The notes under the pieces were generated by a model, which worked only from the letters and a program-made list of their open reading frames with translations, had not been told where the DNA came from and ran no database searches. 64,000 bases of DNA. Origin: an uncultured Bacteroidales bacterium (lineage in GTDB: Bacteria > Bacteroidota > Bacteroidia > Bacteroidales > Muribaculaceae). The position numbers and the translations under genes are program-made. Where the stretch lies: assembly GCA_902774055.1 (NCBI GenBank), contig CACYGX010000003.1, forward strand, positions 50,702 through 114,701, written 5' to 3'. Below are positions 1-64,000 of this stretch, in pieces. Numbering within the stretch: position 1 is the stretch's first letter; each line of letters opens with the position of its first letter.

Positions 1-411
1 AGGCGTACGGGAGAGAAGGTAATTCACAACATAGAGCAGTGCTAATGAGAACAGGAACCAATAATAGGTCAACGATGAGATTGCCAATGACGGTATAGCA
101 TGGTGGCGGATTGCCAACAGCAGCTGGGCTATAACACCCCAAACGATACCAGCCAAAAAGAGTCGTCCTGCCTTGGTAAACGATTTTCTCGCATCGTACT
201 GCTTCCTGACCGTCAATGCGCCATTAACCATAAAAAACAAGGGAACGCCACAAGCACAGAAAAGCCACATCACCTGAGTGAACGTCGGGAGATAATACAC
301 TCCCTCCCGATAGCCGAAGTCAACCATTCTCACGTGATAGAGGACGACGAGAAAGGCCGCTAGTGCCTTTAATGCATCATAACCGAATATCCGTTCCTTA
401 ACTTCTGGCAT
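1..411 (-). CDS. Acyltransferase-3 family membrane protein, partial (C-terminus beyond the left edge)
   Basis: The first 137 codons read leftward as an open frame with no stop before the window edge. The start ATG lies two bases after the stop of the upstream GT2 gene, so the two are translationally close. The N-terminus reads MPEVKERIFGYDALKALAAF followed by LVVLYHV, which is the usual beginning of acyltransferase-3 (OafA/WcaH-like) integral membrane enzymes: an R/D-alpha-basic segment, then a first membrane helix carrying a conserved His. Further hydrophobic stretches follow (VMWLFCACGVPLFFMVNG, LFLAGIVWGVIAQLLL, YYWFLFSLALLYVVNYLL). Members of this family O-acetylate or O-acylate surface polysaccharide using acyl-CoA at the inner membrane. 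As the last visible gene of a polysaccharide operon, that is its likely job. The acceptor sugar cannot be deduced and roughly half the expected ~340 residues are missing. Confidence 0.8.
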   Translation of the reverse strand, partial: MPEVKERIFGYDALKALAAFLVVLYHVRMVDFGYREGVYYLPTFTQVMWLFCACGVPLFFMVNGALTVRKQYDARKSFTKAGRLFLAGIVWGVIAQLLLAIRHHAIPSLAISSLTYYWFLFSLALLYVVNYLLSRTP

Positions 412-413
412 TT

Positions 414-1337
414 TCAAACATACTTCGACACGAAGCGCGCAATATAGTAATTATGGCTTACAAGCCATGCAAACAGGCTCATCTTGAGAGACGAAATGCC
501 CGTTTTCTTGATATATTGTCCATCCCTGCGAATGATTTCTTGAAGGAGCTGGACGCTCGAGTTATGAGGATAACCATTTCTTGCAGCAGCATAAAGCAAT
601 TGGGTCATTTCACAGGCAAATCTGGCATGCGCGACTTCACGATATTCGGGCCAGGACTTCTTAACGTCACTACAGATGGAATCCCAAGTCGTGTAAGCCG
701 AAAACTTCATTCCATTGAACGACTGACGCGAAATACTGTTCGGATTCACCCTATAATGATAGAAACCCTTATTGAGCACGCAAATTTTCTCAGCACGCTG
801 CAAAACCTGCCATACCATCAAAGCATCCTCGCCATAGCATACTCCCGCATCAAACGACAAACCTTCGAACAAAGACCGCCTAATCATCTTGTCCCACAAT
901 GAGCCTCGGAACGTGATATGCTCAAGGAACAGTTTCACTGCCTGCTGACGGGTATAGACAATTGTGCCGTCGCCGTCAGTTTTCCCAAACATTTTGTAAG
1001 AGACAATATCGTAATTGCCCACCGTTTGCTCGTTGATCAAGGATTCCACCGTATCTGGCTCAATCCAGTCATCGCTATCGATAAACAGGACCCATTCGCC
1101 TCTTGCTTTTTTCAGCAACTGGTTGCGGGTCTCGGCAACGCCGCCATTGGCCTTGCTGTACACCTCGATGCGTTTATCCTGTCTAGCCAGTTCCAGCAGG
1201 ATATCCCACGAGCCATCAGTCGAACCGTCGTTGATAAGAACGATTTGCAGGTCAGTATATGTCTGGCCAGTAAGCGATTGCACACATTCCTTCAAGAATG
1301 GCGCAGAATTATAAACTGGGACGAGGATAGATACCAT
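414..1337 (-). CDS. Family 2 glycosyltransferase
   Basis: This is a 307-residue GT-A fold glycosyltransferase. The N-terminus MVSILVPVYNSAPFLKECV is the classic GT2 opening, followed by VLINDGSTDGS (nucleotide-binding Asp) and FIDSDDWI near residue 90, the metal-binding DxD-type motif. It probably adds one sugar from a nucleotide-sugar donor to a lipid-linked repeat unit on the cytoplasmic face of the inner membrane. No membrane segments are obvious, although the C-terminus (SLFAWLVSHNYYIARFV) may be a membrane-associating helix. It lies nine bases after the preceding glycosyltransferase and two bases before the acyltransferase. Donor and acceptor specificity are unknown. Confidence 0.88.
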   Translation of the reverse strand: MVSILVPVYNSAPFLKECVQSLTGQTYTDLQIVLINDGSTDGSWDILLELARQDKRIEVYSKANGGVAETRNQLLKKARGEWVLFIDSDDWIEPDTVESLINEQTVGNYDIVSYKMFGKTDGDGTIVYTRQQAVKLFLEHITFRGSLWDKMIRRSLFEGLSFDAGVCYGEDALMVWQVLQRAEKICVLNKGFYHYRVNPNSISRQSFNGMKFSAYTTWDSICSDVKKSWPEYREVAHARFACEMTQLLYAAARNGYPHNSSVQLLQEIIRRDGQYIKKTGISSLKMSLFAWLVSHNYYIARFVSKYV

Positions 1338-1346
1338 TAACTATAT

Positions 1347-2552
1347 TTAATGCTTAGGGTGTTCGGCAAGCCAGCGCTGCTGGGCTTCTAGCAGATGATT
1401 GAGCAAGGATTCGGCAGCTGCGGTGCCATTGAAATGAGAGCGAACAAATTCACAACCAGCCTTTGCGATGGTCTCCAGTTCCTGTTGATGCTCAGGCTGC
1501 TGGTAATAACTGATCTTGGCTTTCAAATCATCGAGTGTGCCATCATATCCGATGTAATGCACACCTTCTTTCAAGCCGTAATCCTCATAATAGCCGACGG
1601 TTTGTCCAATATAAGCACAACCGCTTGCCATTCCCTCGACAAAACCGATGCCAGGCAGTCCGACAATCTCCTCGCCGACCACACACATCTTGTAGTCATT
1701 GAATTTCTCCACCATATCAAAGGAGTAGTACTTCTTTTGGCGACCCAAGAAGAACTTATCATGAATACGATTGAATTTTTTCCTCAAAGGGCTTACCGAA
1801 TTGCTGACATCATAGGGTTTATCATCAGCCAGGAAATCGCTATTGAATGAGTCCACCCACGGCTTGAGTTCCTCGGCATTATCATAAATCTGTTTCCGCG
1901 CCGGCTGCAAGCACTGGGTTCCGTAATACTTTATGATGTAGAGCGGATAAGTGACAGTACCTACCGAAACAGCCTTGTTCTGTCGTTCGGCAAAAGGTTT
2001 AATGACCTTAAACCTCTCGGCAAACACAAAGGGGATAACCAGGTATTGCTTATCGAACCAGCCAAAGTAATCATTAAAGCCAGCAAACCGTTCTTGCATA
2101 TTACTCTCATTATACATCAGGTCGGGCCGCAACTGCTCAATAACCGATGCATTATCTAACGAGAAGTGCAATTGGCTCAAGGCGATGAATGAATCGGGAC
2201 GTTTTTTGAAATCAAATTCATGACCAAACAGTTGGTACATGATAATCAGGTCATCATGCCTGAGTTCATTCTCCCTCTTGAGGACTTTGATTTTCTTCCG
2301 CGGTATCCCGTTCTTTTTCATCACGAAATAATGCTCAAGAAAACGGAAGGACTGCAAGAAGCGGCTACGGGTCTTATAGGACAACGACAAGCCGCGCTCG
2401 TTGATGTAGGAGCACACCTCAACGTCATCCCGTGAGAGCAAGTAGTCAAGGAAATACTTATGTTTGAGGGCAACGGACTGTTTGAAGAGGATCTTGTTGA
2501 TCGTCTTCACCAGGAACTCGTTACCATGAAGGTTGACAAATACAATACGCAT
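1347..2552 (-). CDS. GT4-like glycosyltransferase
   Basis: This 401-residue protein has a Rossmann-like start (MRIVFVNLHGNEFLVKTI). Its C-terminal block, GLPGIGFVEGMASGCAYIG followed by a YYxDYGLxxGVHY segment, matches the donor-binding end of GT-B glycosyltransferases, where an acidic residue and the EGMASG turn contact the nucleotide sugar. The middle is divergent and I cannot assign a sugar. There are no membrane helices. It sits between a nucleotidyltransferase-like gene (23 bases upstream) and a GT2 gene (nine bases downstream), so it is part of the same polysaccharide operon and probably builds the repeat unit. The family call is moderately secure from the C-terminal motif alone. Confidence 0.72.
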   Translation of the reverse strand: MRIVFVNLHGNEFLVKTINKILFKQSVALKHKYFLDYLLSRDDVEVCSYINERGLSLSYKTRSRFLQSFRFLEHYFVMKKNGIPRKKIKVLKRENELRHDDLIIMYQLFGHEFDFKKRPDSFIALSQLHFSLDNASVIEQLRPDLMYNESNMQERFAGFNDYFGWFDKQYLVIPFVFAERFKVIKPFAERQNKAVSVGTVTYPLYIIKYYGTQCLQPARKQIYDNAEELKPWVDSFNSDFLADDKPYDVSNSVSPLRKKFNRIHDKFFLGRQKKYYSFDMVEKFNDYKMCVVGEEIVGLPGIGFVEGMASGCAYIGQTVGYYEDYGLKEGVHYIGYDGTLDDLKAKISYYQQPEHQQELETIAKAGCEFVRSHFNGTAAAESLLNHLLEAQQRWLAEHPKH

Positions 2553-2575
2553 ATTCAGTTGTTGGAATTATCCAT

Positions 2576-3265
2576 TCAATTTCTTTTAAACAGCGCGTCT
2601 ATACTCCAGTCCTGATAATCATCAATCTGGATGGGCCTGAAAATCTTTTTATCAAGCAACATCGCATAGATGATGTGGGACAGATACAAGGGGGAGTAGT
2701 CCCTAAGGCGGTCATAATAGCGGCAGAACTCCTGAGCGTCCTCAAAGCAATAGCCACCGGCACTGAAGAAATGGCTTACCACCCGTTTCTCAATGATGTT
2801 TGTCACGTAGAACATATCATCGACAGCCACATAGCTCTTGTGCTGCGGATCAACAAGCGGAAGGTTCTCGAGTGCATAGATGGCCACGCCATTCTGCGGC
2901 AAAATCTCATCGGTCGTGAAATAGCAGTCCGCATCCTTGATAAACACGATGCCCTTGATGTCATTCAGCCTGATAGCTTGGGTCACAGTCTCGGCCTGAC
3001 TGGTGGTGGGCTGGTCAAGGATTGTGACGTGGGCATTGGTGAGTCCGTGCTTGCGGAACTGCATCGAGAGTTGCTCGCTGAGCATGAAGCGTTCCTCATG
3101 CTCCCGAAGGATGACAAAATAAATGTCCTTGATTTCGCTTAATGGCAGGCCGGTGATAGCCTTCACACAGAACATCGTCCCCTCGTCGTCAAAGCGGAAG
3201 GGCTGAGGCAACTTGTGGATATCGGCATGAGAGGCGGCGATGGGCACAATCAGAGTCATCATCAT
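2576..3265 (-). CDS. Nucleotidyltransferase-like (GT-A fold) protein of the polysaccharide operon
   Basis: This 229-residue soluble protein opens with TLIVPIAASHADIHKLPQPF and carries IVFIKDADCYF near residue 110, where the KDADC patch resembles the metal-binding Asp pair of sugar nucleotidyltransferases or GT-A enzymes. A canonical GxGxR-type nucleotide loop is not visible, so it may be a degenerate or unusual member. Three consecutive ATG codons (3265, 3262, 3259) are possible starts; the first is used here. It lies 17 bases after the kinase-like gene. The context (kinase, HAD enzyme, second nucleotidyltransferase) suggests a role in making or transferring an activated non-sugar substituent, but the activity is not proven by the sequence. 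Confidence 0.55.
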   Translation of the reverse strand: MMMTLIVPIAASHADIHKLPQPFRFDDEGTMFCVKAITGLPLSEIKDIYFVILREHEERFMLSEQLSMQFRKHGLTNAHVTILDQPTTSQAETVTQAIRLNDIKGIVFIKDADCYFTTDEILPQNGVAIYALENLPLVDPQHKSYVAVDDMFYVTNIIEKRVVSHFFSAGGYCFEDAQEFCRYYDRLRDYSPLYLSHIIYAMLLDKKIFRPIQIDDYQDWSIDALFKRN

Positions 3266-3282
3266 TTCAAGTGCATTTAAGA

Positions 3283-4152
3283 TTAATTATAGGATTCTAA
3301 CTGACCCGCTATCACTCGTTTGATATAAGCGATAACCTTCTCGTCATGACCATATTGCAAGATGCGCAGGAAGTTCATCAGCTGCAAGGGCATGTAATAC
3401 TGCCTGTACCACTGATAACGGCTCGTGAAGTACTCATCGATGGCTTTATCAATCTTCTCGCTCACGATGCTCAAGCGAACTTTGTCAAACGGCTTGTTGT
3501 ACATCAACGTGGACCACAAGTAGGCCGTGTCTTGTCTGATCTTGACGATATCGAGCAAAGGAGACTCGATGAACGAGTCCAGGAAATCAATGAGATAATA
3601 ATTATTACCATTGAACAGGATATTGCTGAACGTCAAGTCGCCATGACAGGTGCCCACAGGCATCACCATGTCTCCTACCCCGTCCATCACGGCCTGGGAG
3701 CGATTAACCAGTTCGAGGGCTTCACGGTCATCCTTCAAGTGGGCGTTATTGGCCACTTTACGGGCCACATCAGCCATCTTGTCGGTGAGAATGTGTGAAG
3801 GAACGGTTTGCATCGTCGATGCGTTTATCTCCAGGTCAATGAAGTATTCGATAGCGCCTATCAGGTACTTGATTTGTTCAAACCCTGCATTCTCAAAATA
3901 CTCCACGTAGTTTTTGGAGTAAATATACTCCATCTTGATAACAGCATCGCTATCAGTCTGCTCTACAGCAAAAACCTTGGGCACGCGTATATTTTGATAC
4001 TCCCTATTGGAAGCCGCTATCTGTTTATTGGCTTGATTGACAAGACGTGGCACGTAGCCAGCGTCATGCGTGCTCTTGTGGATATGAAGTTCATTGTCCT
4101 CATACACAATAGCAATATCACAACCTGAATGGCCTTGAATATCGAGTTTCAT
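3283..4152 (-). CDS. Choline/aminoglycoside-kinase-fold phosphotransferase
   Basis: This 289-residue protein has the catalytic signature of the APH/choline kinase fold: TCHGDLTFSNILF (residues about 167-180, catalytic Asp and downstream Asn), then YLIDFLDSF (metal-binding IDF-D). It would phosphorylate a small alcohol or sugar using ATP in the cytoplasm. Choline kinase LicA, which belongs to a phosphocholine-decoration route in other bacteria, is of this fold and size, but specificity cannot be read from the motifs. The gene is 18 bases downstream of the HAD gene and 17 bases upstream of the nucleotidyltransferase-like gene. A kinase, a phosphatase and two nucleotidyltransferases in one stretch suggest synthesis of an activated phospho-substituent for the polysaccharide. 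Confidence 0.75.
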   Translation of the reverse strand: MKLDIQGHSGCDIAIVYEDNELHIHKSTHDAGYVPRLVNQANKQIAASNREYQNIRVPKVFAVEQTDSDAVIKMEYIYSKNYVEYFENAGFEQIKYLIGAIEYFIDLEINASTMQTVPSHILTDKMADVARKVANNAHLKDDREALELVNRSQAVMDGVGDMVMPVGTCHGDLTFSNILFNGNNYYLIDFLDSFIESPLLDIVKIRQDTAYLWSTLMYNKPFDKVRLSIVSEKIDKAIDEYFTSRYQWYRQYYMPLQLMNFLRILQYGHDEKVIAYIKRVIAGQLESYN

Positions 4153-4170
4153 TGTTTGATAAGTCAGTGT

Positions 4171-4725
4171 TTAGAGCTGAATCTTAATATAGTTGGCACC
4201 ACAAGCCTGTGCAGCAAGTAGGCCTACCGCAGAGTCTTCGAAGATGAGCGTTTCGCTGGGGCTAACCCCCATGCGGTTCATCACCGTGTTGTATATCTCA
4301 GGGGACGGTTTGCCTTCCACGACATCCTCGCCAGCCAGCACAAGGTCAAATTCCTCAGTTATCCCAAAGTGGTTCAACGCATTAGATAAATTTTTACCTC
4401 GTGCCGTTGATGCGACAGCGGTCTTGCCTCCACTCTGACGGAACATCCTGATGAAATCCAGCAACGGACGGTTCAGTTCCAGCATATTGAAATAAGCAGG
4501 ATAGCAATTACCCTTGAGTTCGCGGATACGCTTGCGAATTTCGCCGTCAGCAATACCCATCGTTTCCATGAATTTGTCAAATCTCATACCGTAGCAGCCA
4601 CGGTACTGCTCCTCGGTCAAAGTCATGCCACACTGGCCGAAGGCCTCGCGATAGGCATGATAATTGGCCTGAAAAGTATTGACCAAGGTGCCGTCAAAGT
4701 CGGTAATCAACAGTTTGATTTCCAT
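4171..4725 (-). CDS. HAD-superfamily hydrolase (beta-phosphoglucomutase-like)
   Basis: This is a protein of about 184 residues. Motif I reads LLITDFDGTLVNT (nucleophile and acid/base Asp both present), a cap domain follows, motif II/III lies around VASTARGKNLSNAL, and motif IV reads LIFEDSAVGLLAA. That is the layout of HAD-IA phosphatases and mutases of the beta-phosphoglucomutase type. The ATG at 4725 is chosen as start because MEIKLLITDFDG is a typical beginning. An upstream GTG at 4734 would overlap the stop of the preceding gene by four bases and cannot be excluded. The enzyme probably dephosphorylates or isomerises an intermediate made by the neighbouring kinase and nucleotidyltransferases. 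Confidence 0.82.
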   Translation of the reverse strand: MEIKLLITDFDGTLVNTFQANYHAYREAFGQCGMTLTEEQYRGCYGMRFDKFMETMGIADGEIRKRIRELKGNCYPAYFNMLELNRPLLDFIRMFRQSGGKTAVASTARGKNLSNALNHFGITEEFDLVLAGEDVVEGKPSPEIYNTVMNRMGVSPSETLIFEDSAVGLLAAQACGANYIKIQL

Positions 4726-4730
4726 ATCAA

Positions 4731-5468
4731 TCACGATTGCTGTGCCTGCAGGAACTCCTCTGGGGTGCCATAGGAGTGGTATTCCTCCATCGTCGCCAAG
4801 CGTACCGTTTTCCCCTCGGCGAGCAAGTAATTATAGAGCAACGACACATAGAACTCAGCCTTGCCGTGTGTGCCATCATCAAGCAGCTGGTGGGCAATGC
4901 GCTTGAAGTCCTTGCCGCTACCGAAGAAGTATGCGCCACACAACGCGTGGTTAGAGATGGGCTCTTTCTCGGCTGTACGCGTCACTCGCCCCTCCTCATC
5001 GACCTGGGCATAGCTGTAACGCGGGTCATTAGACTCAAAGGACACCAGCGCGCCGCCATCGGCATCACACTCATCGACCGACAAGGCTTTAGCGACCAAC
5101 TCATTGTAGGCCTTACTACGGAATTCCAGGTCGCAATCCATCACGACAATTGCGTCGTCATCGGCTATTGCCGGCTCTGCCACAAGGCAGGTCTCCACGG
5201 CTCCACGAGTCGTCTTGAGTACCGAGAAGATGCGAGCCTCGGGAAGGATATCCTTAATGAGTTGATCGATGTGCTGATTGTCGATGTGTTCTTGACGAAC
5301 AATAAAGCTATACTTCATCTCCACGCCATCGATGGCCACGCTGCCTATCGCCCTCTGGAACAGGGGCACACCATTCAACTCGACGAGCGGCTTGGGTGTC
5401 GTCCACCCTGCACGGGCAAAACGTGATCCCTCGCCTGCCATCGGCATGATGATGTGTAATTGTCTCAT
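4731..5468 (-). CDS. Sugar-phosphate/alcohol-phosphate nucleotidyltransferase
   Basis: This 245-residue protein has the nucleotidyltransferase signature at its N-terminus: IIMPMAGEGSRFARAG (a GxGxR-type loop binding the NTP), then TTPKPLVELNG with the conserved Lys. AIVVMDCDLEF (near residue 110) supplies the metal-binding Asp pair. The family couples NTP and a phosphorylated sugar or alcohol to give an NDP-activated compound and pyrophosphate. The gene follows the pyruvyltransferase by 18 bases and precedes the HAD gene by five. A second, sequence-related nucleotidyltransferase stands at 15936-16634 next to inositol-phosphate synthase, so this one may activate a similar polyol phosphate; that is inference. 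Confidence 0.82.
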   Translation of the reverse strand: MRQLHIIMPMAGEGSRFARAGWTTPKPLVELNGVPLFQRAIGSVAIDGVEMKYSFIVRQEHIDNQHIDQLIKDILPEARIFSVLKTTRGAVETCLVAEPAIADDDAIVVMDCDLEFRSKAYNELVAKALSVDECDADGGALVSFESNDPRYSYAQVDEEGRVTRTAEKEPISNHALCGAYFFGSGKDFKRIAHQLLDDGTHGKAEFYVSLLYNYLLAEGKTVRLATMEEYHSYGTPEEFLQAQQS

Positions 5469-5486
5469 TTTATCGTTGATTACTCG

Positions 5487-6566
5487 TCAATTACCTAAAG
5501 CGGTAGTGAGAAAATCCATGCTCCCCTGTCTATCGGACGTAACACGCTGTTGCACGACCTGCCAGTCGATGTCTTGTTCACTGGGCTCGACAGGAGCAGT
5601 ATCGGACGACTGCCTGTGTTCCAACCCCAGAGACTTGAGAAAGTCGGTCATGCGGGTAATACCTCGACTTGGATTCGATAAGGTATAAAATTCTCGTTCA
5701 AACAGTATGCTGAACACTGTGCCGTGAAACGAGTCGGTGACCACCATTGTGGCGTTCTTGATCATCGCCAGCCACTGCTCGACCGAGAGTTGTGATTTCC
5801 AGCCGGCCGAGAAATAGCGCACATTCAGGCCGTGCTTTTCAGCCACCTGATTGAAAAAGGCTTCTTTTGCCGGAGTGATATCCAAGCAATATACTGCCAG
5901 ATAGGGTTCACGAACATCCCAATCCTTGTCGATGATTTCGTTATAATCATCGGCCGTCAGCAGCATGGTCGGGTCAAGGACGCGCACCGCATCAATGCCC
6001 AAATAGTCATGGCATAACTTAACACCACTCGTTTCTCTCACCGAGATGGCATCCATCTGCTGGGCCAGTGCGGCACATGTAGCGGTCTGGCTCTCAGTGT
6101 AATCCCACTCGTCCACGCCGAACGAGGCCCCATAGGCCACACGTTTCAAGGGGAGTCCCTGGGCAAACTGCAGGTACATATCCTCGATGTGGTCGCCGTT
6201 GTAGGCCGCGCGCCACACTTGGTCGCTACCCACCACGATAGCATCCAGGTCATACTTATTCACCAGGCTGCGCTTGTAGTCCCACATCACTTGTGTCTTG
6301 TCGATGCGGTGTTCAATAAACTGTCCCATCAACTCGTTGCGCAATGCGCCACAGTAACGGGTTGGGTACTTTATCTTCTTGCCAAGCAAACGCTTAACGG
6401 CCACTCGAAGCCAATTAAAGGTGAAATGGAGTGTCGAGTAACGCTGATAGGCATCGATTGTGATGGGTTCATGGCCCATTCTCTTGAGAACCTGCTGCAA
6501 AGCCCAGTTCTGCAAGATGCCACCATAATTCATTTCGAGTGGCTGAGTGACGATACCGATGCGCAT
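5487..6566 (-). CDS. Polysaccharide pyruvyl transferase family protein
   Basis: This 359-residue protein matches the polysaccharide pyruvyltransferase family (CsaB/WcaK-like). It begins MRIGIVTQPLEMNYGGILQN, the typical YGxxLQxxAL start, continues with IVVGSDQVWR (the conserved GSDQxW motif) and has TDSFHGTVFSILF near residue 280 (the SFHGxxxS motif). Such enzymes transfer pyruvate from phosphoenolpyruvate to a sugar hydroxyl pair as a ketal, adding negative charge to exopolysaccharide or cell-wall polymers. The start codon is preceded directly by a heptamer repeat (6567-6592). The gene is the second of the leftward polysaccharide operon. The family assignment is strong; the sugar accepting pyruvate is unknown. 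Confidence 0.9.
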   Translation of the reverse strand: MRIGIVTQPLEMNYGGILQNWALQQVLKRMGHEPITIDAYQRYSTLHFTFNWLRVAVKRLLGKKIKYPTRYCGALRNELMGQFIEHRIDKTQVMWDYKRSLVNKYDLDAIVVGSDQVWRAAYNGDHIEDMYLQFAQGLPLKRVAYGASFGVDEWDYTESQTATCAALAQQMDAISVRETSGVKLCHDYLGIDAVRVLDPTMLLTADDYNEIIDKDWDVREPYLAVYCLDITPAKEAFFNQVAEKHGLNVRYFSAGWKSQLSVEQWLAMIKNATMVVTDSFHGTVFSILFEREFYTLSNPSRGITRMTDFLKSLGLEHRQSSDTAPVEPSEQDIDWQVVQQRVTSDRQGSMDFLTTALGN

Positions 6567-6592
6567 TTTAGGCTTTAGGTTTTAGGCTTTAG
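6567..6592 (-). repeat. CTAAA(A/G)C heptamer tandem repeat abutting a start codon
   Basis: On the minus strand CTAAAGC, CTAAAAC, CTAAAGC and CTAAAA follow each other in a seven-base period and end exactly at the ATG of the pyruvyltransferase gene. The same heptamers recur at about 52330-52555 and 55925-56095 in this window. It occupies nearly all the gap between two operon genes. Confidence 0.8.
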
Positions 6593-6606
6593 TGGCGTGG
6601 TGCTGT

Positions 6607-7596
6607 CTATCCGTTTCTCTTCTCGTAATACCATGCGTAGGCTGAGTAGAGCACAGTATACAGCCATGGCAGTCGATAGAACATAATGAGGGCACGCTTG
6701 ACCATCCACGGCAATTGGCAATTCTTGAGTTCTTCGACCGTCTGGCCAAAGATGGATGCCACACGCTGATTCACGCCGGCGGCAAAGGTCGTTTTGCGGG
6801 CGCGGTATCTGGTGTTGAGCATCATCTTGTAGGTATACAGCAAGCACCACGAGCGATAGCGCGTGTCGTGCTTGGGCAGGTCGTTCAAGCACATCAGGAA
6901 GGTGTCCAGCCGCTCCACAATCGTGTCGTTCACGCCATCCTGGTCGTGGGTCATCGAGCCAGACCTCACGCGGTAACCATAAAGGGGCTGTTCCACCACG
7001 ATGGCCTGCCGCATGCCGACACACAGACGTGTGAGCCACTCAATATCCTCGGCGGCAATCGACTTAAACCGTTCTGACCCGATAAATTCCCGCTTGAACA
7101 GCTTGGCCCATACCACAGGGTAGCCAAACTGGTTGCCCCTGAACAAATAGCTCATGTATTGCTCCTGGCTGTAATAGTTCACAGAGGGCACGGGGGATGC
7201 AGACTGCAGCGGGATCAACGGCTCCTCGTCGCCGAAAGCCACGGCGCGACCCATAGCGAAGTCGCACTGCTCACCACGCTGGGACAATGCGTCGTGCAGG
7301 CGTTGCAACATATCAGGCGCCACCACATCGTCGGCGTCAACAAAACAGATATATTCGCCCGTTGCAGCCTCCAGCGCGACATTGCGCGACACGGCGACAC
7401 CGGCATTGCTCTGGTGAATGACCCTAACGCGCTCGTCGCTGGCAGCGACAGCATCGCACATATTGCCAGACCCATCGGTAGATCCGTCATCGACCAGCAG
7501 GAGCTCAAAGTCCCGATAAGTCGACGCAAGGATACTCTCGAGGCATTCTCCCAAGTACTGCTCGACATTATAAACAGGAACAACTACCGAAATCAT
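6607..7596 (-). CDS. Family 2 glycosyltransferase, first gene of the polysaccharide operon
   Basis: This 329-residue protein starts MISVVVPVYNVEQYLGECLE, followed by LLVDDGSTDGSG and ICFVDADDVV near residue 90 (DxD-type metal site), so it is a GT-A fold GT2 glycosyltransferase. The C-terminal segment (WMVKRALIMFYRLPWLYTVLYSAY) is hydrophobic and basic and probably sits on the inner membrane. It is the first gene downstream of the promoter at 7835-7866, with an approximately 230-base leader. It likely initiates or extends the repeat unit; its substrate is unknown. No flippase, polymerase or initiating phosphoglycosyltransferase is visible in the window, so the locus continues to the left or relies on genes elsewhere. 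Confidence 0.9.
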   Translation of the reverse strand: MISVVVPVYNVEQYLGECLESILASTYRDFELLLVDDGSTDGSGNMCDAVAASDERVRVIHQSNAGVAVSRNVALEAATGEYICFVDADDVVAPDMLQRLHDALSQRGEQCDFAMGRAVAFGDEEPLIPLQSASPVPSVNYYSQEQYMSYLFRGNQFGYPVVWAKLFKREFIGSERFKSIAAEDIEWLTRLCVGMRQAIVVEQPLYGYRVRSGSMTHDQDGVNDTIVERLDTFLMCLNDLPKHDTRYRSWCLLYTYKMMLNTRYRARKTTFAAGVNQRVASIFGQTVEELKNCQLPWMVKRALIMFYRLPWLYTVLYSAYAWYYEKRNG

Positions 7597-7834
7597 CTAG
7601 ATAAAAGTGATGACTTTTGCGCTTCATTTACGGGTAAAAACCCGATAAAAACCTCGTGATGCAGACATACAACAAGGGTCACCAATTCTCATGGAATCAG
7701 AGCACCAATGGAGAGCGGGTAAAGCTGCGGACACTATCGCAGTAGTCATTATCAGCAAGTTACCTGTTTTATGTCATGACTGGGGCACGAGCTCATGCTG
7801 CCAAGGGGCAGGCATTTCTCGACCAATCAACTTG

Positions 7835-7866
7835 CAAAAGTAAGTTATTTCCTCGAGACATGCAAA
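7835..7866 (-). promoter_or_regulatory. Bacteroidetes-type promoter for the polysaccharide operon
   Basis: On the minus strand TTTG (7866-7863) is followed after 20 bases by TACTTTTG (7842-7835), which fits TTTG-N19/21-TAnnTTTG. It would give a leader of about 230 bases before the GT2 start at 7596. The leader holds a CGGGTTTTTACCCG hairpin close to the gene. I see no gene in the rest of 7597-7834. Confidence 0.6.
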
Positions 7867-7981
7867 TTTGACAAAAAAAACTCCATTTACATCTTTTAAA
7901 AACAAATAGACGGTGAGAACAAGCAAAATTTCAAAAAAGTACCAACTAATAAAAGTCTGTTGTCATTTTCACAAAAAAAAC

Positions 7982-8012
7982 TTGCAAATCATCTAAACTT
8001 CATATAATTTTG
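7982..8012 (+). promoter_or_regulatory. Bacteroidetes-type promoter for the giant LRR gene
   Basis: TTG at 7982-7984 and TAATTTTG at 8005-8012 are separated by 20 bases, matching the Bacteroidetes sigma consensus. The start codon at 8139 is about 120 bases downstream. This promoter and the leftward one at 7835-7866 diverge within a 540-base intergenic region. Confidence 0.65.
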
Positions 8013-8138
8013 CGGGTAGAATTCATGTATTAAAAGTGCATGTCTTAGTAATCAGGTTTATCATCGATATTCCAGGATGACTAATTTGCAGCGATTTCAA
8101 GGATTGAATATAACGACCATTATTAAATATTTACGATT

Positions 8139-11100
8139 ATGATGAAACGATTACCTATTAAAATCTGCACGTTTGTGCTAGTGGCGCTGATGGGCGTAAC
8201 GTGGGCACAGGCAAACGTGACGCTCAACTCAGCAAACTTCCCTGACGCCAACTTCAGGGCAGCGTTGAGCACCATCACTGGAGTGAGTGTGGGCAGTTCG
8301 TTCAACGAGGCCACGCTCACCGAGCTGGATGTCTCAAACAAGGGCATCACGAACATCAAGGGTGTCGAGTTATTGACTGCCCTGACCAAGCTGATTGCTT
8401 CGCATAACGACATCCAGTTTGCAAACATCACCAACAATCCTCATCTCGAGTGGCTGGACCTCAGCGACAACCCCGCACTGCGTGGTTTCAATTCGACAAG
8501 CGGCAGTGGTTCGACTTCTACACACTGGATCACGCTGACCAACAACATGCCGCTGAAACACCTTGACCTGTCGAACTGCAACATCGGTTACTTCCAGGCT
8601 TTGTCAACCGGCTACCATGTCAATTCGCTGACATGGCTCAGCTTGGCCAACAATCCCGCTATGGCCGGCTGGTCTCCTGGTATTACAGCTCAGACGGGGT
8701 TGAAGTATTGCGACCTGACCAATACGGGACAGACCTCAACCAGTGTGGGATTCACCTCGGCCTTCACAAGCCTCGAGACGCTGATTCTTGCCAACAACAG
8801 CGGTTTTGGATACAGCCCCTCATTTGAACACTTGAGCGCTCTTAAGTATCTTGATATCAGTTACTGTGATCTGTTTTTCCGTGAAAATGAAGGCACAACA
8901 AACTACCTACTTCATTATTTAACACCAACAAATAATCCGAACTTGGAAACTGTGCTGGCCAGCCACTCTAAGATGGGTGAACACACTGAAGGTCTCACGG
9001 GTTTCACCAATCTTAAAAAAGTGGATGTTTCCCACAATGTTGGTTCTACCACAGCCCAAAGCATGACCCAGTTTTGGGTAAACGGCAGTCCTCTTCTGGA
9101 TACACTCGACATCAGCGGCAACACCGGGCTGACCTACTTGAAGTTGAATAACGACAACTTGCCCCGCAACAACTTCACCCTGATAGGCGGCGAGACCTGT
9201 ACCGCCCTGAACAGCCTGTACCTGAACGACAACAAGTACGCCTCTGTCGCTCAGGCCACTAGCGACTTCTCCAGCATCAGCGCCCTCGAATTCCTGTACT
9301 TGGAGAACAACGAGGGCCTTGGTGGTGAGTTGACCCTGAACGCCGCCGATTGTGGCAGCTTGAAAGGACTCGACCTGGGCAATAACGGCATTACAAGCTT
9401 CAACGCTCCTAGCCTGCCCTCGACGCTGACGGCCCTCATGATTGGTGACAATCCTGCCATGACCAGGCTGGAGATGCACAACAATCCTGGTATCACCAAG
9501 ATGACTGCCAGCCCGACGATGAGCGACGGCAGCGGCTTGTACCTGCTGGGCAACACCGCGTTGACCTATATGGACATCAGCGGCACCGCCGAGCAACCCA
9601 ATTACTTCAAGCACATCGGCAACAACGGCTCGTTTTACGGCGTGCCCATCGAGACGCTGAAGGCCAGCCACAACAAGTTCTATTCGTTCAGGAACCTTAC
9701 TCAAGTACCTGGCGGCGTGTACGAGCACTGGGGCTGGAAAAATTGGAATGCCGCTCACACCGAATACACTCTAATCAACAAATATAGTGTTGATAATGAT
9801 GAGGATACTGAGCAGAAATGGCGTTATAGGGCTTACTGGCCAACGATGGCAGCCATGCCCGACAGCGCCTCACTTGAACAGCTGCCCAACCTCAAGCACC
9901 TCGATTTGAGCTATTGCAACTTGAAGGATTCGGTCTATCTGCACAAGAATCCCGAGTTGCTCTACCTTGATGTGAGCCACAACCGCAGCATCTACCGTTC
10001 GTTTGACTCATCTTCAAGCAACCCCAAATATCAAAAGGCTGCAGAGTTCAGAAGTTGGATTTCAAACCCGCAGCACTCATCAACAAGCTTTACCGACTAC
10101 AAGAAATACATGTGGCTTGCCTCGAACACCGACATTCGTGAATACTACACCAATGACTGTAACGACACGACTGGCCTCTACATTCTTGACTTGATGGATA
10201 ATAACAAGCTGGAATACTTGGACATCAGTTATACTGGCATTGAACAGACGGCCTTGACCCATTGCCACGTTTCTAATGCACGTTATATCTGGATTCAGGA
10301 TTTGCCCAACCTCAAGTATTTCTACGCCGACTACAATGGCATGCGTTCGTTGGGTGTCGGCACACAAAATGGCAAGAAGAGAGAAGGCCTCACCACGCCC
10401 ACTGCCGGTCTCAAGTCGTTGCAGCGATTGTCGGTTATCGGCATGAGAGGCACCGACAAAACCACCATGCAGGGGTCAATCAACTTCAGGGAGAACAGCG
10501 TGTGCACCCAACTGCATTATATCAACCTGGGTTATTCACGTTATGACTCCATCGGTATTTACATTCCCACGGTTGACACCCTCATCCTGAAAGGAAATCC
10601 CATTCACTATGTCAATGCGCAGAAGATAGATAACATCACTTATCTGGACGCCAGTGAGTGCGCCTTCAAGATGCGAGGCTTAGACATCGAGACAGGCAAC
10701 ATCTTCTTCCCTGACGCTTCTATTTACAAAAACGGAGCACGCATCGGTGGCGTGTATTACGACACCAGCACCAATATTCCCGCAGCCAATCCACATAACA
10801 ACGGCGATCTCACAACGCCATTCTCGGGCCTGCGCGCCATCAGGGCTTATCAGCGCAATAACTTAACCACTGTGCTCCTCGACAAGAGCAATGCGTTGAC
10901 CGAAGTCTTCTGCTTCAAGGATCCTGAATTACCCAAGATTAATGGTTTTGATAATCTGGCCTTCAATCAGTCCTATGATGCGCAGTATAGCTTCCCGACG
11001 CAGGACGCTGATTCACTGAGACTCGTATGGGTTAATGACAACCCGAAATTTATCGAGTTGAACCTGACGAAGAATGACAACCTCAAGTACCTGCATGCCT

Positions 11101-12359
11101 ACAACGACAAGGCGCTGGGTACCGCCCTCGGCGCCAACGGTATGGACTTGACCGCGAACATCAACCTAGTCACGGCATGGGTGTCCAACTCCAATCTGGA
11201 GAAATTTACCAATTGCGCCGTGCAGCAGTCCACCCAGGCCCATCTTGACACACTCAAGATTTGGCAGAATCCCATACTTAGCGAACTGGATGTAACTAAG
11301 TATAACAACCTTAGGTATTTAGACCTGCGCAACTGCATGGTCCGCAATCTTGACATGAGCAACAATCCGCAGCTCACCTACTTTGATTGCAGCAACCGTG
11401 ACAGCACGTGGGTGGGTCAGGCCGAGACCTACAGCCGCTTTACCTATGACTACAACATGCCGCGCAGTGTTGCTACCATCGTGGACGATCCCGGCAAGAA
11501 CACCATTGCCGACCTGCAGTTCAGCAGCAACAATCTGAGGGTTGTTCATGCCGACAACAATGACCTGTACACCCTGCGAGGACTGAGCAATAATCCCAAT
11601 CTGGAGAAGCTCACCTATAGCTTCAATCACATCAACGCTATTGACCTGAGCGGATGCCCGAACATCAGTGAGTATAACTGTTTCCACAACGTGAGGGGAC
11701 GCATCCTGAGCGAGTTGTCGGTATGGTCTACGACCGAGAATAATGTCACAACAGAGCACAAGATGTATTACCTGCAACTCAAGCCCAATGCAGGCGACGC
11801 TCTGGATCCTGAACACCACGACACCTACTTGGGACACAAGTGGGGCGAGGATTCGCTCTTGTCCAATCAAGATGACGGTTTCATAAGAAGATTTGTTGAC
11901 GATGACTTTGACCCGACCAAGGTGATCAGCTTCACAACGAATGCTGCAGGCCCCTATCATGGCACGAGAGGCGAAAACGCCGCTGGTGCGCCACTCAGGG
12001 TGACCGAAATCATCGATCCCAGCGTAGAACTTGACCCGAGCAAGATTTATGGTGAAGTTGTTGTTATTAAATACTTTAACAATGACCGCAACTACGTCGA
12101 GTACCTCTATGACGACGGTCGTCCCAACAGCGGCAACCGCGACGGTGGCGGCTCGGCATTCGGCATCGCATGGGGACCTCCCGGAGAGGCTACTTTGGTC
12201 GAGGAGACCACAGCCGACGGCATGGGCCAGCCAACAGTCGTGAGCGAACGCTACTTCGACACCGCTGGTGCCGAGCATAACGAGCCAGTTGAGGGCGTGA
12301 ATATCGTCGTCCGCCAGATGAGCGACGGCTCGTCACAGACTGTCAAAATCGTCCGTTGA
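8139..12359 (+). CDS. Giant secreted leucine-rich-repeat protein
   Basis: This 1406-residue protein has a signal peptide (basic MMKRLPIK, hydrophobic core, likely cut after AQA near residue 26). Nearly the whole length consists of irregular leucine-rich repeats of the pattern LxxLDLSxNxxL or LETLxLANNxG, with LKYLDIS repeated many times. This LRR style is internalin-like rather than the BspA LRR_5 type found at 52.6-55.5 kb. The last ~40 residues (ERYFDTAGAEHNEPVEGVNI onward, ending VKIVR) resemble a type IX sorting domain: a YxDxxG strand, a xPxxGVxIV turn and a terminal basic strand. It is therefore probably exported and surface-attached, and LRR surfaces usually bind protein or glycan. No catalytic domain is visible. 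A promoter lies at 7982-8012 and a terminator follows at 12381. Confidence 0.85.
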   Translation: MMKRLPIKICTFVLVALMGVTWAQANVTLNSANFPDANFRAALSTITGVSVGSSFNEATLTELDVSNKGITNIKGVELLTALTKLIASHNDIQFANITNNPHLEWLDLSDNPALRGFNSTSGSGSTSTHWITLTNNMPLKHLDLSNCNIGYFQALSTGYHVNSLTWLSLANNPAMAGWSPGITAQTGLKYCDLTNTGQTSTSVGFTSAFTSLETLILANNSGFGYSPSFEHLSALKYLDISYCDLFFRENEGTTNYLLHYLTPTNNPNLETVLASHSKMGEHTEGLTGFTNLKKVDVSHNVGSTTAQSMTQFWVNGSPLLDTLDISGNTGLTYLKLNNDNLPRNNFTLIGGETCTALNSLYLNDNKYASVAQATSDFSSISALEFLYLENNEGLGGELTLNAADCGSLKGLDLGNNGITSFNAPSLPSTLTALMIGDNPAMTRLEMHNNPGITKMTASPTMSDGSGLYLLGNTALTYMDISGTAEQPNYFKHIGNNGSFYGVPIETLKASHNKFYSFRNLTQVPGGVYEHWGWKNWNAAHTEYTLINKYSVDNDEDTEQKWRYRAYWPTMAAMPDSASLEQLPNLKHLDLSYCNLKDSVYLHKNPELLYLDVSHNRSIYRSFDSSSSNPKYQKAAEFRSWISNPQHSSTSFTDYKKYMWLASNTDIREYYTNDCNDTTGLYILDLMDNNKLEYLDISYTGIEQTALTHCHVSNARYIWIQDLPNLKYFYADYNGMRSLGVGTQNGKKREGLTTPTAGLKSLQRLSVIGMRGTDKTTMQGSINFRENSVCTQLHYINLGYSRYDSIGIYIPTVDTLILKGNPIHYVNAQKIDNITYLDASECAFKMRGLDIETGNIFFPDASIYKNGARIGGVYYDTSTNIPAANPHNNGDLTTPFSGLRAIRAYQRNNLTTVLLDKSNALTEVFCFKDPELPKINGFDNLAFNQSYDAQYSFPTQDADSLRLVWVNDNPKFIELNLTKNDNLKYLHAYNDKALGTALGANGMDLTANINLVTAWVSNSNLEKFTNCAVQQSTQAHLDTLKIWQNPILSELDVTKYNNLRYLDLRNCMVRNLDMSNNPQLTYFDCSNRDSTWVGQAETYSRFTYDYNMPRSVATIVDDPGKNTIADLQFSSNNLRVVHADNNDLYTLRGLSNNPNLEKLTYSFNHINAIDLSGCPNISEYNCFHNVRGRILSELSVWSTTENNVTTEHKMYYLQLKPNAGDALDPEHHDTYLGHKWGEDSLLSNQDDGFIRRFVDDDFDPTKVISFTTNAAGPYHGTRGENAAGAPLRVTEIIDPSVELDPSKIYGEVVVIKYFNNDRNYVEYLYDDGRPNSGNRDGGGSAFGIAWGPPGEATLVEETTADGMGQPTVVSERYFDTAGAEHNEPVEGVNIVVRQMSDGSSQTVKIVR

Positions 12360-12380
12360 CATCCCATCTCACCAAGTCGA

Positions 12381-12420
12381 AAAAAAGGATGCCTCGCAGT
12401 GTAACGGGGCATCCTTTTTA
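12381..12420. terminator. Bidirectional intrinsic terminator
   Basis: AAAAAGGATGCC and GGCATCCTTTTT form a 12-bp stem around a 14-base loop. It lies between the convergent LRR gene and the DUF5723-like gene, so it can serve both strands. Confidence 0.85.
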
Positions 12421-12440
12421 ACTATAAATCAATTTGTTGC

Positions 12441-13865
12441 TTATTCAGCAGAACGGGAGCTGAGGGGAACCGAAATTCCCACAAGTGCGTTGCAGCACTT
12501 GGTGCCGTTGCTCAAGTACATATAGTCGGTTCCAACAAACAAGGGACCGAGCTTCATGGCCAGACCGAACGATTGACCACCGCACATGATGGGTGAATAA
12601 CTTACCGCGAAATCCAACAGGCTGCGTGGACTATAATTGACAGCCAGGGTGAGCTCGCTCTGGTTGTTGGACTTCACAAAGCGGTTGGTGTACAACATGC
12701 CCAGGTGCAACTTGTCGTTAACCAATCGGTACTCGGCGCCCAGGGCGAGAGTTGAGGTGAGATTGGTGGTTCTTGCTTTTGCGCCCTGCTGGTCGATATT
12801 GAGTCGCAGCATGTCCCAGTTGAGCAGTTTTCCTGTCGCGATGACATCAGCAAAACGCTCCATATCGCCAGGATTATCACTGTCATAGTCCAAGTCATCG
12901 GTATTGGCATGGGCAATGATGGTATTACCTTTGGACCACTTGATAAAGCCCAAGTCATTGATAGCAGCCGACAGGGAGATGTCTTTGGTCACATTGTACT
13001 CGATACCGAAATCCAGTCCAGCACCGAAGCCAGAAACACCCATCTTGCCAGCCTTGAATTCGATGTCGTCGATGTAACCTTTGTTATTAACAATGTAATT
13101 CAAGCCATGCATCGAACTCTCGAGTTCAGCGACCACATCGACCGATGCCGTACCCTCTGCTCGGGCCAGCGTCAATGGGTCGGCAGTTGTCCAGTCAAGA
13201 TGGGGGTCGAGGCCCACCAAATTGGTCTGGACGTCAACCTGATGCAACTTCAAGTTCATATTGCCCAAGCCCAGTAAGCCCTTTACACGGCCGCCAAGAG
13301 TCACATGCTCATTGATGATACGTGTGTAACTAAAGCCGACCTCGGCATAGGTATTGAGACTGAGTTCGCCATCCTTGATCGAGCGGTTATAATTGCCGTA
13401 GTCGTTGGCGTTAACACCCTTCATGTCGCGCATGAACGTGAACATCTCGAGGGGGGCTCTCAAGTTACCATCAGCCTTTACACTGACATTCACCGACATA
13501 AACTCTTTTCCATGCCAAAAACCGACACCTATCAGGTCTGTCCCCGCATTGAGTGTCATGCGGTTCATATCCTTGAGTTTGTCGTAGAACTTGTTACTCG
13601 TGAAGTAGTCAGCGTCCTCGGCATTCTTGATAACGTCAATGGCATCATCCAAACCCAATGTGTTGGAATAATAGGAGGCATTGACCTGACCAATACCCGG
13701 CAAATTGACATAACCGCGCTCGGGAGCCAGAGCGGGGTTGAGCTGCAAACGGTACTGCGCCCCATCCATGAAATAGGACGTACGCACAAACTGAGCCAGA
13801 CCCGTAACAGGGACTAACATAAATAAGGCCATGAGCGCGCACGCCTGGCAAAAACGTTTAACCAT
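12441..13865 (-). CDS. Outer-membrane beta-barrel protein (DUF5723-like)
   Basis: This 474-residue protein has an N-terminal signal peptide (MVKRFCQACALMALFMLVPV, cut near GLAQ). Alternating amphipathic strands run through most of the length (AEVGFSYTRI, LTLAVNYSP, DFAVSYSP, FGLAMKLGP), typical of an outer-membrane barrel. The opening FVRTSYFMDGAQYRLQLNPA, with the NPAL turn, resembles Bacteroidetes barrels of the DUF5723/PorV-like group. No enzymatic motif is present. It is transcribed leftward, convergent with the LRR gene, and shares the terminator at 12381-12420. It appears to be a single-gene unit. Whether it helps secretion or has another envelope role cannot be told from the sequence. 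Confidence 0.75.
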   Translation of the reverse strand: MVKRFCQACALMALFMLVPVTGLAQFVRTSYFMDGAQYRLQLNPALAPERGYVNLPGIGQVNASYYSNTLGLDDAIDVIKNAEDADYFTSNKFYDKLKDMNRMTLNAGTDLIGVGFWHGKEFMSVNVSVKADGNLRAPLEMFTFMRDMKGVNANDYGNYNRSIKDGELSLNTYAEVGFSYTRIINEHVTLGGRVKGLLGLGNMNLKLHQVDVQTNLVGLDPHLDWTTADPLTLARAEGTASVDVVAELESSMHGLNYIVNNKGYIDDIEFKAGKMGVSGFGAGLDFGIEYNVTKDISLSAAINDLGFIKWSKGNTIIAHANTDDLDYDSDNPGDMERFADVIATGKLLNWDMLRLNIDQQGAKARTTNLTSTLALGAEYRLVNDKLHLGMLYTNRFVKSNNQSELTLAVNYSPRSLLDFAVSYSPIMCGGQSFGLAMKLGPLFVGTDYMYLSNGTKCCNALVGISVPLSSRSAE

Positions 13866-14007
13866 AGTATTCTAGTTTTTAAAATTACAACTAATGCACA
13901 ATAATCACGTCGTCAGTAACAACAACAATAGAAACTGGTTGCAAAAATATAAAAATATTTCTAAACAAAATCATAATCGGGTAAAAATCAGGCAAAACGG
14001 CAGTGTA

Positions 14008-14039
14008 TTTGCATAGAAATAAAATTAATTGTAATTTTG
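14008..14039 (+). promoter_or_regulatory. Bacteroidetes-type promoter for the pdxA operon
   Basis: TTTG at 14008-14011 and TAATTTTG at 14032-14039 are separated by 20 bases. The pdxA start is 36 bases downstream of the -7 box. Confidence 0.7.
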
Positions 14040-14074
14040 CGGTTTGATTTTATACTTAGAAATTAGAACTTATC

Positions 14075-15175
14075 ATGAGTCAACAGAATAAGAAATTAAA
14101 GGTGGGAATCACCCTGGGTGACACTAACGGCATCGGTATCGAGGTGGCCCTGAAGGCCGTCAGCGTGCCTGAGATGCTGGACATGTGCATCCCCGTCATG
14201 TACGGATCGAGCAAAGTCGTCAGCTATCACAGAAACGCCTGCAACTTGTCCGGTTTTCAAATCAATCACACCAAGAATGCCGATAACATAAAAGATAATG
14301 TGCCCAACCTGGTGGAATGCATCGACCAGGAAATCAAGGTCGAGCTGGGTCAACCCAGCAAGCAGGCAGGACTAGCGTCCTTCATGGCCCTTGAAGCCGC
14401 TGTGCGTGACCTCAAGGCAGGCTTGATTGACGTGCTGGTGACCGCCCCCATCAGCAAGGAGAACATCCAGAGTGAGCAATTCCAATTCCCAGGACACACC
14501 GAGTACCTGGAAAGTGCAACTGGCGAGGGAGCCAAGGCCCTGATGATCATGTGCACCGAAAACCTGCGCATCGCGCTGGCAACGATTCATCTGCCGCTGA
14601 GCCAGATACCCTCAGCGCTCACGATCGAGGGCATCAAGGAGAAACTCCACTTGCTCAACACCTCATTGAAACGCGACTTCAACATCGATGGTCCCCGCAT
14701 CGCAGTGCTGTCACTCAATCCTCATGCCGGAGAGAATGGCATTCTGGGTACCGAGGAGCATGACATCATTATCCCTGCCATGCAGCAATCCCTCGAAGAG
14801 GATGGCGTGCAATGCTTCGGCCCCTATGCCGCCGACGGTTTCTTCGGCGCCCGCCATTATCGCCGTTTTGACGCGGTACTGGCCATGTATCACGACCAAG
14901 GTCTGGCACCGTTCAAGACGATTGCCATGGACGAGGGCGTGAACTTTACGGCCGGCTTGCCCATCGTGCGCACGAGCCCCGACCATGGAACGGGCTATGA
15001 CATCGCCGGACAGGGTATCGCCAACGAGTCATCGATGCGCCATGCCATCTACACTGCCATTGACGTGTACCGCAACCGCATCCGCTATGACGAGGCGAGG
15101 CAGAACCCGCTGCCCAAGCTCTTCCAGGACCGTGGACGCGACAACGTGAAACTCGACCTCACTAAGGGCGAGTAA
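14075..15175 (+). CDS. pdxA: 4-hydroxythreonine-4-phosphate dehydrogenase
   Basis: This 366-residue protein begins with VGITLGDTNGIGIEVALKA, the PdxA family opening (GDxxGIGxE). It has a TAPISKE segment near residue 128, PGHTEYLE with a metal-binding His, and AMYHDQGLAPFKT near residue 273, another metal His. The length suits the family. PdxA oxidises 4-phosphooxy-threonine with NAD to the precursor of 3-amino-1-hydroxyacetone phosphate in pyridoxal-phosphate synthesis in the cytoplasm. It is the first gene of a rightward run (32-base gap to the HAD gene, 26-base gap to the nucleotidyltransferase). Its link to those neighbours is not obvious and may be only co-transcription. Confidence 0.93.
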   Translation: MSQQNKKLKVGITLGDTNGIGIEVALKAVSVPEMLDMCIPVMYGSSKVVSYHRNACNLSGFQINHTKNADNIKDNVPNLVECIDQEIKVELGQPSKQAGLASFMALEAAVRDLKAGLIDVLVTAPISKENIQSEQFQFPGHTEYLESATGEGAKALMIMCTENLRIALATIHLPLSQIPSALTIEGIKEKLHLLNTSLKRDFNIDGPRIAVLSLNPHAGENGILGTEEHDIIIPAMQQSLEEDGVQCFGPYAADGFFGARHYRRFDAVLAMYHDQGLAPFKTIAMDEGVNFTAGLPIVRTSPDHGTGYDIAGQGIANESSMRHAIYTAIDVYRNRIRYDEARQNPLPKLFQDRGRDNVKLDLTKGE

Positions 15176-15207
15176 ACCTGTTCACTTTTAGACATTCTAC
15201 CATCATT

Positions 15208-15909
15208 ATGATAAAAGGCATCATCTTTGATTACGGTGGCACACTCGACAGTCGTGGGGTCCACTGGAGCGAAGTGTTGTGGCAAGGGTACCAGCAGGCT
15301 GGTGTGCCCATTGACAAGGAAACCTTCCGCACAGCCTATGTCGAGGGTGAGCGCGCCCTGGCGCGTGAGCGCATCATCTTGCCTCAAGACGACTTCCACA
15401 CCCTGCTGATTAAAAAGGTGGCGTTAGAAATCAGCTTCCTGCCCGATCAGCCCGACAACGCTACACGCGACCGATGGGTGAAGGAGATTGCCGCATACTG
15501 CGACAACGCTGCACGAAATTGCATCAACGAAGCGATGCCCATGCTGGAAACGCTACACCAGCGCTACCCGATGATGCTTGTGAGCAATTTCTATGGCAAC
15601 ATCGACGAGGTGCTGCGGGCCTATGGCATCCGACACCTGTTCAAGGGAATTATCGAGAGTGCTGTCGTGGGCATCCGTAAGCCCAACCCCACCCTATTCC
15701 GCCTGGGAGTTGACGCGCTGGAACTTAACGCTCAAGACGTACTCGTTGTGGGCGACAGCCTGCGCAAGGACATTGAGCCTGCCGAACAACTGGGTTGCCA
15801 GGTGTTGTGGCTCAAGGGCAAAGGCTGGACCCAAGAGGAGGACGCACAAACCCACCCTCACACCATCACCAATGTCACACAAGTGACCGATTGGTTAGAA
15901 AAACTTTAG
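15208..15909 (+). CDS. HAD-superfamily hydrolase with DxG motif I
   Basis: This 233-residue HAD enzyme has motif I GIIFDYGGTLDS (residues 5-14), a helical cap, motif II MMLVSNF, the lysine region GIRKPNP and motif IV VLVVGDSLRKDIEPA. The second Asp of motif I, which normally acts as general acid/base, is replaced by Gly (Asp8-Tyr-Gly10). The nucleophile Asp8 and motif IV acid are intact, so it may still hydrolyse phosphate by a modified mechanism or on a special substrate. It sits between pdxA and the nucleotidyltransferase beside inositol-phosphate synthase, and could remove a phosphate from a lipid headgroup or polyol phosphate; that is inference from position. Confidence 0.8.
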   Translation: MIKGIIFDYGGTLDSRGVHWSEVLWQGYQQAGVPIDKETFRTAYVEGERALARERIILPQDDFHTLLIKKVALEISFLPDQPDNATRDRWVKEIAAYCDNAARNCINEAMPMLETLHQRYPMMLVSNFYGNIDEVLRAYGIRHLFKGIIESAVVGIRKPNPTLFRLGVDALELNAQDVLVVGDSLRKDIEPAEQLGCQVLWLKGKGWTQEEDAQTHPHTITNVTQVTDWLEKL

Positions 15910-15935
15910 TATTACATTTTTAGAGTTAAGACATC

Positions 15936-16634
15936 ATGAACTATGCCATCATAGCTGCAGGCGAGGGCTCCAGACTGGCCCAAGAAGGCGTTGCAAAACC
16001 CAAGCCATTGGTTGAATTGCAAGGCGAGCCCATGATTGGGCGGTTGATCAACATCATGCTCAGGTGTAATGCCGAGAGCATCAGCATCATTGTCAACGAG
16101 CACATGACAGAGGTGAGGAACTACCTCGAGAACCTGGAACTGCCTGTGCCGCTGAACCTCGTCGTCAAGACCACGCCAAGCTCCATGCACAGCCTGTGGC
16201 ACCTGAGTCGCGCCATTCCTCAAGGGAAATTTTGCCTGACAACGGTTGACACTATTTTCCGTGAGCAGGATTTCAAGGGTTATATCGAAGCCTTTGAGGC
16301 TGACGATGAGCATGACGGCATGTGGGCTGTGACGCCCTTTGTCGATGACGAGAAGCCGCTCTGGGTTGATGTGGACGACGAAATGAACATCACCGCCTTC
16401 CGCGACAAGCCATGGGATGGTGCCACGTATGTGTCCGGCGGCGTGTATGCGATGACCGATAAGGCGTTTACGGTCCTTGACCAGTGTATCGAGCAAGGCA
16501 TCAGCCGCATGCGCAACTTCCAGCGAGCTCTTGTCGAGGCAGGCTTCAACCTGCAGGCCTACAGCATCGACAAGATCGTAGATGTTGACCATGCCGACGA
16601 CATCGCGACAGCCGAAGAGTTCCTCGCCAGTTAA
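15936..16634 (+). CDS. Nucleotidyltransferase, candidate inositol-phosphate cytidylyltransferase
   Basis: This 232-residue protein has MNYAIIAAGEGSRLAQEG (GxGxR loop for NTP) then AKPKPLVELQGEPM with the conserved Lys, and CLTTVDTIF near residue 105 as the metal site. It is of the LicC/sugar-phosphate nucleotidyltransferase class. It lies 26 bases after the HAD gene and about 350 bases before myo-inositol-phosphate synthase. CTP:inositol-1-phosphate cytidylyltransferases belong to this fold in organisms that use CDP-inositol, so activation of inositol phosphate is a reasonable hypothesis. Another sugar or alcohol phosphate is possible. It resembles the nucleotidyltransferase at 4731-5468 in the first 30 residues. 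Confidence 0.78.
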   Translation: MNYAIIAAGEGSRLAQEGVAKPKPLVELQGEPMIGRLINIMLRCNAESISIIVNEHMTEVRNYLENLELPVPLNLVVKTTPSSMHSLWHLSRAIPQGKFCLTTVDTIFREQDFKGYIEAFEADDEHDGMWAVTPFVDDEKPLWVDVDDEMNITAFRDKPWDGATYVSGGVYAMTDKAFTVLDQCIEQGISRMRNFQRALVEAGFNLQAYSIDKIVDVDHADDIATAEEFLAS

Positions 16635-16980
16635 CGAAGTTTCACTAGAAATGTGAAAATATGTTATCAAGGCCACTATTCGGCTAAAATGGCAAATAAA
16701 TTAGGCAAAAATCAACATTCAAGGCCAAGGTGTCATTAATTTTTGTTAACATATAAGAAGTCAAAACATAGCGTATTTAATATTTTTTATTAATTTGGGC
16801 TAAATATTATATTTTTTAAAGCATTTTTACAATACATTTAGTTTCTCAATTCAAAAAAAGGGTGTAATTTAGCGCCGTTTTTTCGCACGATACTCATATC
16901 AAGCGTACGAAACTTGCAGCCAAACAGCTGCAAAACAGTAAAAAAGAACAAAACGTTAACATTAACTGTAATAAAAGATT
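16635..16980. other. AT-rich intergenic region before inositol-phosphate synthase
   Basis: This 346-base stretch holds no open frame of note. A weak promoter candidate is TTTC (about 16841-16844), 19 bases, then TAATTTAG (about 16864-16871), close to but not exactly the consensus. It would leave a leader of about 105 bases. The length suggests the synthase can be transcribed separately from pdxA. Confidence 0.4.
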
Positions 16981-18288
16981 ATGGCAAAAGAAATCGTTAA
17001 GCCCGCTACCGGCAAGTTAGGTATTATGGTAGTAGGATTGGGTGCCGTGAGCACCACGTTCATGACTGGCGTGATGATGGCTCGCAAGGGTCTTGCAAAG
17101 CCCGTCGGCAGCATGACACAGTATGACAAGATTCGCGTAGGAAAAGGCGAGAACAAGAAGTATTTACATTATAAGGATATCGTTTCCATGCCCACCCTCG
17201 ATGACCTCGTGTTTGCAGCTTGGGACGTATTCCCCGCTAACGCATATGAGAGCGCCATCAATGCCGAGGTATTGAAGGAGAAGGACATTGAGCCGGTTAA
17301 GGACGAACTGTTGAAGATCAAGCCCATGAAGGCTGCCTTTGACAAGAATTATGCAAAGCGCCTCGACGGTGACAACGTGAAGCAGTGCAAGGACCGCTGG
17401 GACATGACCGAGCAAGTGCGTGAGGACATCCGCAACTTCAAGAAGGAGACTGGTGTTGACCGCGTGGTTGTGCTGTGGGCCGCATCGACCGAGATCTATG
17501 TCGAGCCCGACATGAAGTATCACGGAACCATCGCAGCCCTGGAGCAGGCCATGAAGGACAACGTTGTTGACAAGGTTGCTCCCTCGATGTGCTATGCTTA
17601 TGCAGCGCTGATGGAGGATTGCCCCTTCATCATGGGTGCTCCCAACACCACCGTTGACATCCCCGCCATGTGGGAACTCTCTGAAAAGACCCATGTGCCC
17701 ATCGCAGGTAAGGACTTCAAGACTGGCCAGACCCTGGTGAAGAGCGGTTTCGCTCCCATCATCGGTACCCGCATGCTGGGTCTGAACGGTTGGTTCTCGA
17801 CCAACATCCTGGGTAACCGCGACGGTCTCGTACTCGATGAGCCCGCCAACTTCCGCACCAAGGAGGTCAGCAAGCTCTCAACGCTCGAGTCGATTCTCGT
17901 TGCCGACGATCAGCCCGACCTGTACAGCAACTACTACCACAAGGTACGTATCAACTACTATCCTCCCCGCAACGACAATAAGGAGGGTTGGGACAATATC
18001 GACATCTTCGGCTGGATGGGCTACCCCATGCAGATCAAGATCAACTTCCTGTGCCGCGACTCGATCCTGGCAGCTCCCTTGTGCCTCGACCTGTGCTTGC
18101 TCATGGACCTCGCTCACCGCGCCGGCCGTTATGGCACGCAGCGCTTCCTGAGCTTCTTCCTCAAGAGCCCGATGCACGACTACACCAAGGACGAGATCCC
18201 CGTTAACCACCTGTTCCAGCAGTATGTAATGCTCAAGAACGCCATCCGCGAGATGGGCGGTTACGAGGCCGACGAGGAAATCGATTAA
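16981..18288 (+). CDS. myo-inositol-1(3)-phosphate synthase
   Basis: This 435-residue protein carries the synthase hallmarks: LGIMVVGLGAVSTTFMTGV (NAD-binding loop), VVLWAASTEIY, PNTTVDIPAMWELSE, then GKDFKTGQTLVKS with the catalytic lysines, and LGLNGWFSTNILGN. The enzyme turns glucose-6-phosphate into inositol phosphate through an NAD-dependent oxidation, cyclisation and reduction. In Bacteroidetes this feeds inositol phospholipids or inositol phosphoceramides. The gene follows a nucleotidyltransferase and a HAD enzyme on the same strand, and a CDP-alcohol phosphatidyltransferase lies 6.4 kb away on the other strand. It ends in an intrinsic terminator at 18320-18355. The family call is very secure; the final lipid product is inferred. 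Confidence 0.95.
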   Translation: MAKEIVKPATGKLGIMVVGLGAVSTTFMTGVMMARKGLAKPVGSMTQYDKIRVGKGENKKYLHYKDIVSMPTLDDLVFAAWDVFPANAYESAINAEVLKEKDIEPVKDELLKIKPMKAAFDKNYAKRLDGDNVKQCKDRWDMTEQVREDIRNFKKETGVDRVVVLWAASTEIYVEPDMKYHGTIAALEQAMKDNVVDKVAPSMCYAYAALMEDCPFIMGAPNTTVDIPAMWELSEKTHVPIAGKDFKTGQTLVKSGFAPIIGTRMLGLNGWFSTNILGNRDGLVLDEPANFRTKEVSKLSTLESILVADDQPDLYSNYYHKVRINYYPPRNDNKEGWDNIDIFGWMGYPMQIKINFLCRDSILAAPLCLDLCLLMDLAHRAGRYGTQRFLSFFLKSPMHDYTKDEIPVNHLFQQYVMLKNAIREMGGYEADEEID

Positions 18289-18319
18289 TCCTCCAATAGG
18301 ATAATTAAGAACTCATGAG

Positions 18320-18355
18320 TAGGGGCTGATGTCACTGGCATCGGCCCCTATTTTT
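18320..18355 (+). terminator. Intrinsic terminator after inositol-phosphate synthase
   Basis: TAGGGGCTGATG pairs with CATCGGCCCCTA (one bulged or mismatched position) and is followed by TTTTT. Confidence 0.85.
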
Positions 18356-18406
18356 GTCAGTACCACTTGCTTTTATTTACGTTATGTTTTTTTAATCATT
18401 GTTTCG

Positions 18407-18438
18407 TTTGTCAGTTCAACTGAATTACATTAAATTTG
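18407..18438 (+). promoter_or_regulatory. Bacteroidetes-type promoter for the Wzc-like/ugd operon
   Basis: TTTG at 18407-18410 and TAAATTTG at 18431-18438 are separated by 20 bases. The Wzc-like start lies 82 bases downstream of the -7 box. Confidence 0.7.
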
Positions 18439-18519
18439 CAGCAAATTATGCAGTGACGGCAACTATCGAGACCGTCGAGAGCAATTCAAACTGTAATACT
18501 AGAACAAAATTAGTTTATC

Positions 18520-20967
18520 ATGCAACAAATAGTTCAAGAAGATTTGGCTGCTAAATTGGCGGCTGAGGAGAAAAAGAAAAAACGTTTGCGCAGTGGTATT
18601 AAGTGGGACAGACTGTTCATGGCCTGTGCCTATAACTGGTACTGGTTTGTGCTTTCCATGATTGTGTGTGGAAGTATTGCCTACCTGTACGGCAAATCAC
18701 AGCCGCAATATTACATGGCAAAATCATCAATCCTTGTCAGGTCGAAGGATAGTGCCCAGGGTACGCCCTCAATGACATTCAGCGACCTGGGTCTGAACAC
18801 CGTGAACTACATTCCCAACGAGCCCTTCAAACTGAGGTCCTCACGTGTTATGGAAATTGTGGTAAATTCTCTGGGACTTAATGTTCAGTACTTTGGTCAC
18901 ATGTTCCTACGTGATGTGAACATCTACAAGAATACACCAGTTCAAGTGACCCCTTTGAGGGAAGTCACCAGTGGCTACGTCATCACAATTGTCCCTAAGA
19001 GCAGTGAGGAATATGAGTTTAAGGTTAATGAAGGTCAGTGGAAGAAAGCACACTTTGGCAACAAGGTGAACACCGACTACGGTCCCGTTGCTATCACCAA
19101 GACCAAGGAATTCAACGATCGTTACATTGACTACAATGTCATGGTGCAAGTACTCAACCCAACAGCTATGGCCAGGTCATTGGCATCCTCACTCAATGTT
19201 GAACTTGCAGACCAGCACAGTGACGTATTGAACCTCGCTATCAGAGGCCAAAATCCCGAGATGTGTGCAGATATCTTGAATGCGCTTGTGGTTGCCTATA
19301 ACCAAGAGGGTATCAATGACATGAACCAGGTTGCCCGCAATACCGAGGCCTTTATCGCCGAGCGTGTAGCAGACCTGTCTAAGGATCTGAGCGGTGTGGA
19401 CAATGAGGTTGCCGTACTTACTGCAAGTTCAGCAAACTCAATGATGCTTGGTAATTCGTCTAACGCCATGCAGCAACTCAACAACACTGCCGACCTGAAC
19501 CTCGAAATTAACCTTGCATCCCAAATTCGCAACTTTATTGCTGGCATGGGACCTGGTGACCTCATCCCAGTAAACACTGGAATGAACAACTCAGGTATCT
19601 CTTCCCAAATTAATCAGTATAATGAGGCCATGCAGGACTATCAGAAGATATCGGCCACATCTAGTGCAGAGAACCCTGTGATGAAAGAACTAACTAGCGC
19701 ATTGGCATCACAGAAGAAGACGATTCTCGCTAGTTTGGACAACTACATCAGTAGCCTTCGCACCAAGCAGGGCCAGGCCCAACGCATGCAGAGCCAAGCC
19801 CAAAGCAGCATGACGGCCAACCCGTCACACGAGAAGGCCATTACTGAGGTTACGCGTCAACAAAAAATTAAAGAGCAGTTGTATCTTTATCTGCTTAACA
19901 AGCGTGAAGAGAACGCCTTGCAGATGGTTATCACCGAGCCGAACGCAAAGGTAATGGAGCCTGCAATCCCCAACCCGACGCCTGTTACCGCCCCGCTGAC
20001 ACGTATTGTGCTCACCGGTATGGTTGTCGGCCTGCTGATTCCTGCGTTTATCCTCTACGCTGTATTCTGGTACTTCTCACTCGACAAGACCATTCATACC
20101 CGTCGTGAGATCGAGGAGGTTTGTGACATTCCCATTCTCGGTGAGTTGCCTGCCAAGAAGAGCAACATCACTGGTGAGATTGTTGTTAACGAGACCTCTA
20201 ACGACCGCATGAACGAGGCGTTCCGCATCGTGAGAAACAACCTTGACTTCGTCACCAACCAGAATAAGCCCGAAGGTGAAGGCACTGTGATTCAGTTTAC
20301 CTCAACCATGTCTGGTGAAGGTAAGAGTTTCGTGGCAGTGAACCTGGCGTTGTCTTACACCTTTGTCAACAAGAAGGTGATCGTAGTCGACCTTGACTTG
20401 CGTAAAGGTAAATTCTCAGAGTACGTTGGTGTACAGGACGGTAAGGGTGCATCAGCCTATCTATCGGGCAAGGAACCCAATTTGGACAATGTCATTCACC
20501 GTGGCGCGCTCCATGAGGGCTTTGACATCATCAGCGTTGGCGCTATTCCTCCCAACCCCACTGCCTTGCTGTTGAGCGACAACATGGCCAAGATGGTTGA
20601 GGAATTGAAGAAACATTATGACTTCGTCATCCTCGATACCGTGCCCTATAACCTGATTGCCGATGCTGCGGTAGTAAACCGCTTTGTTGACCTGACAATC
20701 TATGTCGTTCGTGACGGCAGGGTTGAGCAGACCTACATGTATGAGCTGGAACGCCTGGCACAGGAGCACAAGATCAACAACCTGACGATCCTCATCAACG
20801 ATATCAAGGTGAGCAAGACCCGCTACAACTACTCTTACGCTTACGGTTATGGTAAGGGTTACGGTTATGGCTACGGCTACGGCTACGGTTATGGCTACGG
20901 TGGCGATAGCGGAGGCTACTATGTTGATGACACCCCCAAGGATCGCGAGAAGCCGATTCAAGGCTAA
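18520..20967 (+). CDS. Polysaccharide co-polymerase / tyrosine autokinase (Wzc-like)
   Basis: This 815-residue protein has an N-terminal Wzz-type domain: TM1 around residues 42-62 (WYWFVLSMIVCGSIAYLYG), a long periplasmic part with coiled coil, and TM2 around residues 505-527 (GMVVGLLIPAFILYAVFWYF). A cytoplasmic BY-kinase follows, with Walker A SGEGKS at about 598-603 and the second Asp motif VIVVDLDLRKG. The tail holds a run of Gly-Tyr pairs; 14 tyrosines lie between RYNYSY and GGYY, the autophosphorylation cluster. Such proteins control polymer chain length and export at the inner membrane. The downstream gene is UDP-glucose dehydrogenase, a known phosphorylation target of BY-kinases in other bacteria. 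No Wza-type outer-membrane export gene is adjacent. Confidence 0.93.
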   Translation: MQQIVQEDLAAKLAAEEKKKKRLRSGIKWDRLFMACAYNWYWFVLSMIVCGSIAYLYGKSQPQYYMAKSSILVRSKDSAQGTPSMTFSDLGLNTVNYIPNEPFKLRSSRVMEIVVNSLGLNVQYFGHMFLRDVNIYKNTPVQVTPLREVTSGYVITIVPKSSEEYEFKVNEGQWKKAHFGNKVNTDYGPVAITKTKEFNDRYIDYNVMVQVLNPTAMARSLASSLNVELADQHSDVLNLAIRGQNPEMCADILNALVVAYNQEGINDMNQVARNTEAFIAERVADLSKDLSGVDNEVAVLTASSANSMMLGNSSNAMQQLNNTADLNLEINLASQIRNFIAGMGPGDLIPVNTGMNNSGISSQINQYNEAMQDYQKISATSSAENPVMKELTSALASQKKTILASLDNYISSLRTKQGQAQRMQSQAQSSMTANPSHEKAITEVTRQQKIKEQLYLYLLNKREENALQMVITEPNAKVMEPAIPNPTPVTAPLTRIVLTGMVVGLLIPAFILYAVFWYFSLDKTIHTRREIEEVCDIPILGELPAKKSNITGEIVVNETSNDRMNEAFRIVRNNLDFVTNQNKPEGEGTVIQFTSTMSGEGKSFVAVNLALSYTFVNKKVIVVDLDLRKGKFSEYVGVQDGKGASAYLSGKEPNLDNVIHRGALHEGFDIISVGAIPPNPTALLLSDNMAKMVEELKKHYDFVILDTVPYNLIADAAVVNRFVDLTIYVVRDGRVEQTYMYELERLAQEHKINNLTILINDIKVSKTRYNYSYAYGYGKGYGYGYGYGYGYGYGGDSGGYYVDDTPKDREKPIQG
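20857..20898 (+). repeat. Hexanucleotide GGYTAY repeat coding a Gly-Tyr tract
   Basis: Seven in-frame copies of GG(T/C)TA(T/C) follow one another at the end of the kinase gene and code seven consecutive Gly-Tyr pairs. Slippage in this tract would add or remove tyrosines without breaking the frame. Confidence 0.85.
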
Positions 20968-20988
20968 AATAATAATCAATACAGACGT

Positions 20989-22308
20989 ATGAAAATCGCG
21001 GTTGTAGGAACCGGATACGTCGGACTAGTCACGGGCACCTGTTTCAGCGAAATGGGTGTCCATGTGACATGTGTAGACGTTGATAAAGAGAAGATAGAAT
21101 CTCTCAAGCAGGGCATCATACCCATCTATGAGCCTGGACTCGAGACTCTCGTGCGCAAAAACACCAAATCCGGACGATTGAAATTCACCACCCGGCTAGA
21201 GGACGTACTCAACGAGGTTGACATCGTCTTCAGCGCCGTTGGGACTCCGCCCGATGAAGATGGCAGCGCCGACTTGAAGTATGTCCTGGAAGTTGCCAAA
21301 ACCATTGGCCGCCACTTGAATCATTATGTTGTGGTTGTCACCAAGAGCACGGTGCCCGTGGGCACCGCCCGTAAGGTCAAAGACGTCATCCAACAGGAAC
21401 TTGAACAGCGCGGAGTGGATGTAGAGTTTGATGTCGCCAGCAATCCCGAGTTCCTCAAGGAGGGCAACGCTGTGAAGGACTTTATGAGCCCTGACCGCGT
21501 TGTTGTCGGCGTCGAGAGTGAACGTGCACGCAAACTTATGGCACGCCTATACAAACCCTTCATGATTGTTAGCGACCGACTCATTTTCACCGACATTCCG
21601 TCGGCCGAAATGATAAAATATGCGGCAAACTCAATGCTGGCAACCCGCATCAGTTTCATGAACGACATTGCCAACCTGTGCGAGTTGGTTGGTGCTGATG
21701 TGAACATGGTACGCAAGGGCATCGGCAGCGACACACGCATTGGCAAGAAATTCCTTTATGCCGGTTGTGGCTATGGAGGATCATGTTTCCCCAAGGATGT
21801 CAAAGCACTCATCAAGACTGCTGCCGACAACGGCTATGCCATGCGCGTGCTGCAGGCTGTCGAAGACGTCAATGCGGACCAGAAACTGGTCTTGTATCGC
21901 AAACTCGTCAACTATTATGGCGATGAGTCACAATTGAGCGGCAAAACCGTCGGCCTGTGGGGGCTATCCTTCAAGCCTGAGACTGACGACATGCGCGAAG
22001 CCCCTTCGCTCGTGCTGATTGACCTGCTGATCAAGTCAGGCGCTCGTGTCAGGGTATATGATCCCGTCGCTATGGACGAGTGCCGTCGTCGCATCGGTGA
22101 AACTGTAACCTACGCCACAGACATGTATGATGCTGCCGAGGGTTGCGATGCCCTGATGCTCGTCACCGAGTGGAAGGAATTTCGCATGCCCAATGTGGAT
22201 ACATTGTTGCACAAAATGCGGGGACACCTCATCCTGGATGGTCGCAACATCTTGGATAGCGAGGAATTGCATCAGGCAGGGTTTGAGTACCACTGCATCG
22301 GACGATAA
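20989..22308 (+). CDS. ugd: UDP-glucose 6-dehydrogenase
   Basis: This 439-residue enzyme begins MKIAVVGTGYVGLVTGTCF (NAD-binding GxGxxG). It carries FSAVGTPPDEDG, TKSTVPVGTA, the helix FMNDIANLCE, and GYGGSCFPKDVKAL with the catalytic cysteine at residue 266. The C-terminal UDP-binding domain includes LWGLSFKPETDDMREAPS. The reaction converts UDP-glucose to UDP-glucuronate with two NAD, supplying uronic acid for exopolysaccharide. It begins 21 bases after the Wzc-like kinase, so the two form an operon, and the kinase may regulate this enzyme by phosphorylation as known for related pairs. A perfect 16-bp hairpin terminator follows. Confidence 0.95.
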   Translation: MKIAVVGTGYVGLVTGTCFSEMGVHVTCVDVDKEKIESLKQGIIPIYEPGLETLVRKNTKSGRLKFTTRLEDVLNEVDIVFSAVGTPPDEDGSADLKYVLEVAKTIGRHLNHYVVVVTKSTVPVGTARKVKDVIQQELEQRGVDVEFDVASNPEFLKEGNAVKDFMSPDRVVVGVESERARKLMARLYKPFMIVSDRLIFTDIPSAEMIKYAANSMLATRISFMNDIANLCELVGADVNMVRKGIGSDTRIGKKFLYAGCGYGGSCFPKDVKALIKTAADNGYAMRVLQAVEDVNADQKLVLYRKLVNYYGDESQLSGKTVGLWGLSFKPETDDMREAPSLVLIDLLIKSGARVRVYDPVAMDECRRRIGETVTYATDMYDAAEGCDALMLVTEWKEFRMPNVDTLLHKMRGHLILDGRNILDSEELHQAGFEYHCIGR

Positions 22309-22330
22309 AGTAGCGATATATTACATTATA

Positions 22331-22370
22331 ATAAGAGCAGCAAGGTCCCGTCGAACCTTGCTGCTCTTAT
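22331..22370. terminator. Intrinsic terminator, 16-bp perfect stem
   Basis: ATAAGAGCAGCAAGGT at 22331-22346 pairs perfectly with ACCTTGCTGCTCTTAT at 22355-22370. It lies between the convergent ugd and endonuclease genes and probably acts in both directions. Confidence 0.85.
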
Positions 22371-22390
22371 TATGGTGTTAATCTATGACG

Positions 22391-24706
22391 TTACTTCACG
22401 ACGACTTTGCGCGAAGCCGTTTCGCTAGTGACGAGATAGATGCCATCAGGCAACTCAACATTGCTTTCGCCACGTGTCATAACCACAGCGCGGCATTCGC
22501 CTTCCATGTCGTAAATCTCAAGCATTTCGCCTGAATAATTCTCGCAGAGGATGCCACCCTCGACAGGTACTGCATCCCAACTGTTGGACAGCGCTGCGGC
22601 CGTTCCCTGCAACAGCATGTCGATCAGCGAAGACACATCGGCAATAGTGATTTCAGTATCAAGATTCACATCTGCCGCCAACTCATCGAATGGGTCAACA
22701 TTGCCCGAGAGCAGATAGTCGATAAGAGTTGAAACATCAGCAATGCTGACTGTACCATCCATATTCACATCACCTGGTTTCACCGTTTTGGGATTCACTG
22801 TGCCTTCAACGTCTGCATGAGCACTAACGCGGCTTGTCGAGGCCGTCAGTGTTCCCTCATAATCGCCTGCTGTGCTGGTATTGGCCAGACGCACATAGAA
22901 GACCTCTCCTGTCGGGTCAAGCGTCAGCGTATTACTCCATGAGGTTCTGTTCAAGCTGATCTGGAAATTGCCAGACACTGTCAGGGTGATATTCTCAGTA
23001 TTATTATCTGCAGTCACAGTAGCGCTAACAATGCTCGACTCGCCACCCTGCTCAGCCACCATCTGGCCAACAGGTGTAATGGAAACCGTGGGTTCGGGCT
23101 GAGGTGTGCTATTGATGGTCGTGATAGCGATATCGTCGATATTGAGACGAGCGCCAGCGGTTTGCAAGAATTTGAAACGCACATTACCGGTCACATTCAG
23201 GTCGTAGCTGTACTGCTTCCAAGTCGTATTGGGAGAACATGTTGCCACGGTCGTCCAGGTGCTGCCGCCATTGGTGCTATATTGCACTTGAATGGTCGGA
23301 GCTGTGTCACTGCTATAATTAGCGGCATAGAAAGTAATATTGCATGCCCCATTTGCAACATCCTCTGTCATCTGAATATAAGAATCAGCATTCTTGCCAA
23401 AACGACATCCAATTGCGCCATTCCAGTGATCATTACTTTGGGCAAAAATGCCAGCATTTGAGAAGTACCATGAGAAGGCCTTGCCTTGCACTGCCTTGTT
23501 TGAATAATTATCATAGCCATTACAGCCTTCCCAGGTCTCGATAATCTCTTCGCCGGGTTCAACGCCGCCGCCCGAGTTGTAGCTGGCAGTCAGGTTAACC
23601 GTAGTAGTGCTCAGCTCTGAACTGGTAATAGTCAACGTGCCTGTAGCACTGGTTGCAGTGCCATTATAGGTAACGGTAACGGTTGTACCATTGTTGGCAT
23701 TGGTTGCCGAAATGCTTGTCGGGGTCACCGAGAAGCCTGAACCGCTAACGCTCACGGTCAAGGCCGATGTCAGGTTAGAGCCCTTAACGGTAATCGATTT
23801 TGACACACCACTACCCGTGTTGGTACCCACGTTCACAGTCGAGCCGTTGGTCGGTGACGTCAAGGTTGGAGTGGGAGTTCCACCGCCAGGAGTCCACGTG
23901 TTGCCCTTCTTGTTGCCCCATATGTATTCAACAAGTTCGGGATAGTCAACAAAGGGGTTGCGATTGTGCTGGATGCTATAAACAGCGTCGTTGCGGGTCG
24001 TTTCCAGCGTGCTCACGGGGTCGTTGCGGTGCCATTCCAGCAACTGGTTAATGGCCCAGGTGGTGAGACCCAAATAAGAGCTGGAGGTAAATACATCATT
24101 ACCATATTCTGACGTATAAGAGCTCATGCGCATCATGTAGCGTGTTGCGAAATAGAAATACATGCGAGCAAAGTCGCCCTTATACTCATCAGCCACTTCA
24201 AACACTGTACCACTATAACCGCTAAACGTGCAAGAGCCACGTTTACCTGTACCCTTGGGTGTACCATTAGCACAGTCGCCGAACGGATAGTTGCCACGCT
24301 CGCTGTTAACCCATCCGTCAGTAGGGATCAGGTGGTGCAAATCGGTATAAGCAGTGTCCGAAGACGAACCACCCCACCAGCTATTGGGAATCGAATGTTC
24401 GCGGTTGTAGCAATCCCCCACTCCGCTGTAAGTGCCACACTGGTCGGTGCCATAGGTGTACTGGGTGGTTGAGTAGCGGTCGATAATTATATTACCGTTA
24501 CAGTCTGTCTTTTTAAAATCAGTCCACAGGTTATTATAGGAGCGCTTGGTGTGTCCCTTGATAATGCTGTGCAGCGCCGTTTTCAACGCTCTGTCGCTCT
24601 TGCCCTGCGCGCTGGTATAGTAGCCAGTGGGAATAGAGGCGGTTGCTTGCATTCCCACCAGTACAGCGAGCATCAAGCCGAATAGATTCAGTTTCTTTTT
24701 CATCAT
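22391..24706 (-). CDS. Secreted endonuclease I with dockerin-like repeats and sorting domain
   Basis: This is a 771-residue exported nuclease. A signal peptide (MMKKKLNLFGLMLAVLVGM, cut near ATA-S) is followed by the endonuclease I (NucM/EndA) catalytic domain with CYNREHSIPNSWW, DLHHLIPTDGWVNSERGNY and an EWHRNDPV plus NRNPFVDYPEL end. Then come Ser/Thr-rich Ig-like strands (TSPTNGSTVNVG, LTITSSELSTTTV) and a jelly-roll-like segment. Two dockerin-type calcium repeats follow (GDVNMDGTVSIADVSTLIDY and ADVNLDTEITIADVSSLIDM). The C-terminal type IX-like sorting strand reads LEIYDMEGE, then LPDGIYLV, then KVVVK. It probably degrades extracellular DNA or RNA on the cell surface. It is the third gene of a possible ATP-grasp / CDP-alcohol transferase / nuclease operon (25-base gap). 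Confidence 0.9.
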   Translation of the reverse strand: MMKKKLNLFGLMLAVLVGMQATASIPTGYYTSAQGKSDRALKTALHSIIKGHTKRSYNNLWTDFKKTDCNGNIIIDRYSTTQYTYGTDQCGTYSGVGDCYNREHSIPNSWWGGSSSDTAYTDLHHLIPTDGWVNSERGNYPFGDCANGTPKGTGKRGSCTFSGYSGTVFEVADEYKGDFARMYFYFATRYMMRMSSYTSEYGNDVFTSSSYLGLTTWAINQLLEWHRNDPVSTLETTRNDAVYSIQHNRNPFVDYPELVEYIWGNKKGNTWTPGGGTPTPTLTSPTNGSTVNVGTNTGSGVSKSITVKGSNLTSALTVSVSGSGFSVTPTSISATNANNGTTVTVTYNGTATSATGTLTITSSELSTTTVNLTASYNSGGGVEPGEEIIETWEGCNGYDNYSNKAVQGKAFSWYFSNAGIFAQSNDHWNGAIGCRFGKNADSYIQMTEDVANGACNITFYAANYSSDTAPTIQVQYSTNGGSTWTTVATCSPNTTWKQYSYDLNVTGNVRFKFLQTAGARLNIDDIAITTINSTPQPEPTVSITPVGQMVAEQGGESSIVSATVTADNNTENITLTVSGNFQISLNRTSWSNTLTLDPTGEVFYVRLANTSTAGDYEGTLTASTSRVSAHADVEGTVNPKTVKPGDVNMDGTVSIADVSTLIDYLLSGNVDPFDELAADVNLDTEITIADVSSLIDMLLQGTAAALSNSWDAVPVEGGILCENYSGEMLEIYDMEGECRAVVMTRGESNVELPDGIYLVTSETASRKVVVK

Positions 24707-24731
24707 GTATAGAAGATTAATAATTGAGAGA

Positions 24732-25682
24732 TTAATGCGATTTTAAGTACTGAAGCGCCTTTTTGCAGATGTGCTCATGACGGCAGATCATGTAAATCAA
24801 CAGAATGTTGAGCACCACGATCTCAAAGGCGAAGTAAAGCCACGGCATGTCAATCAACACTGCGATGAAGCAGGCGATGATGCGCGTGTTAAAGGTGAGG
24901 ATATTGGTATATTTCATCAGCGGCAAGCTGAGCGAACGGAAGTAGTCACGGAAATCCTGTGAGGGCACGCCATCCTCGCCATAGCGCTCGGTGAGAGCCG
25001 CGCGCAAGCGCTGCATGTTAGGGGTCATGCGCTCTTGATTGCGGGTATAACCCAGATAGAAGAACATGGGCACCTTGCGCCAGAAAGCGCCCCATTCCAG
25101 CTGATTATACTGCTCCCTGAGTTTGCTTGTGCTGTCCAGTTCACTACCCTGCTGACCCTTGAGGAAGAAGAGGTGAAACTGACGGTAATAATCGGCCATC
25201 GCGGCCTGCAAGGCATGGCTAATACCCGATGCAATGCCTAGTGCCCAAATCTGCCACTCGTGACTCGAAAAGTAGTTTCCCAGCAGACTATCGCCAAAGT
25301 CCAGTTCCCTGAACACCAGCGCAAAACTGATGGCTGCGAACCAGAAGTCACCGCTCACGCCGTCCAAGATGCGTCCCATGCGGGAATACTGCTGGGTGAG
25401 GCGAGCCAACTGACCATCAGCGCTGTCAAAGGTATCGGCCCACGTTATCAGCAGCATGCCAATCCAGTTGAGCCAAGCAAGTTCTCTCTCTCCGAAATAC
25501 AGCAGAATGCCACCAGCAACGCCCATAAAGATGCTGGCCACGGTAATCGCATTGGGGCTCACGCCCAGCTTAGCGAAAAACTTCGCCCACAAGAAACCCA
25601 ACGGGCGGTGAAAGTGCAGGTCAAACCACTCCTCGGTGTCCGACGACTTGAGTGATGCCTGATATTCCTCTTTTAATGTCAT
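24732..25682 (-). CDS. CDP-alcohol phosphatidyltransferase family protein
   Basis: This 316-residue integral membrane protein carries the CDP-alcohol phosphatidyltransferase signature. Asp86-x2-Asp89-Gly90-x2-Ala93-Arg94-x8-Gly103-x3-Asp107 is exact, but the last Asp is at residue 112, one position later than the usual spacing (the text reads DGVSGD). Membrane helices follow the N-terminal amphipathic part (SIFMGVAGGILLYFG, LNWIGMLLITWAD, FWFAAISFALVF, IIACFIAVLIDMPWLYFAF). The family transfers a phosphoalcohol from a CDP-linked donor to a lipid or polyol acceptor with release of CMP. With inositol-phosphate synthase and a nucleotidyltransferase nearby, an inositol-lipid role is plausible. 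It lies 41 bases after the ATP-grasp gene. Confidence 0.85.
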   Translation of the reverse strand: MTLKEEYQASLKSSDTEEWFDLHFHRPLGFLWAKFFAKLGVSPNAITVASIFMGVAGGILLYFGERELAWLNWIGMLLITWADTFDSADGQLARLTQQYSRMGRILDGVSGDFWFAAISFALVFRELDFGDSLLGNYFSSHEWQIWALGIASGISHALQAAMADYYRQFHLFFLKGQQGSELDSTSKLREQYNQLEWGAFWRKVPMFFYLGYTRNQERMTPNMQRLRAALTERYGEDGVPSQDFRDYFRSLSLPLMKYTNILTFNTRIIACFIAVLIDMPWLYFAFEIVVLNILLIYMICRHEHICKKALQYLKSH

Positions 25683-25723
25683 GAATCCTTAAAAATGTGT
25701 GGTGTGTCTATAAATGATCTGTT

Positions 25724-26593
25724 TTACAGTCCCAGATGAGCCTTGGCCTGCGCGAGAACCGCCTTAGCGATGTGGGGGGCCGACTCGTTGCGGCACGGAG
25801 CAAAGCTGGGCCAGTCGTTAAAGTCGATGATGCGAATGGTGCCATCGGGATCGACAATGCAGTCGCCGCCATAGATGACCACGTTCAACTCATCGGCAGC
25901 ACGCGAGCAGATGTCCTTCAAGTCCTTGAGGTCGATATCGATGCCCTGGCTGTGGCCGTTCACCTCTTCCCAGCCATACTTGCTGTGGCCCTCGTCAAAG
26001 GGGTAGAACCAGTAGAAGAACTGCGAGCCCTTGACGCCGTAGAACTTCACCAAGTCGCCCACCAGATGGACGTTAATCACGGCACGCGTGATGCCACGAT
26101 AGAAATACTCCTGCAGCACCTCCTGAGCCTCCTCGGGGTGACGCACATAGCTCACGTCCTCCTTGTGCATGGCATGGAAGTCGCCACGCTTGATCCAGCA
26201 AGACTTGAAACCAGCCTTCTTCAACTGCCCCTTGATGTTCTCATTGGTGTTGACGATAAGGCTCTCGGGATAAGGAATGCCGTTGCCCAGCAGGATGCGC
26301 GTCATGCGCTCGCGTGTACAGTTCTCGATACCGTAACCCGAATTGATGACCAGCTTGCCCTCGTCCTCGAGGCGCTGCAGCTTAGCGATGCTCTCGCGCT
26401 CACGGCACATGGCCAGCACAACAGGCTCCTCAATCTCCTGCTTGTTGAATTGTTCCTCGCTGTAAACATTGACTTGGCAACCACGCTTGCGCAGTTGCTC
26501 GGCCACCAGATTGAAGATGGCCGTGTCATTACCGATATGATTGGGCGAATACGCCCCAGCGCGCATCACGCCCGCTATAGTGATATCTGCCAT
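25724..26593 (-). CDS. ATP-grasp-like protein
   Basis: This 289-residue cytoplasmic protein has no membrane segments. The N-terminal third is Rossmann-like (ITIAGVMRAGAYSPNHIGND). The middle has WIKRGDFHAMHKEDVSY, where the Lys could bind ATP. The C-terminal third has VVIYGGDCIVDPDGTIRIID followed by FNDWPSF, matching the ATP-grasp metal block (D...IIDFNDWPSF). Families with this ending include RimK-like ligases, glutathione-synthetase-like enzymes and the ITPK-type inositol polyphosphate kinases, so the product could be an amide bond or a phosphate. The gene starts a leftward set with the CDP-alcohol transferase 41 bases on. A TATCTTTG -7 box lies at 26656-26649, without a clear -33 element. 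The specific substrate is not deducible. Confidence 0.7.
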   Translation of the reverse strand: MADITIAGVMRAGAYSPNHIGNDTAIFNLVAEQLRKRGCQVNVYSEEQFNKQEIEEPVVLAMCRERESIAKLQRLEDEGKLVINSGYGIENCTRERMTRILLGNGIPYPESLIVNTNENIKGQLKKAGFKSCWIKRGDFHAMHKEDVSYVRHPEEAQEVLQEYFYRGITRAVINVHLVGDLVKFYGVKGSQFFYWFYPFDEGHSKYGWEEVNGHSQGIDIDLKDLKDICSRAADELNVVIYGGDCIVDPDGTIRIIDFNDWPSFAPCRNESAPHIAKAVLAQAKAHLGL

Positions 26594-26748
26594 GATGATT
26601 GACTATTAATTGATGGTTCGGGTAATGTCGCCCGTCCTTAACGAACTGCAAAGATACAAAATTTTGTAATAGAGACATCTAAAAGGCAAGAAAAAAGGTA
26701 CTTGCAGACCGCAGCAAGATATTTTTTGAAAAATTTCGGCAAAAACGC

Positions 26749-26778
26749 TTGCAGGAATAAAAAAAAGCAGTACCTTTG
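26749..26778 (+). promoter_or_regulatory. Promoter for tRNA-Ser
   Basis: TTG at 26749-26751, then 19 bases, then TACCTTTG at 26771-26778, gives the Bacteroidetes consensus 35 bases upstream of the mature tRNA. Confidence 0.65.
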
Positions 26779-26812
26779 CACTCGCTAATGAAAATACTTT
26801 CAGCTAGCTTCC

Positions 26813-26899
26813 GGAGAGGTGGGTGAGTGGCTGAAACCAGCAGTTTGCTAAACTGCCGTAGGGGTAACTCTACCGCAAGTTCGAATCTTGTCCTCTCCG
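26813..26899 (+). tRNA. tRNA-Ser (anticodon GCU)
   Basis: An 87-base cloverleaf is visible. Acceptor stem GGAGAGG (26813-26819) pairs with CCTCTCC (26892-26898). The anticodon stem-loop GCAGT-TTGCTAA-ACTGC has GCT at 26847-26849. A long variable arm GTAGGGGTAACTCTAC marks it as class II, and CAAG-TTCGAAT-CTTG is the T arm. No CCA is encoded. It decodes AGC and AGU serine codons. Confidence 0.97.
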
Positions 26900-26900
26900 C

Positions 26901-27022
26901 CTTTGAACAACCGACCGCAACAGCGGTTGGTTGTTTTGTTATAGGGGTGTCGCCGAGTTTACTCGAGCGCACCCCTATAACAAAATAACCAAAAGATTGC
27001 GCAGCAATCGGTTGTTCAAAGG
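26901..27022. repeat. Nested large inverted repeat behind tRNA-Ser
   Basis: CTTTGAACAACCG (26901-26913) pairs with CGGTTGTTCAAAG near 27009-27021. Inside it, GGTTGTTTTGTTATAGGGGTG around 26929 pairs approximately with CACCCCTATAACAAAATAACC around 26970-26990. The whole could fold into one long hairpin with arms of about 40 bases. No ORF of note. Confidence 0.7.
26907..26937 (+). terminator. Intrinsic terminator of tRNA-Ser
   Basis: CAACC-GA-CCGC pairs with GCGG-TT-GGTTG around an ACA-type loop and is followed by TTTT. It is nested in a larger palindrome (26901-27022). Confidence 0.75.
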
Positions 27023-27094
27023 CAGCGGCCCCGCGGGAGCGCACAAGATGGGCGCAGCCAATCTTGTCGCCCCGCTGCTCGCGCACTCACGTTC

Positions 27095-27279
27095 TAATCC
27101 CCACTCCCGCTGCTCGCTTCCTCCCCCGCTAATCCCCACTCCCGAATCTCGCGCTCTCCCCCGCTAATCCCTACCCCCGCTTATCGCTTCCTCCCCCGCT
27201 AATCCCCACTCCCGCATCTCGCTTCCTCCCCCGCTAATCCCCACTCCCGCATCTCGCGCTCTCCCCCGCTAATCCCCGT
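27095..27279. repeat. 35-bp-period C-rich tandem repeat (six phased units)
   Basis: The marker TAATCC recurs at 27095, 27130, 27165, 27200, 27235 and 27270, an exact 35-base period. Each unit reads TAATCCCCACTCCCGC then ATCTCGCTTCCTCCCCCGC with small variants (CTCTC for TTCCTC, CTACCCC for CCACTCC). The plus strand is almost free of G, so the minus strand has many runs of three to five G. It lies between tRNA-Ser and the 3' end of the TonB-type receptor gene. Confidence 0.92.
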
Positions 27280-27289
27280 CCCCCAAAAC

Positions 27290-27327
27290 ACAAGCGCGGC
27301 TCGTGGGATGGGATGAGTCGCGCTTGG
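27290..27327 (-). terminator. Hairpin at the 3' end of the sigma/TonB operon
   Basis: CAAGCGCGGCTC and GAGTCGCGCTTG form a stem with one internal mismatch. On the minus strand it follows the receptor stop codon at 27359 and is followed by TGTTTTGG. Confidence 0.6.
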
Positions 27328-27358
27328 GAAAAGAAGCAGGAATTAAGAAATGTGAGGC

Positions 27359-29509
27359 TTAATTGGAGCGGGTGGATTCTCGTTCTTTGGTGTCGCGATA
27401 GACGCTGCCCACCTTGTTCCTGCCGAAGGAATAGGAAACCCTCAAAGAGACGGCATGGGAGTGAATGTTGTTACGGGTAACGACGCTGTAGTCGTTGTAT
27501 AATGCCGTTGACTTAGTGATGTTCCAGCCGAATGGGTCGCTCACGGCTGCGACTAGTGACAAGCGGTTGTCAAGGAGCATATACCGCAATTCGAAGCCAA
27601 TCAGTGACATCGCGTCATATCTTGTCATTCGCTCGTGATAGGGGAAGTAATGGCTGAAGCGCACGTTGAAAATGAGCGTCCGTGGACGATTGAGCATCCA
27701 CGAAGTGTTGAGTTCCAGTTTTCCGCTCCAACTATTGTCGTCATGCTCTCTGAAATCGGCAATCTTCGATTTGGCATAGGTATTGAACACCTCGCCTCCC
27801 AGGTTCACGTTCCACCAGTCGAAAAACGAGCGGTAGCAGGATGCATATAGCCCAACTTTGTTGTTGTCGATGCAATTTTCTGGAACCGTGTATTGCGAGC
27901 CATCGCCATCGAAACGGGTCACGTAGCCAATGGAATTGCGGTTGTAGGAATTATAAAGTACAGCATAGAAGCCCTTGAAGCTATAGCTGAGCTCAGCATT
28001 ATGAGCTATGCTAGGCCTCAAATCAGGGTTGCCTGACACATAATCGCTGGTAGTGGTATAGTAACGGAAGGGGTTGAGGTCGGCAAAGTTGGGACGAGTG
28101 ATACCCATGGAATAGGACAGCGATAGGCGCCCTACCCTCTCACTGTTCCAACTCAAGTTTAACGATGGAAAGAGATAGCTATAACTGTTGTTATGGCGCT
28201 CGCAGCCGATAGCCTGAAGCCCGTTCACGGCAGTATGTTCGTAACGAAGTCCGATTTTCCCGAAAAAGGACTTGCTGAAGCTCTTTTCTGCACTAATGTA
28301 TGCGGCTGCAGTGTTCTCGTCATAATCAAATACGTTACTTTGCGCCAGGTCAAAAATCCATTGCGCCTCGTTGTAAGTCCCGGCAGCCAATGCTGTCTTG
28401 TTACCGATGGCGGTATATGCCGCACCCGTTTCCATCTTGAATGCCTGGAATGGCAGCGTGGCATCAAGTTTGACTGAATGGATGCGATACTTGTTATGTC
28501 CATCATTGGTCAAGCGCGATGAACCGCCATCCCAAGTCGTGGTTACATCAGAGAACGACCTGGTTGATTTGTTGAACCAGTTGTAGGTAAGGCTTAACAT
28601 CTTCCCCTTGTCGTCAAGCCTCCAATCGGCAAATGCGGTCAAGGTGAGCGCATTGTTGGGGCGATATGGCGAATCATTGTATGAACTGAGTATGTCTCCA
28701 TTGTCATTAGTCACATCGCGCAACTTGCTATTCAGCCGCGATGTGCTGTAGTTGGCAATGGCACCGGCGTTGAGGCAATCGGTGAATTTGTACTTGAAAA
28801 TGCCATTCACGCCCAACGAACGGCTGGTGAAATGCGTGCTTCGATGTGATGCCTTCACATAGTCACTGAACGTATAAGTGCGCTCAAGGTCATTGATGCC
28901 ACGGGTGTCACTCCAACTGGCATCGACCGATAGTTCAACCCGCCGAGTAGAATGCGACAGATTGCCGCCAAGCAAGTAGCTGAAGTCCTCCCTGACTATA
29001 CCTCGTCCCCATGCATTGCCACGAGTGCCCAGCGCTTCGTTGCGGGTTGTGATGCTGATGAATGCCACGTTAGTTCCAGCGGCATATTTGGCAGGTGGCG
29101 TGGTAAGTACTTCAATTTTCTCTATTCCTGAGGCTTGCAGGTTTTTCAGCTGCATGGCGATGGCATCGTCGGGCATCTCGAGCAGGCGACCATCAACGAT
29201 GTAACGTACCGACGACTTGCCGGCTACGGTCACGGCATCACCCTCGACGGTAACGCGCGGAATGCGGTCTAGCACCTCGATACCGTTCAACCCGTTAGTG
29301 AACGCGTCGTTCTTGGTGAGATAGACAATGCGGTCGGGCTCTTGCTTGAGCACAGTGCGATGTCCGACCACTACTATTTCATTCAGTTCGAGCATCTTAT
29401 CCCAATAGTCAGCGATGGAATCAATGCTTGCCTCATTATTGCTTTCCTGTCCGAAAAGGGACACAGGGAGCAGAGCCATCAATAAGATGGCCTTCAACAG
29501 TTCGTCCAT
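27359..29509 (-). CDS. TonB-dependent-receptor-like outer-membrane beta-barrel protein
   Basis: This 716-residue protein has a signal peptide (MDELLKAILLMALLPVSLFG) and no carboxypeptidase-like domain. A TonB-box-like NEIVVVGHRTVLKQEPDRIV is followed by a plug domain (NGIEVLDRIPRVTVEGDAV, VRYIVDGRLLEMPDDA, IEKIEVLTTPPAKYAAGTN), then a long barrel of aromatic-flanked strands ending in SLRVSYSFGRNKVG. It belongs to the outer-membrane receptor-like barrel family common in Bacteroidetes. It probably imports or senses an extracellular ligand. It is the last gene of an operon led by an ECF sigma factor and a membrane-anchored regulator, separated by 27 bases from the small secreted protein gene, so signalling through the receptor to the sigma factor is likely. 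Confidence 0.85.
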   Translation of the reverse strand: MDELLKAILLMALLPVSLFGQESNNEASIDSIADYWDKMLELNEIVVVGHRTVLKQEPDRIVYLTKNDAFTNGLNGIEVLDRIPRVTVEGDAVTVAGKSSVRYIVDGRLLEMPDDAIAMQLKNLQASGIEKIEVLTTPPAKYAAGTNVAFISITTRNEALGTRGNAWGRGIVREDFSYLLGGNLSHSTRRVELSVDASWSDTRGINDLERTYTFSDYVKASHRSTHFTSRSLGVNGIFKYKFTDCLNAGAIANYSTSRLNSKLRDVTNDNGDILSSYNDSPYRPNNALTLTAFADWRLDDKGKMLSLTYNWFNKSTRSFSDVTTTWDGGSSRLTNDGHNKYRIHSVKLDATLPFQAFKMETGAAYTAIGNKTALAAGTYNEAQWIFDLAQSNVFDYDENTAAAYISAEKSFSKSFFGKIGLRYEHTAVNGLQAIGCERHNNSYSYLFPSLNLSWNSERVGRLSLSYSMGITRPNFADLNPFRYYTTTSDYVSGNPDLRPSIAHNAELSYSFKGFYAVLYNSYNRNSIGYVTRFDGDGSQYTVPENCIDNNKVGLYASCYRSFFDWWNVNLGGEVFNTYAKSKIADFREHDDNSWSGKLELNTSWMLNRPRTLIFNVRFSHYFPYHERMTRYDAMSLIGFELRYMLLDNRLSLVAAVSDPFGWNITKSTALYNDYSVVTRNNIHSHAVSLRVSYSFGRNKVGSVYRDTKERESTRSN

Positions 29510-29536
29510 AACAGTTTATTGATTAGTTAGTTACAG

Positions 29537-29920
29537 CTATTTGAATGCTTTCTCTTTGCCTTGAATAAAGAAGAATGCGCCACCATGTTTATCTCGCTGC
29601 AGACCGATGTAGATGACCTCACCATTGTTGACAATCTGTAGCGCGGTATATTGCCCGTCTGCATCATGGTGATCTGAATATTCCTTAGCTCTGGGCGCAT
29701 CTTTAGTGATAGCCTCGGCTATTTTCTTGACGATGCCCGGGTTATTCTTTATGGTCATGCCGCGATAGAAGTTGCCATTGTTCTTGTAGATGGTAATGGT
29801 CACATTCTTGTTATCGTTGTAGCGACCGTCAAACAGGTTTTCCACATTCAACTTGGGCGGGTTGGCATAGAGGGCCACGGCCGTCATGACGCACGTTATG
29901 ATAATGAGAAGTCGTTTCAT
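29537..29920 (-). CDS. Small secreted protein (DUF6108-like)
   Basis: This 127-residue protein has an N-terminal signal peptide (MKRLLIIITCVMTAVALYAN) and a compact mature domain beginning LNVENLFDGRYNDNKNVTIT and ending FFFIQGKEKAF. The mature part has features of an alpha/beta periplasmic domain; I cannot assign an activity. The start ATG overlaps the stop of the anti-sigma-like gene by four bases (ATGA), so the two are translationally coupled. The gene precedes the receptor by 27 bases. Such small exported proteins recur in sigma / anti-sigma operons of Bacteroidales. The name DUF6108 is from memory of the sequence style and should be treated as tentative. Confidence 0.6.
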   Translation of the reverse strand: MKRLLIIITCVMTAVALYANPPKLNVENLFDGRYNDNKNVTITIYKNNGNFYRGMTIKNNPGIVKKIAEAITKDAPRAKEYSDHHDADGQYTALQIVNNGEVIYIGLQRDKHGGAFFFIQGKEKAFK

Positions 29921-30309
29921 CTTGATATGGTTTTATGTTGCATGAATTGATTGACTTTAGCTTCTTCCGCGGCTTGCTGAGCCGCAACCGCCTGCATGAA
30001 TTGTTCCATCTTGGCCACATCGGCCTCGGCGATACTCCGGGCTGCATCATCGCTCACTTGCTTCCCGTCCACATAGACGATGCAATCATTATTGCCTGAA
30101 GGTGAATACTTTCCAACCAACATAACGATGCCAACCATGATTGCAGCACATGCCGCAGTTCTCCAGATCCGTGGAGCGTGGGTGACCACCTTGTGTTTTT
30201 GCCTCGAGGTGGCCTTGCCTATGCGCTCCCGCAGTTCGCCCGACGCCACGATTTCACGGCGCGGTTTTAACATATCTCTTAGGTCTTGAAAATCTTCCAT
30301 CATTGACAT
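29917..30309 (-). CDS. Single-pass membrane protein, probable anti-sigma factor
   Basis: This 130-residue protein has a cytoplasmic N-terminal segment of about 48 residues (MEDFQDLRDMLKPRREIVAS), one membrane helix (WRTAACAAIMVGIVMLVG) and a periplasmic tail with an Ala/Glu-rich helix. This layout suits anti-sigma factors, in which the N-terminal part binds the ECF sigma factor. Its start ATG overlaps the sigma stop codon by one base (TAATG), and the next gene overlaps by four, so the three are tightly coupled. There is no zinc-binding HxxxCxxC motif, so it is not a ZAS-type anti-sigma domain. The function is inferred from position and topology. Confidence 0.6.
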   Translation of the reverse strand: MSMMEDFQDLRDMLKPRREIVASGELRERIGKATSRQKHKVVTHAPRIWRTAACAAIMVGIVMLVGKYSPSGNNDCIVYVDGKQVSDDAARSIAEADVAKMEQFMQAVAAQQAAEEAKVNQFMQHKTISR

Positions 30310-30797
30310 TAATTGGCGTTGAAATACTTCTGCTTCAGTTTCTTCATCCCCGAGTAGAACCGGGATTTAATAGTGGTTTGTGGAGCACCTATCATTCGGC
30401 TGATCTCTACAAACGAGAGTTCGTCAACCACATTCATCCTCACCACTTCGGCCTCATTGGGCGGCAAGGCGTCAAGCAGGCGATTGATGCGGTTGATTTC
30501 TTCCTGATCAAGCATGTCGTTCTCGTCAGCCTCGGCCACGTCAATGCCATCACAGGGAACAGTAACATGGTGGCCTTGCCTGTAATTGTCCTGAATGAGG
30601 TTGTAAACGATTCGGAACAAGTAACTTCTCGCATCATTGACCTTATTGCTGTTCTCTAGCAAGCGCAGCACCGCTTCATAAACCATATCCTCGGCCTCGG
30701 CGCGGTCGTTGACGCGATAGTAGGCGAACCTTACCAGTGCGTTAAGGTTTGCCTCGATTTCCTTGTCAATATTCTTGCGTTTACAGCTATCAAACAT
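30309..30797 (-). CDS. ECF-type RNA polymerase sigma factor
   Basis: This 162-residue protein has the sigma-70 region 2 core (YYRVNDRAEAEDMVYEAVLR, then ARSYLFRIVYNLIQD) and a region 4 helix-turn-helix (LPPNEAEVVRMNVVDELSFV, then EISRMIGAPQTTIKSRFYSG). The size is right for an ECF sigma factor. It redirects RNA polymerase to a small regulon, usually including its own operon. Downstream genes in the same operon code an anti-sigma-like protein, a small secreted protein and an outer-membrane receptor. A TATTTTTG -7-like box is at 30846-30839, but I see no matching -33 element, so the operon may be read by its own sigma factor. Confidence 0.93.
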   Translation of the reverse strand: MFDSCKRKNIDKEIEANLNALVRFAYYRVNDRAEAEDMVYEAVLRLLENSNKVNDARSYLFRIVYNLIQDNYRQGHHVTVPCDGIDVAEADENDMLDQEEINRINRLLDALPPNEAEVVRMNVVDELSFVEISRMIGAPQTTIKSRFYSGMKKLKQKYFNAN

Positions 30798-30876
30798 AAT
30801 CTCAAAACGCTCATTCGGCGTCCCATAATATAAGACGCAAAAATACAGAAATCGACGATGAAGTCACGTGAAAATG

Positions 30877-30907
30877 TTTCAAATTTCGGTTCTTGTTTGT
30901 ACCTTTG
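30877..30907 (+). promoter_or_regulatory. Promoter for the DUF1016 nuclease gene
   Basis: TTTC at 30877-30880, then 19 bases, then TACCTTTG at 30900-30907. The first ATG is only 15 bases after the -7 box, so the leader is very short; a second ATG at 30929 is also possible. Confidence 0.6.
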
Positions 30908-30922
30908 TGATATCTAAATATT

Positions 30923-31975
30923 ATGATTATGGCAAATATTACAGCAAGTGATGGCTCGGTAAGTGGTAATGATTATATCCTGTTCCGCGATGACATCTTG
31001 AAACGCATTCGCAGTGCGCAATACGAAGCTATGCGTGCGGTCAATAAGGAGATGATTTCGCTCTATTGGGAAGTGGGACGGCAGATTACCGAGAGACAGA
31101 AAACGCTTGGTTGGGGAAAATCGGTTGTGGAGAACCTTTCACGTGACATACAAGATGCTTTTCCTGGAATACAGGGGTTTAGCGCCAGGAACATGTGGGA
31201 CATGGCTCGCTTCTACGCTGAATACCAACCGAATGAATTTCTGCAACCATTGGTCGCAGAAATTAGTTGGACAAAACACCTCATCATTCTTAGCAAATGT
31301 AAGGACACACAAGAGCGTCGTTTCTACATTCTCGCAACCAAACGTTACGGATGGACTAAAAATGTGTTGCTCAATCAGATTGAAGCTAAGGCCTTTGAGA
31401 AATACCTTCTTGGGCAAAGCAACTATGAACAAACGCTTCCTGAACCCATCAAAGAACAAGCCATGCTTGCACTGCGCGATGATTACACCTTCAGTATTCT
31501 CGGGCTTGAAGAAGAGCACTCCGAACGAGAACTTGAGCTCTCGATTGTCAAAAACATCCGTTCATTCTTAATGGAGTTCGGGCATGATTTTTCATTCATT
31601 GGAAATCAATATAGACTTGAAGTTGACGGTCATGAATATTTCATCGATTTGTTACTTTACAGCAGAAGGATGCAAGCTATGGTTGCTATCGAACTCAAAG
31701 TTGGAGAGTTCAAGCCAGAGTATAAGGGCAAAATGGAGTTTTATCTTAATGTCCTTGATGACAAAGTAAAACTTCCACACGAAAATCCATCCATAGGTAT
31801 CATTATCTGTAAGGAGAAAAACAGGACAATCGTGGAATATGCCCTTCGCCATTCATCGTCTCCAATTGGCGTGGCTACTTATAGTCTAACAAGTGAGTTG
31901 CCCGAACACTACAAATCGCTACTTCCGTCAAGCGAAGAAATAGCCAACAAGGTCAACATTTTGTTAGAGAAATAA
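30923..31975 (+). CDS. DUF1016/YhcG-type PDDEXK nuclease-domain protein
   Basis: This 350-residue soluble protein has an N-terminal helical DUF1016 domain (residues about 15-165; ISLYWEVGRQITERQK, SARNMWDMARFY, ISWTKHLIILSK). The C-terminal PDDEXK fold (residues about 195-345) contains YRLEVDGHEYFIDLLLYSRR, the catalytic Asp in FIDLLLY and the MVAIELKVGEF Glu-x-Lys. Related proteins (YhcG) are found near restriction and recombination genes, but none is adjacent here; the gene stands alone between a leftward sigma operon and a convergent barrel gene. A nuclease role in DNA processing or defence is family-based inference. Start ATG at 30923 or 30929. Confidence 0.88.
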   Translation: MIMANITASDGSVSGNDYILFRDDILKRIRSAQYEAMRAVNKEMISLYWEVGRQITERQKTLGWGKSVVENLSRDIQDAFPGIQGFSARNMWDMARFYAEYQPNEFLQPLVAEISWTKHLIILSKCKDTQERRFYILATKRYGWTKNVLLNQIEAKAFEKYLLGQSNYEQTLPEPIKEQAMLALRDDYTFSILGLEEEHSERELELSIVKNIRSFLMEFGHDFSFIGNQYRLEVDGHEYFIDLLLYSRRMQAMVAIELKVGEFKPEYKGKMEFYLNVLDDKVKLPHENPSIGIIICKEKNRTIVEYALRHSSSPIGVATYSLTSELPEHYKSLLPSSEEIANKVNILLEK

Positions 31976-32155
31976 CGAACTTTCGCCATCAATCATAGCC
32001 TTTATTAAAACGTCTTCAGGTCGTGGCCAGCAAGCAGGCGATGGCTTGGAGGGGTGAGCCGACTGTTTGCTACCCTTTCAGTCTGTTACTTAAAATTTCA
32101 AGCAATACGCTTTCTTTGGATAATCTGTTCACAATCAGTAATATTCATACAAATT

Positions 32156-32193
32156 AAAATGGGGCTAGAGATTGCTCTCTAGCCCCATTTTTA
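32156..32193. terminator. Bidirectional intrinsic terminator
   Basis: AAAATGGGGCTAGAG pairs with CTCTAGCCCCATTTTT around a short loop. It lies between the convergent DUF1016 gene and the barrel gene. The preceding 180 bases (31976-32155) show nothing else. Confidence 0.85.
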
Positions 32194-32221
32194 ATATCGC
32201 AAACGGGAGGGGTGTGCTACA

Positions 32222-32812
32222 TTAGAACTTGAAGCGTACACCAGCAAGGGCAATACCCTGCTCACCGATACCCAGTTCGGCAAAGCCGCGAATGTGGTCG
32301 CTGCCGCCTTCAACACCGATAGCCGATGCATGGAAGTTGAACATCACTTCATTATTGGACTCATTGGGTTTTTCGCCCAGATGGTCCGTTTTGCAATGGG
32401 ATAGCGTCACACCGGCAGCTACCTTGGAATACAAGCCCCAGTGCTCACGGCGCAGCCAGTTAAATTTCACTGACGGCAAGATTGAGATATAAGAATTTTT
32501 GTCCTTCCACGAGACGTGGTCGTTCATGATGGCATTCTGCGTAAAGCTGGCATAGGTGAAAACTGAACCTATACCAAAAAGAGGAGTGATGTGGTAATAG
32601 TACTCCAAGCCGAAGGGGCCCACATAATTACTCTTATCATAGCTCACACCAAACATGCTAGAAATGACATTACTGTAAGCATCTACCCATATTGTGTTGG
32701 AAAGAGCACCATAGCTGAGGGCAATTTCATGACGGGTTTCGTCCTGTGCCTGGGCAGGAACACTCATTAATGCAAAGACGGCCAACACGGCCAATAAACC
32801 TTTAATCTTCAT
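32222..32812 (-). CDS. Small outer-membrane beta-barrel protein
   Basis: This 196-residue protein has a signal peptide (MKIKGLLAVLAVFALMSVPA, cut after AQA near residue 22). About eight amphipathic strands follow (EIALSYGALS, FGLEYYYHITPLFGIG, YISILPSVKFNW, LYSKVAAGVTLS, AGVRFKF) and the chain ends in Phe, the usual end of outer-membrane barrels. The size suggests an eight-stranded OmpA/OmpX-like barrel without a periplasmic domain. There is no catalytic motif. It is monocistronic and shares the terminator at 32156-32193 with the convergent nuclease gene. A TAATTTTG -7 box lies at 32851-32844 without a clear -33 partner. The exact role is unknown. Confidence 0.78.
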   Translation of the reverse strand: MKIKGLLAVLAVFALMSVPAQAQDETRHEIALSYGALSNTIWVDAYSNVISSMFGVSYDKSNYVGPFGLEYYYHITPLFGIGSVFTYASFTQNAIMNDHVSWKDKNSYISILPSVKFNWLRREHWGLYSKVAAGVTLSHCKTDHLGEKPNESNNEVMFNFHASAIGVEGGSDHIRGFAELGIGEQGIALAGVRFKF

Positions 32813-33333
32813 AATCTTATAATATTTTCACTAAAATTGGGTGCAAAATTAGTCATTATTTCTCAAACGAATGCAGAAAATGGAATTTGAGTTAATATTA
32901 TTGTTCACTAAACATTTCTAAAACCATTTTAATTCTCTGATTAACAGTAATTTATATCCATATTACCGAAGGCCGTAGGGCCTCGCCTTGGCGTGGCCGT
33001 TTCTACTGGACATTCCACAACAACACCAGATTTCAGGCCATGTGAGTAACTCTCGCTATCGTAGCCCAGGTTCTCCAGCAGCAAGGAGTGAACTGAACGT
33101 AGGGATAACGCTACATTTGGACATATTGCCCAAGTGATTCACCAAATCCTCGGAGTATATCTTGCATACTTCAAGGATATTTACGAAATTTGCGTACAAG
33201 TTGTGTATCTGGTAATTTGAGTTTATAGCATCGTCGATAAAATTCTATAAATCAACAACATGTACATCTTTTAAACGATTTTTATCATCCTTTTTATTAC
33301 GCCAACGGTTTTTGTCAAATAAATTGCCTGAAT
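32813..33333. other. Intergenic region with one arm of a 28-bp inverted repeat
   Basis: This 521-base stretch contains the left repeat arm (32974-33001). I see no intact gene. A minus-strand reading between about 33000 and 33150 looks protein-like but is interrupted and cannot be supported. AT-rich sequence precedes the protease gene. Confidence 0.5.
32974..33001. repeat. 28-bp inverted repeat, left arm
   Basis: The unit starts CGTAGGGCCTCGCC and ends TTGGCGTGGCCGTT. It is itself an imperfect palindrome (GGCC-T-CGCC-TT-GGCG-T-GGCC). A perfect reverse complement lies at 34105-34132, so the two arms bracket the CPBP protease gene. Confidence 0.9.
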
Positions 33334-34035
33334 ATGAAATTTATTCTTAATTGCACCGACGACTGGGCAACGATGCCCAAGAAGAAGATTATTATAAAGA
33401 CTGCCATTTGGTTCATCCTCTTAACTATCGCGGGCATTGTAGCCATATTGATTTGCCAAATGGCTTACATGAGCCAAGGCATAGACCCCACTCAACTCAC
33501 AAAGTTTGGAGGAGATGTATCCACACGAATGGATAAACCCGTATGGCAAAGCGTCCTGTTATTGCTAGTGATTGCCCCCATCGCTGAGGAAATCATATTT
33601 CGACTGGGAGTGTCGCTGAAACGGCAAGCCGTGGCGCTATGGTGTGGACTGTTACCCGTTACTATAGCAGCCTATTTTTTTGATGCCTACAGTAATTGGA
33701 TGGTCATGGCTGCCACAGTCATCACCGGAGCTATACTGTACTGGCTGGTGATGCACTTCACGAACGATGAACAGTGGAACCGATGGCGGCAAAAATACCT
33801 GCGGCCTGTGATGTGGGCATCGGCCATCGGGTTTGGCTTGATCCACCTCAAGGCCTTCTCGGTGATCACATGGATGCTGTTGCCCTACTGCCTGGTGACC
33901 ATCCTGCGCCCTGGCCTGGTGGGATGCGCCATCACCTATGCCCGAGTGAATCTGGGTTTCTGGTGGGGCGTGCTATTCCATGCCGCCAACAATGTGCCGG
34001 GCGTGCTGGTGCTGTTGGCCATGAGCGGCCAGTAA
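33334..34035 (+). CDS. CPBP-family intramembrane glutamic endopeptidase
   Basis: This 233-residue polytopic membrane protein has about six helices. Motif 1 is APIAEEIIFRLG (Glu-Glu-x3-Arg), motif 2 is FGLIHLKAF with a His, and motif 3 is GVLFHAANN (His-x2-Asn). These are the active-site residues of CPBP (Abi, Rce1-like) proteases. Such enzymes cut or process membrane substrates and some are linked to bacteriocin self-immunity, but no bacteriocin gene is seen nearby. The gene is alone on its strand and is bracketed by the 28-bp inverted repeat at 32974 and 34105. Start ATG at 33334; a later Met (MPKKKII) is also possible. Confidence 0.85.
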   Translation: MKFILNCTDDWATMPKKKIIIKTAIWFILLTIAGIVAILICQMAYMSQGIDPTQLTKFGGDVSTRMDKPVWQSVLLLLVIAPIAEEIIFRLGVSLKRQAVALWCGLLPVTIAAYFFDAYSNWMVMAATVITGAILYWLVMHFTNDEQWNRWRQKYLRPVMWASAIGFGLIHLKAFSVITWMLLPYCLVTILRPGLVGCAITYARVNLGFWWGVLFHAANNVPGVLVLLAMSGQ

Positions 34036-34367
34036 ATAGGCTCAAGGAAACAAAATATTCCGCCAACCGATAATGGCTGATTGTGAGCGTACCATCAGTT
34101 GCCCAACGGCCACGCCAAGGCGAGGCCCTACGTGATGATGGATAGTATTTCACCTATCATTTATTGTGACTTATACACTTGCTAAGTTATAACGTAAAAA
34201 CAAAAAATGGCCAGCATTTACTGGTCATTCTTTAGAGTACAACATGCTGAAATTCAGCACATTTAAAAAGGCTATTTCTAGGCCATCCACATTTTCAGCT
34301 CATGAAAATGGAGCCAAAACCATGGATTTTCCTGTCAGTCAGATGCTCTCCCACCCCACTACTGCGG
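34036..34367. other. Intergenic region with inverted-repeat arm and hairpin
   Basis: This 332-base stretch holds the right 28-bp arm (34105-34132). A hairpin ATGGCCAG/CTGGTCAT at about 34207-34228, flanked by A and T runs, may end the protease transcript. TGCTGAAATTCAGCA forms another small palindrome near 34250. No gene seen. Confidence 0.45.
34105..34132. repeat. 28-bp inverted repeat, right arm
   Basis: This is the perfect reverse complement of the unit at 32974-33001. The interval between the outer ends is 1159 bases and contains only the protease gene. Confidence 0.9.
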
Positions 34368-34493
34368 TTACTTCTTCTTTTTCTTTTTCACCTCATAGAT
34401 CAATGTGATGAGCGCTATCAGCACGCCGAGCACACTGAAGAACAGCACTACAAGGTCATAATTCTCTTTCAGGAAGGTTGAGATAGCGTCCAT
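34368..34493 (-). CDS. 41-residue single-pass membrane peptide
   Basis: A short leftward frame reads MDAISTFLKENYDLVVLFFS, then a hydrophobic run VLGVLIALITLIYEV and a terminal run of Lys (VKKKKKK). That gives one membrane helix with a positively charged cytoplasmic tail. It begins 12 bases after the stop of the 364-residue secreted protein, so it is probably co-transcribed with it. It is too short for a standard ORF cut-off, but the topology and stop-to-start spacing support it. No function can be deduced; it may be a small regulator or membrane partner of the upstream protein. Confidence 0.6.
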   Translation of the reverse strand: MDAISTFLKENYDLVVLFFSVLGVLIALITLIYEVKKKKKK

Positions 34494-34505
34494 GACAACA
34501 GGGCT

Positions 34506-35600
34506 TTAGTTATTGAGTTCTTTCTTGAAGAGTTCATCGACAGCGGCCTTGAGGTTGGGCGCCAGAGGCGGGATGTGATGGTTCTGTTCCAGGCGTCGCA
34601 ATTCGTTGATGTCCATCTCCACTTCGTTTTCTTTGCGGGTCTGTTTGAACTCCTTCTTGTCGATATAGTCACGCTCGATGGTGTAAGTCTCTAGCAGTAT
34701 GATGTAATCCTGATCTGTCCTGTCGAAATGACCCGAAACAAGGATCTGCTTCATCACCAGGTCATCGATGCGTGATTCGCCGTTCTCATTGATCTTATAG
34801 ACCTCGTAGTAGCCATGGTTAGAAGGGTATTTCTCCTTTTTCTCTTTTTTCTTTTTGCCGGTCTTGGCTTCCTTGGCCGCTGCCTCGGTAGCCTCCACGT
34901 GATCTTTAAGAGTCCAAGTGTCGAAGTTTGTGGTGCGCAAACCTGCCTGCATATCATCGTCAATATAGCCCAGTACTGAGATTGTATCGCTTACCACACG
35001 ACGACCCGAAGGTTCCTCAGTAATAAACAAATTACCCTTGCCAACATGCTTGAGGATCTTTTTGTAACTGTTTGTCGTATCGATACGCGCCCAATTGTCG
35101 ATATAATGTCCCACAAGCGTGCTGAGGAGGAAGCGGAGTAAGCCGTTTTGACCTTTTGAGACGCTGCGTATCTTTTTAGATAATTTCTGCTTGGCAAACT
35201 CATAAGTGTTGTCCACAACACCTCCACGGAAGTAGAGGGGACCCTCGTCGCAGACGTAGATGAGGCGATAATAGGTCTGGACATAAAGCAGTTCCTTGGG
35301 ACGGACTTCCAGCTCGGACAACTCAAAGTTCTCATCCTGCATGACAACACTCATGCTAGGTATCGTGTCGATATTGACATCCACGGGCTTGAATGCCACA
35401 TGGGAGAAGTAAAGATGCTTCACGCCCTTGGTGTCGTTAAGCCAACCTTCGCTATCAGTTGAGCCCACCAGGGCACCATTTTCGTTAGTCACACAAACGG
35501 CCGCAATGGGCAGGCCATCGATGTCAACAACTTGAATGCGTTGGGCATGGGCAACAATGGCCATGACCAACAGAGCAATCAACAGTAAAGCTTTTCTCAT
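34506..35600 (-). CDS. Secreted protein with carboxypeptidase-regulatory-like start
   Basis: This 364-residue protein has a signal peptide (MRKALLLIALLVMAIVAHAQ). It then has a beta-sandwich segment typical of CarboxypepD_reg-like domains (IQVVDIDGLPIAAVCVTNEN, then a DSEGW turn). The rest is mostly helix-rich with a Lys-rich linker (KTGKKKKEKKEK, around residue 250). The final part has LKAAVDELFKKELNN. It is probably periplasmic or surface-exposed. I do not recognise the main domain. It precedes the 41-residue membrane peptide by 12 bases and follows PorQ by about 90 bases on the same strand. No enzymatic motif is clear. Confidence 0.65.
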   Translation of the reverse strand: MRKALLLIALLVMAIVAHAQRIQVVDIDGLPIAAVCVTNENGALVGSTDSEGWLNDTKGVKHLYFSHVAFKPVDVNIDTIPSMSVVMQDENFELSELEVRPKELLYVQTYYRLIYVCDEGPLYFRGGVVDNTYEFAKQKLSKKIRSVSKGQNGLLRFLLSTLVGHYIDNWARIDTTNSYKKILKHVGKGNLFITEEPSGRRVVSDTISVLGYIDDDMQAGLRTTNFDTWTLKDHVEATEAAAKEAKTGKKKKEKKEKYPSNHGYYEVYKINENGESRIDDLVMKQILVSGHFDRTDQDYIILLETYTIERDYIDKKEFKQTRKENEVEMDINELRRLEQNHHIPPLAPNLKAAVDELFKKELNN

Positions 35601-35692
35601 TTTGATTATGCTATTTTTTCAGGAGATACGAAGATTAATACACCGATACTATTCATTGATAACCGTATCCCGATGTATGCGGGGATGATCAT

Positions 35693-36724
35693 CTACTTGA
35701 GCAGCTCGCCGATGCTCGTGGTCAAGTTGAACATGAAGGTGGTGGCACCGGTGTGGGGACGCGCAAAGGCGGCACCAATACCGAAGGCCCTCACTTTCAA
35801 GCCTGCACCAATCGACAATCCCGACATGAAGTCACGCTTATAGGTCGCCATGTCGGTACGTACGCGGTAGTTGTAACCGATTCCAATATAGATGTTATCG
35901 GTGGGAAGGACATCGGCAGCGATTACCAGATGTCGCAACAGGTTGCTGCCAAAAGAGTCTTTCTTGACAAAGCCGCTGTTCGGGTTGCTCACATCCTCAA
36001 TCTTGTAGTAGGGCGAATTCCAACGGGTCAGTTCATAGGCCGTCAAGTGAAGACGAATGGGCGCCATGCCCAGCATCTTGCTCACACCCACCTGGATGTC
36101 CCAGGGCAGGTTATCCTTGTATTCGTTGAACTTCTTTACCTGACCACCAAGGTTCTTGGCCACCAGCGAGGCGGAGAACTCATGATCGGGGTCGTAGTAG
36201 TTGACGCCCAAGTCGGCTGCGACAGCCCCTGCAGAGTAAGCCTCGTACTTGGAATAGAGGTACTTCACCGTGATACCACCACGAAAGCGCTCACTGATGT
36301 CGTGGCTGTAGGTGAGGTTGAAGGCGATGTCACTGGCGTTGAAAGTCCCTGTCTTGGTGCCATCGATGGCTGCACCCTGGATACTGCCGTAGCCAAAATA
36401 CTGGATGCCAGCGGAAATAGCGCCATGCTCACTGACGCCTTGACCGTAACGAACGCCAGCAAAATTGGTTCCGCCGATGTAACGCATATAGTTGATACCC
36501 ACCTGATGGTCAAACTCGGGACCCAGCAAGGCGGGATTCTGCTCAACAAGATTGATGTCGTCGTCAATGATGGTGAGGTTGTGCCCACCCAAGCCATAGA
36601 CATGGCTCGAAACGGGCACGCTCAGGAAGTTATAGGCCGTGGTAGTGGGTTTATCATCAGCCATGACACAAAAAGCCACGGCCCCCACTGCCAGCAATAT
36701 AAAGTGACGCAAATAGGTTGTCAT
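35693..36724 (-). CDS. porQ: PorQ-like type IX secretion system protein
   Basis: This 343-residue protein has a signal peptide (MTTYLRHFILLAVGAVAFCV). The mature start YNFLSVPVSSHVYGLGGHNL, then IIDDDINLVEQNPALLGPE, is the signature of PorQ/PorV-like beta-barrel proteins, including the NPALL turn. The barrel ends in TTFMFNLTTSIGELLK. PorQ is an outer-membrane component linked to type IX secretion in Bacteroidetes. This agrees with the sorting-domain-like C-termini of the LRR protein at 8.1 kb and the endonuclease at 22.4 kb. It lies 59 bases after the DUF2007 gene on the same strand. The assignment between PorQ and other PorV-type paralogues is fairly, not fully, certain. Confidence 0.8.
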   Translation of the reverse strand: MTTYLRHFILLAVGAVAFCVMADDKPTTTAYNFLSVPVSSHVYGLGGHNLTIIDDDINLVEQNPALLGPEFDHQVGINYMRYIGGTNFAGVRYGQGVSEHGAISAGIQYFGYGSIQGAAIDGTKTGTFNASDIAFNLTYSHDISERFRGGITVKYLYSKYEAYSAGAVAADLGVNYYDPDHEFSASLVAKNLGGQVKKFNEYKDNLPWDIQVGVSKMLGMAPIRLHLTAYELTRWNSPYYKIEDVSNPNSGFVKKDSFGSNLLRHLVIAADVLPTDNIYIGIGYNYRVRTDMATYKRDFMSGLSIGAGLKVRAFGIGAAFARPHTGATTFMFNLTTSIGELLK

Positions 36725-36783
36725 GTCGTTATATTCTATATGTTGTACAATAGTTATAACGAAAAAACAGCGGTTTTAGTATA

Positions 36784-37020
36784 TCAATCCTCGGTAGTTT
36801 CGGCATCTGACTCGTTGGTCTCGCTTATTACCTTCCTGGCCAATTCCAGGTCGCGCTCGAAGACCACCACACGAACCGGCGCCATCCAGATGGCGTTGGC
36901 AGTGCTGTCAACAATCACGCCGGCAGGAATGCCACTGGCTTCGAGGGCACCCTTGACGATATTGGCGTCGATGGCATTGGGATATTTCTCGAGGACGACA
37001 ATTTTCTCTTCGTTATCCAT
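36784..37020 (-). CDS. DUF2007 domain protein
   Basis: This 78-residue soluble protein starts at the ATG at 37020 (MDNEEKIVVLEKYPNAIDAN), because the upstream reading MLIRAVTRS has no family support. The core VVLEKYPNAIDANIVKGALE, then SGIPAGVIVD, then VRVVVFERDLELARKVISE matches the short DUF2007 (putative signal-transducing) fold that binds neighbouring proteins. The acidic tail (NESDAETTED) is typical. It lies 56 bases after the mltG stop and 59 bases before porQ. The function in Bacteroidales is unknown. Confidence 0.75.
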   Translation of the reverse strand: MDNEEKIVVLEKYPNAIDANIVKGALEASGIPAGVIVDSTANAIWMAPVRVVVFERDLELARKVISETNESDAETTED

Positions 37021-37076
37021 AATTCTTGATTCTATTAATGGCCGTGACCGGGTCACGGCACGGATTAACACTATAA

Positions 37077-38090
37077 CTACTTGATGCCGCGGGAATTGAG
37101 GGCAGCCTGGTAGCGGTGGGCGTTGTCGAGATGAGCAGCATAGTCACGAGTGAAGTCGTGATAACCGCTGAAGTCCGATTTAGCACACATGTAGATGTAA
37201 TCGTGCTGGGGAGCGTCAAGAACGGCGTCGATGGTCGATTTCTCAGGCAAACGGATGGGACCCGGTGGCAAGCCGTTGACACGGTAAGTGTTGTAAGGCG
37301 AGTTGATCTGGGTCATGGGTACCGTGATGCGCTTGATGGAGAAATCTCCAAGGGCAAATTTCACGGTCGGGTCGGCCTGGAGTCGCATGCCCTGCTGGTA
37401 GCGATTGAGGTAGAGGCGAGCCACCTTGCCGCGCTCGTCGGCCTTGACAGTCTCTTCCTCGACAATCGAAGCGACAGTCGCCACCTCGTCGGGGGTGAGC
37501 CCCAGTCGCTCGGCCTTGGCCTTGCGCTCGCTGGTCCAGAAGTCGTTGTAGTAATCAAACATGCGATCGAGCATTTTCTCGGGCGTGATATTCCAGTAGA
37601 ACTCATAGGTGTCGGGCATCAGCATGCAAGCAATGGTCTGTGGCGTCTTGCCATACTTGGCACACATGGCACTGTCCTTGAGTACCTTGCGCATCTCATC
37701 CGGGCCAGCCATGAAGGTCTCGCCCCAGCGCTGGATCCACTCGTCGAGGGTGCGTACGTTGTTGAACGTGAATTTCACTCCGTCTTGGATGCCGTTCTTG
37801 ATGCGGCGGGCTGCGGTGAAGGGCGACATGCCCTGCTTGATGCGGAATGCACCCTCACGATTCTCAACCTTGGCATTCATCAGTTTCATCAAGGTAGCTA
37901 CACGCTTGCCAAATGACACATCGACTTGGGCCTGCAGGCTATCACTGATCATGTCGATGGTGCTACCCTTGCGCACCTTGATAACGCCCTCGGCAGGAGC
38001 ACCCATGAAGACGTAGGGGACTGCACAGAGCGTGAGTACAAGCATCAAAGCGAGCACAGAGCAGATTATCCATTTTGTCGTTTTAGTCAT
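37077..38090 (-). CDS. mltG: Endolytic peptidoglycan transglycosylase MltG
   Basis: This 337-residue protein has an N-terminal membrane anchor (ICSVLALMLVLTLCAVPYVF). A LysM-like segment precedes the catalytic YceG domain: LMPDTYEFYWN, then TVASIVEEETVKADERGKVA with the catalytic Glu, then LYLNRYQQGMRLQADPTVKF and INSPYNTYRVNGLPPGPI. These are MltG hallmarks. The enzyme cuts nascent glycan strands in the periplasm next to the inner membrane and so sets chain ends. It lies between mannose-6-phosphate isomerase (24-base gap) and DUF2007 (56 bases). The family assignment is secure. Confidence 0.93.
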   Translation of the reverse strand: MTKTTKWIICSVLALMLVLTLCAVPYVFMGAPAEGVIKVRKGSTIDMISDSLQAQVDVSFGKRVATLMKLMNAKVENREGAFRIKQGMSPFTAARRIKNGIQDGVKFTFNNVRTLDEWIQRWGETFMAGPDEMRKVLKDSAMCAKYGKTPQTIACMLMPDTYEFYWNITPEKMLDRMFDYYNDFWTSERKAKAERLGLTPDEVATVASIVEEETVKADERGKVARLYLNRYQQGMRLQADPTVKFALGDFSIKRITVPMTQINSPYNTYRVNGLPPGPIRLPEKSTIDAVLDAPQHDYIYMCAKSDFSGYHDFTRDYAAHLDNAHRYQAALNSRGIK

Positions 38091-38114
38091 ATTCTATCGT
38101 TATATATGTTTTTT

Positions 38115-39107
38115 TTATGAGCATTTATTACCGTCCTCAATGGCAGGGATGGTGCAAATAAGGAATTTGGCCGAACCAACCATCTCAATGCTATCGGCCA
38201 CAGCGGGAATCAAAGCGGTCTCGCCTTGCTGCAGAGTCACGGGAGACATTCCCTCGACACGCAGGGTGGTTTCGCCCTGGATGCACACCATAGCCACAAA
38301 GGAATGAGCAGCAGGAAGTTGCATCGTGTGACTACCATCCACCTCGAGCAACTGCACGTCGAAGTGGTCACAGCTGACCAGCTGGGTCATGCCGTTGTCC
38401 AACTGGGGCATATCAAGCACCTGTCCCTCACGAGACGTGAAGTCAAGGGCCTCGCGGGCTTCCTGCACATGAAGTTGCCTCAGGTTGCCATCGGCATCGC
38501 GGCGGTTGTAGTCCCACACGCGGTAAGTAATGTCGCTGGGCTGCTGAATCTCGACCAGCAAGTTACCGGCACCAATGGTGTGAATCTGACCCGCAGGGAT
38601 ATAGAACACGTCGCCAGGTCGCGAAGACTTGACGTTGACAACGTCGAGTATTGTGCCCTCGGCCAGACGGTGGTCAAATTCCTCAACAGTGATTGAGCGG
38701 CTGAAGCCCGTGCGAATGACGGCACCATCATCGGCCTGAAGGATGTACCACATCTCGTTCTTGCCTGCACAGCCGTGACAACAACGTGCCATCTCGTCGC
38801 CCGGATGCACCTGAATGGAGAGGTCCCGCTTCGCGTCAATGAACTTGATGAGCAAGGGGAACTGGTCTCCAAAACGTTGATAGACATCCTTGCCCACAAG
38901 GTCAGCGCCATCGCGTTGCACCAGTTGGGTAAGCGTCATTCCCTTGTCGGGGCCATCGGCCACTACCGACTCACGGCCGGGTATTGCCGACAGTTCCCAA
39001 CTCTCACCAATGGGCTCATCTTGAGCGGGAAGACGTTTAAACTCCAGCAGTTTGTCGCCGCCCCACAACACGGGTTTTAATATGCTATTGAACTTATAAA
39101 TCTGCAT
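38115..39107 (-). CDS. manA: Mannose-6-phosphate isomerase (type I)
   Basis: This protein is about 330 residues from the ATG at 39107 (MQIYKFNSILKPVLWGGDKL). The upstream frame to 39179 lacks family support. Zinc-site motifs are present: LSIQVHPGDEMA, KNEMWYILQADDGA and AGQIHTIGAGNLL. The C-terminal jelly-roll end is KFLICTIPAIED. It interconverts mannose-6-phosphate and fructose-6-phosphate in the cytoplasm. The gene is immediately downstream of the GH18 glycan locus, so it may serve catabolism of mannose released from N-glycan-like substrates, or supply GDP-mannose for polysaccharide. A TATCTTTG -7 box is present at 39123-39116 without a clear -33. Confidence 0.9.
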   Translation of the reverse strand: MQIYKFNSILKPVLWGGDKLLEFKRLPAQDEPIGESWELSAIPGRESVVADGPDKGMTLTQLVQRDGADLVGKDVYQRFGDQFPLLIKFIDAKRDLSIQVHPGDEMARCCHGCAGKNEMWYILQADDGAVIRTGFSRSITVEEFDHRLAEGTILDVVNVKSSRPGDVFYIPAGQIHTIGAGNLLVEIQQPSDITYRVWDYNRRDADGNLRQLHVQEAREALDFTSREGQVLDMPQLDNGMTQLVSCDHFDVQLLEVDGSHTMQLPAAHSFVAMVCIQGETTLRVEGMSPVTLQQGETALIPAVADSIEMVGSAKFLICTIPAIEDGNKCS

Positions 39108-39184
39108 TGACGCCGCAAAGATAGTGATTTTTTTAGTTTTTCGGCTATTATTTCCGGTCTTTACGGGGGATGCGGACAAAAGGG

Positions 39185-40405
39185 CTACTGGACGACTTTG
39201 TTGTTATCATCCTTGACCCAGCGGATGTACTGGCTGTAGTCGTGGGGAACCAGGACGCCGTCCTCGCGGTCGTCACGCCAGGTGTCGGTCCAGTCCATGT
39301 CGTAGCCGTGTCCTGTAGCATCGTGGAAGATGTGGCCTTCGCCCTCATTCATCTTCCAGTAAGCGACCAGGCCTTCACTGTGGGCATTGACTCCCGCAAA
39401 GCCCATTGCGATTTCGCTCGCTGTGAGGGCACGGTCCCACACACGCACCTCGCACAGGCGTCCCTGGTAGAACTGGCTATTACGGTAATTGCCCCATGAC
39501 ATGCCCAACTCAAAGCGCTGGAATGGCGTCACCTTGCCGCTACCGCTCGCCTGGGCGTCCTCGACACCATCGACATACATCTTGAAGGTAGCGCCATCGT
39601 AGGTGCATGAGATGAGATACCAGCGATTGGTCTTGAAATGGGTCGATGAGAAACATCTGCCACCAGGCAATACCCACTGCAGGATATCGCCACCCGCCGA
39701 ACCGTTCTCGCCGAAGCGGAACATGTTGGCTTCCTCCTCGTTCTTGCCCTCGATGGCCAGCACGCGCTTGATGTCGCCCACCTTGCCGAAGCGGTAGGAA
39801 AAGACCTTGAACTCGATGGTGTAGTTAGAGAGGTTTACCATCTTTTCGTCGGGGAAAATGTAGTTAGACGACGCGTTCTGGTTGTTCTCCAGCGAGTAGA
39901 ATGAAATGATGCGAGATATCTGCAGGAGAAGTGTCCTGGAACTCTCGATAACTTCACCGCCATCGCCAATCACTTGCTGAATGGTCACGGGAATCACATA
40001 GGTGGCTCCCTCGATGAAGTCGTCGGTGCTGACCACCTTGACCTGGGCGGTCGTGGACAAGGCCTCGCCCTGACGAATCGTCACCTCGTTGTTCTCGAGT
40101 TTAACACTGGACAGGGGAACGGCATAAAAGGCCGTGCCATGCTGGGCATTATAAGTGCGCACCAGGGCGGTATCGATGGCAAGACGCACGATGACGTCCG
40201 ATGCCGTACGGCGGGTCGCCTTGACCGTCACAGCATAGGTAGATGGAAGTTCATCGACAGTGAACCGCTGTACCGGCACCTGTTCAGTGCCAGTGATGAG
40301 CAGCCCCACCTTGCCATAGTCAAACTTGTCTCCCTCGCTGTTGCAAGCTGCCAGCGACAGGGCCATCAGCAGAATTGCAGTTATATTTTTTATCGTTTTC
40401 ATCAT
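39185..40405 (-). CDS. Surface lipoprotein with DUF1735 and LamG-like domains
   Basis: This lipoprotein is about 406 residues from the ATG at 40405. The signal with lipobox ends ALSLAACNSEG (Cys near residue 20). The N-terminal part is a DUF1735-like Ig fold (VPVQRFTVDELPSTYAVTVK, IRLA..., PVTIQQV). The C-terminal half is a LamG/concanavalin-like lectin domain (YTIEFKVFSYRFG, RWYLISCTYDGATFKMYVDG, GRLCEVRVWDRALTASEIAM). It is likely a surface glycan-binding protein beside the SusCD pair and the GH18 enzyme. It is the last gene of the locus. The 184-base gap before it (40406-40589) has AT-rich sequence and no gene. Confidence 0.85.
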   Translation of the reverse strand: MMKTIKNITAILLMALSLAACNSEGDKFDYGKVGLLITGTEQVPVQRFTVDELPSTYAVTVKATRRTASDVIVRLAIDTALVRTYNAQHGTAFYAVPLSSVKLENNEVTIRQGEALSTTAQVKVVSTDDFIEGATYVIPVTIQQVIGDGGEVIESSRTLLLQISRIISFYSLENNQNASSNYIFPDEKMVNLSNYTIEFKVFSYRFGKVGDIKRVLAIEGKNEEEANMFRFGENGSAGGDILQWVLPGGRCFSSTHFKTNRWYLISCTYDGATFKMYVDGVEDAQASGSGKVTPFQRFELGMSWGNYRNSQFYQGRLCEVRVWDRALTASEIAMGFAGVNAHSEGLVAYWKMNEGEGHIFHDATGHGYDMDWTDTWRDDREDGVLVPHDYSQYIRWVKDDNNKVVQ

Positions 40406-40589
40406 CAAAAAAACTCAAAATATAGGTTACTCTTATTTTTGAAACATTAAAGCGGTTGACACTGATAGCTTTTTTAATGCAAACTTCGCTAATTCTAACG
40501 AATTAATTTTCTATCAAGTGAAATAACGTTTAATTCGTGTTAATTAGCATTAACCCCGCAGGGTTGGGCCAACAGCTATATTGTTACTC

Positions 40590-41519
40590 TTATTTTTTAG
40601 CAGGGTTCATGATCTGAATGGCACGACGAATGGCACCATAGGGGACGCCATCGCTCGTGTTGTAGTAGTTGCGCTCCACATAGTAGGCGCCACAACCGCC
40701 CTTGTGCCCCGTTTCGGGTTCCCAAGCGGCGTAGTTCAAGATTTCTCCACCCGTGGGCTTCTGTCCAAAGGATTCACAATAGACGGTCTTCTCGTCGGGG
40801 TGTCCCATAGCCCCTACCCCAGCACCCTGCTGGCTGTAGGCCTGCTTGACGAAATAATCCACAATGGGATCGCACGCCGCTGGTGGCGATACCGAGAAGT
40901 AATCCACAATGACCAGTTTTTCAGGATATTTACCCGTGGGACCGAAGATTTTGTCACATTCCTCGATAGCCCATGTCAGGTGCTGGCTGTTCCACCCCTC
41001 GTAGTCAAAATCGACGCCATCGAGGCCCGTCTTGGTGACCGTGTCACACACCCATCGGGCATAGGCGCGGATGGCCTCCTCGCTGCGGTTATTCTGCAGG
41101 TCGTAGTTGCGGCCATCGAGGGTAAAGCGGTGATTGTAGTTGGACGCGTCGGCATGAAAGACAAAACGCGTGCCCTTCTTGTCGCGGGTCTCAATCATGT
41201 CCTGATAGGCTATCGGGTGGGTCTCAGGAGTGGGAATACCCATCCACAGGTTGACGATGTCGATGCTGTCGGGCAGGCCGATGATGCGTTCGCCCCACGA
41301 GGCGGGATCCTTGTAGCCGCTAGCGCCCTCGATGGGTGCCCAATCGGCATAATAGACATAGCATATCTCGTGAGCACTCGCCTTGTAGTCGCGCAAAGCC
41401 TGATAGTACTCGTCGCTGTACTGATTGAGCGGCTGGAGGTCGAGCGCCTGGGGCTCGGTGTCGCAAGCAGCCAATGCCAACAGCGCCATCACAATCATAT
41501 ATCTTGACAATTTCATCAT
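40590..41519 (-). CDS. GH18 family lipoprotein (endo-beta-N-acetylglucosaminidase-like)
   Basis: This 309-residue lipoprotein has the signal MMKLSRYMIVMALLALAACD (lipobox LAAC). The (beta/alpha)8 core contains GLDGVDFDYEGWNSQHL with the GH18 catalytic string Asp167-x2-Asp170-x-Asp172-x-Glu174, Glu174 being the acid/base. LWMGIP, VIVDYFSV and FVKQAYSQQ are later barrel strands. Single-domain GH18 enzymes with this layout release N-glycans from glycoproteins (endo-S/endo-F type) on the cell surface. It sits between SusD (13 bases) and the DUF1735 lipoprotein. Substrate is inferred from family; chitin is less likely given the SusCD and mannose isomerase context. Confidence 0.9.
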   Translation of the reverse strand: MMKLSRYMIVMALLALAACDTEPQALDLQPLNQYSDEYYQALRDYKASAHEICYVYYADWAPIEGASGYKDPASWGERIIGLPDSIDIVNLWMGIPTPETHPIAYQDMIETRDKKGTRFVFHADASNYNHRFTLDGRNYDLQNNRSEEAIRAYARWVCDTVTKTGLDGVDFDYEGWNSQHLTWAIEECDKIFGPTGKYPEKLVIVDYFSVSPPAACDPIVDYFVKQAYSQQGAGVGAMGHPDEKTVYCESFGQKPTGGEILNYAAWEPETGHKGGCGAYYVERNYYNTSDGVPYGAIRRAIQIMNPAKK

Positions 41520-41532
41520 TTCTAACTATTAA

Positions 41533-43188
41533 CTATTCACTCTTACCTATTAACTCATTACGGTCCCACCACAGGCGGGTGCCGCCATTGTCCTGGCCAC
41601 CATTTAGCGCCTCACTACCCAGCAGCTGGACTGCAGCCTGAACGGCGGCCTGGTTGGTATTGTACTCCTGCACCGGGAAGGGGCAGCGACGCACCTGGAT
41701 GTCGGTGTCGATGAGTCCCTGGCTGTCATTATTCACGACAGGGAACAAGCGGGGATAACCCGTGCGGCGGAACTCGGCCCAGCCCTCACAACCATCGGGG
41801 TACATGGCAATCCACTTCTGGGTGATGATACGTTCCAGATTGGTCTCAAAGTCGGCCTCGTCGTCCCACGCAATAGTGATGGTGCTGAGCGGATTAGCGG
41901 TATTGCCACCACCCGTGCGGTCAACATAGCGGGTAGGCCTCAAGGTGGAGTTGTTCAAGTAGTCATCCTCGCCACTGACGCCATTCTCGCTGAACGAGGC
42001 TCGAATGCCCGCCTCATAGAAGGCCCGCGGTGTTCCGCCCATGTTCCAGCCACGCAGGGCGGCCTCGGCCCTCAAGAAGAAGCCTTCGGCAGCCGTCATC
42101 CACACGATGGGCGTGGTAGCACGGTCGATGTTCAGGTTGGAGATATATACGCCCGCATATCGCGTGGGGTTCATGTCATGGACACCCAAGCGCACGCCGT
42201 GGTACTTGTTGTCGTTGCTGGCAAGGACGAAGTAGGCCGCCAGGCGCGGGTCGCTGTAGCCGTTCATGTAGCTATCCATTGATGCTCCCATGCGCACCTC
42301 GCCCGCATTGAAGTTGTAGGCCATGTCGTAGTTCGGATGGAAATAGGTCAGTCGGCCATGCTGTAACTGGGCACGCTCGGCGGTCGTCTCGATGAAGCCC
42401 ATGGGACAGGCTGCCGATTTTTCGGCTTCGCGCTGTGCAAGAGCCGGATCGGCATAGACAACGCGCAGGGCCAGACGCAGTCGCAGGGTGTTGGCAAACT
42501 TCACCCAGCGGGCGATGTCACCTTCATAGACGTTGTCATAATCGGGCAACAACTTGCCGCCTGCCTCGGCCAGTGGCATGAGCACGTCGATGGCACTGTC
42601 GAGTTCCTCAAAGAAGCGGTTATAGACCTCTTGTTGACGGTCATAAGCCGTTCCCAGCGAACCGCTACCGAAGTGGATATAGGGAATCGGGCCGTACATG
42701 TCGGTCACGCGATGCAGCGACTCGACCTTGACAATCGTGGCAAGGGCAGCCACAGCAGGCTGGTTCATCTCCTTGGCCACACGGGTAACGCGTTGCCAGG
42801 CGGGCATCACCTCGCTGAAGGCGCGAGTGAACAGCTGGTCATACCAGCCACTGACAAAACTATAGGAACCGTTGTGGACACCATTGCGCCATGTGCCCGT
42901 GAGTCCCACATAGCCCGAGAAGGCATCGGCACTCAGCCCCTGCGCCACCTGGTAGTCAGACGAGAGGCAGTTGCCCGAGCCATCGTCAAAGAGCACCACG
43001 CGCGAGACCATCTGGGAGAAGAAGGCCCCCACGTTCTGGTAGTCATTGGCCAATTCCTCGTCGGTGAGCTCGTGCTGGTTGGTGTTGATGTCGTCAAACG
43101 ACTTGGTACACCCCGTTGCCAACAGGAGCACGGCGGACACTGCCGCCAGCATACTTATGATGATGATTCTAGTCTTCATAGCAATCAT
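41533..43188 (-). CDS. SusD-like starch/glycan-binding lipoprotein
   Basis: This 551-residue lipoprotein has the signal MKTRIIIISMLAAVSAVLLL ending ATGCTKSF. The mature part has the SusD-like_2 opening DDINTNQHELTDEELANDYQ, TPR-like helices (FANTLRLRLALRVVYADPAL), and the C-terminal WAEFRRTGYPRLFPVVNN found in SusD/RagB family members. It binds glycan at the cell surface and feeds it to the SusC barrel. Its start ATG overlaps the stop of SusC by one base (TAATG). A second Met at 43179 is also possible. GH18 follows after 13 bases. Confidence 0.92.
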   Translation of the reverse strand: MIAMKTRIIIISMLAAVSAVLLLATGCTKSFDDINTNQHELTDEELANDYQNVGAFFSQMVSRVVLFDDGSGNCLSSDYQVAQGLSADAFSGYVGLTGTWRNGVHNGSYSFVSGWYDQLFTRAFSEVMPAWQRVTRVAKEMNQPAVAALATIVKVESLHRVTDMYGPIPYIHFGSGSLGTAYDRQQEVYNRFFEELDSAIDVLMPLAEAGGKLLPDYDNVYEGDIARWVKFANTLRLRLALRVVYADPALAQREAEKSAACPMGFIETTAERAQLQHGRLTYFHPNYDMAYNFNAGEVRMGASMDSYMNGYSDPRLAAYFVLASNDNKYHGVRLGVHDMNPTRYAGVYISNLNIDRATTPIVWMTAAEGFFLRAEAALRGWNMGGTPRAFYEAGIRASFSENGVSGEDDYLNNSTLRPTRYVDRTGGGNTANPLSTITIAWDDEADFETNLERIITQKWIAMYPDGCEGWAEFRRTGYPRLFPVVNNDSQGLIDTDIQVRRCPFPVQEYNTNQAAVQAAVQLLGSEALNGGQDNGGTRLWWDRNELIGKSE

Positions 43189-46100
43189 TAGAATTTGAGT
43201 TTCACGTTAAATCCCATCGACCTCAGGCTGGGTTGCATGAAGTAGTCGATACCTTGATAGTAAGTGCCCGTATTGGAGGTCGCCTCGGGGTCATAGGGGG
43301 CCTTGTTGTAAAGCATGCACAGGTTGTGGGCGACAAAAGCGACATTCAGGCCCTTCACCCACTTGACCCAACGATGGATGGGCACATCGTAGCCGATACT
43401 CAACTCGGCAAGCCTGAGGTTGGTCGCGCTATAGACATAGCGTGAATCCACAGTGCCATTGGGGTTGCCCACCGTCTGATAATAGCCCTGGGCATTGATT
43501 TTCTTGCCGTTGATGAGCACGCCACCGTCGTTGCGGGCATTCTGGGTGGCCTCTGAGGCACCATAGTAGTCCAGGATGGCCTGGGTCTCACTGACCACGA
43601 TGCCGCCGTTGCGGTAGGCCAGCAGGGCCGACAGGGTAATGCCCTTGAACGAAATCGAATTGCCCCAGGACAGGTTATAACGCGGAGCAGCCTGACCGGC
43701 ATAGATGTAATAGGCGTTGTTATTGGGGTTAGCCTCCACGGTCTGGCGCTCGGGATTGACGTAGATAGCGCCATGCTCGTCGGTCTTGAGGGTGGAGACA
43801 TAGACGTCGCTCAGGGTGCCGCCCTCGGTCAAGCGAATCTGGTAGCCCGAGGTACCGCCCATGTAGAGTTCGTCAAGGTTATAAATCTCGCCGTCGATGG
43901 GATTGCGCCAATTCTTGAGCAACTCTTTCACCTTGTTGCGGTTGAGCGTCCACGTCACAAAAGTTTCCCACGTCACGGGACCAATGGGCTGGGTGTAACG
44001 GGCGACGAGTTCGACGCCCTTGTTATCTACCCTACCGCCGTTGACCACGGCACTCGTGTAGCCCGACGAAGCAGGCAAGGCGGGATAGAAGAACTGGTTG
44101 CGCGTGCTAGACTGGTACAAGGTCGCATTCACGCGCAGGCGATTGCGGAACATGACCAGGTCAATACCCGCCTCCCACGAGTGGGTGCGCTCGGGCTTGA
44201 GGTTGGTGAGCATGCGCGTGGAGGTCTCGGCAAGACCTGTCGAGGGGTTGATGGCGTAGGTCTCGTGGGTCAAGAACGGCTCATTGGGTTCGTTACCCAC
44301 TTGGGAGTAGCCCACGCGGGTCTTTAAGTAGTTGAGCCACAGGTCATTCTTGATAGCGGGAACAATATCGGTCCAGATGGCCGACACGCCAGCCGACCAG
44401 TAGAAATAACTCTTCTCGAGCTTGCTCGACCAGTCGTTGCGGGCCGTCAAGTCCACATAGGCCATGCTACGGTAGCCCAACTGGGCTGTCGCATAGACGC
44501 TCTGCAACTGGGTGCGGTAACCGCTCTGGACGGGTTTGAAAGTCGAGTTGGTGGTCTCGACATTGGCCAGGGTGAACTTGTTGGCAGTGCCCTTCAAGTG
44601 GCCACTGAAGCCCTCGATGGCATTGTCGCGCTGGTCAAAACTGGCACCAAAGACACCACTAACATTCCAGACGTCTCCTGCCAGGTACTTGTTGAACTTG
44701 GCGAAGGCCTCGGCATACAGCTGGCGGTTGCTCACGTTGCGCAAGCCATAGTGGCCATATTGCGAGGCATAGAGCAGGTTGGTTGAGGCATAAAATTTCT
44801 CCTCGAACTTGTCGCTGCTCTTGTCATATTTCACGCGACCCGTGATGTCGAGCCACGGAGTGATGCGCCAGTTGAGCGAAACGGTCGCCTGGTGGCGTTC
44901 CTTGTGGTTGATAAAACGCTCTCGCTCGGTCTCCCAATAGGGGTTCTCCATCGAGATATCGTAGTTATAAGGCCAATACTGCACGGGGAAATTGCGTCCC
45001 GTGTCATAGCGCTCAAAGTAGCCCAACTTGGAGAAATCGTCACCTGCAGGAAACAGATAGACAGGCACCAGCGGATTGTGGTACTGGCCCTGGCTGATCA
45101 TGTTCTGCTCCTTGACAGAGGTCAGCATATAGCCCAAGTCGAGGGTCATGCGGTCATCAAGGAAACTGGTGGTATTGCGCACGCTCAGGTTATAGCGGTC
45201 GTAATTGTTACTGTGGATAATGCCCTGAGCGTTGGTTGAAGCAACAGACAAATAGGTCTGGTTCTTCTCGGTTCCGGTACTCAGGCTCACCGAGTTGGCA
45301 ATATTGGCGCCCGTCTGGAAGAAGTCGGCAGGACGGTAACCGCTGGGCGTCGCCAAGCGCTCACCCCAACTGAAGTAACTGCCCGTCTCGCTGGGGCCAA
45401 ATTGATTCTGGAAACGGGGCAGCACAAAGGGCTTGGAGAACATGAAACTGCCGTTGTAGGTCACATCCACCCTACCCGCGCGCCCGCGCTTGGTATTGAT
45501 GATGATGACACCGTTGGCCGCATTGGCGCCATAGAGGGCTGCTGCCGAGGGTCCCGTGAGGGCACTGATGCTCTCGATGTCGTCGGGATTGATGTTGCTC
45601 GTGGCGTCGCCCGTCTGACCAGCTCCGGCAAAGATGCCCTCGGGCTGCTCGCTAGAGAGATTCTGCATGGGAATGCCATCCACGACATAGAGCACGTTGT
45701 TATTGCCGTTGATAGACTTGGCACCACGCATAACGACACGGCTACTGCCACCCGCTCCAGTCGCACTGGCATTGATGGTAACACCAGCGACTTTTCCAGC
45801 GAGGGAGTTGACAAAGTTGGCATCCCGCACTTGTATCAGAGCGTCGCCGTTTACTTGCTGTACGTTGTAGGACAACGACTTAGCCTCTTTCTTGATGCCC
45901 AATGCGGTCACAACGACCTCGTTGAGCACCTGGGCATCCTGCTCCAGATTGACGGTCAAGTCACTGCCATTGACCATCACATCGCGGGTGCCGTAGCCCA
46001 CATAACTCACCGTCAGGGTCGAGCCCTGTGGCGCACGGATGGAGAAACGGCCGTCGTAGTCGGTGACAGCAGTCACATGAGTGCCCTTGACACTCACTGT

Positions 46101-46289
46101 CGCGCCGATAACGGGGTCGCCGTTCTCATCAAGCACTTGTCCCGTCACCACCGACTGCTGCACTGTGCCGCTCTGGCCCAGAGGACTGGGAGCAGCCTGT
46201 GCCACTCCACCGCCCACGGCGAAAACCAGCACCACCAGCAGCCTGGCAAGATGTTGGGACTTGAAGTTTTTTCTTTTTATCATATCCAT
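43188..46289 (-). CDS. SusC/RagA TonB-linked outer-membrane transporter
   Basis: This 1033-residue protein has a signal peptide (FKSQHLARLLVVLVFAVGGG). A carboxypeptidase-like domain (VVTGQVLDENGDPVIGATVS, DYDGRFSI, LTVSYVGYGT) is followed by a TonB box and the plug (LNEVVVTALGIKKEAKSLSY, LAGKVAGVTINASAT, VLYVVDGIPMQN, DIESISALTGPSAAALYGAN), and then a 22-strand barrel that ends GFNVKLKF. It imports oligosaccharides released by surface enzymes. It forms the transport complex with the overlapping SusD. It is the first gene of the GH18 locus. A TAATTTTG -7 box is at 46322-46315; I see no local regulator gene (SusR, HTCS or sigma/anti-sigma). Confidence 0.96.
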   Translation of the reverse strand: MDMIKRKNFKSQHLARLLVVLVFAVGGGVAQAAPSPLGQSGTVQQSVVTGQVLDENGDPVIGATVSVKGTHVTAVTDYDGRFSIRAPQGSTLTVSYVGYGTRDVMVNGSDLTVNLEQDAQVLNEVVVTALGIKKEAKSLSYNVQQVNGDALIQVRDANFVNSLAGKVAGVTINASATGAGGSSRVVMRGAKSINGNNNVLYVVDGIPMQNLSSEQPEGIFAGAGQTGDATSNINPDDIESISALTGPSAAALYGANAANGVIIINTKRGRAGRVDVTYNGSFMFSKPFVLPRFQNQFGPSETGSYFSWGERLATPSGYRPADFFQTGANIANSVSLSTGTEKNQTYLSVASTNAQGIIHSNNYDRYNLSVRNTTSFLDDRMTLDLGYMLTSVKEQNMISQGQYHNPLVPVYLFPAGDDFSKLGYFERYDTGRNFPVQYWPYNYDISMENPYWETERERFINHKERHQATVSLNWRITPWLDITGRVKYDKSSDKFEEKFYASTNLLYASQYGHYGLRNVSNRQLYAEAFAKFNKYLAGDVWNVSGVFGASFDQRDNAIEGFSGHLKGTANKFTLANVETTNSTFKPVQSGYRTQLQSVYATAQLGYRSMAYVDLTARNDWSSKLEKSYFYWSAGVSAIWTDIVPAIKNDLWLNYLKTRVGYSQVGNEPNEPFLTHETYAINPSTGLAETSTRMLTNLKPERTHSWEAGIDLVMFRNRLRVNATLYQSSTRNQFFYPALPASSGYTSAVVNGGRVDNKGVELVARYTQPIGPVTWETFVTWTLNRNKVKELLKNWRNPIDGEIYNLDELYMGGTSGYQIRLTEGGTLSDVYVSTLKTDEHGAIYVNPERQTVEANPNNNAYYIYAGQAAPRYNLSWGNSISFKGITLSALLAYRNGGIVVSETQAILDYYGASEATQNARNDGGVLINGKKINAQGYYQTVGNPNGTVDSRYVYSATNLRLAELSIGYDVPIHRWVKWVKGLNVAFVAHNLCMLYNKAPYDPEATSNTGTYYQGIDYFMQPSLRSMGFNVKLKF

Positions 46290-46373
46290 TACACTTTTGA
46301 TTTTCTTAATACCACAAAATTACAAAAAAGATTGAATTGCGGGGCTCTTGATGACAGTTTTATTTGATAGGTG

Positions 46374-46418
46374 CCCAAAAAGTGAGTCGCCATGACCGCG
46401 ACGTGCGGCTGGCGACTC
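46374..46418 (-). terminator. Intrinsic terminator of the P-type ATPase gene
   Basis: GAGTCGCC at 46384-46391 pairs with GGCGACTC at 46411-46418 and, on the minus strand, is followed by CTTTTT. It separates the ATPase from the downstream SusC gene. Confidence 0.75.
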
Positions 46419-46497
46419 TTGACTAAAGTTCTTTTAAATGATACGGTTATTCAATAATTCGTCTCAATTAGCGTGATTCGCATTACTCAACAATGGG

Positions 46498-49188
46498 TCA
46501 AGCTCTACTCAACTTTTGAACGATTTGGCCGATGATAAACACGGGTGATGTGCCCAGGATAATCCACAGCCAGGTCTTGAAATCGAGCGGTGCACAATTA
46601 AATAACGGATAGAAGTACTGCACGAGCACAATCTGCCCGACAAAGATGACTGCCGCCACGGCCCAGAAGACCTTACTGTCCTCGATGTTGTTAAAAGCAC
46701 TTTTTCCTGTAGCAAAAGACCTCGCATTCAACATGTTCCAGAACTGCAAGAACACAAAGACGCTAAAGAAGATGCCCATCTCGTACAGGTTGATGTTAGG
46801 ATTAATGCCTCGCACAAAGACCCGTCCGCCATTGGCCTCGCTCACAAAGTGATAATAGAGCCCAATCATCAAAACTGCAAACAACGCGCCACTAACGAGG
46901 ATAAACTTCATCATCCTGGACGTGATGATGCTTGCCTTGGAATCACGGGGCTTATGCCTCATCAAGATGCTGTTGGGCGGCAATGACGCCAACGCCAGCG
47001 CGGCAAAGGTGTCCATAATGAGGTTCACCCACAACATCTGGGTCACGGTCAACGCGGGCTGCTTGCTGAAGAACGAACAGATGGCCACTACCAGACAGGC
47101 ACACACGTTAACGGCCAGCTGGAACAGGATAAAGCGTTGGATGTTGCTATACAAGGAACGTCCCCACAGGACCGCCTTGTTGATGCTGGCGAAGGAATTG
47201 TCGAGAATGGTGATGTCACTAGCCTCCTTGGCCACAGCGGTACCATCGCCCATCGAGAGGCCCACCTGGGCGGCGTTGAGTGCTGGAGCGTCGTTGGTGC
47301 CATCACCCGTGACGGCCACGACCTCGCCCTGCTGCTGGAGCAGGCGCACGAGTCGTGCCTTGTCGTCGGGACGCGCGCGTGCCATGATCTTGATGGCCGC
47401 AGCTCGCTTAGCGGCCTCGTCGTCGTCGAGCGCTGCAAAGTCGGGACCGGTGATGATGGCGTCATCAGGATCGTCGTTGGTCCACAAGCCCACTTGGCGT
47501 CCTATCTCGCGTGCGGTAGCTCCCGTGTCACCCGTGACGATTTTCACTTTCACGCCGGCATTGCGGCTATCCTGCACTGCAGCCGGCACATCAGGACGAA
47601 CCGGGTCACTGATGGCGACAATGCCCAGGAAGGTCAGCGCAGGCGTTTGGCCACTCTTGAGGTCCTTGAGCAATTCATCAGCGTTATCGGTATCAGCCAG
47701 TTCACGATAGGCGAATGCCAACGTGCGCATGGCTTTGGTCTGATAGTTGGTAAGTTCATCGACGACTTGCTGGAAGGGCACATCGCCCACCGTCTTGTTA
47801 CACAGGCGCATAACGATTTCTGGGGCTCCCTTGAGCAACAAACGGCGTTTGCCGTCGGGCGTGCTGATGATGGTCGCCATGAACTTGGTCATCGTCGAGA
47901 ACGGGAGTTGGCCTACCGTGTCGTTGTCGTCGCGCACGGCCATGTAGTCCACGCCGGCATCATACAACCACAAGAGCAACGCGCCCTCGGTGGGATTTCC
48001 CAGAGCGACCACGTTTCCCGAATCGCTATCATCGAGAAAAGCTGTGCTATTGCAGGCAATGCTCGTCTTGATGATTTGGCTCATCTCATCGTCCCCGAGT
48101 TGGCCGTTATCGCTTAATCCATAGAAATGAGCCTGATAGACCTGCATCTTGTTCTGGGTGAGTGTACCCGTCTTGTCGGTACAGATGACGGTAGCGGCAC
48201 CCATCGTCTCACAGGCATGCATACGTCTCACCAAGTTGTTGTTCTTGAGCATCTTGCGCATGCTCAATGCCAGTGAGAGCGTCACGCTCATGGGCAAGCC
48301 CTCGGGCACCGAGACGACGATGAGCGTAACTGCGAGCATCACCGTCTCGATAAAGTACTGGATATCGGCAACCATGCCTTCGCTACCGACCCAGAAGTAC
48401 TCGACGATGCGTCCCAGCACCAGCAGGCCAGCCATGACATAGCTGCCGCGGGCAATGATGCGACCCAGGCGGTCGAGTTGCTGGGTGAGCGGCGTTTTGA
48501 TGTTATTCTCGATTTGGGCATCGCGGAAGACCTTGCCATACTCGGTATGGTCACCCACACTTTCCACCTTCATCGTGGCGTTGCCCTCAATAATCGTGCT
48601 TGCACGCAACAGTTTGTTGGCAGGATAGGTGGCTTCTTTCTCCTGGGCGGCAGCCTTGGCATCATGGGTTTTCCATGCCGAGGGTTCACCCGTGAAAGAG
48701 CTCTCGTCAACGGTGAGTTTGAAACTGTCAATGACGGTTCCGTCGGCTGGTACCTTCTCGCCCGTTTCCAGGATGACGATATCTCCCACAACGATGTCAC
48801 AACGCGGCACCTGAGTAATGTGCCCGTTGCGCATCACCTTGACCATGACATGGTCGTCGGTCTGGTTGAGCAGACGGAATTTCTTATTGGCGTTAACCTC
48901 GACCAAAAAGCCCACCAGGGTGGCTAGCACTACAGCAATGAAGATGCCCAGCGGCTCAAACAAGATGCTCGAGCCCATTTTCAACCAGAAGTACTCGTAT
49001 ATCGACAAGCCGACCGACAACACCAGTGCCACCAGGAGGATCTTGATGAGTGGGTCATTGAATTTCTCCAGGAATTGTTTCCACAGGGGTTCACGGGCTG
49101 GAGGCGTGAGGACATTCACACCATGCTGCTGACGGCTGGCAATCACTTGCTCGTCGGTCAATCCCGTGCTTAATTTACGTTTAGCCAT
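46498..49188 (-). CDS. Calcium-type P-type ATPase
   Basis: This 896-residue P-type ATPase has the N-terminal cation-ATPase segment (TGLTDEQVIASRQQHGVNVL), the actuator TGEPSA loop, phosphorylation motif CTDKTGTLTQNK with Asp338, KGAPE nucleotide-binding loop, and hinge VTGDGTNDAPALNAA. About ten membrane helices include VPEGLPMSVTLSLALSM (PEGL, as in Ca-pumps). The layout is closest to PMCA/SERCA-like IIA/IIB pumps that export calcium (or manganese) with ATP. It is a single-gene unit: the mannosyltransferase gene upstream ends in its own hairpin (49246-49291), and another hairpin follows this gene. Ion specificity is inferred from family. Confidence 0.92.
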   Translation of the reverse strand: MAKRKLSTGLTDEQVIASRQQHGVNVLTPPAREPLWKQFLEKFNDPLIKILLVALVLSVGLSIYEYFWLKMGSSILFEPLGIFIAVVLATLVGFLVEVNANKKFRLLNQTDDHVMVKVMRNGHITQVPRCDIVVGDIVILETGEKVPADGTVIDSFKLTVDESSFTGEPSAWKTHDAKAAAQEKEATYPANKLLRASTIIEGNATMKVESVGDHTEYGKVFRDAQIENNIKTPLTQQLDRLGRIIARGSYVMAGLLVLGRIVEYFWVGSEGMVADIQYFIETVMLAVTLIVVSVPEGLPMSVTLSLALSMRKMLKNNNLVRRMHACETMGAATVICTDKTGTLTQNKMQVYQAHFYGLSDNGQLGDDEMSQIIKTSIACNSTAFLDDSDSGNVVALGNPTEGALLLWLYDAGVDYMAVRDDNDTVGQLPFSTMTKFMATIISTPDGKRRLLLKGAPEIVMRLCNKTVGDVPFQQVVDELTNYQTKAMRTLAFAYRELADTDNADELLKDLKSGQTPALTFLGIVAISDPVRPDVPAAVQDSRNAGVKVKIVTGDTGATAREIGRQVGLWTNDDPDDAIITGPDFAALDDDEAAKRAAAIKIMARARPDDKARLVRLLQQQGEVVAVTGDGTNDAPALNAAQVGLSMGDGTAVAKEASDITILDNSFASINKAVLWGRSLYSNIQRFILFQLAVNVCACLVVAICSFFSKQPALTVTQMLWVNLIMDTFAALALASLPPNSILMRHKPRDSKASIITSRMMKFILVSGALFAVLMIGLYYHFVSEANGGRVFVRGINPNINLYEMGIFFSVFVFLQFWNMLNARSFATGKSAFNNIEDSKVFWAVAAVIFVGQIVLVQYFYPLFNCAPLDFKTWLWIILGTSPVFIIGQIVQKLSRA

Positions 49189-49245
49189 TAATAACGGTCA
49201 ATGTTCTTGAATTGATAACAAAAAGCCTATCACAAATAACATGCC

Positions 49246-49291
49246 AAAAAGCAACTGCTTCGATTTTGCCATGTGGAAAAATCAAAGCAGT
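49246..49291 (-). terminator. Hairpin terminator of the mannosyltransferase gene
   Basis: On the minus strand ACTGCTTTGATTTT pairs with AAAATCGAAGCAGT (one mismatch) and is followed by TGCTTTTTGG. Confidence 0.65.
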
Positions 49292-49306
49292 GGTCTTTAA
49301 ATCTTG

Positions 49307-50077
49307 TTATGCAGTGATCTGCTTGGGTAAGGGGCGGCGCACAAAGCGGTGCTTGTTGAAGATGGAGTCCCAACGTAGCTTAATGACACCCCACAGCGCC
49401 TCGAAGAAGATGCTGCTATTCATCTTGCTGGTACCCAGCACGCGGTTGATGAACACGATGGGAATCTCCTTGATAATGAATCCCATGCGATAGGCCGTGA
49501 ACTTCATCTCGATCTGGAATGCATAACCCTTGAACTCGATGGCGTCCAGATTGATAGACTGCAACACCTCACGACGGTAGCACACAAATCCTGCCGTGGC
49601 ATCCCTCACCTGCATGCCTGTAATGAGTCTCACATAGGCAGATGCAAAGTAACTCATCAACATCCTGCCCATGGGCCAATTTACGACATTCACCCCTGTC
49701 AGGTAGCGGGAACCGACAGTCACATCGGCTCCACCCGTTGCACAGGTCGCCTGCATCTCGGGCAGTTTGTTGACGGGATGGGAGAAGTCGGCATCCATCT
49801 CGATGATGTACTCGTAGTTGTGGTCAAGCGCCCACTTGAAGCCAGCGATATAGGCAGTACCCAATCCCTGCTTACCCGCGCGCTTGAGAATATGGATGCG
49901 TTCGGGGCGCTCGGCAATCATCGCGTCAACGATTGCTCCCGTTCCATCGGGAGAGTTATCGTCAACGATAAGCACATCAAACTGGTGCTCGGTAAGATCG
50001 AGCACGGCGTTGATGATGGCTCTTATGTTTTCCTTCTCGTTGTAAGTAGGAATGATAACTACGCTGTCTGACTTCAT
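49307..50077 (-). CDS. Polyprenol-phosphate mannosyltransferase-like GT2
   Basis: This 256-residue GT2 enzyme has VVIIPTYNEKENIRAIINAV, LIVDDNSPDGTGAIVD, KQGLGTAYIAGFKWAL and IIEMDADFSHPVNKLPEM (DxD). That set is the hallmark of dolichyl/polyprenyl-phosphate mannose or glucose synthases. It also has DATAGFVCYRREVL and a C-terminal basic part, and lacks the two C-terminal membrane helices of full DPMS proteins. It loads a sugar on a polyprenyl phosphate at the inner membrane for later transfer outside. It is a single gene. A TACCTTTG -7 box lies at 50126-50119. Confidence 0.9.
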   Translation of the reverse strand: MKSDSVVIIPTYNEKENIRAIINAVLDLTEHQFDVLIVDDNSPDGTGAIVDAMIAERPERIHILKRAGKQGLGTAYIAGFKWALDHNYEYIIEMDADFSHPVNKLPEMQATCATGGADVTVGSRYLTGVNVVNWPMGRMLMSYFASAYVRLITGMQVRDATAGFVCYRREVLQSINLDAIEFKGYAFQIEMKFTAYRMGFIIKEIPIVFINRVLGTSKMNSSIFFEALWGVIKLRWDSIFNKHRFVRRPLPKQITA

Positions 50078-50250
50078 TGGTGCTTATGTGATTAACTTTT
50101 CTTGTATAAAATTGAATACAAAGGTACAAAAACTTTTAATATAAAGGGCCAACCGTTGCCTTTATTGTATCATTTAATCATAATTTTAATGATTTTGCAA
50201 CGATTAACACCTGATAGCCCTGCAAAAATCGTGCCACAATAGTCGTTTTC

Positions 50251-50964
50251 CTAAGACCGTCTTGTTATCCGTGCCAAATAATCGTAGTGCGGACCTCGGG
50301 CCAGCAGTTCGGCCTCAAAGCCGTGATGTTGTGCCTGCTCGCTTAGGGTCTCATAATCAACAAAGAGCCAAGGGAAGGGTTCGCCCTTGACGCCCTTGTA
50401 CTGCATCTGGTAAGTCAACTCGCCATAGTAGCCCTCGATGCCCGTGAGGTCGATAAAGCCGTCTTCGTCCTCAAAGATATAGCAAATGTCGCTCGAGTCA
50501 CACAGCAACTGGCCGTCTGATGCCAAGAGCCGATCCACCTGCATGAAAAACTCGGGAAAACGCGCAAGCGTGCCCACGATGCCGATGCCGTTCATCAGCA
50601 TCAGAATGGTATCGAACTGGCCGTCAAGGGCAAAGAAGTCCTGTTCGCACACGTCCAGCACACCACGCTCGCGCATGGTGGCGACGCTGAGCGGCGAGAT
50701 GTCGATGGCCGTCACCTGCTTGTTCATCGCCTGCAAGGCCAGTGAGTGACAGCCGGCACCAGCCCCCACATCCAGGATGCGGCCACGAGCGGCCACGAGG
50801 GCTTCCTTCTCGAGCGCGGGCATATCGTCCATCGAGCGGAAAAGCGTTGCCACAGGAATCTCGTCCTCGTCGAACATGGGCGAGAACACACGCAACTTTG
50901 CCGCCTTGCCCGTGGCATGGTAATCGGCGATGGCACGTCCCATCGGGTCTTTTTCGGCCTTCAT
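50251..50964 (-). CDS. Class I SAM-dependent methyltransferase
   Basis: This protein is about 237 residues, starting at the ATG at 50964 (MKAEKDPMGRAIADYHATGK). The longer frame to 51051 overlaps the flavoprotein gene and is unlikely. SAM-binding motif I is ILDVGAGAGCHSLAL, then VTAIDISPLSV and FDTILMLMNGIGIVG (motif II-like). No target-recognition motif is visible, so the substrate is unknown. The start lies five bases after the stop of the flavoprotein gene, which points to one operon with it and the hypothetical protein upstream. Confidence 0.85.
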   Translation of the reverse strand: MKAEKDPMGRAIADYHATGKAAKLRVFSPMFDEDEIPVATLFRSMDDMPALEKEALVAARGRILDVGAGAGCHSLALQAMNKQVTAIDISPLSVATMRERGVLDVCEQDFFALDGQFDTILMLMNGIGIVGTLARFPEFFMQVDRLLASDGQLLCDSSDICYIFEDEDGFIDLTGIEGYYGELTYQMQYKGVKGEPFPWLFVDYETLSEQAQHHGFEAELLARGPHYDYLARITRRS

Positions 50965-50969
50965 GCGGT

Positions 50970-51593
50970 CTAACGGATGAAGTGCATGCCCTGCCACGGC
51001 TCCATCTCGGGCATGGCAGCGTTGCCCGACTTGAACTGCTTGATCATCCACGCCATGTTGCGGGCCATGGTGCGCATCGTCTGCATGCCCTCGGTGTCCT
51101 GCGAAGTCTCGCCCGGCTCGAGGCCGTAGGCGATATTCCAGTACTGCGAGGTGACTAAGGGCATGTTGACCATCTGGAAGGGCATCTGCAACGTCTGGAA
51201 GGCTGAGGTGGCACCTCCACGGCGGCAGACGGCGACAGCAGCGGCGGGTTTGCCTTGCACGTGGGCGCCAGCAAACAACATGCGGTGTATCAGGTTGAGC
51301 ACATTGCCCGTGGGTGTGCCGTAATAGACGGGCGAGCCCACGATGAGCCCGTCGGCATCATTCATCTTGTCGATGACGGTGTTGCACAGGTCGTCGTTGA
51401 ACACGCAGTGGCCATTGCCCTTGGTGGCGCAGGTCCCGCAGGCGATACAGCCACGGACGGGCTTGGTCCCGATCCACACGATTTCGGTATCTATACCCTG
51501 CTCGTTCAGGGTCTTAGCAGCCTCGTTGAGGGCCGTAAAGGTGTTGCCCTGCTCTCGGGGCGAACCATTGATGAGTAAAACCTTCATATTCAT
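50970..51593 (-). CDS. NADPH-dependent FMN reductase / flavodoxin-like protein
   Basis: This 207-residue protein has the flavin-binding LLINGSPREQGNTFTALNEA loop and SPVYYGTPTGNVLNLIHRML, typical of NADPH-dependent FMN reductases. Between them are PVRGCIACGTCATKGNGHCV, whose four Cys could bind an Fe-S cluster as in iron-sulfur flavoproteins. It would transfer electrons in the cytoplasm. It starts at 51593 (second Met at 51587) and lies eight bases after the upstream hypothetical gene and five before the methyltransferase. Confidence 0.85.
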   Translation of the reverse strand: MNMKVLLINGSPREQGNTFTALNEAAKTLNEQGIDTEIVWIGTKPVRGCIACGTCATKGNGHCVFNDDLCNTVIDKMNDADGLIVGSPVYYGTPTGNVLNLIHRMLFAGAHVQGKPAAAVAVCRRGGATSAFQTLQMPFQMVNMPLVTSQYWNIAYGLEPGETSQDTEGMQTMRTMARNMAWMIKQFKSGNAAMPEMEPWQGMHFIR

Positions 51594-51601
51594 TTGATTA
51601 T

Positions 51602-52135
51602 TTAGGAGTTAAGTTTTGTCATGTGATAGCCCATGGCCTTGAGTTGCACGGCCATGCCCATCTGGTACATGCACTGCAGCCCGCCAACATAGGCCTTGAA
51701 GGCATCGACCGTTCCTGGCTCAATATCGAGGCCGAAAATGGCACGCTTGGTGCGCTCGGCACAGTCGCCCACCAGGTTCTGAGTCTCCTCGGCGGCATCA
51801 CCGTGCAAGTCGAGCACTTCGTCGAGGATATACTCGTCCATGTTGTCAAAACCCCGCTTGTCGCGCAAGTAAAGGTACAGGTTCTCGATTTTATCATATT
51901 TCTCCCAGTCCACATCCCAGAACTTGGCCACAGCCATGGCGACAAACATCATCCAGCCCAGCGAGGCCACAGGATAGTTGGCAAATTCACGGGCTCCGTC
52001 AGGCAGGTAGGCCTCGGCGATGGCGGGCCACTTGGCCTCGACATCGGGGCACTCGGGCAAGCGTTCGTCAACGGCTTCGCGCCTGATGAGGTAACGATGC
52101 AGGTCATCGAGCATCTTGGTAGCAAAATCTTCCAT
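51602..52135 (-). CDS. Conserved-looking hypothetical protein, about 177 residues
   Basis: This is a soluble, acidic, helix-rich protein (MEDFATKMLDDLHRYLIRRE, then WMMFVAMAVAKFWDVDWEKY and LYLYLRDKRGFDNMDEYILD). I do not recognise the family. It has no signal peptide and no metal-binding pattern; the central WMMFVAMAVAKF stretch is hydrophobic but short. It is the first gene of the operon with the flavoprotein and methyltransferase (eight-base gap to the former), driven by the promoter at 52160-52191. A role in the same, unknown, redox or methylation process is only positional inference. Confidence 0.65.
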   Translation of the reverse strand: MEDFATKMLDDLHRYLIRREAVDERLPECPDVEAKWPAIAEAYLPDGAREFANYPVASLGWMMFVAMAVAKFWDVDWEKYDKIENLYLYLRDKRGFDNMDEYILDEVLDLHGDAAEETQNLVGDCAERTKRAIFGLDIEPGTVDAFKAYVGGLQCMYQMGMAVQLKAMGYHMTKLNS

Positions 52136-52159
52136 AACAATCAGTTTTTAAAAACCTAA

Positions 52160-52191
52160 CAAAAGTACAGAAAAAACCATTCACAACCAAA
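52160..52191 (-). promoter_or_regulatory. Bacteroidetes-type promoter for the hypothetical/flavoprotein/methyltransferase operon
   Basis: On the minus strand TTTG (52191-52188) is followed after 20 bases by TACTTTTG (52167-52160), 25 bases before the start codon. Confidence 0.65.
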
Positions 52192-52299
52192 TCCACCCCA
52201 CAAATCCTCACAATCTAACCAAAAAACCAACTACAACAACGATATGATTAAACAACAAGAAAGACAAGAAATACGACCCACTGATTAACAAGAATTCAT

Positions 52300-52557
52300 A
52301 TTGTTCTTATTGTCTTTCTTGTCGTCTAAAACAAAATGTGCGCCAGCCCCTAAAACCTAAAACCTAAAAAATATGCACCAGCCCCCTAAAACCTAAAACC
52401 TAAATGTATGCGCCAGCCCATCAGTTGAATCCGTTTAATTCGCCGACAGAAAAAAGTGTGCGGATGCCCCCTAAAGCCTAAATGTATGCGGCAGCCCACT
52501 AAAACCTAAAACCTAAAGCCTAAAGCCTAATAATAACCCTAAAGCCTAAAAGTTTGA
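52300..52557. repeat. CCTAAA(A/G) heptamer-rich intergenic block, copy 1
   Basis: A region with many CCTAAAA or CCTAAAG heptamers, alternating with variants of ATGCGCCAGCCC. It begins TTGTCTTTCTTGTCGTCTAAAA, a sequence closely repeated at about 55887 (TTGTCTTTCTTGCCATCTAAAA). It holds no gene. It lies on the opposite side of the broken LRR gene from copy 2. Confidence 0.8.
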
Positions 52558-52561
52558 GGGA

Positions 52562-52605
52562 TAGAAAAAGGTGTGGCTCCCAACCTTGGGAAAGCCACAC
52601 CTTGC
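52562..52605 (-). terminator. Intrinsic terminator of the BspA-like gene
   Basis: AAGGTGTGGCT pairs with AGCCACACCTT; the inner CCCAACCTTGGG also pairs. On the minus strand CCTTTTTC follows. It lies 40 bases after the stop codon at 52645. Confidence 0.85.
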
Positions 52606-52644
52606 TATAACTTATTGGTGAGAAATTTTTCTCTAAGTCAGGGA

Positions 52645-55458
52645 TCAAACGCCCAGCAGCATGTCGATCAGAGCGCTGACGTCGGCGATTGTCATATAGC
52701 CATCACCATTTACATCGGCTCCAGCAGGATAGTTGCTAGTGCCATCCAGGAGGAGGTCGATGAGGGCGCTGACGTCGGCAATCGTCACTTCCTGGTCGCC
52801 GTTCACGTCACCAGGCGTGTATGCAGCGGTAATGGCGACGTTATCAACAGCGAAGTAGTCACCAGGAGGATTTACGCTACCGTCTTTCTGGTAGCTCCAG
52901 GTCAACGTGTGAGAACCAGCGGGAATGGTTGCCGTGAAGCTCTCCCAGTCGTTATCGCGAGCTCCGTAACTGAACTGTTCCGTTCCGTCAATCGAGAAAG
53001 TGCATACGTCATAAGACGTGCCCTCGCCCCATGCTTTGAAGTCAAAGGATACTATTGACTCCTCTGTCACGGTTACATTAGCCGTCATCGTTGACGAACC
53101 GCTGTCAACACCAGCACAGCCCGACTGGGCATATACGCGAGTACCGTCGCCCTTCACCGTCCAAGGATAAGTGCCCGATGAAGAAAAGTTGATGTTTCCG
53201 CCGTCAACGTTCAGCGCATACTTCAGCTCACTGACACCGTTGGGCAGAATCACGTAGAAGTTCTCCCAGTAATCAGCTGCCTTGTAGCGGTCGAGGGCAA
53301 CCATCGAGGGAACATATAGTTTAGTGTCGGTGTAATGGCTGCTCATGAACGTGTTGCTCTGGATAGTGGGTGGCGTAGCTGCTTTACTATTAATCCAGGT
53401 CAAAGCAGTGCAGCCATTGAAGGCGTTAGCATTAATGGTGCTCACATTTTGGCCCATGGTCACATATTTCAAGCCTGAACAACCACTAAAGGCGTCCTGC
53501 TCAATGGTGGAAACGCCATTAGGAATGGTTATGTTGGTTAGTGATACACATGACTTAAACGCAGATTTAGGAATCGATGGGAAGCCACCATTCGAAACGA
53601 AATTGGTTAAACTTGAACAATCCTCAAAAACATTATCACCTAATGAAGCAGGTCCTGAATAAAAATAGGCCGTGGTAAGTCCCGTACATTTCTTGAACGC
53701 ACTTTCTCCAATATATGATATCGCGTAATTACTGGTGCTAGTAAAACTTGTCAGGTTCGGACAATTATAGAAGGCTTCTACACCAATGTAAGCATTATAA
53801 GAAGCATTTATCACTACTGATGTTAGATTCGGACAATCTTTAAAGGCTCGATCTCCTATACCCATCAAAAAATACTGGATACCATTATGGACCACAAATG
53901 AAGGCAAGTTCACTGTACCACTGTAGGTACCGTAATTAGTATCCTTGTAGGTCAACTCAACGGCTAGTCCTCCTACTATGTTGTAATAAAAACCGCCTTC
54001 TTCAAAATCATAGACCCTTTCTTGGATATTATTGAAGTTGCGCCAGTAGTTTGCAGATTGATAAGCGCTCTTATAGCCACGAGCCACTTTGAGTGTCACA
54101 GTGCTGTAGTGGTTGCTCATGAAAGTGTTGCTCTGAATCGTGGGCGGCTCGCTGTAACTTGTAACAATCGCCAGCGAAGTGCAGCCGGAGAAGGCGTTGG
54201 CACCGATACTGTTCACTCCGTAGCCCCACGTCACGCTCGTCAAGCCTGCGCAGTCTTTAAAGGCATCCTGCTCGATAGTGGCCACATTGTTGCTGATGGT
54301 CACCGACGTCAGGTCTCCTTGGTTGCGCAATGAGGGTGTCTCGCCGGAACTGTTTAGCATCATGGTGGGTGTCTCACAGAAAGCACTCGCACCGATGGCG
54401 GTTACGTTATAGGTCTTGTCGGAGTAGCTGTCGTAAGCGGTCATTGGGATGGTGACATCGCCTCGATAAGAATAATCACCATAACCATACCAACTAATAC
54501 TATTGTATCCGTATTTGTTGACCACCATGGCGGTGCTGCTGCCGCTGATGTTGTAATAGATGCCGCCCGTGTAGAAGTCGTAAAGCTGTTCTGTACTAAT
54601 ACTCGTGAAGTTGCTCCATCTCAAGGCGGCAGCGTATAGGCTTTGCGAATACGGCCCGTGAACAGTAACCTTATGGCGCTTATAGGGGTTCATGAAGTTG
54701 TTGCTGCTGTCAAAGGTGCCAAAGGTGTTGCTTTCGATGTGGGGAGGGTTTAGCGCTTTGCTATATATGTCCACAGCACGGAGCGCGGGGTTGCCATACA
54801 TGGTATCTTCGCCTCTGAAATCCAAGGCATATTCCATAATTAATTCCACCGACTTGCCGATGGTGAATTATGTAATCGATGTGCATTTAACAAAGGCGTA
54901 ATTGCCAATGTATGTCACCTTATCAGGGATTACCACTTCGGTCAATGCTTCGCACCCTTGGAAAGCGTAGCTGTCGATTTCTTCCACATTGCTGCCAATG
55001 GTCAAATCGGCCAATCGGTGACAATCTCCAAATGCATTTTTACCAATGTAAATAACAGAATTAGGAATGGATACGCTGGTTAAATTGTAGTTAAAATAAA
55101 AAGCACACTCCTCTATTCTAGTTACTGTGGTTGGAATTGACAAACTTGTAATGCTATAGGTTTGGGGGTTTAAGGGGCTGCCACCTTCTGGGCGGACCCA
55201 AAAAGCAAACTCACCAATTGCTGTTACAGTATAAGTTGTTCCGTTATTGGTCACAGTGCTAGGGATAGAGATATCACCAACGTATTCAGTATGGGCATCG
55301 TCGCGATAGGTTACTTCAACGGTGTTGCTGCCCGTGATGTTGTAGTAAAATGTCTTGCCGTTGTAAACCGCTGAGAAGTCATAGGCGGTGGCGCTTAGGG
55401 CACTTGAGAGGCACGCCACTAGGGCGAGCAGTTTAAGGAAAAGTAATTGCTTTTTCAT
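52645..55458 (-). pseudogene. BspA-type leucine-rich repeat protein with dockerin, broken by an in-frame TAA
   Basis: From ATG 55458 (MKKQLLFLKLLALVACLSSA, signal peptide) the frame codes BspA LRR_5 repeats (IGNYAFVKCTSIT) until TAA at 54870-54868. The same frame continues after the stop as FTIGKSVELIMEYALDF, which fits the LRR pattern, through further repeats (SIGANAFSGCTSLAIV, IEQDAFSGCSGLKYV). After that come a carbohydrate-module-like region (SFDFKAWGEGTSYDV) and two dockerin repeats (GDVNGDQEVTIADVSALIDL, ADVNGDGYMTIADVSALIDM). The stop is TAAT, an efficient terminator, so readthrough is unlikely; TCA to TAA is one base. The intact protein would be 936 residues and surface-exposed. A GTG at 54849 could only start a signal-less fragment. 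Confidence 0.82.
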
Positions 55459-55796
55459 AATATTCAACTGGTGCCTCCTGAGTCCCCCGAATTTGGCTCT
55501 TAATAGTTGGGTAAATGAAAAGCGCAGGGACTTTGTTTGCCTGTTCACCTACTTAGAGGCATCGCCAAACGCCCTTGCACCGCGAACAGTCATCCCCACG
55601 CTTGGCCTTATGGTCAAGCCCTCTCCCATGGCTGGGGGATGGCAAACCACTCAACCAGCGACGGAGCGTTGTTGACTGCCTTTGACCTGTGCAAAATTTT
55701 GGCGAATTTTCTAAGTAAGGTCAAAAACAAAACGCTTTCGTCTTGTTTACTAATATGTCTTGCTCGGCAGCGGGACATGCCCACCACTTCACGATG
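55459..55796 (-). promoter_or_regulatory. Structured ~330-base 5' leader of the BspA-like gene
   Basis: Between the promoter at 55797-55828 and ATG 55458 lies a long untranslated stretch. On either strand CATCCCC at 55591-55597 pairs with GGGGATG at 55635-55641 and encloses GCTTGGCC-TTAT-GGTCAAGC. The arrangement is a closing 7-bp stem with an internal 8-bp hairpin (one mismatch). No known riboswitch consensus was recognised. It may be a cis-regulatory RNA or a remnant of a mobile element. Confidence 0.45.
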
Positions 55797-55828
55797 CAAA
55801 TTTAGCATTATAAAACGAAAAACCCAAA
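55797..55828 (-). promoter_or_regulatory. Bacteroidetes-type promoter of the BspA-like gene
   Basis: On the minus strand TTTG (55828-55825), 20 bases, then TAAATTTG (55804-55797). The fit to the consensus is complete. Confidence 0.7.
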
Positions 55829-55879
55829 AAAAACATAAAAAATATAGAAAAAACACACCTAATCATTTAAATCTGGTTT

Positions 55880-56095
55880 TGTATTCCTTGTCTTTCTTGC
55901 CATCTAAAAACAAACATGCGCCAGCCCCTAAAGCCTAAATGTATGCGCCAGCCCACCTAAAGCCTAAATGTATGCGCCAGCCCACCTAAAGCCTAAAACC
56001 TAAAACCTAAAGCCTATAGTTCGTTTAATTCGCGAAATTCGCAGTTAAAAATACTTAGCGCTTTAGCGTCTTAGCGTGATCCCCCTAAAACCTAA
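55880..56095. repeat. CCTAAA(A/G) heptamer block with 29-bp units, copy 2
   Basis: GCCTAAATGTATGCGCCAGC recurs at 55933 and 55962 and GCCTAAA again at 55991, an exact 29-base period. Heptamers CCTAAAA/CCTAAAG follow. The start TTGTCTTTCTTG(C) is shared with copy 1 at about 52310. Later CTTTAGCGTCTTAGCGTG-type sequence and TTTAATTCG occur. No gene. It is in the same orientation as copy 1. Confidence 0.85.
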
Positions 56096-56134
56096 AAATG
56101 CTTTTTGACATGGTGAAGGAGGCGGACTGGATTA

Positions 56135-56142
56135 TAATTTTG
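56135..56142 (+). promoter_or_regulatory. Candidate -7 box of the phage-like module
   Basis: TAATTTTG fits the -7 consensus 42 bases before the portal start. The only TTTG upstream is 27 bases away rather than 19-21, so the promoter is uncertain. Confidence 0.4.
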
Positions 56143-56184
56143 CAGCGTCGATAGGACACAACCATTTTTAAAACCTACAATAGC

Positions 56185-57609
56185 ATGAAAACACCAACCA
56201 CCAACGAACAGCACAAGCGCGTGCTGCATGCCGCCTACCAGGCCTGGATGAACGCCGCCGGGCTGCGGCAAGCCCGACTGAGGAACAAACGGTTCACCTA
56301 TGGCGACCAGTGGGGCGACCTGGTAAAGGATTATCAAGGCCGCGTGATGACCGAGGGCGAACACCTGGCCAGCCAGGGTTGCGAGAGGATCACCAACAAC
56401 CTGATCCGTCAACTGGTCAAGACCATCGTCGGCCGATTCCGCTGCCAGTACATCAAGCATGACGAGGATGACGCAAAATCGATGATGAACAGCGTGCGCG
56501 CTGACAATGAACTAGACGAACTCGACAGCCGTGCCCTCGAGGAGTTCCTGATCTCGGGGTGCTGCATCCAGCGCGTGGACCTCCATCACGAGCCGGGCGA
56601 GAGCGAGCGCGTGAGGGTCGATAACGTGAATGTCAACCAACTGTTTGCCGGCACGATGAATGACACCCGCGCCCTGGACTGCGAACTCATCGGGCAACTG
56701 CATGACCTGAACATCGCCCAACTGCTGCGCCGCGTTGCAGGCGGCAACCAGCGCAAGGCGGCATGGGTGCGACGGCTATACACCGACGGGGCCGAGAGCC
56801 GCATGACCGACTTCACAACCCGCCTGGGGGCCGATTCTCAGTTGGGAACGGGATTTTGGCACGCCCATGACGGCAAGTGCCGCGCCATCGAGGTGTGGAC
56901 CCTCGAGAGCCGCGAAGTCGTCGTGTGCCACAACCGCCGCGAGGGGACACTCAGCCTGGAGCCCGCCAGCCTGGCCCACCGCTTCAAGAACCGACCCGAA
57001 GTGACCACCCGCTGGGACATCGCCACCGTGTGGCACTGCCGCTGGTTCAGCCCGATGGGCGACCTGCTGTGCGAGTATGACTCACCATGGCCTCACGGCA
57101 GCCACCCGTTTGTCATCAAACTCTATCCGCTCACCGATGGCGAGGTACATGCCGTCGTCGAAGACATCATCGACACGCAGAAGCACGTCAACCGCATGAT
57201 TTCGCTGCTCGACCAGGTGATGCGCTCCAGTGCCAAGGGGGTGCTGCTATTTCCCGAAACCGCCCTGCCCGACGGCTGGACGTGGGAGGACGCACGACGC
57301 TGCTGGTCTAGCGCCAACGGCCTGCTGCCCTACAATCCGCGCTACAGCGAAGCCAAACCCGAGCAGGTGAGCGCCAATGGCACGAACATCGGTGCCTACC
57401 AGATGATTGAGTTGCAGATGAAGCTATTCGAGGAAATCAGCGGCGTGAGCGGTGCCCTGCAGGGTAAGGATCCTACGTTCAAGAGCGCCAACGTCTATCA
57501 ACTGCAAAGCGAGAACGCCAACATCGCCTTGAGCGACGTGTATGACACGTTCGAGGCCTTCAGGCGGCAACGGGACCGCAAAATCCAAGCATTAGTTTCT
57601 ATTTCCTAG
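56185..57609 (+). CDS. Phage portal protein (P22-like)
   Basis: This 474-residue protein has the layout of portal proteins. An N-terminal helical wing includes RFTYGDQWGDLVKDYQGRVM (GDQW motif) and ERITNNLIRQLVKTIVGRFR. Then come mixed beta segments (VRVDNVNVNQLFAGTMND) and the long stem helix VVEDIIDTQKHVNRMISLLD with MRSSAKGVLLFPE. The C-terminal part, ISGVSGALQGKDPTFKSANV, has the SGVSGALQG turn seen in Bacteroidetes phage portals. In a phage the dodecamer forms the DNA entry ring of the head. Here it stands first in a four-gene set, with no terminase gene next to it. It is 34 bases from the next gene. Confidence 0.75.
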   Translation: MKTPTTNEQHKRVLHAAYQAWMNAAGLRQARLRNKRFTYGDQWGDLVKDYQGRVMTEGEHLASQGCERITNNLIRQLVKTIVGRFRCQYIKHDEDDAKSMMNSVRADNELDELDSRALEEFLISGCCIQRVDLHHEPGESERVRVDNVNVNQLFAGTMNDTRALDCELIGQLHDLNIAQLLRRVAGGNQRKAAWVRRLYTDGAESRMTDFTTRLGADSQLGTGFWHAHDGKCRAIEVWTLESREVVVCHNRREGTLSLEPASLAHRFKNRPEVTTRWDIATVWHCRWFSPMGDLLCEYDSPWPHGSHPFVIKLYPLTDGEVHAVVEDIIDTQKHVNRMISLLDQVMRSSAKGVLLFPETALPDGWTWEDARRCWSSANGLLPYNPRYSEAKPEQVSANGTNIGAYQMIELQMKLFEEISGVSGALQGKDPTFKSANVYQLQSENANIALSDVYDTFEAFRRQRDRKIQALVSIS

Positions 57610-57643
57610 CCATTTATCAATATCTTTTAATCTACTTTTTATC

Positions 57644-58048
57644 ATGAAAAACGAAGAAGAAAACCATGAACTGCAAGAGGCGACACCCGTGGTCACGCCA
57701 CCGCCTTTTCGCCCGAGTGAAGAAAGTGAAAATGCCCAGGAGCCGACCGCCTCCCCCACCCTTGCCGAGAAAATTGCGGCAATAGGGCTCGACGAGGAGA
57801 CTGCCGAGCGCATCAGGCAACTCACGCTAGAGCTCGACGCCCAGAGCGTCACTACCGACCTGCTCGCCACGCTCGCCCGTGGCATCACCCACGACGCCGA
57901 CGTGCAAAATGCCGACGCAGCGGGCTTCCTGCGGGGCCGCAACGAGAAAATCGAGACCGTGCTGCATCAATGTCCCGACAACGGCGACGAGTCGGTATCC
58001 ACACCCGTTTTTCCCCGCTACTGCCGCCGCAGCATTTGGGATGATTAA
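57644..58048 (+). CDS. Small acidic phage-like protein (scaffold candidate)
   Basis: This 134-residue protein has an acidic and disordered N-terminus (MKNEEENHELQEATPVVTPP, FRPSEESENAQEPTASPT), then helices (LAEKIAAIGLDEETAERIRQ, TLELDAQSVTTDLLATLARG) and a Cys-containing tail. No motif identifies it. The position between portal and capsid genes and the acid helical character suit a scaffolding or capsid-assembly protein, but that is inference. The 90 bases behind it contain five consecutive heptamers of ATTAAAC type just before the capsid gene. Confidence 0.55.
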   Translation: MKNEEENHELQEATPVVTPPPFRPSEESENAQEPTASPTLAEKIAAIGLDEETAERIRQLTLELDAQSVTTDLLATLARGITHDADVQNADAAGFLRGRNEKIETVLHQCPDNGDESVSTPVFPRYCRRSIWDD

Positions 58049-58073
58049 GAGTTAAAGCGTAAGGCGTCAGCCC

Positions 58074-58108
58074 ATTAAACATTAAACATTAAACATTATC
58101 CATTAACC
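58074..58108 (+). repeat. ATTAAAC heptamer tandem repeat before the capsid gene
   Basis: ATTAAAC occurs three times in a row (58074-58094), followed in the same seven-base phase by ATTATCC and ATTAACC. ACGGCCGCAGGCCGT then forms a small palindrome at 58109-58123. The repeat lies about 30 bases upstream of the start codon. Confidence 0.85.
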
Positions 58109-58138
58109 ACGGCCGCAGGCCGTCTAAATCTACAAACC

Positions 58139-59542
58139 ATGAACAACAGTAAGTTTTTCAAGGCGATGCGCTGGATGCGCCGCCACAAGAAGTTAATCCT
58201 CTTTGTATTCATCATGATTCTCATCGCTATCCTGGCATCGTGCATCACCGGTGGCGCACCGGGAGCGACACTGGCAGTGGGAATGATCATCACTGGCGTC
58301 GAGGAAGGCAATCACGTTGTTGACGGTCCGCTCACGACCGACCTCGCCCATGAGGGCGCTCCCGACCTGCTGCTCAACGAGATTGACCAGCAGATCGTGA
58401 AAATCCGCCCCATGTCAACGCCCATCGACCAGATTTCGCGATATGCCGGCAGCAAGCACAGCGGCAGCATGGTCGTGGATTACTACAGCGTGGACACCAA
58501 GCCCACAATGGCGCAACTCATCGAGGATATTGAGGAAACCGAGAATCCCAGCGATGAGTCGCCCATGACCGTCATCCACACCAACAACAACGACATCTTT
58601 GACCCGACCGACACCATCCTGGTGCAGAATGTTTCGGGATATGAAAGCGATGGCCAGACCGAGAGCGACCAGGACCTGATGCTCTACGTCATCGGGCGCG
58701 ACGCTAACGGTGTCACCGTCATGGCGGTCAACGGTCCCACGATCAACGGTGTCCCCAACTGCTTCCCCGAGGTAACGAGCGGCTCGACCCTGGTGCGCAT
58801 GGGACGTGCAGCCAGCGAACTCGATGTGCAGTCGCCTCAATTCGAGTCCCTTCCCAAGAAGAACCGCAACCTGTGCCAGATCTTCAAGATGCAGGTCGAG
58901 CAATCCACCCTGCAGCGCCTGGCCAACAAGGAGGTGGGCTGGACCATGAGCGACCAGGAGGAAGCCGCCGTCTATGACATGCGCATGGGTATGGAGAAAT
59001 CCTACCTCTTCGGCGTAGCACGCCAGATGTGGGATCCCATCAAGAAGGAGCACGTCTATTTCACTGGCGGCATCTGGAGCCAGGCCGGCAAGGACTTCGT
59101 GCTGGAGAAGAGTGTGGACCTCACGGTGAGCAAGATGGTGGACCTGATGCGCGAGGCCTGCACGGGCAATTCGGGCAGCAAGCGCAAAATCCTGATCGGT
59201 GGCAGCGGACTCATCAGCCGCATCAGCAAGTTGGACTACACCCGCATTATCACCGCTGGCCAGCATGTGAGTAAATGGGGCATAGATTTCACCGAGTTGC
59301 GAAGTAAATTTGGTTGCCTGTATCTGCTTCTGAGTGAGGTGTTTGACGAGGTAGGCATGGAAGACGAGGGTATCGTCATCGATCCCGAGTATATCCAGAA
59401 GTACACCCACATCCCCTTCAGCACCGAGCAACTCAACCTCAAGAAGAGCGGTGTGCGCAACGTGGACGCACTGGTGATGACCGAGGCTTCGTGTCTGGTA
59501 CTGCGCTACCCCAAGGCACACATGCGCATCACCACCGTATGA
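58139..59542 (+). CDS. Phage major capsid-like protein with an N-terminal membrane-anchor or lipoprotein-like leader
   Basis: This is a 467-residue protein. The capsid part starts around residue 60 (VVDGPLTTDLAHEGAPDLLL, then NEIDQQIVKIRPMSTPIDQI) and runs through VSGYESDG, RMGRAASELD, NRNLCQIFKMQVEQS and KRKILIGGSGLISR, to CLVLRYPKAHMRIT; this is typical of capsid proteins of Bacteroidetes phages and prophages. Unusually, residues 1-18 are basic (MNNSKFFKAMRWMRRHKK), followed by LILFVFIMILIAI and LASC, a perfect lipobox, then ITGGAPGATLAVGMIITG. A cytoplasmic capsid protein should not need that. The stop overlaps the M15 start by four bases (ATGA). Alternative starts inside the leader are possible. 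Confidence 0.72.
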   Translation: MNNSKFFKAMRWMRRHKKLILFVFIMILIAILASCITGGAPGATLAVGMIITGVEEGNHVVDGPLTTDLAHEGAPDLLLNEIDQQIVKIRPMSTPIDQISRYAGSKHSGSMVVDYYSVDTKPTMAQLIEDIEETENPSDESPMTVIHTNNNDIFDPTDTILVQNVSGYESDGQTESDQDLMLYVIGRDANGVTVMAVNGPTINGVPNCFPEVTSGSTLVRMGRAASELDVQSPQFESLPKKNRNLCQIFKMQVEQSTLQRLANKEVGWTMSDQEEAAVYDMRMGMEKSYLFGVARQMWDPIKKEHVYFTGGIWSQAGKDFVLEKSVDLTVSKMVDLMREACTGNSGSKRKILIGGSGLISRISKLDYTRIITAGQHVSKWGIDFTELRSKFGCLYLLLSEVFDEVGMEDEGIVIDPEYIQKYTHIPFSTEQLNLKKSGVRNVDALVMTEASCLVLRYPKAHMRITTV

Positions 59543-59937
59543 GGTACTTCACCATCCCGGAACTCACACGGTCGGCCACCGCGCGGCGACTGGGCATCAA
59601 CAACACGCCACCACCCAGTGCTATCGAGGCGCTCAACCGCCTCGTGGACAACGTGCTCGACCCGCTGCGCGAGGCATGGGGAGGGCCCATCAGGGTCAAT
59701 AGCGGATTTCGGTGCCCAGCGCTGAACAAGGCCGTGGGTGGCACGCCCACCAGCCAGCACCAGTATGGCGAAGCCGCCGACATCACCGTCGGCTCGCGTA
59801 GCGGTAACCGCCGCCTGCTAGCCCTCATCAAGCGATTGGACCTGCCTGTGGACCAATGCATTGACGAGAAAGGCTGCCGCTGGATCCACGTGAGCCACCG
59901 CACGGGCCGCAACCGCCGCATGTACATGAAATTCTAG
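59539..59937 (+). CDS. M15-family peptidase (phage-type endolysin)
   Basis: This 132-residue protein starts at ATG 59539 (MRYFTIPELTRSATARRLGI), overlapping the capsid stop by four bases. Motifs are IRVNSGFRCPALNKAVGGTP, SQHQYGEAADITV (His-x6-Asp of the zinc site) and WIHVSH (third zinc ligand), as in M15A D-Ala-D-Ala peptidases. There is no signal peptide. It would cleave peptidoglycan cross-links, as phage endolysins do at lysis or head assembly. Here it is translationally coupled to the capsid gene rather than to a holin. A hairpin terminator follows at 59974-60052. Confidence 0.88.
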   Translation: MRYFTIPELTRSATARRLGINNTPPPSAIEALNRLVDNVLDPLREAWGGPIRVNSGFRCPALNKAVGGTPTSQHQYGEAADITVGSRSGNRRLLALIKRLDLPVDQCIDEKGCRWIHVSHRTGRNRRMYMKF

Positions 59938-59973
59938 TCTAGTGTTGCTAGACAAAGGATTCTAACTATTTTA

Positions 59974-60052
59974 ACTACGAATTACTCCAATTTAACGAAT
60001 TGATTTACAGATAATTAATTCGCACAATTGGTGTAATTCGTAGTTTTTTTGT
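59974..60052 (+). terminator. Inverted repeat and T-run after the phage-like module
   Basis: ACTACGAATTAC at 59974-59985 pairs with GTAATTCGTAGT at 60033-60044, with CCAATT/AATTGG inside, followed by TTTTTTGTTTTTG. It may end the module transcript. Confidence 0.7.
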
Positions 60053-60058
60053 TTTTGT

Positions 60059-61171
60059 TCAGCAATAATGTCTGACGATTTCCAAGACGGCTTGTGAGAC
60101 GCGCTGCAGGGTGCCATCAGGGTCCATCGCCACTTCTATAGGCAATCCGTCACTAACAGCTACAGCCTGTGAAACACCTGACCCCGCGGAGTCAAAATCG
60201 GATGATATCGTGCCGCAAACGGCCGCCACAGGGATGCCTCGTTCGCGGGCCATCGAGATGACGAAACCGGGACCCTTGCCCATCAGCGTCTGGCCGTCAA
60301 GCCGCCCCTCGCCAGTAATGACAAGGTCGGCGCCGTCGAGTGCCTCGCTCATGCCGTTACGGGCAAACACATAAGGGGCGCCTGGCTTCAATTCACAATC
60401 GAGAAGATGCATCATCAGGGCCGGAATGCCGCCAGCAGCCCCACAACCCGGGCAGCAGGCGATATCCTCGCCCACCAGGGCGGCAATATTCTCCATGCCG
60501 TGCTCCAGTTCCTCGACCTGTTGTGGAGAAGCACCTTTTTGTGGGGCAAAAATGCGCGCCGAGCCGTTATCGCCACACAAGGGGTTATCGACATCGGTCA
60601 GGAGGGTGTAACGGCAATCGCGGATGGATTGAGGAATGCCTAGGGTCTCGATACGGGCGATTTTCTCAAGGGACTCACCGCTGGGATACAAATGATGCCC
60701 GTCTTTGTCCAGGAATTCAGCACCCAGGGCACACAGGATGCCCATCGCCGCGTCGCATGTCGCCGAGCCGCCCAGCCCCAGCACGATGTGAGTAGCGCCA
60801 CGCTCCATGGCATCACGCATCAGCAAACCCGTGCCCAAGGTTGACGCACGCATCACGTCGCGCACGTCATCGGGCAACAACGCCAGTCCACTGGCTGCAG
60901 CGACCTCGATGAGCGCGGTGCCGTCATCACACAGGTAATACTGCGCCATGACTGGGGCCATCTGCAATAGGGGTCCCATCGTGGGCGACGTCACCAATTG
61001 TCCCTGGCAAAAAGACGCCAGCACGGCCGTAGTGCCATCACCACCGTCGGCGACAGGCACACACACGACATCCAGCCCCTCAAGTGCGTTCAGGGCTTGC
61101 CGCGCGGCATGATTAAGTTGCTGGGATGTTGCCGAGCCTTTGAATTTATCAAACGCCAGGACAACCTTCAT
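60059..61171 (-). CDS. Glycerate kinase
   Basis: This protein is about 370 residues from ATG 61171 (MKVVLAFDKFKGSATSQQLN), whose first base overlaps the stop of the upstream gene (TGATG); a GTG at 61174 was rejected. Family motifs include PVADGGDGTTAVL, EVAAASGLALL, GLGGSATCDAAMGIL, VDNPLCGDNGSARIF, PGCGAAGGIPA and VITGEGRLDGQTL. It phosphorylates glycerate with ATP to 2- (or 3-) phosphoglycerate. The upstream coiled-coil lipoprotein gene overlaps by one base, and rsmI lies before that, so these form a mixed operon. Confidence 0.93.
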   Translation of the reverse strand: MKVVLAFDKFKGSATSQQLNHAARQALNALEGLDVVCVPVADGGDGTTAVLASFCQGQLVTSPTMGPLLQMAPVMAQYYLCDDGTALIEVAAASGLALLPDDVRDVMRASTLGTGLLMRDAMERGATHIVLGLGGSATCDAAMGILCALGAEFLDKDGHHLYPSGESLEKIARIETLGIPQSIRDCRYTLLTDVDNPLCGDNGSARIFAPQKGASPQQVEELEHGMENIAALVGEDIACCPGCGAAGGIPALMMHLLDCELKPGAPYVFARNGMSEALDGADLVITGEGRLDGQTLMGKGPGFVISMARERGIPVAAVCGTISSDFDSAGSGVSQAVAVSDGLPIEVAMDPDGTLQRVSQAVLEIVRHYC

Positions 61172-62058
61172 CACTCAACCTTCACAACAAGGAAATTGGA
61201 TTTTTCCCAGAAACGGGTCGTATTCAAGATGCGCAACGTCTTTAGATTGCCCTGATCAACAATCTCGTAGGAATCCTTGGGGTGGTTGGTCATGAGTTCG
61301 GCTTTCTTGCTGTGCAGGGGTATCTCGTTGAGAATGCGGCGGTCGGCCTTGGTAAAATAGGACATCTCGTAGTCACCCTGCAGAATTGTGGTCTTGCGCA
61401 GGAAACCGCTCTCCATGATTTTGTGGGCCTTGAGTTCCTTCTTGGAGCCGATGACATAGTAGCAGGTATTCAGGTTGGTGACCTCGTTGGTGAGTTGTTT
61501 GGCTTCTTCTTGAGCCACCTCTTTCTCCCGCGTCACAGCCTGGTTGACCGTGTTCAACGAGTCCACACTCTGGTTGAGGTTCTGAATCTGGATATGGGCT
61601 GCCGCCAGTTGGTCGGTCAGGTTGTCGATAGTCTTCTGCTGGTCTTCTAGCTGACGCTTGAGGTTCTCGATCGACCGCTGCATGGAGCTGTTCAAGTTGG
61701 AGGACTGCTTGAGCCTCTTTTCCAGTTCGGCAAGGCGGGTCTTGTGCTTGTTGATGGATTGCTGGATGAGGACAATATCGTCGCGCAGTTGCTTCTTGCG
61801 GTCGGGGGTCTCTCCATTCAAGTTATTGACCGATACAATGTCCTCTAGCTCCTTGATTTGCTGCATGCCGTCGGCAATGTCACTCATGAGTTGCATGAGG
61901 CTGTCTTTTTCGGCATTAGCAGTATTGATGGAATCCTGCAACACGGCATTGATGGAGTCTTGGCGCATGGCCTCGGCCTCCAGATTATTGCTGCGCTGGC
62001 AAGCGGGCAGCACTGCTAACCCGACCATCAACCCAACTAAATACATTATCTTTTTCAT
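61171..62058 (-). CDS. Coiled-coil lipoprotein
   Basis: This 295-residue protein has a lipoprotein signal (MKKIMYLVGLMVGLAVLPAC, Cys at 20). A long coiled coil (residues about 70-200; RKKQLRDDIVLIQQSINKHK, LAELEKRLKQSSNLN, NLKRQLEDQQKTIDNLTDQL) is followed by a C-terminal globular part (CYYVIGSKKELKAHKIMES, GDYEMSYFTKADRRILNEIP). It is probably a periplasmic or outer-membrane-attached structural protein. The family occurs across Bacteroidales, but its function is unknown to me. It lies 18 bases after rsmI and overlaps the glycerate kinase start by one base. Confidence 0.75.
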   Translation of the reverse strand: MKKIMYLVGLMVGLAVLPACQRSNNLEAEAMRQDSINAVLQDSINTANAEKDSLMQLMSDIADGMQQIKELEDIVSVNNLNGETPDRKKQLRDDIVLIQQSINKHKTRLAELEKRLKQSSNLNSSMQRSIENLKRQLEDQQKTIDNLTDQLAAAHIQIQNLNQSVDSLNTVNQAVTREKEVAQEEAKQLTNEVTNLNTCYYVIGSKKELKAHKIMESGFLRKTTILQGDYEMSYFTKADRRILNEIPLHSKKAELMTNHPKDSYEIVDQGNLKTLRILNTTRFWEKSNFLVVKVE

Positions 62059-62076
62059 AACTTATTGATATTATAG

Positions 62077-62811
62077 TCAAACTTTAGCATTCTTTTGTTT
62101 AAATGCGGCATACTTGTCCACCTTGACGGCTGCCTGCTGGGGGCAACCAGCCACGACGATCACAATCTCACCACGCGGAGCGTTGACTGTGAAATGTTGA
62201 ACCAGTTCGCCCAGGGTGCCGTTGTGCGTCGTGTTGTGCAGTTTGCTGATTTCCCTCACCACACTGGCCTCACGTTCGGCCCCAAAGGTCTCGACGAACT
62301 GTTCCAGGGTCTTCAACAACCTCATGGGCGACTCATAGAAGACCATGGTCAACGGCTGGCTCTTTAACTCTTCGAGGCGGGTGGCGCGACCTTTCTTCGG
62401 CGGCAGGAAGCCCTCGAAGACAAAGCGGTCACAGGGCAGCCCCGAATTGACCAGAGCGGGGACAAAAGCGGTCGCTCCAGGGAGCGTCTCGACCTCGATA
62501 CCTTGTCGGCGGCATTCACGCGAGAGCAAGAAACCCGGGTCGCTGATGCCTGGTGTTCCAGCATCGCTGATGAGTGCCATGACCTCTCCTGCCTTCAGAT
62601 GCTCGACCACTGCTGCAACGGCCTCGTGCTCGTTGAACTTGTGGTGGCTGCGCATGGGCGTGGTAATGTCAAAGTGCTTGAGCAGCACGCCACTGGTGCG
62701 GGTATCCTCGGCAAGGATGGTATCCACGCCCTTGAGCACTTCGATGGCACGAGGTGTCATGTCGGCGAGGTTCCCCACTGGGGTTGGCACTATGTAGAGT
62801 TTACCAGCCAT
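62077..62811 (-). CDS. rsmI: 16S rRNA (cytidine1402-2'-O)-methyltransferase
   Basis: This 244-residue protein begins MAGKLYIVPTPVGNLADMTP and has LAEDTRTSGVLLKHF, SDAGTPGISDPGFLL (SAM-binding), VETLPGATAFVPALVNSGLP and FEGFLPPKKGRATRLEEL, all hallmarks of RsmI. It 2'-O-methylates C1402 in 16S rRNA for decoding fidelity. The reading is standard length. It follows the acidic protein by 21 bases and precedes the lipoprotein by 18. Confidence 0.95.
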   Translation of the reverse strand: MAGKLYIVPTPVGNLADMTPRAIEVLKGVDTILAEDTRTSGVLLKHFDITTPMRSHHKFNEHEAVAAVVEHLKAGEVMALISDAGTPGISDPGFLLSRECRRQGIEVETLPGATAFVPALVNSGLPCDRFVFEGFLPPKKGRATRLEELKSQPLTMVFYESPMRLLKTLEQFVETFGAEREASVVREISKLHNTTHNGTLGELVQHFTVNAPRGEIVIVVAGCPQQAAVKVDKYAAFKQKNAKV

Positions 62812-62832
62812 GGTAAGAAGAAAAGGCTATTT

Positions 62833-63798
62833 TCACTGGAAATGGTTGCGAACGATAGTCATGAAGTCCTTCACCACCTCGTTCTCACGGTCCCAGTTTA
62901 ATTGGCTATAGAAATACAACTCGGCGTTGCCATAGGTGCGCATCACCTCGATATGCTCAATGGCGGTATTCATCGCACTGGCGCTACCGGCAAACAACTC
63001 GCGCTGGAAACGGAAGCGGTCATTGACCGAAAAGGCTTTGCGGATATCCTTCGACAGGCTGCGCTGCACCTTCTGGTCCACACGCAGGGGCTCCTCCTCA
63101 GGTTCGGGGAACTCGGTGGGGACAGGGGGAACGGGCATTTCGTCTTCGGGCTCGGGAACGGCCTCATCATCGGCCTCGATGAACTCGACAGTGATATCTG
63201 GCTCGTCATCGGCCTCGGGCAACAAATTGGGATCGGGCTCGGGAACAGGTTCGTCATTCACATCGTCGGGGCCGCGGAAAACGGGCGGCTGCGGTGTTTC
63301 GCGCACGGGTTCCTCAACGGGCTCAGGCTTGACCTCGGGTTCGGGCTCGGATTCATCCTCGGCCTCGGGTTCATCCTCGGCCTCGATAAACTCGACGGTA
63401 ATGTCCTCGTCGGGCTCACGGTCGGCAACGGGCACCTCATGCTTGGGTTCCTCGTAATCCAGCGAGAAGACTTCCTTAAACTCCTCGCCATTGTCGTGCT
63501 GCCAGGTCTCGTCAGCATCATAGTCGTCGCTGGGCAGGCCCGTGTCCTCCTCTTCGGGTTCGGGCTGTTGCTCCTCGACAGTGGGTGCTGGCTCCGGTGC
63601 GGGTTCGGGTGCGGCCACGGGCTCGGGGGTCGGCTGTGTCAGTTCCACGCCACACATTTCGGCCAACTCACGCACCTTGCGCTTAATTTTATTGGTAATG
63701 ACATCGGGCGTATTCTCATCACCCAACCTGCGGGTAACGAGCATCAGTCCTTCAATCTCATAGACATGAGACAGCATTTTCTCTATCGACATGTTCAT
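62833..63798 (-). CDS. Acidic Pro/Glu-rich protein with folded ends
   Basis: This 321-residue protein has a folded N-terminus (MSIEKMLSHVYEIEGLMLVT, residues about 1-55). A long low-complexity middle is made of PEPE and EDEP-type repeats, including the twice-used ITVEFIEA. The C-terminal domain (VQRSLSKDIRKAFSVNDRFR, then FQRELFAGSASAMNTAIEHI, residues about 240-320) is well ordered. There is no signal peptide or membrane segment. The middle probably acts as a flexible spacer. I do not know the activity. A candidate promoter (TTG, 19 bases, TAAACTTG) lies at 63890-63861. It heads the rsmI operon. Confidence 0.7.
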   Translation of the reverse strand: MNMSIEKMLSHVYEIEGLMLVTRRLGDENTPDVITNKIKRKVRELAEMCGVELTQPTPEPVAAPEPAPEPAPTVEEQQPEPEEEDTGLPSDDYDADETWQHDNGEEFKEVFSLDYEEPKHEVPVADREPDEDITVEFIEAEDEPEAEDESEPEPEVKPEPVEEPVRETPQPPVFRGPDDVNDEPVPEPDPNLLPEADDEPDITVEFIEADDEAVPEPEDEMPVPPVPTEFPEPEEEPLRVDQKVQRSLSKDIRKAFSVNDRFRFQRELFAGSASAMNTAIEHIEVMRTYGNAELYFYSQLNWDRENEVVKDFMTIVRNHFQ

Positions 63799-63892
63799 AA
63801 TAGTCTGTTACATTGTTGCTTAGCGACACTTCGCCAAGGATTTGTCTTACATTTAACCTGCAAGTTTAGGCATTTTTTTTGAAACACCAATA

Positions 63893-64000
63893 ATTTTATT
63901 GAAAAATAGTGCCAGTCGAACACAAAACAAATCGATTTTGTTTTGTTGAGACGCAGCCTATTTTATCCAAAAATAGTGCCAGTCGAACACAAAACAAATC
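63893..64000. repeat. 67-bp-period direct repeat cut by the right edge
   Basis: The 32-base sequence starting AAAAATAGTGCCAGTCGAAC and ending CAAAACAAATC occurs at 63902-63933 and 63969-64000. Similarity extends about nine bases to the left with two differences (ATTTTATTG against ATTTTATCC). ACAAAACAAA-TCGAT-TTTGTTTTGT forms a perfect 10-bp hairpin behind the first copy. The array may continue outside the window. Confidence 0.85.

Follow-up and report, generated by a model that had tools for sequence, protein, structure and literature searches.

Gene transfer agents (GTAs) are characterized, in the parts of PMC9662315 available to us, by caudovirion-like proteins or particles, packaging of mostly random host DNA, endogenisation, a genome that cannot be packaged as a whole, vertical inheritance and DNA delivery; the same text admits protein similarity or images as evidence for the caudovirion-like criterion. 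In a survey of three human faecal viromes, GTA-like packaging is reported chiefly from Bacillota, with lateral transduction in Bacteroides, and the portion of this survey consulted records no GTA in Bacteroidota (PMC12946183). Our literature search, which covered titles and the openings of abstracts, returned no GTA or domesticated capsid described for Bacteroidales. Here we describe a four-gene phage-head operon in a 64,000-nucleotide stretch (hereafter the window) of an uncultured Bacteroidales genome. It is probably one locus of a dispersed, vertically inherited GTA, or near equivalent, derived from a podovirus, the particles of which are predicted from its genes.

Matches to Pfam and PHROG families, together with the predicted pI of p2, bore out the identities given to the four genes by the sequence-only reading, and the coordinates also hold (Table 1). 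All four frames are open as claimed, and the spacing is also as described, with intergenic gaps of 34 and 90 bases followed by a 4-base ATGA overlap between the capsid and M15 peptidase genes. The portal profile (A6) matches the phage portal 8jov over part of its length (E 9.5e-7), and the capsid profile (A7) matches the phage VP1 capsid 9in6 (E 2.1e-12). In addition, the capsid protein has a hydrophobic segment at its N-terminus. The M15_3 peptidase, a predicted and probable endolysin, contains the stretches HQYGEAAD and WIHV, which we take to be M15 motifs. The small protein p2 is probably a scaffolding protein, judging from its position before the capsid gene, its acidity and a conserved basic C-terminal RRSVWD-like motif. 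Members of its HMM family lie ahead of the capsid gene at 16 of the 20 other host-family loci compared (L050-L069) and at all six sister-family loci. The window p2 reaches only E 0.0061 against the function-unassigned family phrog_22323, to which a longer homologue is assigned with E 1.9e-34.

Table 1. Positions of the operon, its upstream element and the further loci of the same genome (C3 and C13, contigs)
Feature	Position	Strand	Matches and remarks
Promoter-like bipartite element CTTTTTGACATGG-N21-TAATTTTGCAGCG	56101..56147	+	upstream of the four-gene operon
Portal (P22/SU10 type), 474 aa	56185..57609	+	P22_portal PF16510 E 1.7e-16; phrog_156 E 1.4e-39
p2, small acidic protein	57644..58048	+	predicted pI 4.4; 5' of the capsid gene
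Major capsid protein, SU10 type, 467 aa	58139..59542	+	SU10_MCP PF17236 E 2.1e-47
M15_3 peptidase, 132 aa	59539..59937	+	PF08291 E 6.5e-19; phrog_894 endolysin E 5.4e-36
Locus I: portal, p2, capsid, M15 peptidase	C3:106.9-110.6 kb (window 56185-59937)		
Locus II: large terminase and short-tail nozzle	C3:136949-140944		~27 kb downstream of locus I
Locus III: two small phage-related proteins, C8 and C19	C13:8.8-9.8 kb		

The operon is bordered by host genes, as had been proposed. Family matches identified BspA-type LRR/dockerin, FMN reductase, methyltransferase and glycosyltransferase genes on the left, and glycerate kinase and TP_methylase genes on the right, with the LRR and glycerate kinase genes forming the borders. 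Three of the scanned neighbour genes have no match, and no integrase or mobility gene is among the eight neighbours covered by the Pfam scan. The LRR neighbour gene contains an in-frame stop at 54868-54870.

The operon had also been read as an isolated module without terminase or tail, which holds for its immediate surroundings and fails for the genome as a whole. The same contig encodes a matching large terminase and a nozzle, 22 kb beyond the window edge, and a second contig encodes two phage-related proteins. In two other genomes of the family (L055 and L067), a single cluster holds the genes for capsid, portal, adaptor, scaffold-like protein, terminase and nozzle along with those for two small proteins. 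The large terminase is intact and keeps 151 of 169 invariant residues, and its profile matches T4 gp17 (E 2e-15). It was detected by a profile derived from relatives and phages; the Pfam Terminase_6C model has no match in this genome and the genes are scattered, so the set is easily overlooked. Similarly, the C19 protein of this genome escaped the general C19 profile (A3); C8 was picked up by a profile based on closer relatives, and C19 was then seen adjoining it. The nozzle has a predicted fold of pLDDT 90.6, with a Foldseek probability of 1.00 to SU10, Kp7, Kp9 and T7. As regards the features listed in the available parts of PMC9662315, full endogenisation, often over several loci, is found here as three loci on contigs C3 and C13, and caudoviricete derivation is seen at the level of the genes, as protein similarity for capsid, portal and terminase and as fold for the nozzle. 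Given the spread over two contigs, it is implausible that one particle would package the whole set.

Profile searches of this genome and of 11 clade-A relatives found no adaptor ring protein, and the only two matches returned for clade A (E 0.11 and 0.37) both lie in frames with stops. The adaptor family occurs at many loci of other genera and, within the host genus, gives strong matches in 17 of 41 genomes. The adaptor protein of these relatives has an adaptor-like fold resembling chains of phiCrAss001 that are presumably ring proteins. Weak adaptor matches in two further genomes (G311 and G307) were rejected, as their neighbours point to a host gene. A fibre-domain profile identified no tail-fibre gene in the host-family loci examined, and matched only the sister-family and phage loci used to build it.

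A capsid homologue is present in 270 of the 297 genomes of the host family (GTDB), and in 192 of the 204 of high quality. The matches are strong in 240 genomes (hand count) and weak only in 30 more, and 27 genomes have none; in G135 and G195, the matching capsid frames are listed with stops. The terminase was found in 181 of 198 family genomes and the nozzle in 91 of 99, with some terminase matches being phage-type in appearance (L075-L081). Beyond the host family, all 13 capsid-bearing genomes from six further families of the order carry the terminase at a separate site, compared to none of 10 capsid-less genomes hand-picked from the 229 without capsid (Fisher 5e-7 with G341 added). The p2-capsid pair adjoins a fumarate hydratase gene in five of six sister-family loci, the other four copies being 80-88% identical to that of L126, in line with vertical descent.

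Comparison with RpoB in 26 genomes showed that the capsid and terminase trees each have 13 of 23 splits in common with it, against a maximum of three in 1000 label shuffles. Distances are also correlated with those of RpoB, at 0.30 for the capsid, a value reached in 5 of 2000 permutations, and at 0.55 for the terminase, reached in 0 of 2000. The sequences thus show that the descent of capsid and terminase has for the most part tracked host speciation; vertical inheritance and co-diversification with the host, a further feature in the consulted portion of PMC9662315, is thus seen within the family. The dN/dS values (NG86; eight closest pairs per gene, or all six for terminase and nozzle) are 0.02-0.17 for the capsid, 0.05-0.11 for the portal, 0.11-0.18 for the terminase, 0.15-0.23 for the nozzle and 0.17-0.33 for p2. 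The ratios indicate that these genes are under purifying selection, and the neutrality that the sequence-only reading had named as counter-evidence was seen in none of the five.

The capsids of the family form a clan (support 0.939), inside which lie only three IMG/VR contigs, all with the same compact gene order. In the larger clan of family and sister families, one IMG/VR contig with a phage-type cluster (L132) has a capsid nearest to the sister families; the set may therefore have been captured more than once across these families, and the clan was rejected as proof of a single capture. Carbon per residue is below that of phage homologues in portal, terminase and nozzle, the last compared with five phage proteins only; the capsid, at a GC-adjusted +0.03 per residue, is without this signature. 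A low-carbon signature is reported for alphaproteobacterial GTAs in the accessible part of PMC7360931.

The pattern CTTTTTGN{25,29}TANNTTTGC, describing the promoter-like element upstream of the operon, has a single match in the window and none in 100 shuffles, and a looser form lacking the first C has an additional window match at 7877 on the minus strand. The element lies upstream of the portal gene in all nine clade-A loci that have one (the window and L031-L038), and the pattern also matches upstream of this genome's own nozzle-terminase operon (L083:10886-10928, minus strand). Among 83 untrained operon heads, 11 score above all 772 controls at the real spacing, compared to 0, 2, 2 and 3 above the best-control level at altered spacings. 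Among the other 72, none of which tops the best control, are all 28 heads that start with C8, capsid or terminase, and one pattern match in L084 is located away from the particle gene set. As the element was derived from one clade, we regard it as support, not proof.

Altogether, the domesticated-capsid or gene-transfer-like reading, one of those that had been put forward, is strongly supported by the occurrence across the family, by trees congruent with the host's, by purifying selection and by the separate terminase, nozzle and capsid loci. In such an agent, the loci would be co-activated through the common upstream element, and the capsid would assemble on scaffold and portal. In the absence of a replicating phage genome, the terminase would package host DNA, and the nozzle would close the portal to give a short tail. 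The M15 endolysin would then lyse the producing cell, and the particles would carry DNA to relatives.

A headed particle domesticated against competitors or for programmed lysis (PBSX-like), which would package host DNA and whose benefit would be the killing or lysis itself, would keep the identical set of capsid, portal, terminase, nozzle and endolysin, and the fibre-like proteins near the capsid in sister families, 302 to 1256 aa long, vary as receptor-binding or killing-range proteins do. We nevertheless consider it unlikely, because capsid and terminase are vertical and dispersed and because a short-tailed nozzle is unlike a contractile or long-tailed killing device. Quite improbable is a role in phage interference, with a host-made capsid, portal or terminase poisoning the assembly of related Bacteroides-type phages. 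Such phages do exist, with capsids 34-42% identical (the lower 74 of 80 IMG/VR matches kept) and most families common. However, one or two proteins would suffice for this purpose and enzyme motifs would relax, whereas the terminase motifs and the assembly set are kept; a known anti-phage defence system was also rejected, as none of eight proteins matches a PADLOC model at E <= 0.01.

We give very little credence to a prophage remnant or satellite with decaying genes or borrowed functions. It would fit the adaptor not found in the host's own clade, the tyrosine recombinase gene directly upstream of p2-capsid in one relative (L044), and the broken copies, namely an N-terminally truncated capsid in the relative G187, whose 21 kb locus (L018/L039) lacks both portal and p2, a split portal frame in L057 and a terminase split by a stop in G077 (L092). 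Against it stand the low dN/dS values, the occurrence in a majority of genomes, the agreement of the trees with the host, the open frames and neighbours that, where matched, are host genes, with no mobility gene among the eight scanned. The young remnant once suggested for the module is contradicted by its age and conservation, and the satellite borrowing packaging and tail genes by the terminase and nozzle that the host genome itself bears. An encapsulin-like compartment or shell for non-DNA cargo is scarcely probable: the local operon does combine a capsid, a scaffold-like protein and a peptidase, yet the portal, terminase and nozzle are co-conserved and would be useless in a sealed shell, and an encapsulin-type shell is one without portal and packaging motor.

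Returning to the GTA, we tentatively propose, at a little less than an even chance, a fuller history: an independent and ancient lineage of SU10/crAss-like podovirus origin, arising from one capture or from two of closely related phages, near-core in one gut family (probably Muribaculaceae) and present in at least six other Bacteroidales families, with genes scattered over the chromosome, joined into a regulon by a dedicated promoter and still working. If so, a large family of animal gut bacteria bears its own DNA-packaging particle, which would help account for the high gene exchange in Bacteroidales, and an independent short-tailed origin joins the few known for GTAs. It would also show to what extent a working viriform can dissolve into a host genome. 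The maintenance of GTAs becomes testable across many species, in which the set occurs in clustered, split or widely dispersed form.

Compared to the solved tail machines of SU10, T7 and phiCrAss001, the set shares a predicted nozzle fold and an adaptor-like fold, but the top nozzle matches are partial and only ~7-10% identical, with TM-scores by query of 0.38-0.47 (top ten). Closer in sequence are the Bacteroides phages BF1-TP2 (PQ571263), BS-TP4 (PQ571277) and BKO1-TP3 (PQ571269), whose homologous capsids are 37-39% identical. In stretches of 25-41 kb (E <= 1e-4), portal, terminase and the 150-aa C8 were found in all three, nozzle and scaffold-like protein in two each and adaptor in one. They differ in being phage records of 64-68 kb with the genes together, and their portals exceed 600 aa, against ~455-500 aa in most family loci. 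The RcGTA-like elements (Rhodogtaviriformidae), as described in the available parts of PMC9662315, are likewise endogenised over several loci, vertical and caudoviricete-derived, whereas RcGTA, compared by description, is a tailed particle of Alphaproteobacteria with a tail of 49 nm. Differences from FpGTA of Faecalibacterium, within what the accessible text of PMC12946183 describes, lie in the Gram-positive host of FpGTA, in the phage ancestry, likely another one for the present set to judge by its SU10-type capsid, and in the extent of that set, the particle of which is predicted from genes and which occupies at least three loci in a whole family and in related families. Despite these differences, the two are alike in their podovirus-like parts, in the separation of their chromosomal loci (two in FpGTA), one of which combines structural and lysis genes, and in belonging to a gut commensal.

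The window module encodes a portal, a small acidic protein (p2), a capsid protein and an M15 peptidase. The four open frames described in the sequence-only reading were borne out together with their spacing (gaps of 34 bases and 90 bases, and an overlap of 4 bases between the last two frames), as was the statement that host genes bound the module, for all neighbours with matches are host genes. The portal matches PF16510 (1.7e-16) in addition to a PHROG portal, the capsid PF17236 (2.1e-47), and the peptidase PF08291 (6.5e-19) in addition to a PHROG endolysin. By itself, the 134-residue p2 (pI 4.4) has no good match, reaching phrog_22323 at 0.0061 only; a 255-residue homologue from one of the sister families (other Bacteroidales families with the capsid) matches this family of unknown function at 1.9e-34. 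A p2-family gene is found upstream of the capsid in 16 of the 20 additional GTDB-family loci and 6/6 sister-family loci, and most p2 homologues terminate in an RRSVWD-like motif. We infer that p2 is a scaffolding protein. Within clade A, the window strain's clade in its genus, capsid, p2 and portal are each present in 15/15 genomes and the peptidase in 14/15, a sixteenth genome (G187) being truncated; glycerate kinase follows the module in 8/9 named loci.

Left of the module, a single in-frame stop interrupts the BspA-type LRR/dockerin gene, whose two parts share a frame. Short tandem repeats, with a 29-base unit (ATGCGCCAGCCC), a related 35-base unit and a 7-base CATTAAA, occur around the module and within its intergenic parts. 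The capsid carries an N-terminal hydrophobic segment, which is also found in Bacteroides phages and is absent from 3 of 15 aligned capsids (L041, L053, L062). In one relative, a tyrosine recombinase gene (301 residues; PF00589, PF02899), which we take to be perhaps XerC/D-like, lies directly 5' of p2-capsid.

Coordinates of the features discussed (window positions unless a contig or locus is named)
Feature	Position	Strand
BspA-type LRR/dockerin gene	52645-55548	-
In-frame stop of LRR gene	54868-54870	
Short tandem repeats	55916-55997, 52333-52419, 58073-58106	
Portal	56185-57609	+
p2	57644-58048	+
Capsid	58139-59542	+
Capsid hydrophobic segment (residues 19-34)	58193-58240	
M15 peptidase	59539-59937	+
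Terminase, window genome	C3:137027-138814	-
Tyrosine recombinase, one relative	L044:8432-9334	
Phage 'tail spike' genes	L047:16107-18182, L048:16057-18153, L049:7847-9961	

The module had also been called isolated, without terminase or tail; however, the same genome encodes both a terminase and a neighbouring nozzle-fold protein. Comparison of neighbourhoods across the family revealed that a family of large terminases lies close to the capsid in some genomes, and a profile built from it (A1) was used to search the window genome. The match is 22 kb outside the window, at a distance of 27 kb from the capsid. The profile matches T4 gp17 at 2.1e-15 and the genome's own copy matches phrog_2 at 1.2e-18, retaining 151 of 169 invariant residues, including the KARQWGG, ESTANG and HDD stretches, which we take to be terminase motifs. 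These sequence features identify the match as a large terminase. The adjoining 665-residue protein (AlphaFold2 pLDDT 90.6) has its best PDB fold matches in the tails of SU10, Kp7, Kp9, HRP29 and T7 (top six: E 5e-13 to 5e-12, probability 1.00); the T7 nozzle gp12 is named further down the list. The 'tail spike' of three Bacteroides phage records also matches the terminase profile, of which these proteins are themselves part; one of them matches PHROG terminase models as well.

Profiles from closer relatives located two small proteins, C8 (150 residues) and C19, whose genes are mutually adjacent on another contig of the window genome (C13). C8 is present in 14/14 clade-A genomes searched, its own included, with a C19 match alongside in all 14 loci; C8 homologues occur in phages, and C19 was not detected in the phages compared. 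Two family genomes (L055, L067) carry a single cluster, nozzle-terminase-p2-capsid-adaptor-portal-C8-C19. Several other genera keep p2-capsid-adaptor-portal as one group with nozzle-terminase at another site, and in one further clade of the window strain's genus p2-capsid, adaptor, C8-C19 and nozzle-terminase are all separate, except in L104, where adaptor-C8-C19 form one group. The closest folds to the adaptor (model pLDDT 87.6) are phiCrAss001 tail-barrel proteins and the tail proteins of Pa223 and SU10, all at modest scores (best E 3.3e-4). Profile search found no adaptor in the window genome or 11 clade-A relatives, which is the main gap of the functional reading. In five sister-family loci (L125, L127, L128, L129, L130), a protein of 302 to 1256 residues, probably a tail fibre, is encoded near the capsid, its gene adjoining that of the adaptor wherever the latter is present.

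The dispersed loci may form one regulon. The element CTTTTTGACATGG-N20/21-TAATTTTGC[A/G]GCG precedes the portal gene in all nine clade-A loci having a portal (TCATGG in one) and also the nozzle-terminase genes of the window genome. The search pattern occurs nowhere else in the window and in none of 100 shuffled sequences; a looser form gives one more match. Using a matrix trained on the nine portal-upstream sites only, 11 of 83 other operon heads from several genera (3 nozzle, 4 adaptor, 4 p2-capsid) score above all 772 control upstream regions (Fisher 4e-12), compared to 0 to 3 heads at altered spacing. The right half resembles what we take to be the Bacteroidales -7 box, so part of the signal is ordinary promoter; what sets the element apart is its left half together with the long spacing.

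The capsid was found in 270/297 family genomes (192/204 high-quality ones), with 240 strong matches, 30 weak ones (E 1e-13 to 1e-20, many from one genus) and 27 without a match, the strong/weak split being a hand count. Of 16 named hits, five are labelled Muribaculaceae, which makes this the probable family; the remainder are labelled Prevotellaceae (5), Bacteroidales (4), Porphyromonadaceae (1) and Bacteroides (1). The nozzle is present in 91/99 genomes and the terminase in 181/198, some phage-type in look (L075-L081). Phage-type copies of the set's families, additional or replacing, occur in L075-L081, G456 and G552, so that the domesticated form may be rarer than the terminase counts by themselves suggest; G456 and G552 each have two terminases and, besides the first capsid, another that is closer to phage type (36-39%). 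In the 198 family genomes searched for both capsid and terminase, the capsid is missing from 16, the terminase from 17 and both from 7 (hypergeometric 7e-5, hand-counted and inflated by incomplete assemblies). Order-wide, 18 of 247 sampled genomes have the capsid, four from this family and 14 from seven others. All 14 of the latter also encode the terminase: in 13 genomes from six families it lies more than 10 kb from the capsid or on a different contig, and in G341 within a phage-like cluster. Of the 229 capsid-less genomes, 10 were picked for the terminase search and none has it.

A tree built from 97 distinct capsids joins 26 family capsids and three IMG/VR contigs of the family's compact gene order (L133, L134, L136) in one clan (support 0.939), and six sister-family capsids in another (0.643). 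Both sit in one clan of 36 (0.999), which includes L132, an IMG/VR contig whose gene order is of phage type (terminase, C8, p2, capsid, adaptor, fibre, lysozyme-like gene) and whose capsid is nearest the sister families. Other phage capsids fall outside, at 34-42% identity (80 of 126 matches retained), and the phage contigs examined hold mostly the same families, grouped together. The compact IMG/VR contigs (L133-L136) are possibly host chromosome filed under viral, and the inverted duplication of L136 is likely an assembly artefact. Altogether, the pattern is consistent with an ancestral capture of the set and its later dispersal, once or twice.

Vertical inheritance was assessed in 26 genomes having capsid, terminase and RpoB. 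Of 23 splits, 13 are common to the capsid and RpoB trees, and 13 likewise to the terminase and RpoB trees, compared to at most 3 in 1000 label shuffles, with distance correlations of 0.30 and 0.55, respectively. Fumarate hydratase adjoins p2-capsid in 5/6 sister-family loci. Among the closest pairs, dN/dS (NG86) is 0.02-0.17 for capsid, 0.05-0.11 for portal, 0.11-0.18 for terminase, 0.15-0.23 for nozzle and 0.17-0.33 for p2, values that are rough because dS is 0.5 to 2.2 in most pairs. Lower carbon content is a GTA signature according to Kogay et al. (PMC7360931). Compared to phage homologues, GC-adjusted carbon per residue is lower in portal (-0.21), terminase (-0.10) and nozzle (-0.12, from only 5 phage nozzles), and not in capsid (+0.03).

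We propose that these loci constitute a dispersed, vertically inherited, podovirus-derived GTA, or something close to it: a host with packaging motor, head, nozzle and endolysin, and no adjoining phage genome, would package its own DNA. Three of the six features in the GTA definition of Kogay et al. 2022 (PMC9662315) are found here, the first by protein similarity only, and the other three need particles. Searches of the open-access literature gave no GTA in Bacteroidota, and the accessible part of a survey of three human donors reports none (PMC12946183). The closest described case there is the Faecalibacterium element FpGTA, which is podovirus-like and occupies two loci.

Follow-up and report, generated by a model that had tools for sequence, protein, structure and literature searches.

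An uncatalogued single-copy protein family with a conserved C-terminal domain in most sampled Bacteroidota

The gene described here, which we call X, is a member of an uncatalogued protein family that most sampled Bacteroidota genomes carry in single copy. It lies in a window of 64,000 nucleotides, the whole stretch of DNA analysed, from an uncultured Bacteroidales bacterium, and its features are collected in Table 1. Individual members are presumably already in databases as hypothetical proteins; the new point is that, in most sampled Bacteroidota, these members make up a single family, present once per genome, whose C-terminal domain can be defined and which corresponds to no curated family and to no significant fold match.

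The family and its spread

Searched as a single sequence, the last 75 residues of X matched 41 of 296 sampled Bacteroidota genomes. A 29-member profile reached 131 of 198 genomes, and the 51-member profile A2 reached 149 of 198, in 95 of 103 genera. Every one of the 149 matching genomes has exactly one A2 match, as has the window's own. By our listing, the A2 matches comprise 49 genomes of the window's class (its own included), all of which carry the C-terminal domain, and 100 elsewhere in the phylum. A2 missed 49 genomes; among the 20 listed, 19 come from one family (f42), one from another (f41) and none from the window's class, the further 29 not being among those listed. The full-length profile A3 matched in none of ten listed misses (nine f42, one f41), in a search run without a positive control. 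With the whole window protein as a single query, matches were obtained in 34 of 37 genomes of the genus (own included) and in 11 of 24 others of the order; the three genus genomes without a match are 74-83% complete. All presence searches were made within Bacteroidota genomes, and these counts do not thereby make the family phylum-specific.

Signature proteins of Bacteroidetes, many of them of unknown function, were reported as restricted to the group by Gupta and Lorenzini (2007; PMC1887533), who used BLASTP on single ORFs. X differs from the proteins presented there in that its wide spread needed a profile (A2) and was seen only in part with a single sequence. Two inferred locus tags and the words "thymidine kinase" are absent from the text of that article, and we were unable to match X with a listed tag. 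Three open-licence papers are listed as mentioning BT_2275 together with tdk. Among such papers we found none with BT_2274 or BT_2276, tags guessed as neighbours of BT_2275, and there may be print beyond these; a search of the open-licence literature combining Bacteroidetes, rsmI and thymidine kinase with two further terms likewise found no paper, which is not proof of nothing in print.

Residues 254-320 of the 321 in the window protein match the iterated C-terminal profile with an E-value of 6e-25, partly by construction, as that profile was seeded with the window sequence; membership of the window gene is supported beyond this seed effect by the matches in distant genomes. In all 125 fetched loci the domain terminates the protein, with at most ten residues beyond it, a count that speaks to the position of the domain and not to its presence, since the loci were fetched because they matched. 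The 125 loci represent 121 genomes, L082, L084, L087 and L089 being second fetches; the second fetches L062-L077 are not counted.

The rest of the protein is less uniform. The N-terminal part of the window protein is predicted to be a short hairpin and that of Bacteroides is of similar length; in part of the window's class and outside the class it spans about 200 residues. An N-terminal profile, A5, matched the family gene in nine of 12 genomes; the three in which it failed to do so are the three Bacteroidales genomes tried, among them that of the window, so that judged by sequence the N-terminal parts are too divergent across the family for one profile. We also asked whether the hairpin is a known module used elsewhere and dropped the idea: apart from the family gene, A5 gave only matches at E 0.03-0.07. 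The sequences in each set (51 for A2, 31 for A3, 26 for A5) were chosen by us from the fetched loci.

The sequence-only reading had taken the C-terminal domain to be conserved, without recognising it, and had considered that a clear match to a known family would tell against its account. The conservation is borne out by the A2 matches across the phylum and by the low pN/pS of the domain (Table 1), and no clear match emerged from Pfam, NCBIfam or a PDB fold search. Nothing above any curated cut-off was obtained from Pfam and NCBIfam for 11 members, i.e., the window protein and ten diverse relatives, and Foldseek searches of two models against the PDB returned 2 and 53 hits at E <=10 and none at E <=0.001. 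Sequence searches of the PDB with profiles A1 and A2 brought up PPR and other repeat proteins through summed scores, and a few weak hits.

It is very improbable, in our view, that the C-terminal domain is an RNA-binding helical unit of the PPR kind. A1 and A2 both pick up PPR proteins, the majority of them designed, with best E-values of 4.5e-5 and 5.1e-20 respectively, and the helix-turn-helix sequence pattern is similar. However, these scores are sums over many repeats, and none of the PPR chains has a stretch that passes by itself; moreover, the Pfam PPR family is seen in none of the 11 members, Foldseek gave no significant match, and X has a single such hairpin instead of an array of repeats of about 35 residues. 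Because its hits are summed over repeats and come without Pfam or fold support, this is the weakest case among the alternatives considered.

Predicted folded ends, acidic linker and constrained islands

Table 1. Features of X and of the genes that follow it (positions in the window)
Feature	Position	Strand	Basis
Family gene X, 321 aa	62833..63798	-	ORF list; pN/pS 0.25; family profile
N-terminal helical hairpin (predicted), residues 1-52	63643..63798	-	AlphaFold2 helices 5-25 and 32-49; block pLDDT 68-83; pN/pS 0.13
Acidic Pro-rich linker, residues 53-245	63064..63642	-	109 of 193 residues D, E or P; block pLDDT 42-63; no predicted secondary structure
Linker island 1, residues 88-118 (LPSDDYDADETWQHDNGEEFKEVFSLDYEEP)	63445..63537	-	pN/pS 0.11
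Linker island 2, residues 122-140, includes first ITVEFIEA	63379..63435	-	pN/pS 0.12; occupancy 0.80
Linker island 3, residues 182-234, includes second ITVEFIEA	63097..63255	-	pN/pS 0.22; occupancy 0.99
C-terminal family domain, residues 245-321, core about 252-320	62836..63066	-	terminal profile match in 125 of 125 loci; pLDDT 84-95 from residue 251; pN/pS 0.13
rsmI, 16S rRNA (cytidine(1402)-2'-O)-methyltransferase	62077..62811	-	TIGR00096, 232.8 bits (cut-off 167.9)
Cbp1-family protein, third gene of putative operon	61171..62058	-	NF052320, 215.6 bits (cut-off 90)
Glycerate kinase gene, fourth gene of putative operon	60059..61174	-	TIGR00045, 328.2 bits (cut-off 168.45); PF02595

X is a genuine protein-coding gene. 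Its reading frame is intact and opens with ATG, and the product is acidic (calculated pI 3.8) and soluble-looking. Selection was measured over 17 of the 29 genus loci, those closest to the window (L002-L018 of L002-L030, the window's own included), where substitutions at codon positions 1, 2 and 3 of the X frame number 7495, 5882 and 18969 and the whole-gene pN/pS is 0.25. A 326-residue ORF antisense to X (62902-63882, plus strand, TTG start) was considered and is unsupported, since both the substitution counts and the pN/pS fit the minus-strand frame; it probably arises as a side effect of codon bias on the strand that encodes X.

In Bacteroides faecichinchillae JCM 17102 (L157:3278-4276) the X frame loses the family end inside the C-terminal domain, and this copy looks either disrupted or wrongly sequenced. 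Its ORF being without the family domain at the end, it was left out of alignment A4, which holds 14 of the 15 Bacteroides loci.

The sequence-only reading described folded ends joined by a spacer rich in proline, glutamate and aspartate and proposed structure prediction as a check. AlphaFold2, given the window protein and 14 relatives from Bacteroides, agrees with that description: it predicts helical ends with an unstructured linker between them. The linker has 23 D, 47 E and 39 P against 4 K and 4 R, and no helix is predicted within residues 50-251. The C-terminal domain, about 70 residues with pLDDT around 90, is modelled as helices at 252-255, 258-268, 273-285, 289-299 and 307-320 (mean pLDDT per ten residues 84-95), and a separate earlier model of this end alone gave the same helix order with lower confidence. 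The overall pTM is 0.30, and for this reason we claim no packing or contact between the two ends.

The linker is not uniformly free to change. Across the same 17 loci, two spacers within it have pN/pS of 0.73 and 0.56, much freer than the three islands or the ends, and purifying selection on the islands is about as strong as on the N-terminal 52 residues and the C-terminal domain. Island 1 is present in 16 of the 17 close loci (missing from L017), and DYDADETWQHDNGEEF with its surroundings is recognisable in the distant genus members L019-L022 and L024-L026; it thus reaches further among relatives than the ITVEFIEA motif does.

ITVEFIEA, already picked out in the sequence-only reading as a repeated motif, occurs at residues 133-140 and 202-209, as part of an exact nine-residue repeat (DITVEFIEA) in two copies; an equally long exact repeat arose in 1 of 2000 shuffles of the linker. 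Both copies are kept in 12 of the 17 closest loci (own included), the first being missing from L014, L016, L017 and L018 and the second degenerate in L013. Of the nucleotide differences between the two copies, 35 of 38 fall at third positions, which indicates that the repeat is conserved as protein sequence. In the set of family ORFs that was scanned, the motif is confined to L002-L018 and a repeat fetch of the window gene.

A composition of this kind invites comparison with the RNA polymerase delta subunit of Bacillota, a small soluble protein in which an acidic disordered tract is attached to a small folded domain. X is likewise small and soluble-looking, with an acidic disordered tract next to a folded domain; it differs in having two folded ends where delta has one, in belonging to another phylum and in giving no profile match. 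X could by this analogy be a charge-based regulator of a nucleic-acid machine, its acidic linker mimicking nucleic acid and competing for a basic surface while the ends position it. We think this unlikely. Of 125 members, 122 have a net negative charge, and the distribution is that of a core gene, as such a regulator would have it; but the delta-subunit family is absent from the Pfam and NCBIfam hits of the 11 members, the acidic tract sits between two domains and not at the C-terminus, and the net charge is above zero in three of the 125 members.

Gene neighbourhood

X was initially described as heading the rsmI operon. The spacing fits this: X is followed after 21 nt by rsmI, then after 18 nt by the Cbp1-family gene, which overlaps the glycerate kinase gene by 4 nt. 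A dacB-like gene, so called because its L031 homologue matches Peptidase_S13, lies on the same strand 349 nt upstream of X, so that a longer transcript is conceivable.

Several features of this region were noticed in passing. The NCBIfam name of the Cbp1-family gene is collagen-binding glycoprotein adhesin. At the glycerate kinase end the operon is adjoined by phage-like genes, for an SU10-type major capsid protein (58139-59542, plus strand) and a peptidase M15 (59491-59937, plus strand). The distance from the dacB-like gene to X, 349 nt in this genome, is 56-225 nt in 24 of the 25 genus relatives in which a dacB-like gene was found. The gap contains direct repeats (window 63880-64000, continuing upstream beyond the window), the first two spaced 67 nt and each including an AT-rich palindrome (ACAAAACAAATCGATTTTGTTTTGT). 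The 31-base core of these repeats has three copies genome-wide, all between the dacB-like gene and X.

In the tallies that follow, a neighbour is a homologue anywhere in the fetched stretch, which for many loci of the class has a flank of only 1.5 kb. All 29 loci of the window's genus have rsmI next to X and none has tdk near it; in 26 of them the dacB-like gene lies upstream of X. Among the 51 loci of the rest of the class, tdk is near X in 42 and rsmI in 17, with both in 13, at least one in 46 and neither in five. Bacteroides combines the two sides, rsmI following X in 15 of 15 loci and tdk being divergent from it in 14. Set against the order divergent tdk, X, rsmI of the class, the window has the rsmI side and no tdk near X; the order that is shared supports treating the window gene as an orthologue, even though identity is low. 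None of 40 loci from outside the class has rsmI or tdk near X. There, a carboxyltransferase gene is found in 12, an SLT/LysM gene in eight, an ABC-type ATPase gene in seven and an SbcC-like ATPase gene in four; several of these neighbours are one gene away from X, and L083, a fifth SbcC-like case, is not in the count. In L083, L094, L095, L107 and L108, all of one out-of-class group, the SbcC-like gene begins 9-39 nt downstream of X.

A joint role of X and RsmI in 16S rRNA methylation or 30S maturation, which adjacency throughout the genus, in 17 of 51 other class loci and in all Bacteroides loci might suggest, seems to us highly unlikely. In the rest of the class tdk is the commoner neighbour, the 40 out-of-class loci have neither gene near X, and E. 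coli K-12 has rsmI and, to our knowledge, no X. Proximity to rsmI is a feature of only part of the class and tells little about what X does. We also consider it quite unlikely that X is a scaffold of cell division or of the envelope, a linker protein that would recruit a cytosolic component to a site. In favour of this are the dacB-like gene upstream in the genus and, convergent with X, an FtsW/RodA-type gene in L048 and a kdo-transferase gene in L032; on the other hand, the sequence of the window protein shows no membrane segment, the neighbours in question are lineage-specific, and the ZapA/ZapB hits of L032 are far under the curated cut-offs. We rejected the neighbours as a guide to function, since no common theme runs across lineages: gene context supports the ancestry of X, not a pathway.

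Proposed role and meaning

We tentatively favour, at a little under even chances, the reading of X as a member of a core family that acts as a soluble cytoplasmic tether. Its C-terminal helical domain, the sole element recognisable family-wide, would dock on a conserved partner; its N-terminal end, likewise helical and ranging from the hairpin seen here to about 200 residues in some lineages, would either self-pair or hold a second partner; and the long acidic linker, extended through like-charge repulsion, would keep the ends apart and, in the window's genus, carry short docking motifs as islands 1-3. Islands at pN/pS 0.11-0.22 separated by freer spacers (0.56 and 0.73) are the pattern expected of docking motifs in a linker. 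A cytoplasmic location is suggested by inspection of the protein, in which no hydrophobic or signal-like stretch was seen; that either end binds a partner, and that X serves as a tether at all, we infer from the layout. The sequence-only reading had wondered about an adaptor, which is plausible in that it fits the predicted folded-disordered-folded arrangement.

For the tether we count this arrangement, the terminal position of the domain (125 of 125), the single copy (149 of 149) and the negative charge (122 of 125). Against it, D, E and P together make up more than 30% of the final stretch of linker (120 residues or fewer) in only 76 of 125 members, ITVEFIEA was seen only in the 17 closest loci, the N-terminal parts are divergent, the neighbours differ between lineages and the pTM is low. 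A further proposal, possible though on balance unlikely, is that X is a phylum-specific, near-universal and single-copy component of a core machine, be it of transcription, translation, replication or division. Such a component would have been overlooked so far because only a tail of 70 residues is recognisable across lineages.

Common strains for Bacteroides genetics carry a deletion of the thymidine kinase gene. Given that tdk is divergent from X in 14 of the 15 Bacteroides loci, a sample outside which B. thetaiotaomicron falls, tdk deletions in Bacteroides would adjoin the 5' end of X.

A widely conserved protein of unknown function within one phylum is a known kind of thing. Being single-copy in 149 of 198 genomes and having no Pfam or NCBIfam model, X is a clear target for biology particular to the phylum, and its interest would rise if a core partner were found. 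If X does prove to be a core component, a supposedly standard machine would have, in one phylum, an additional subunit or tether that has gone unrecognised.
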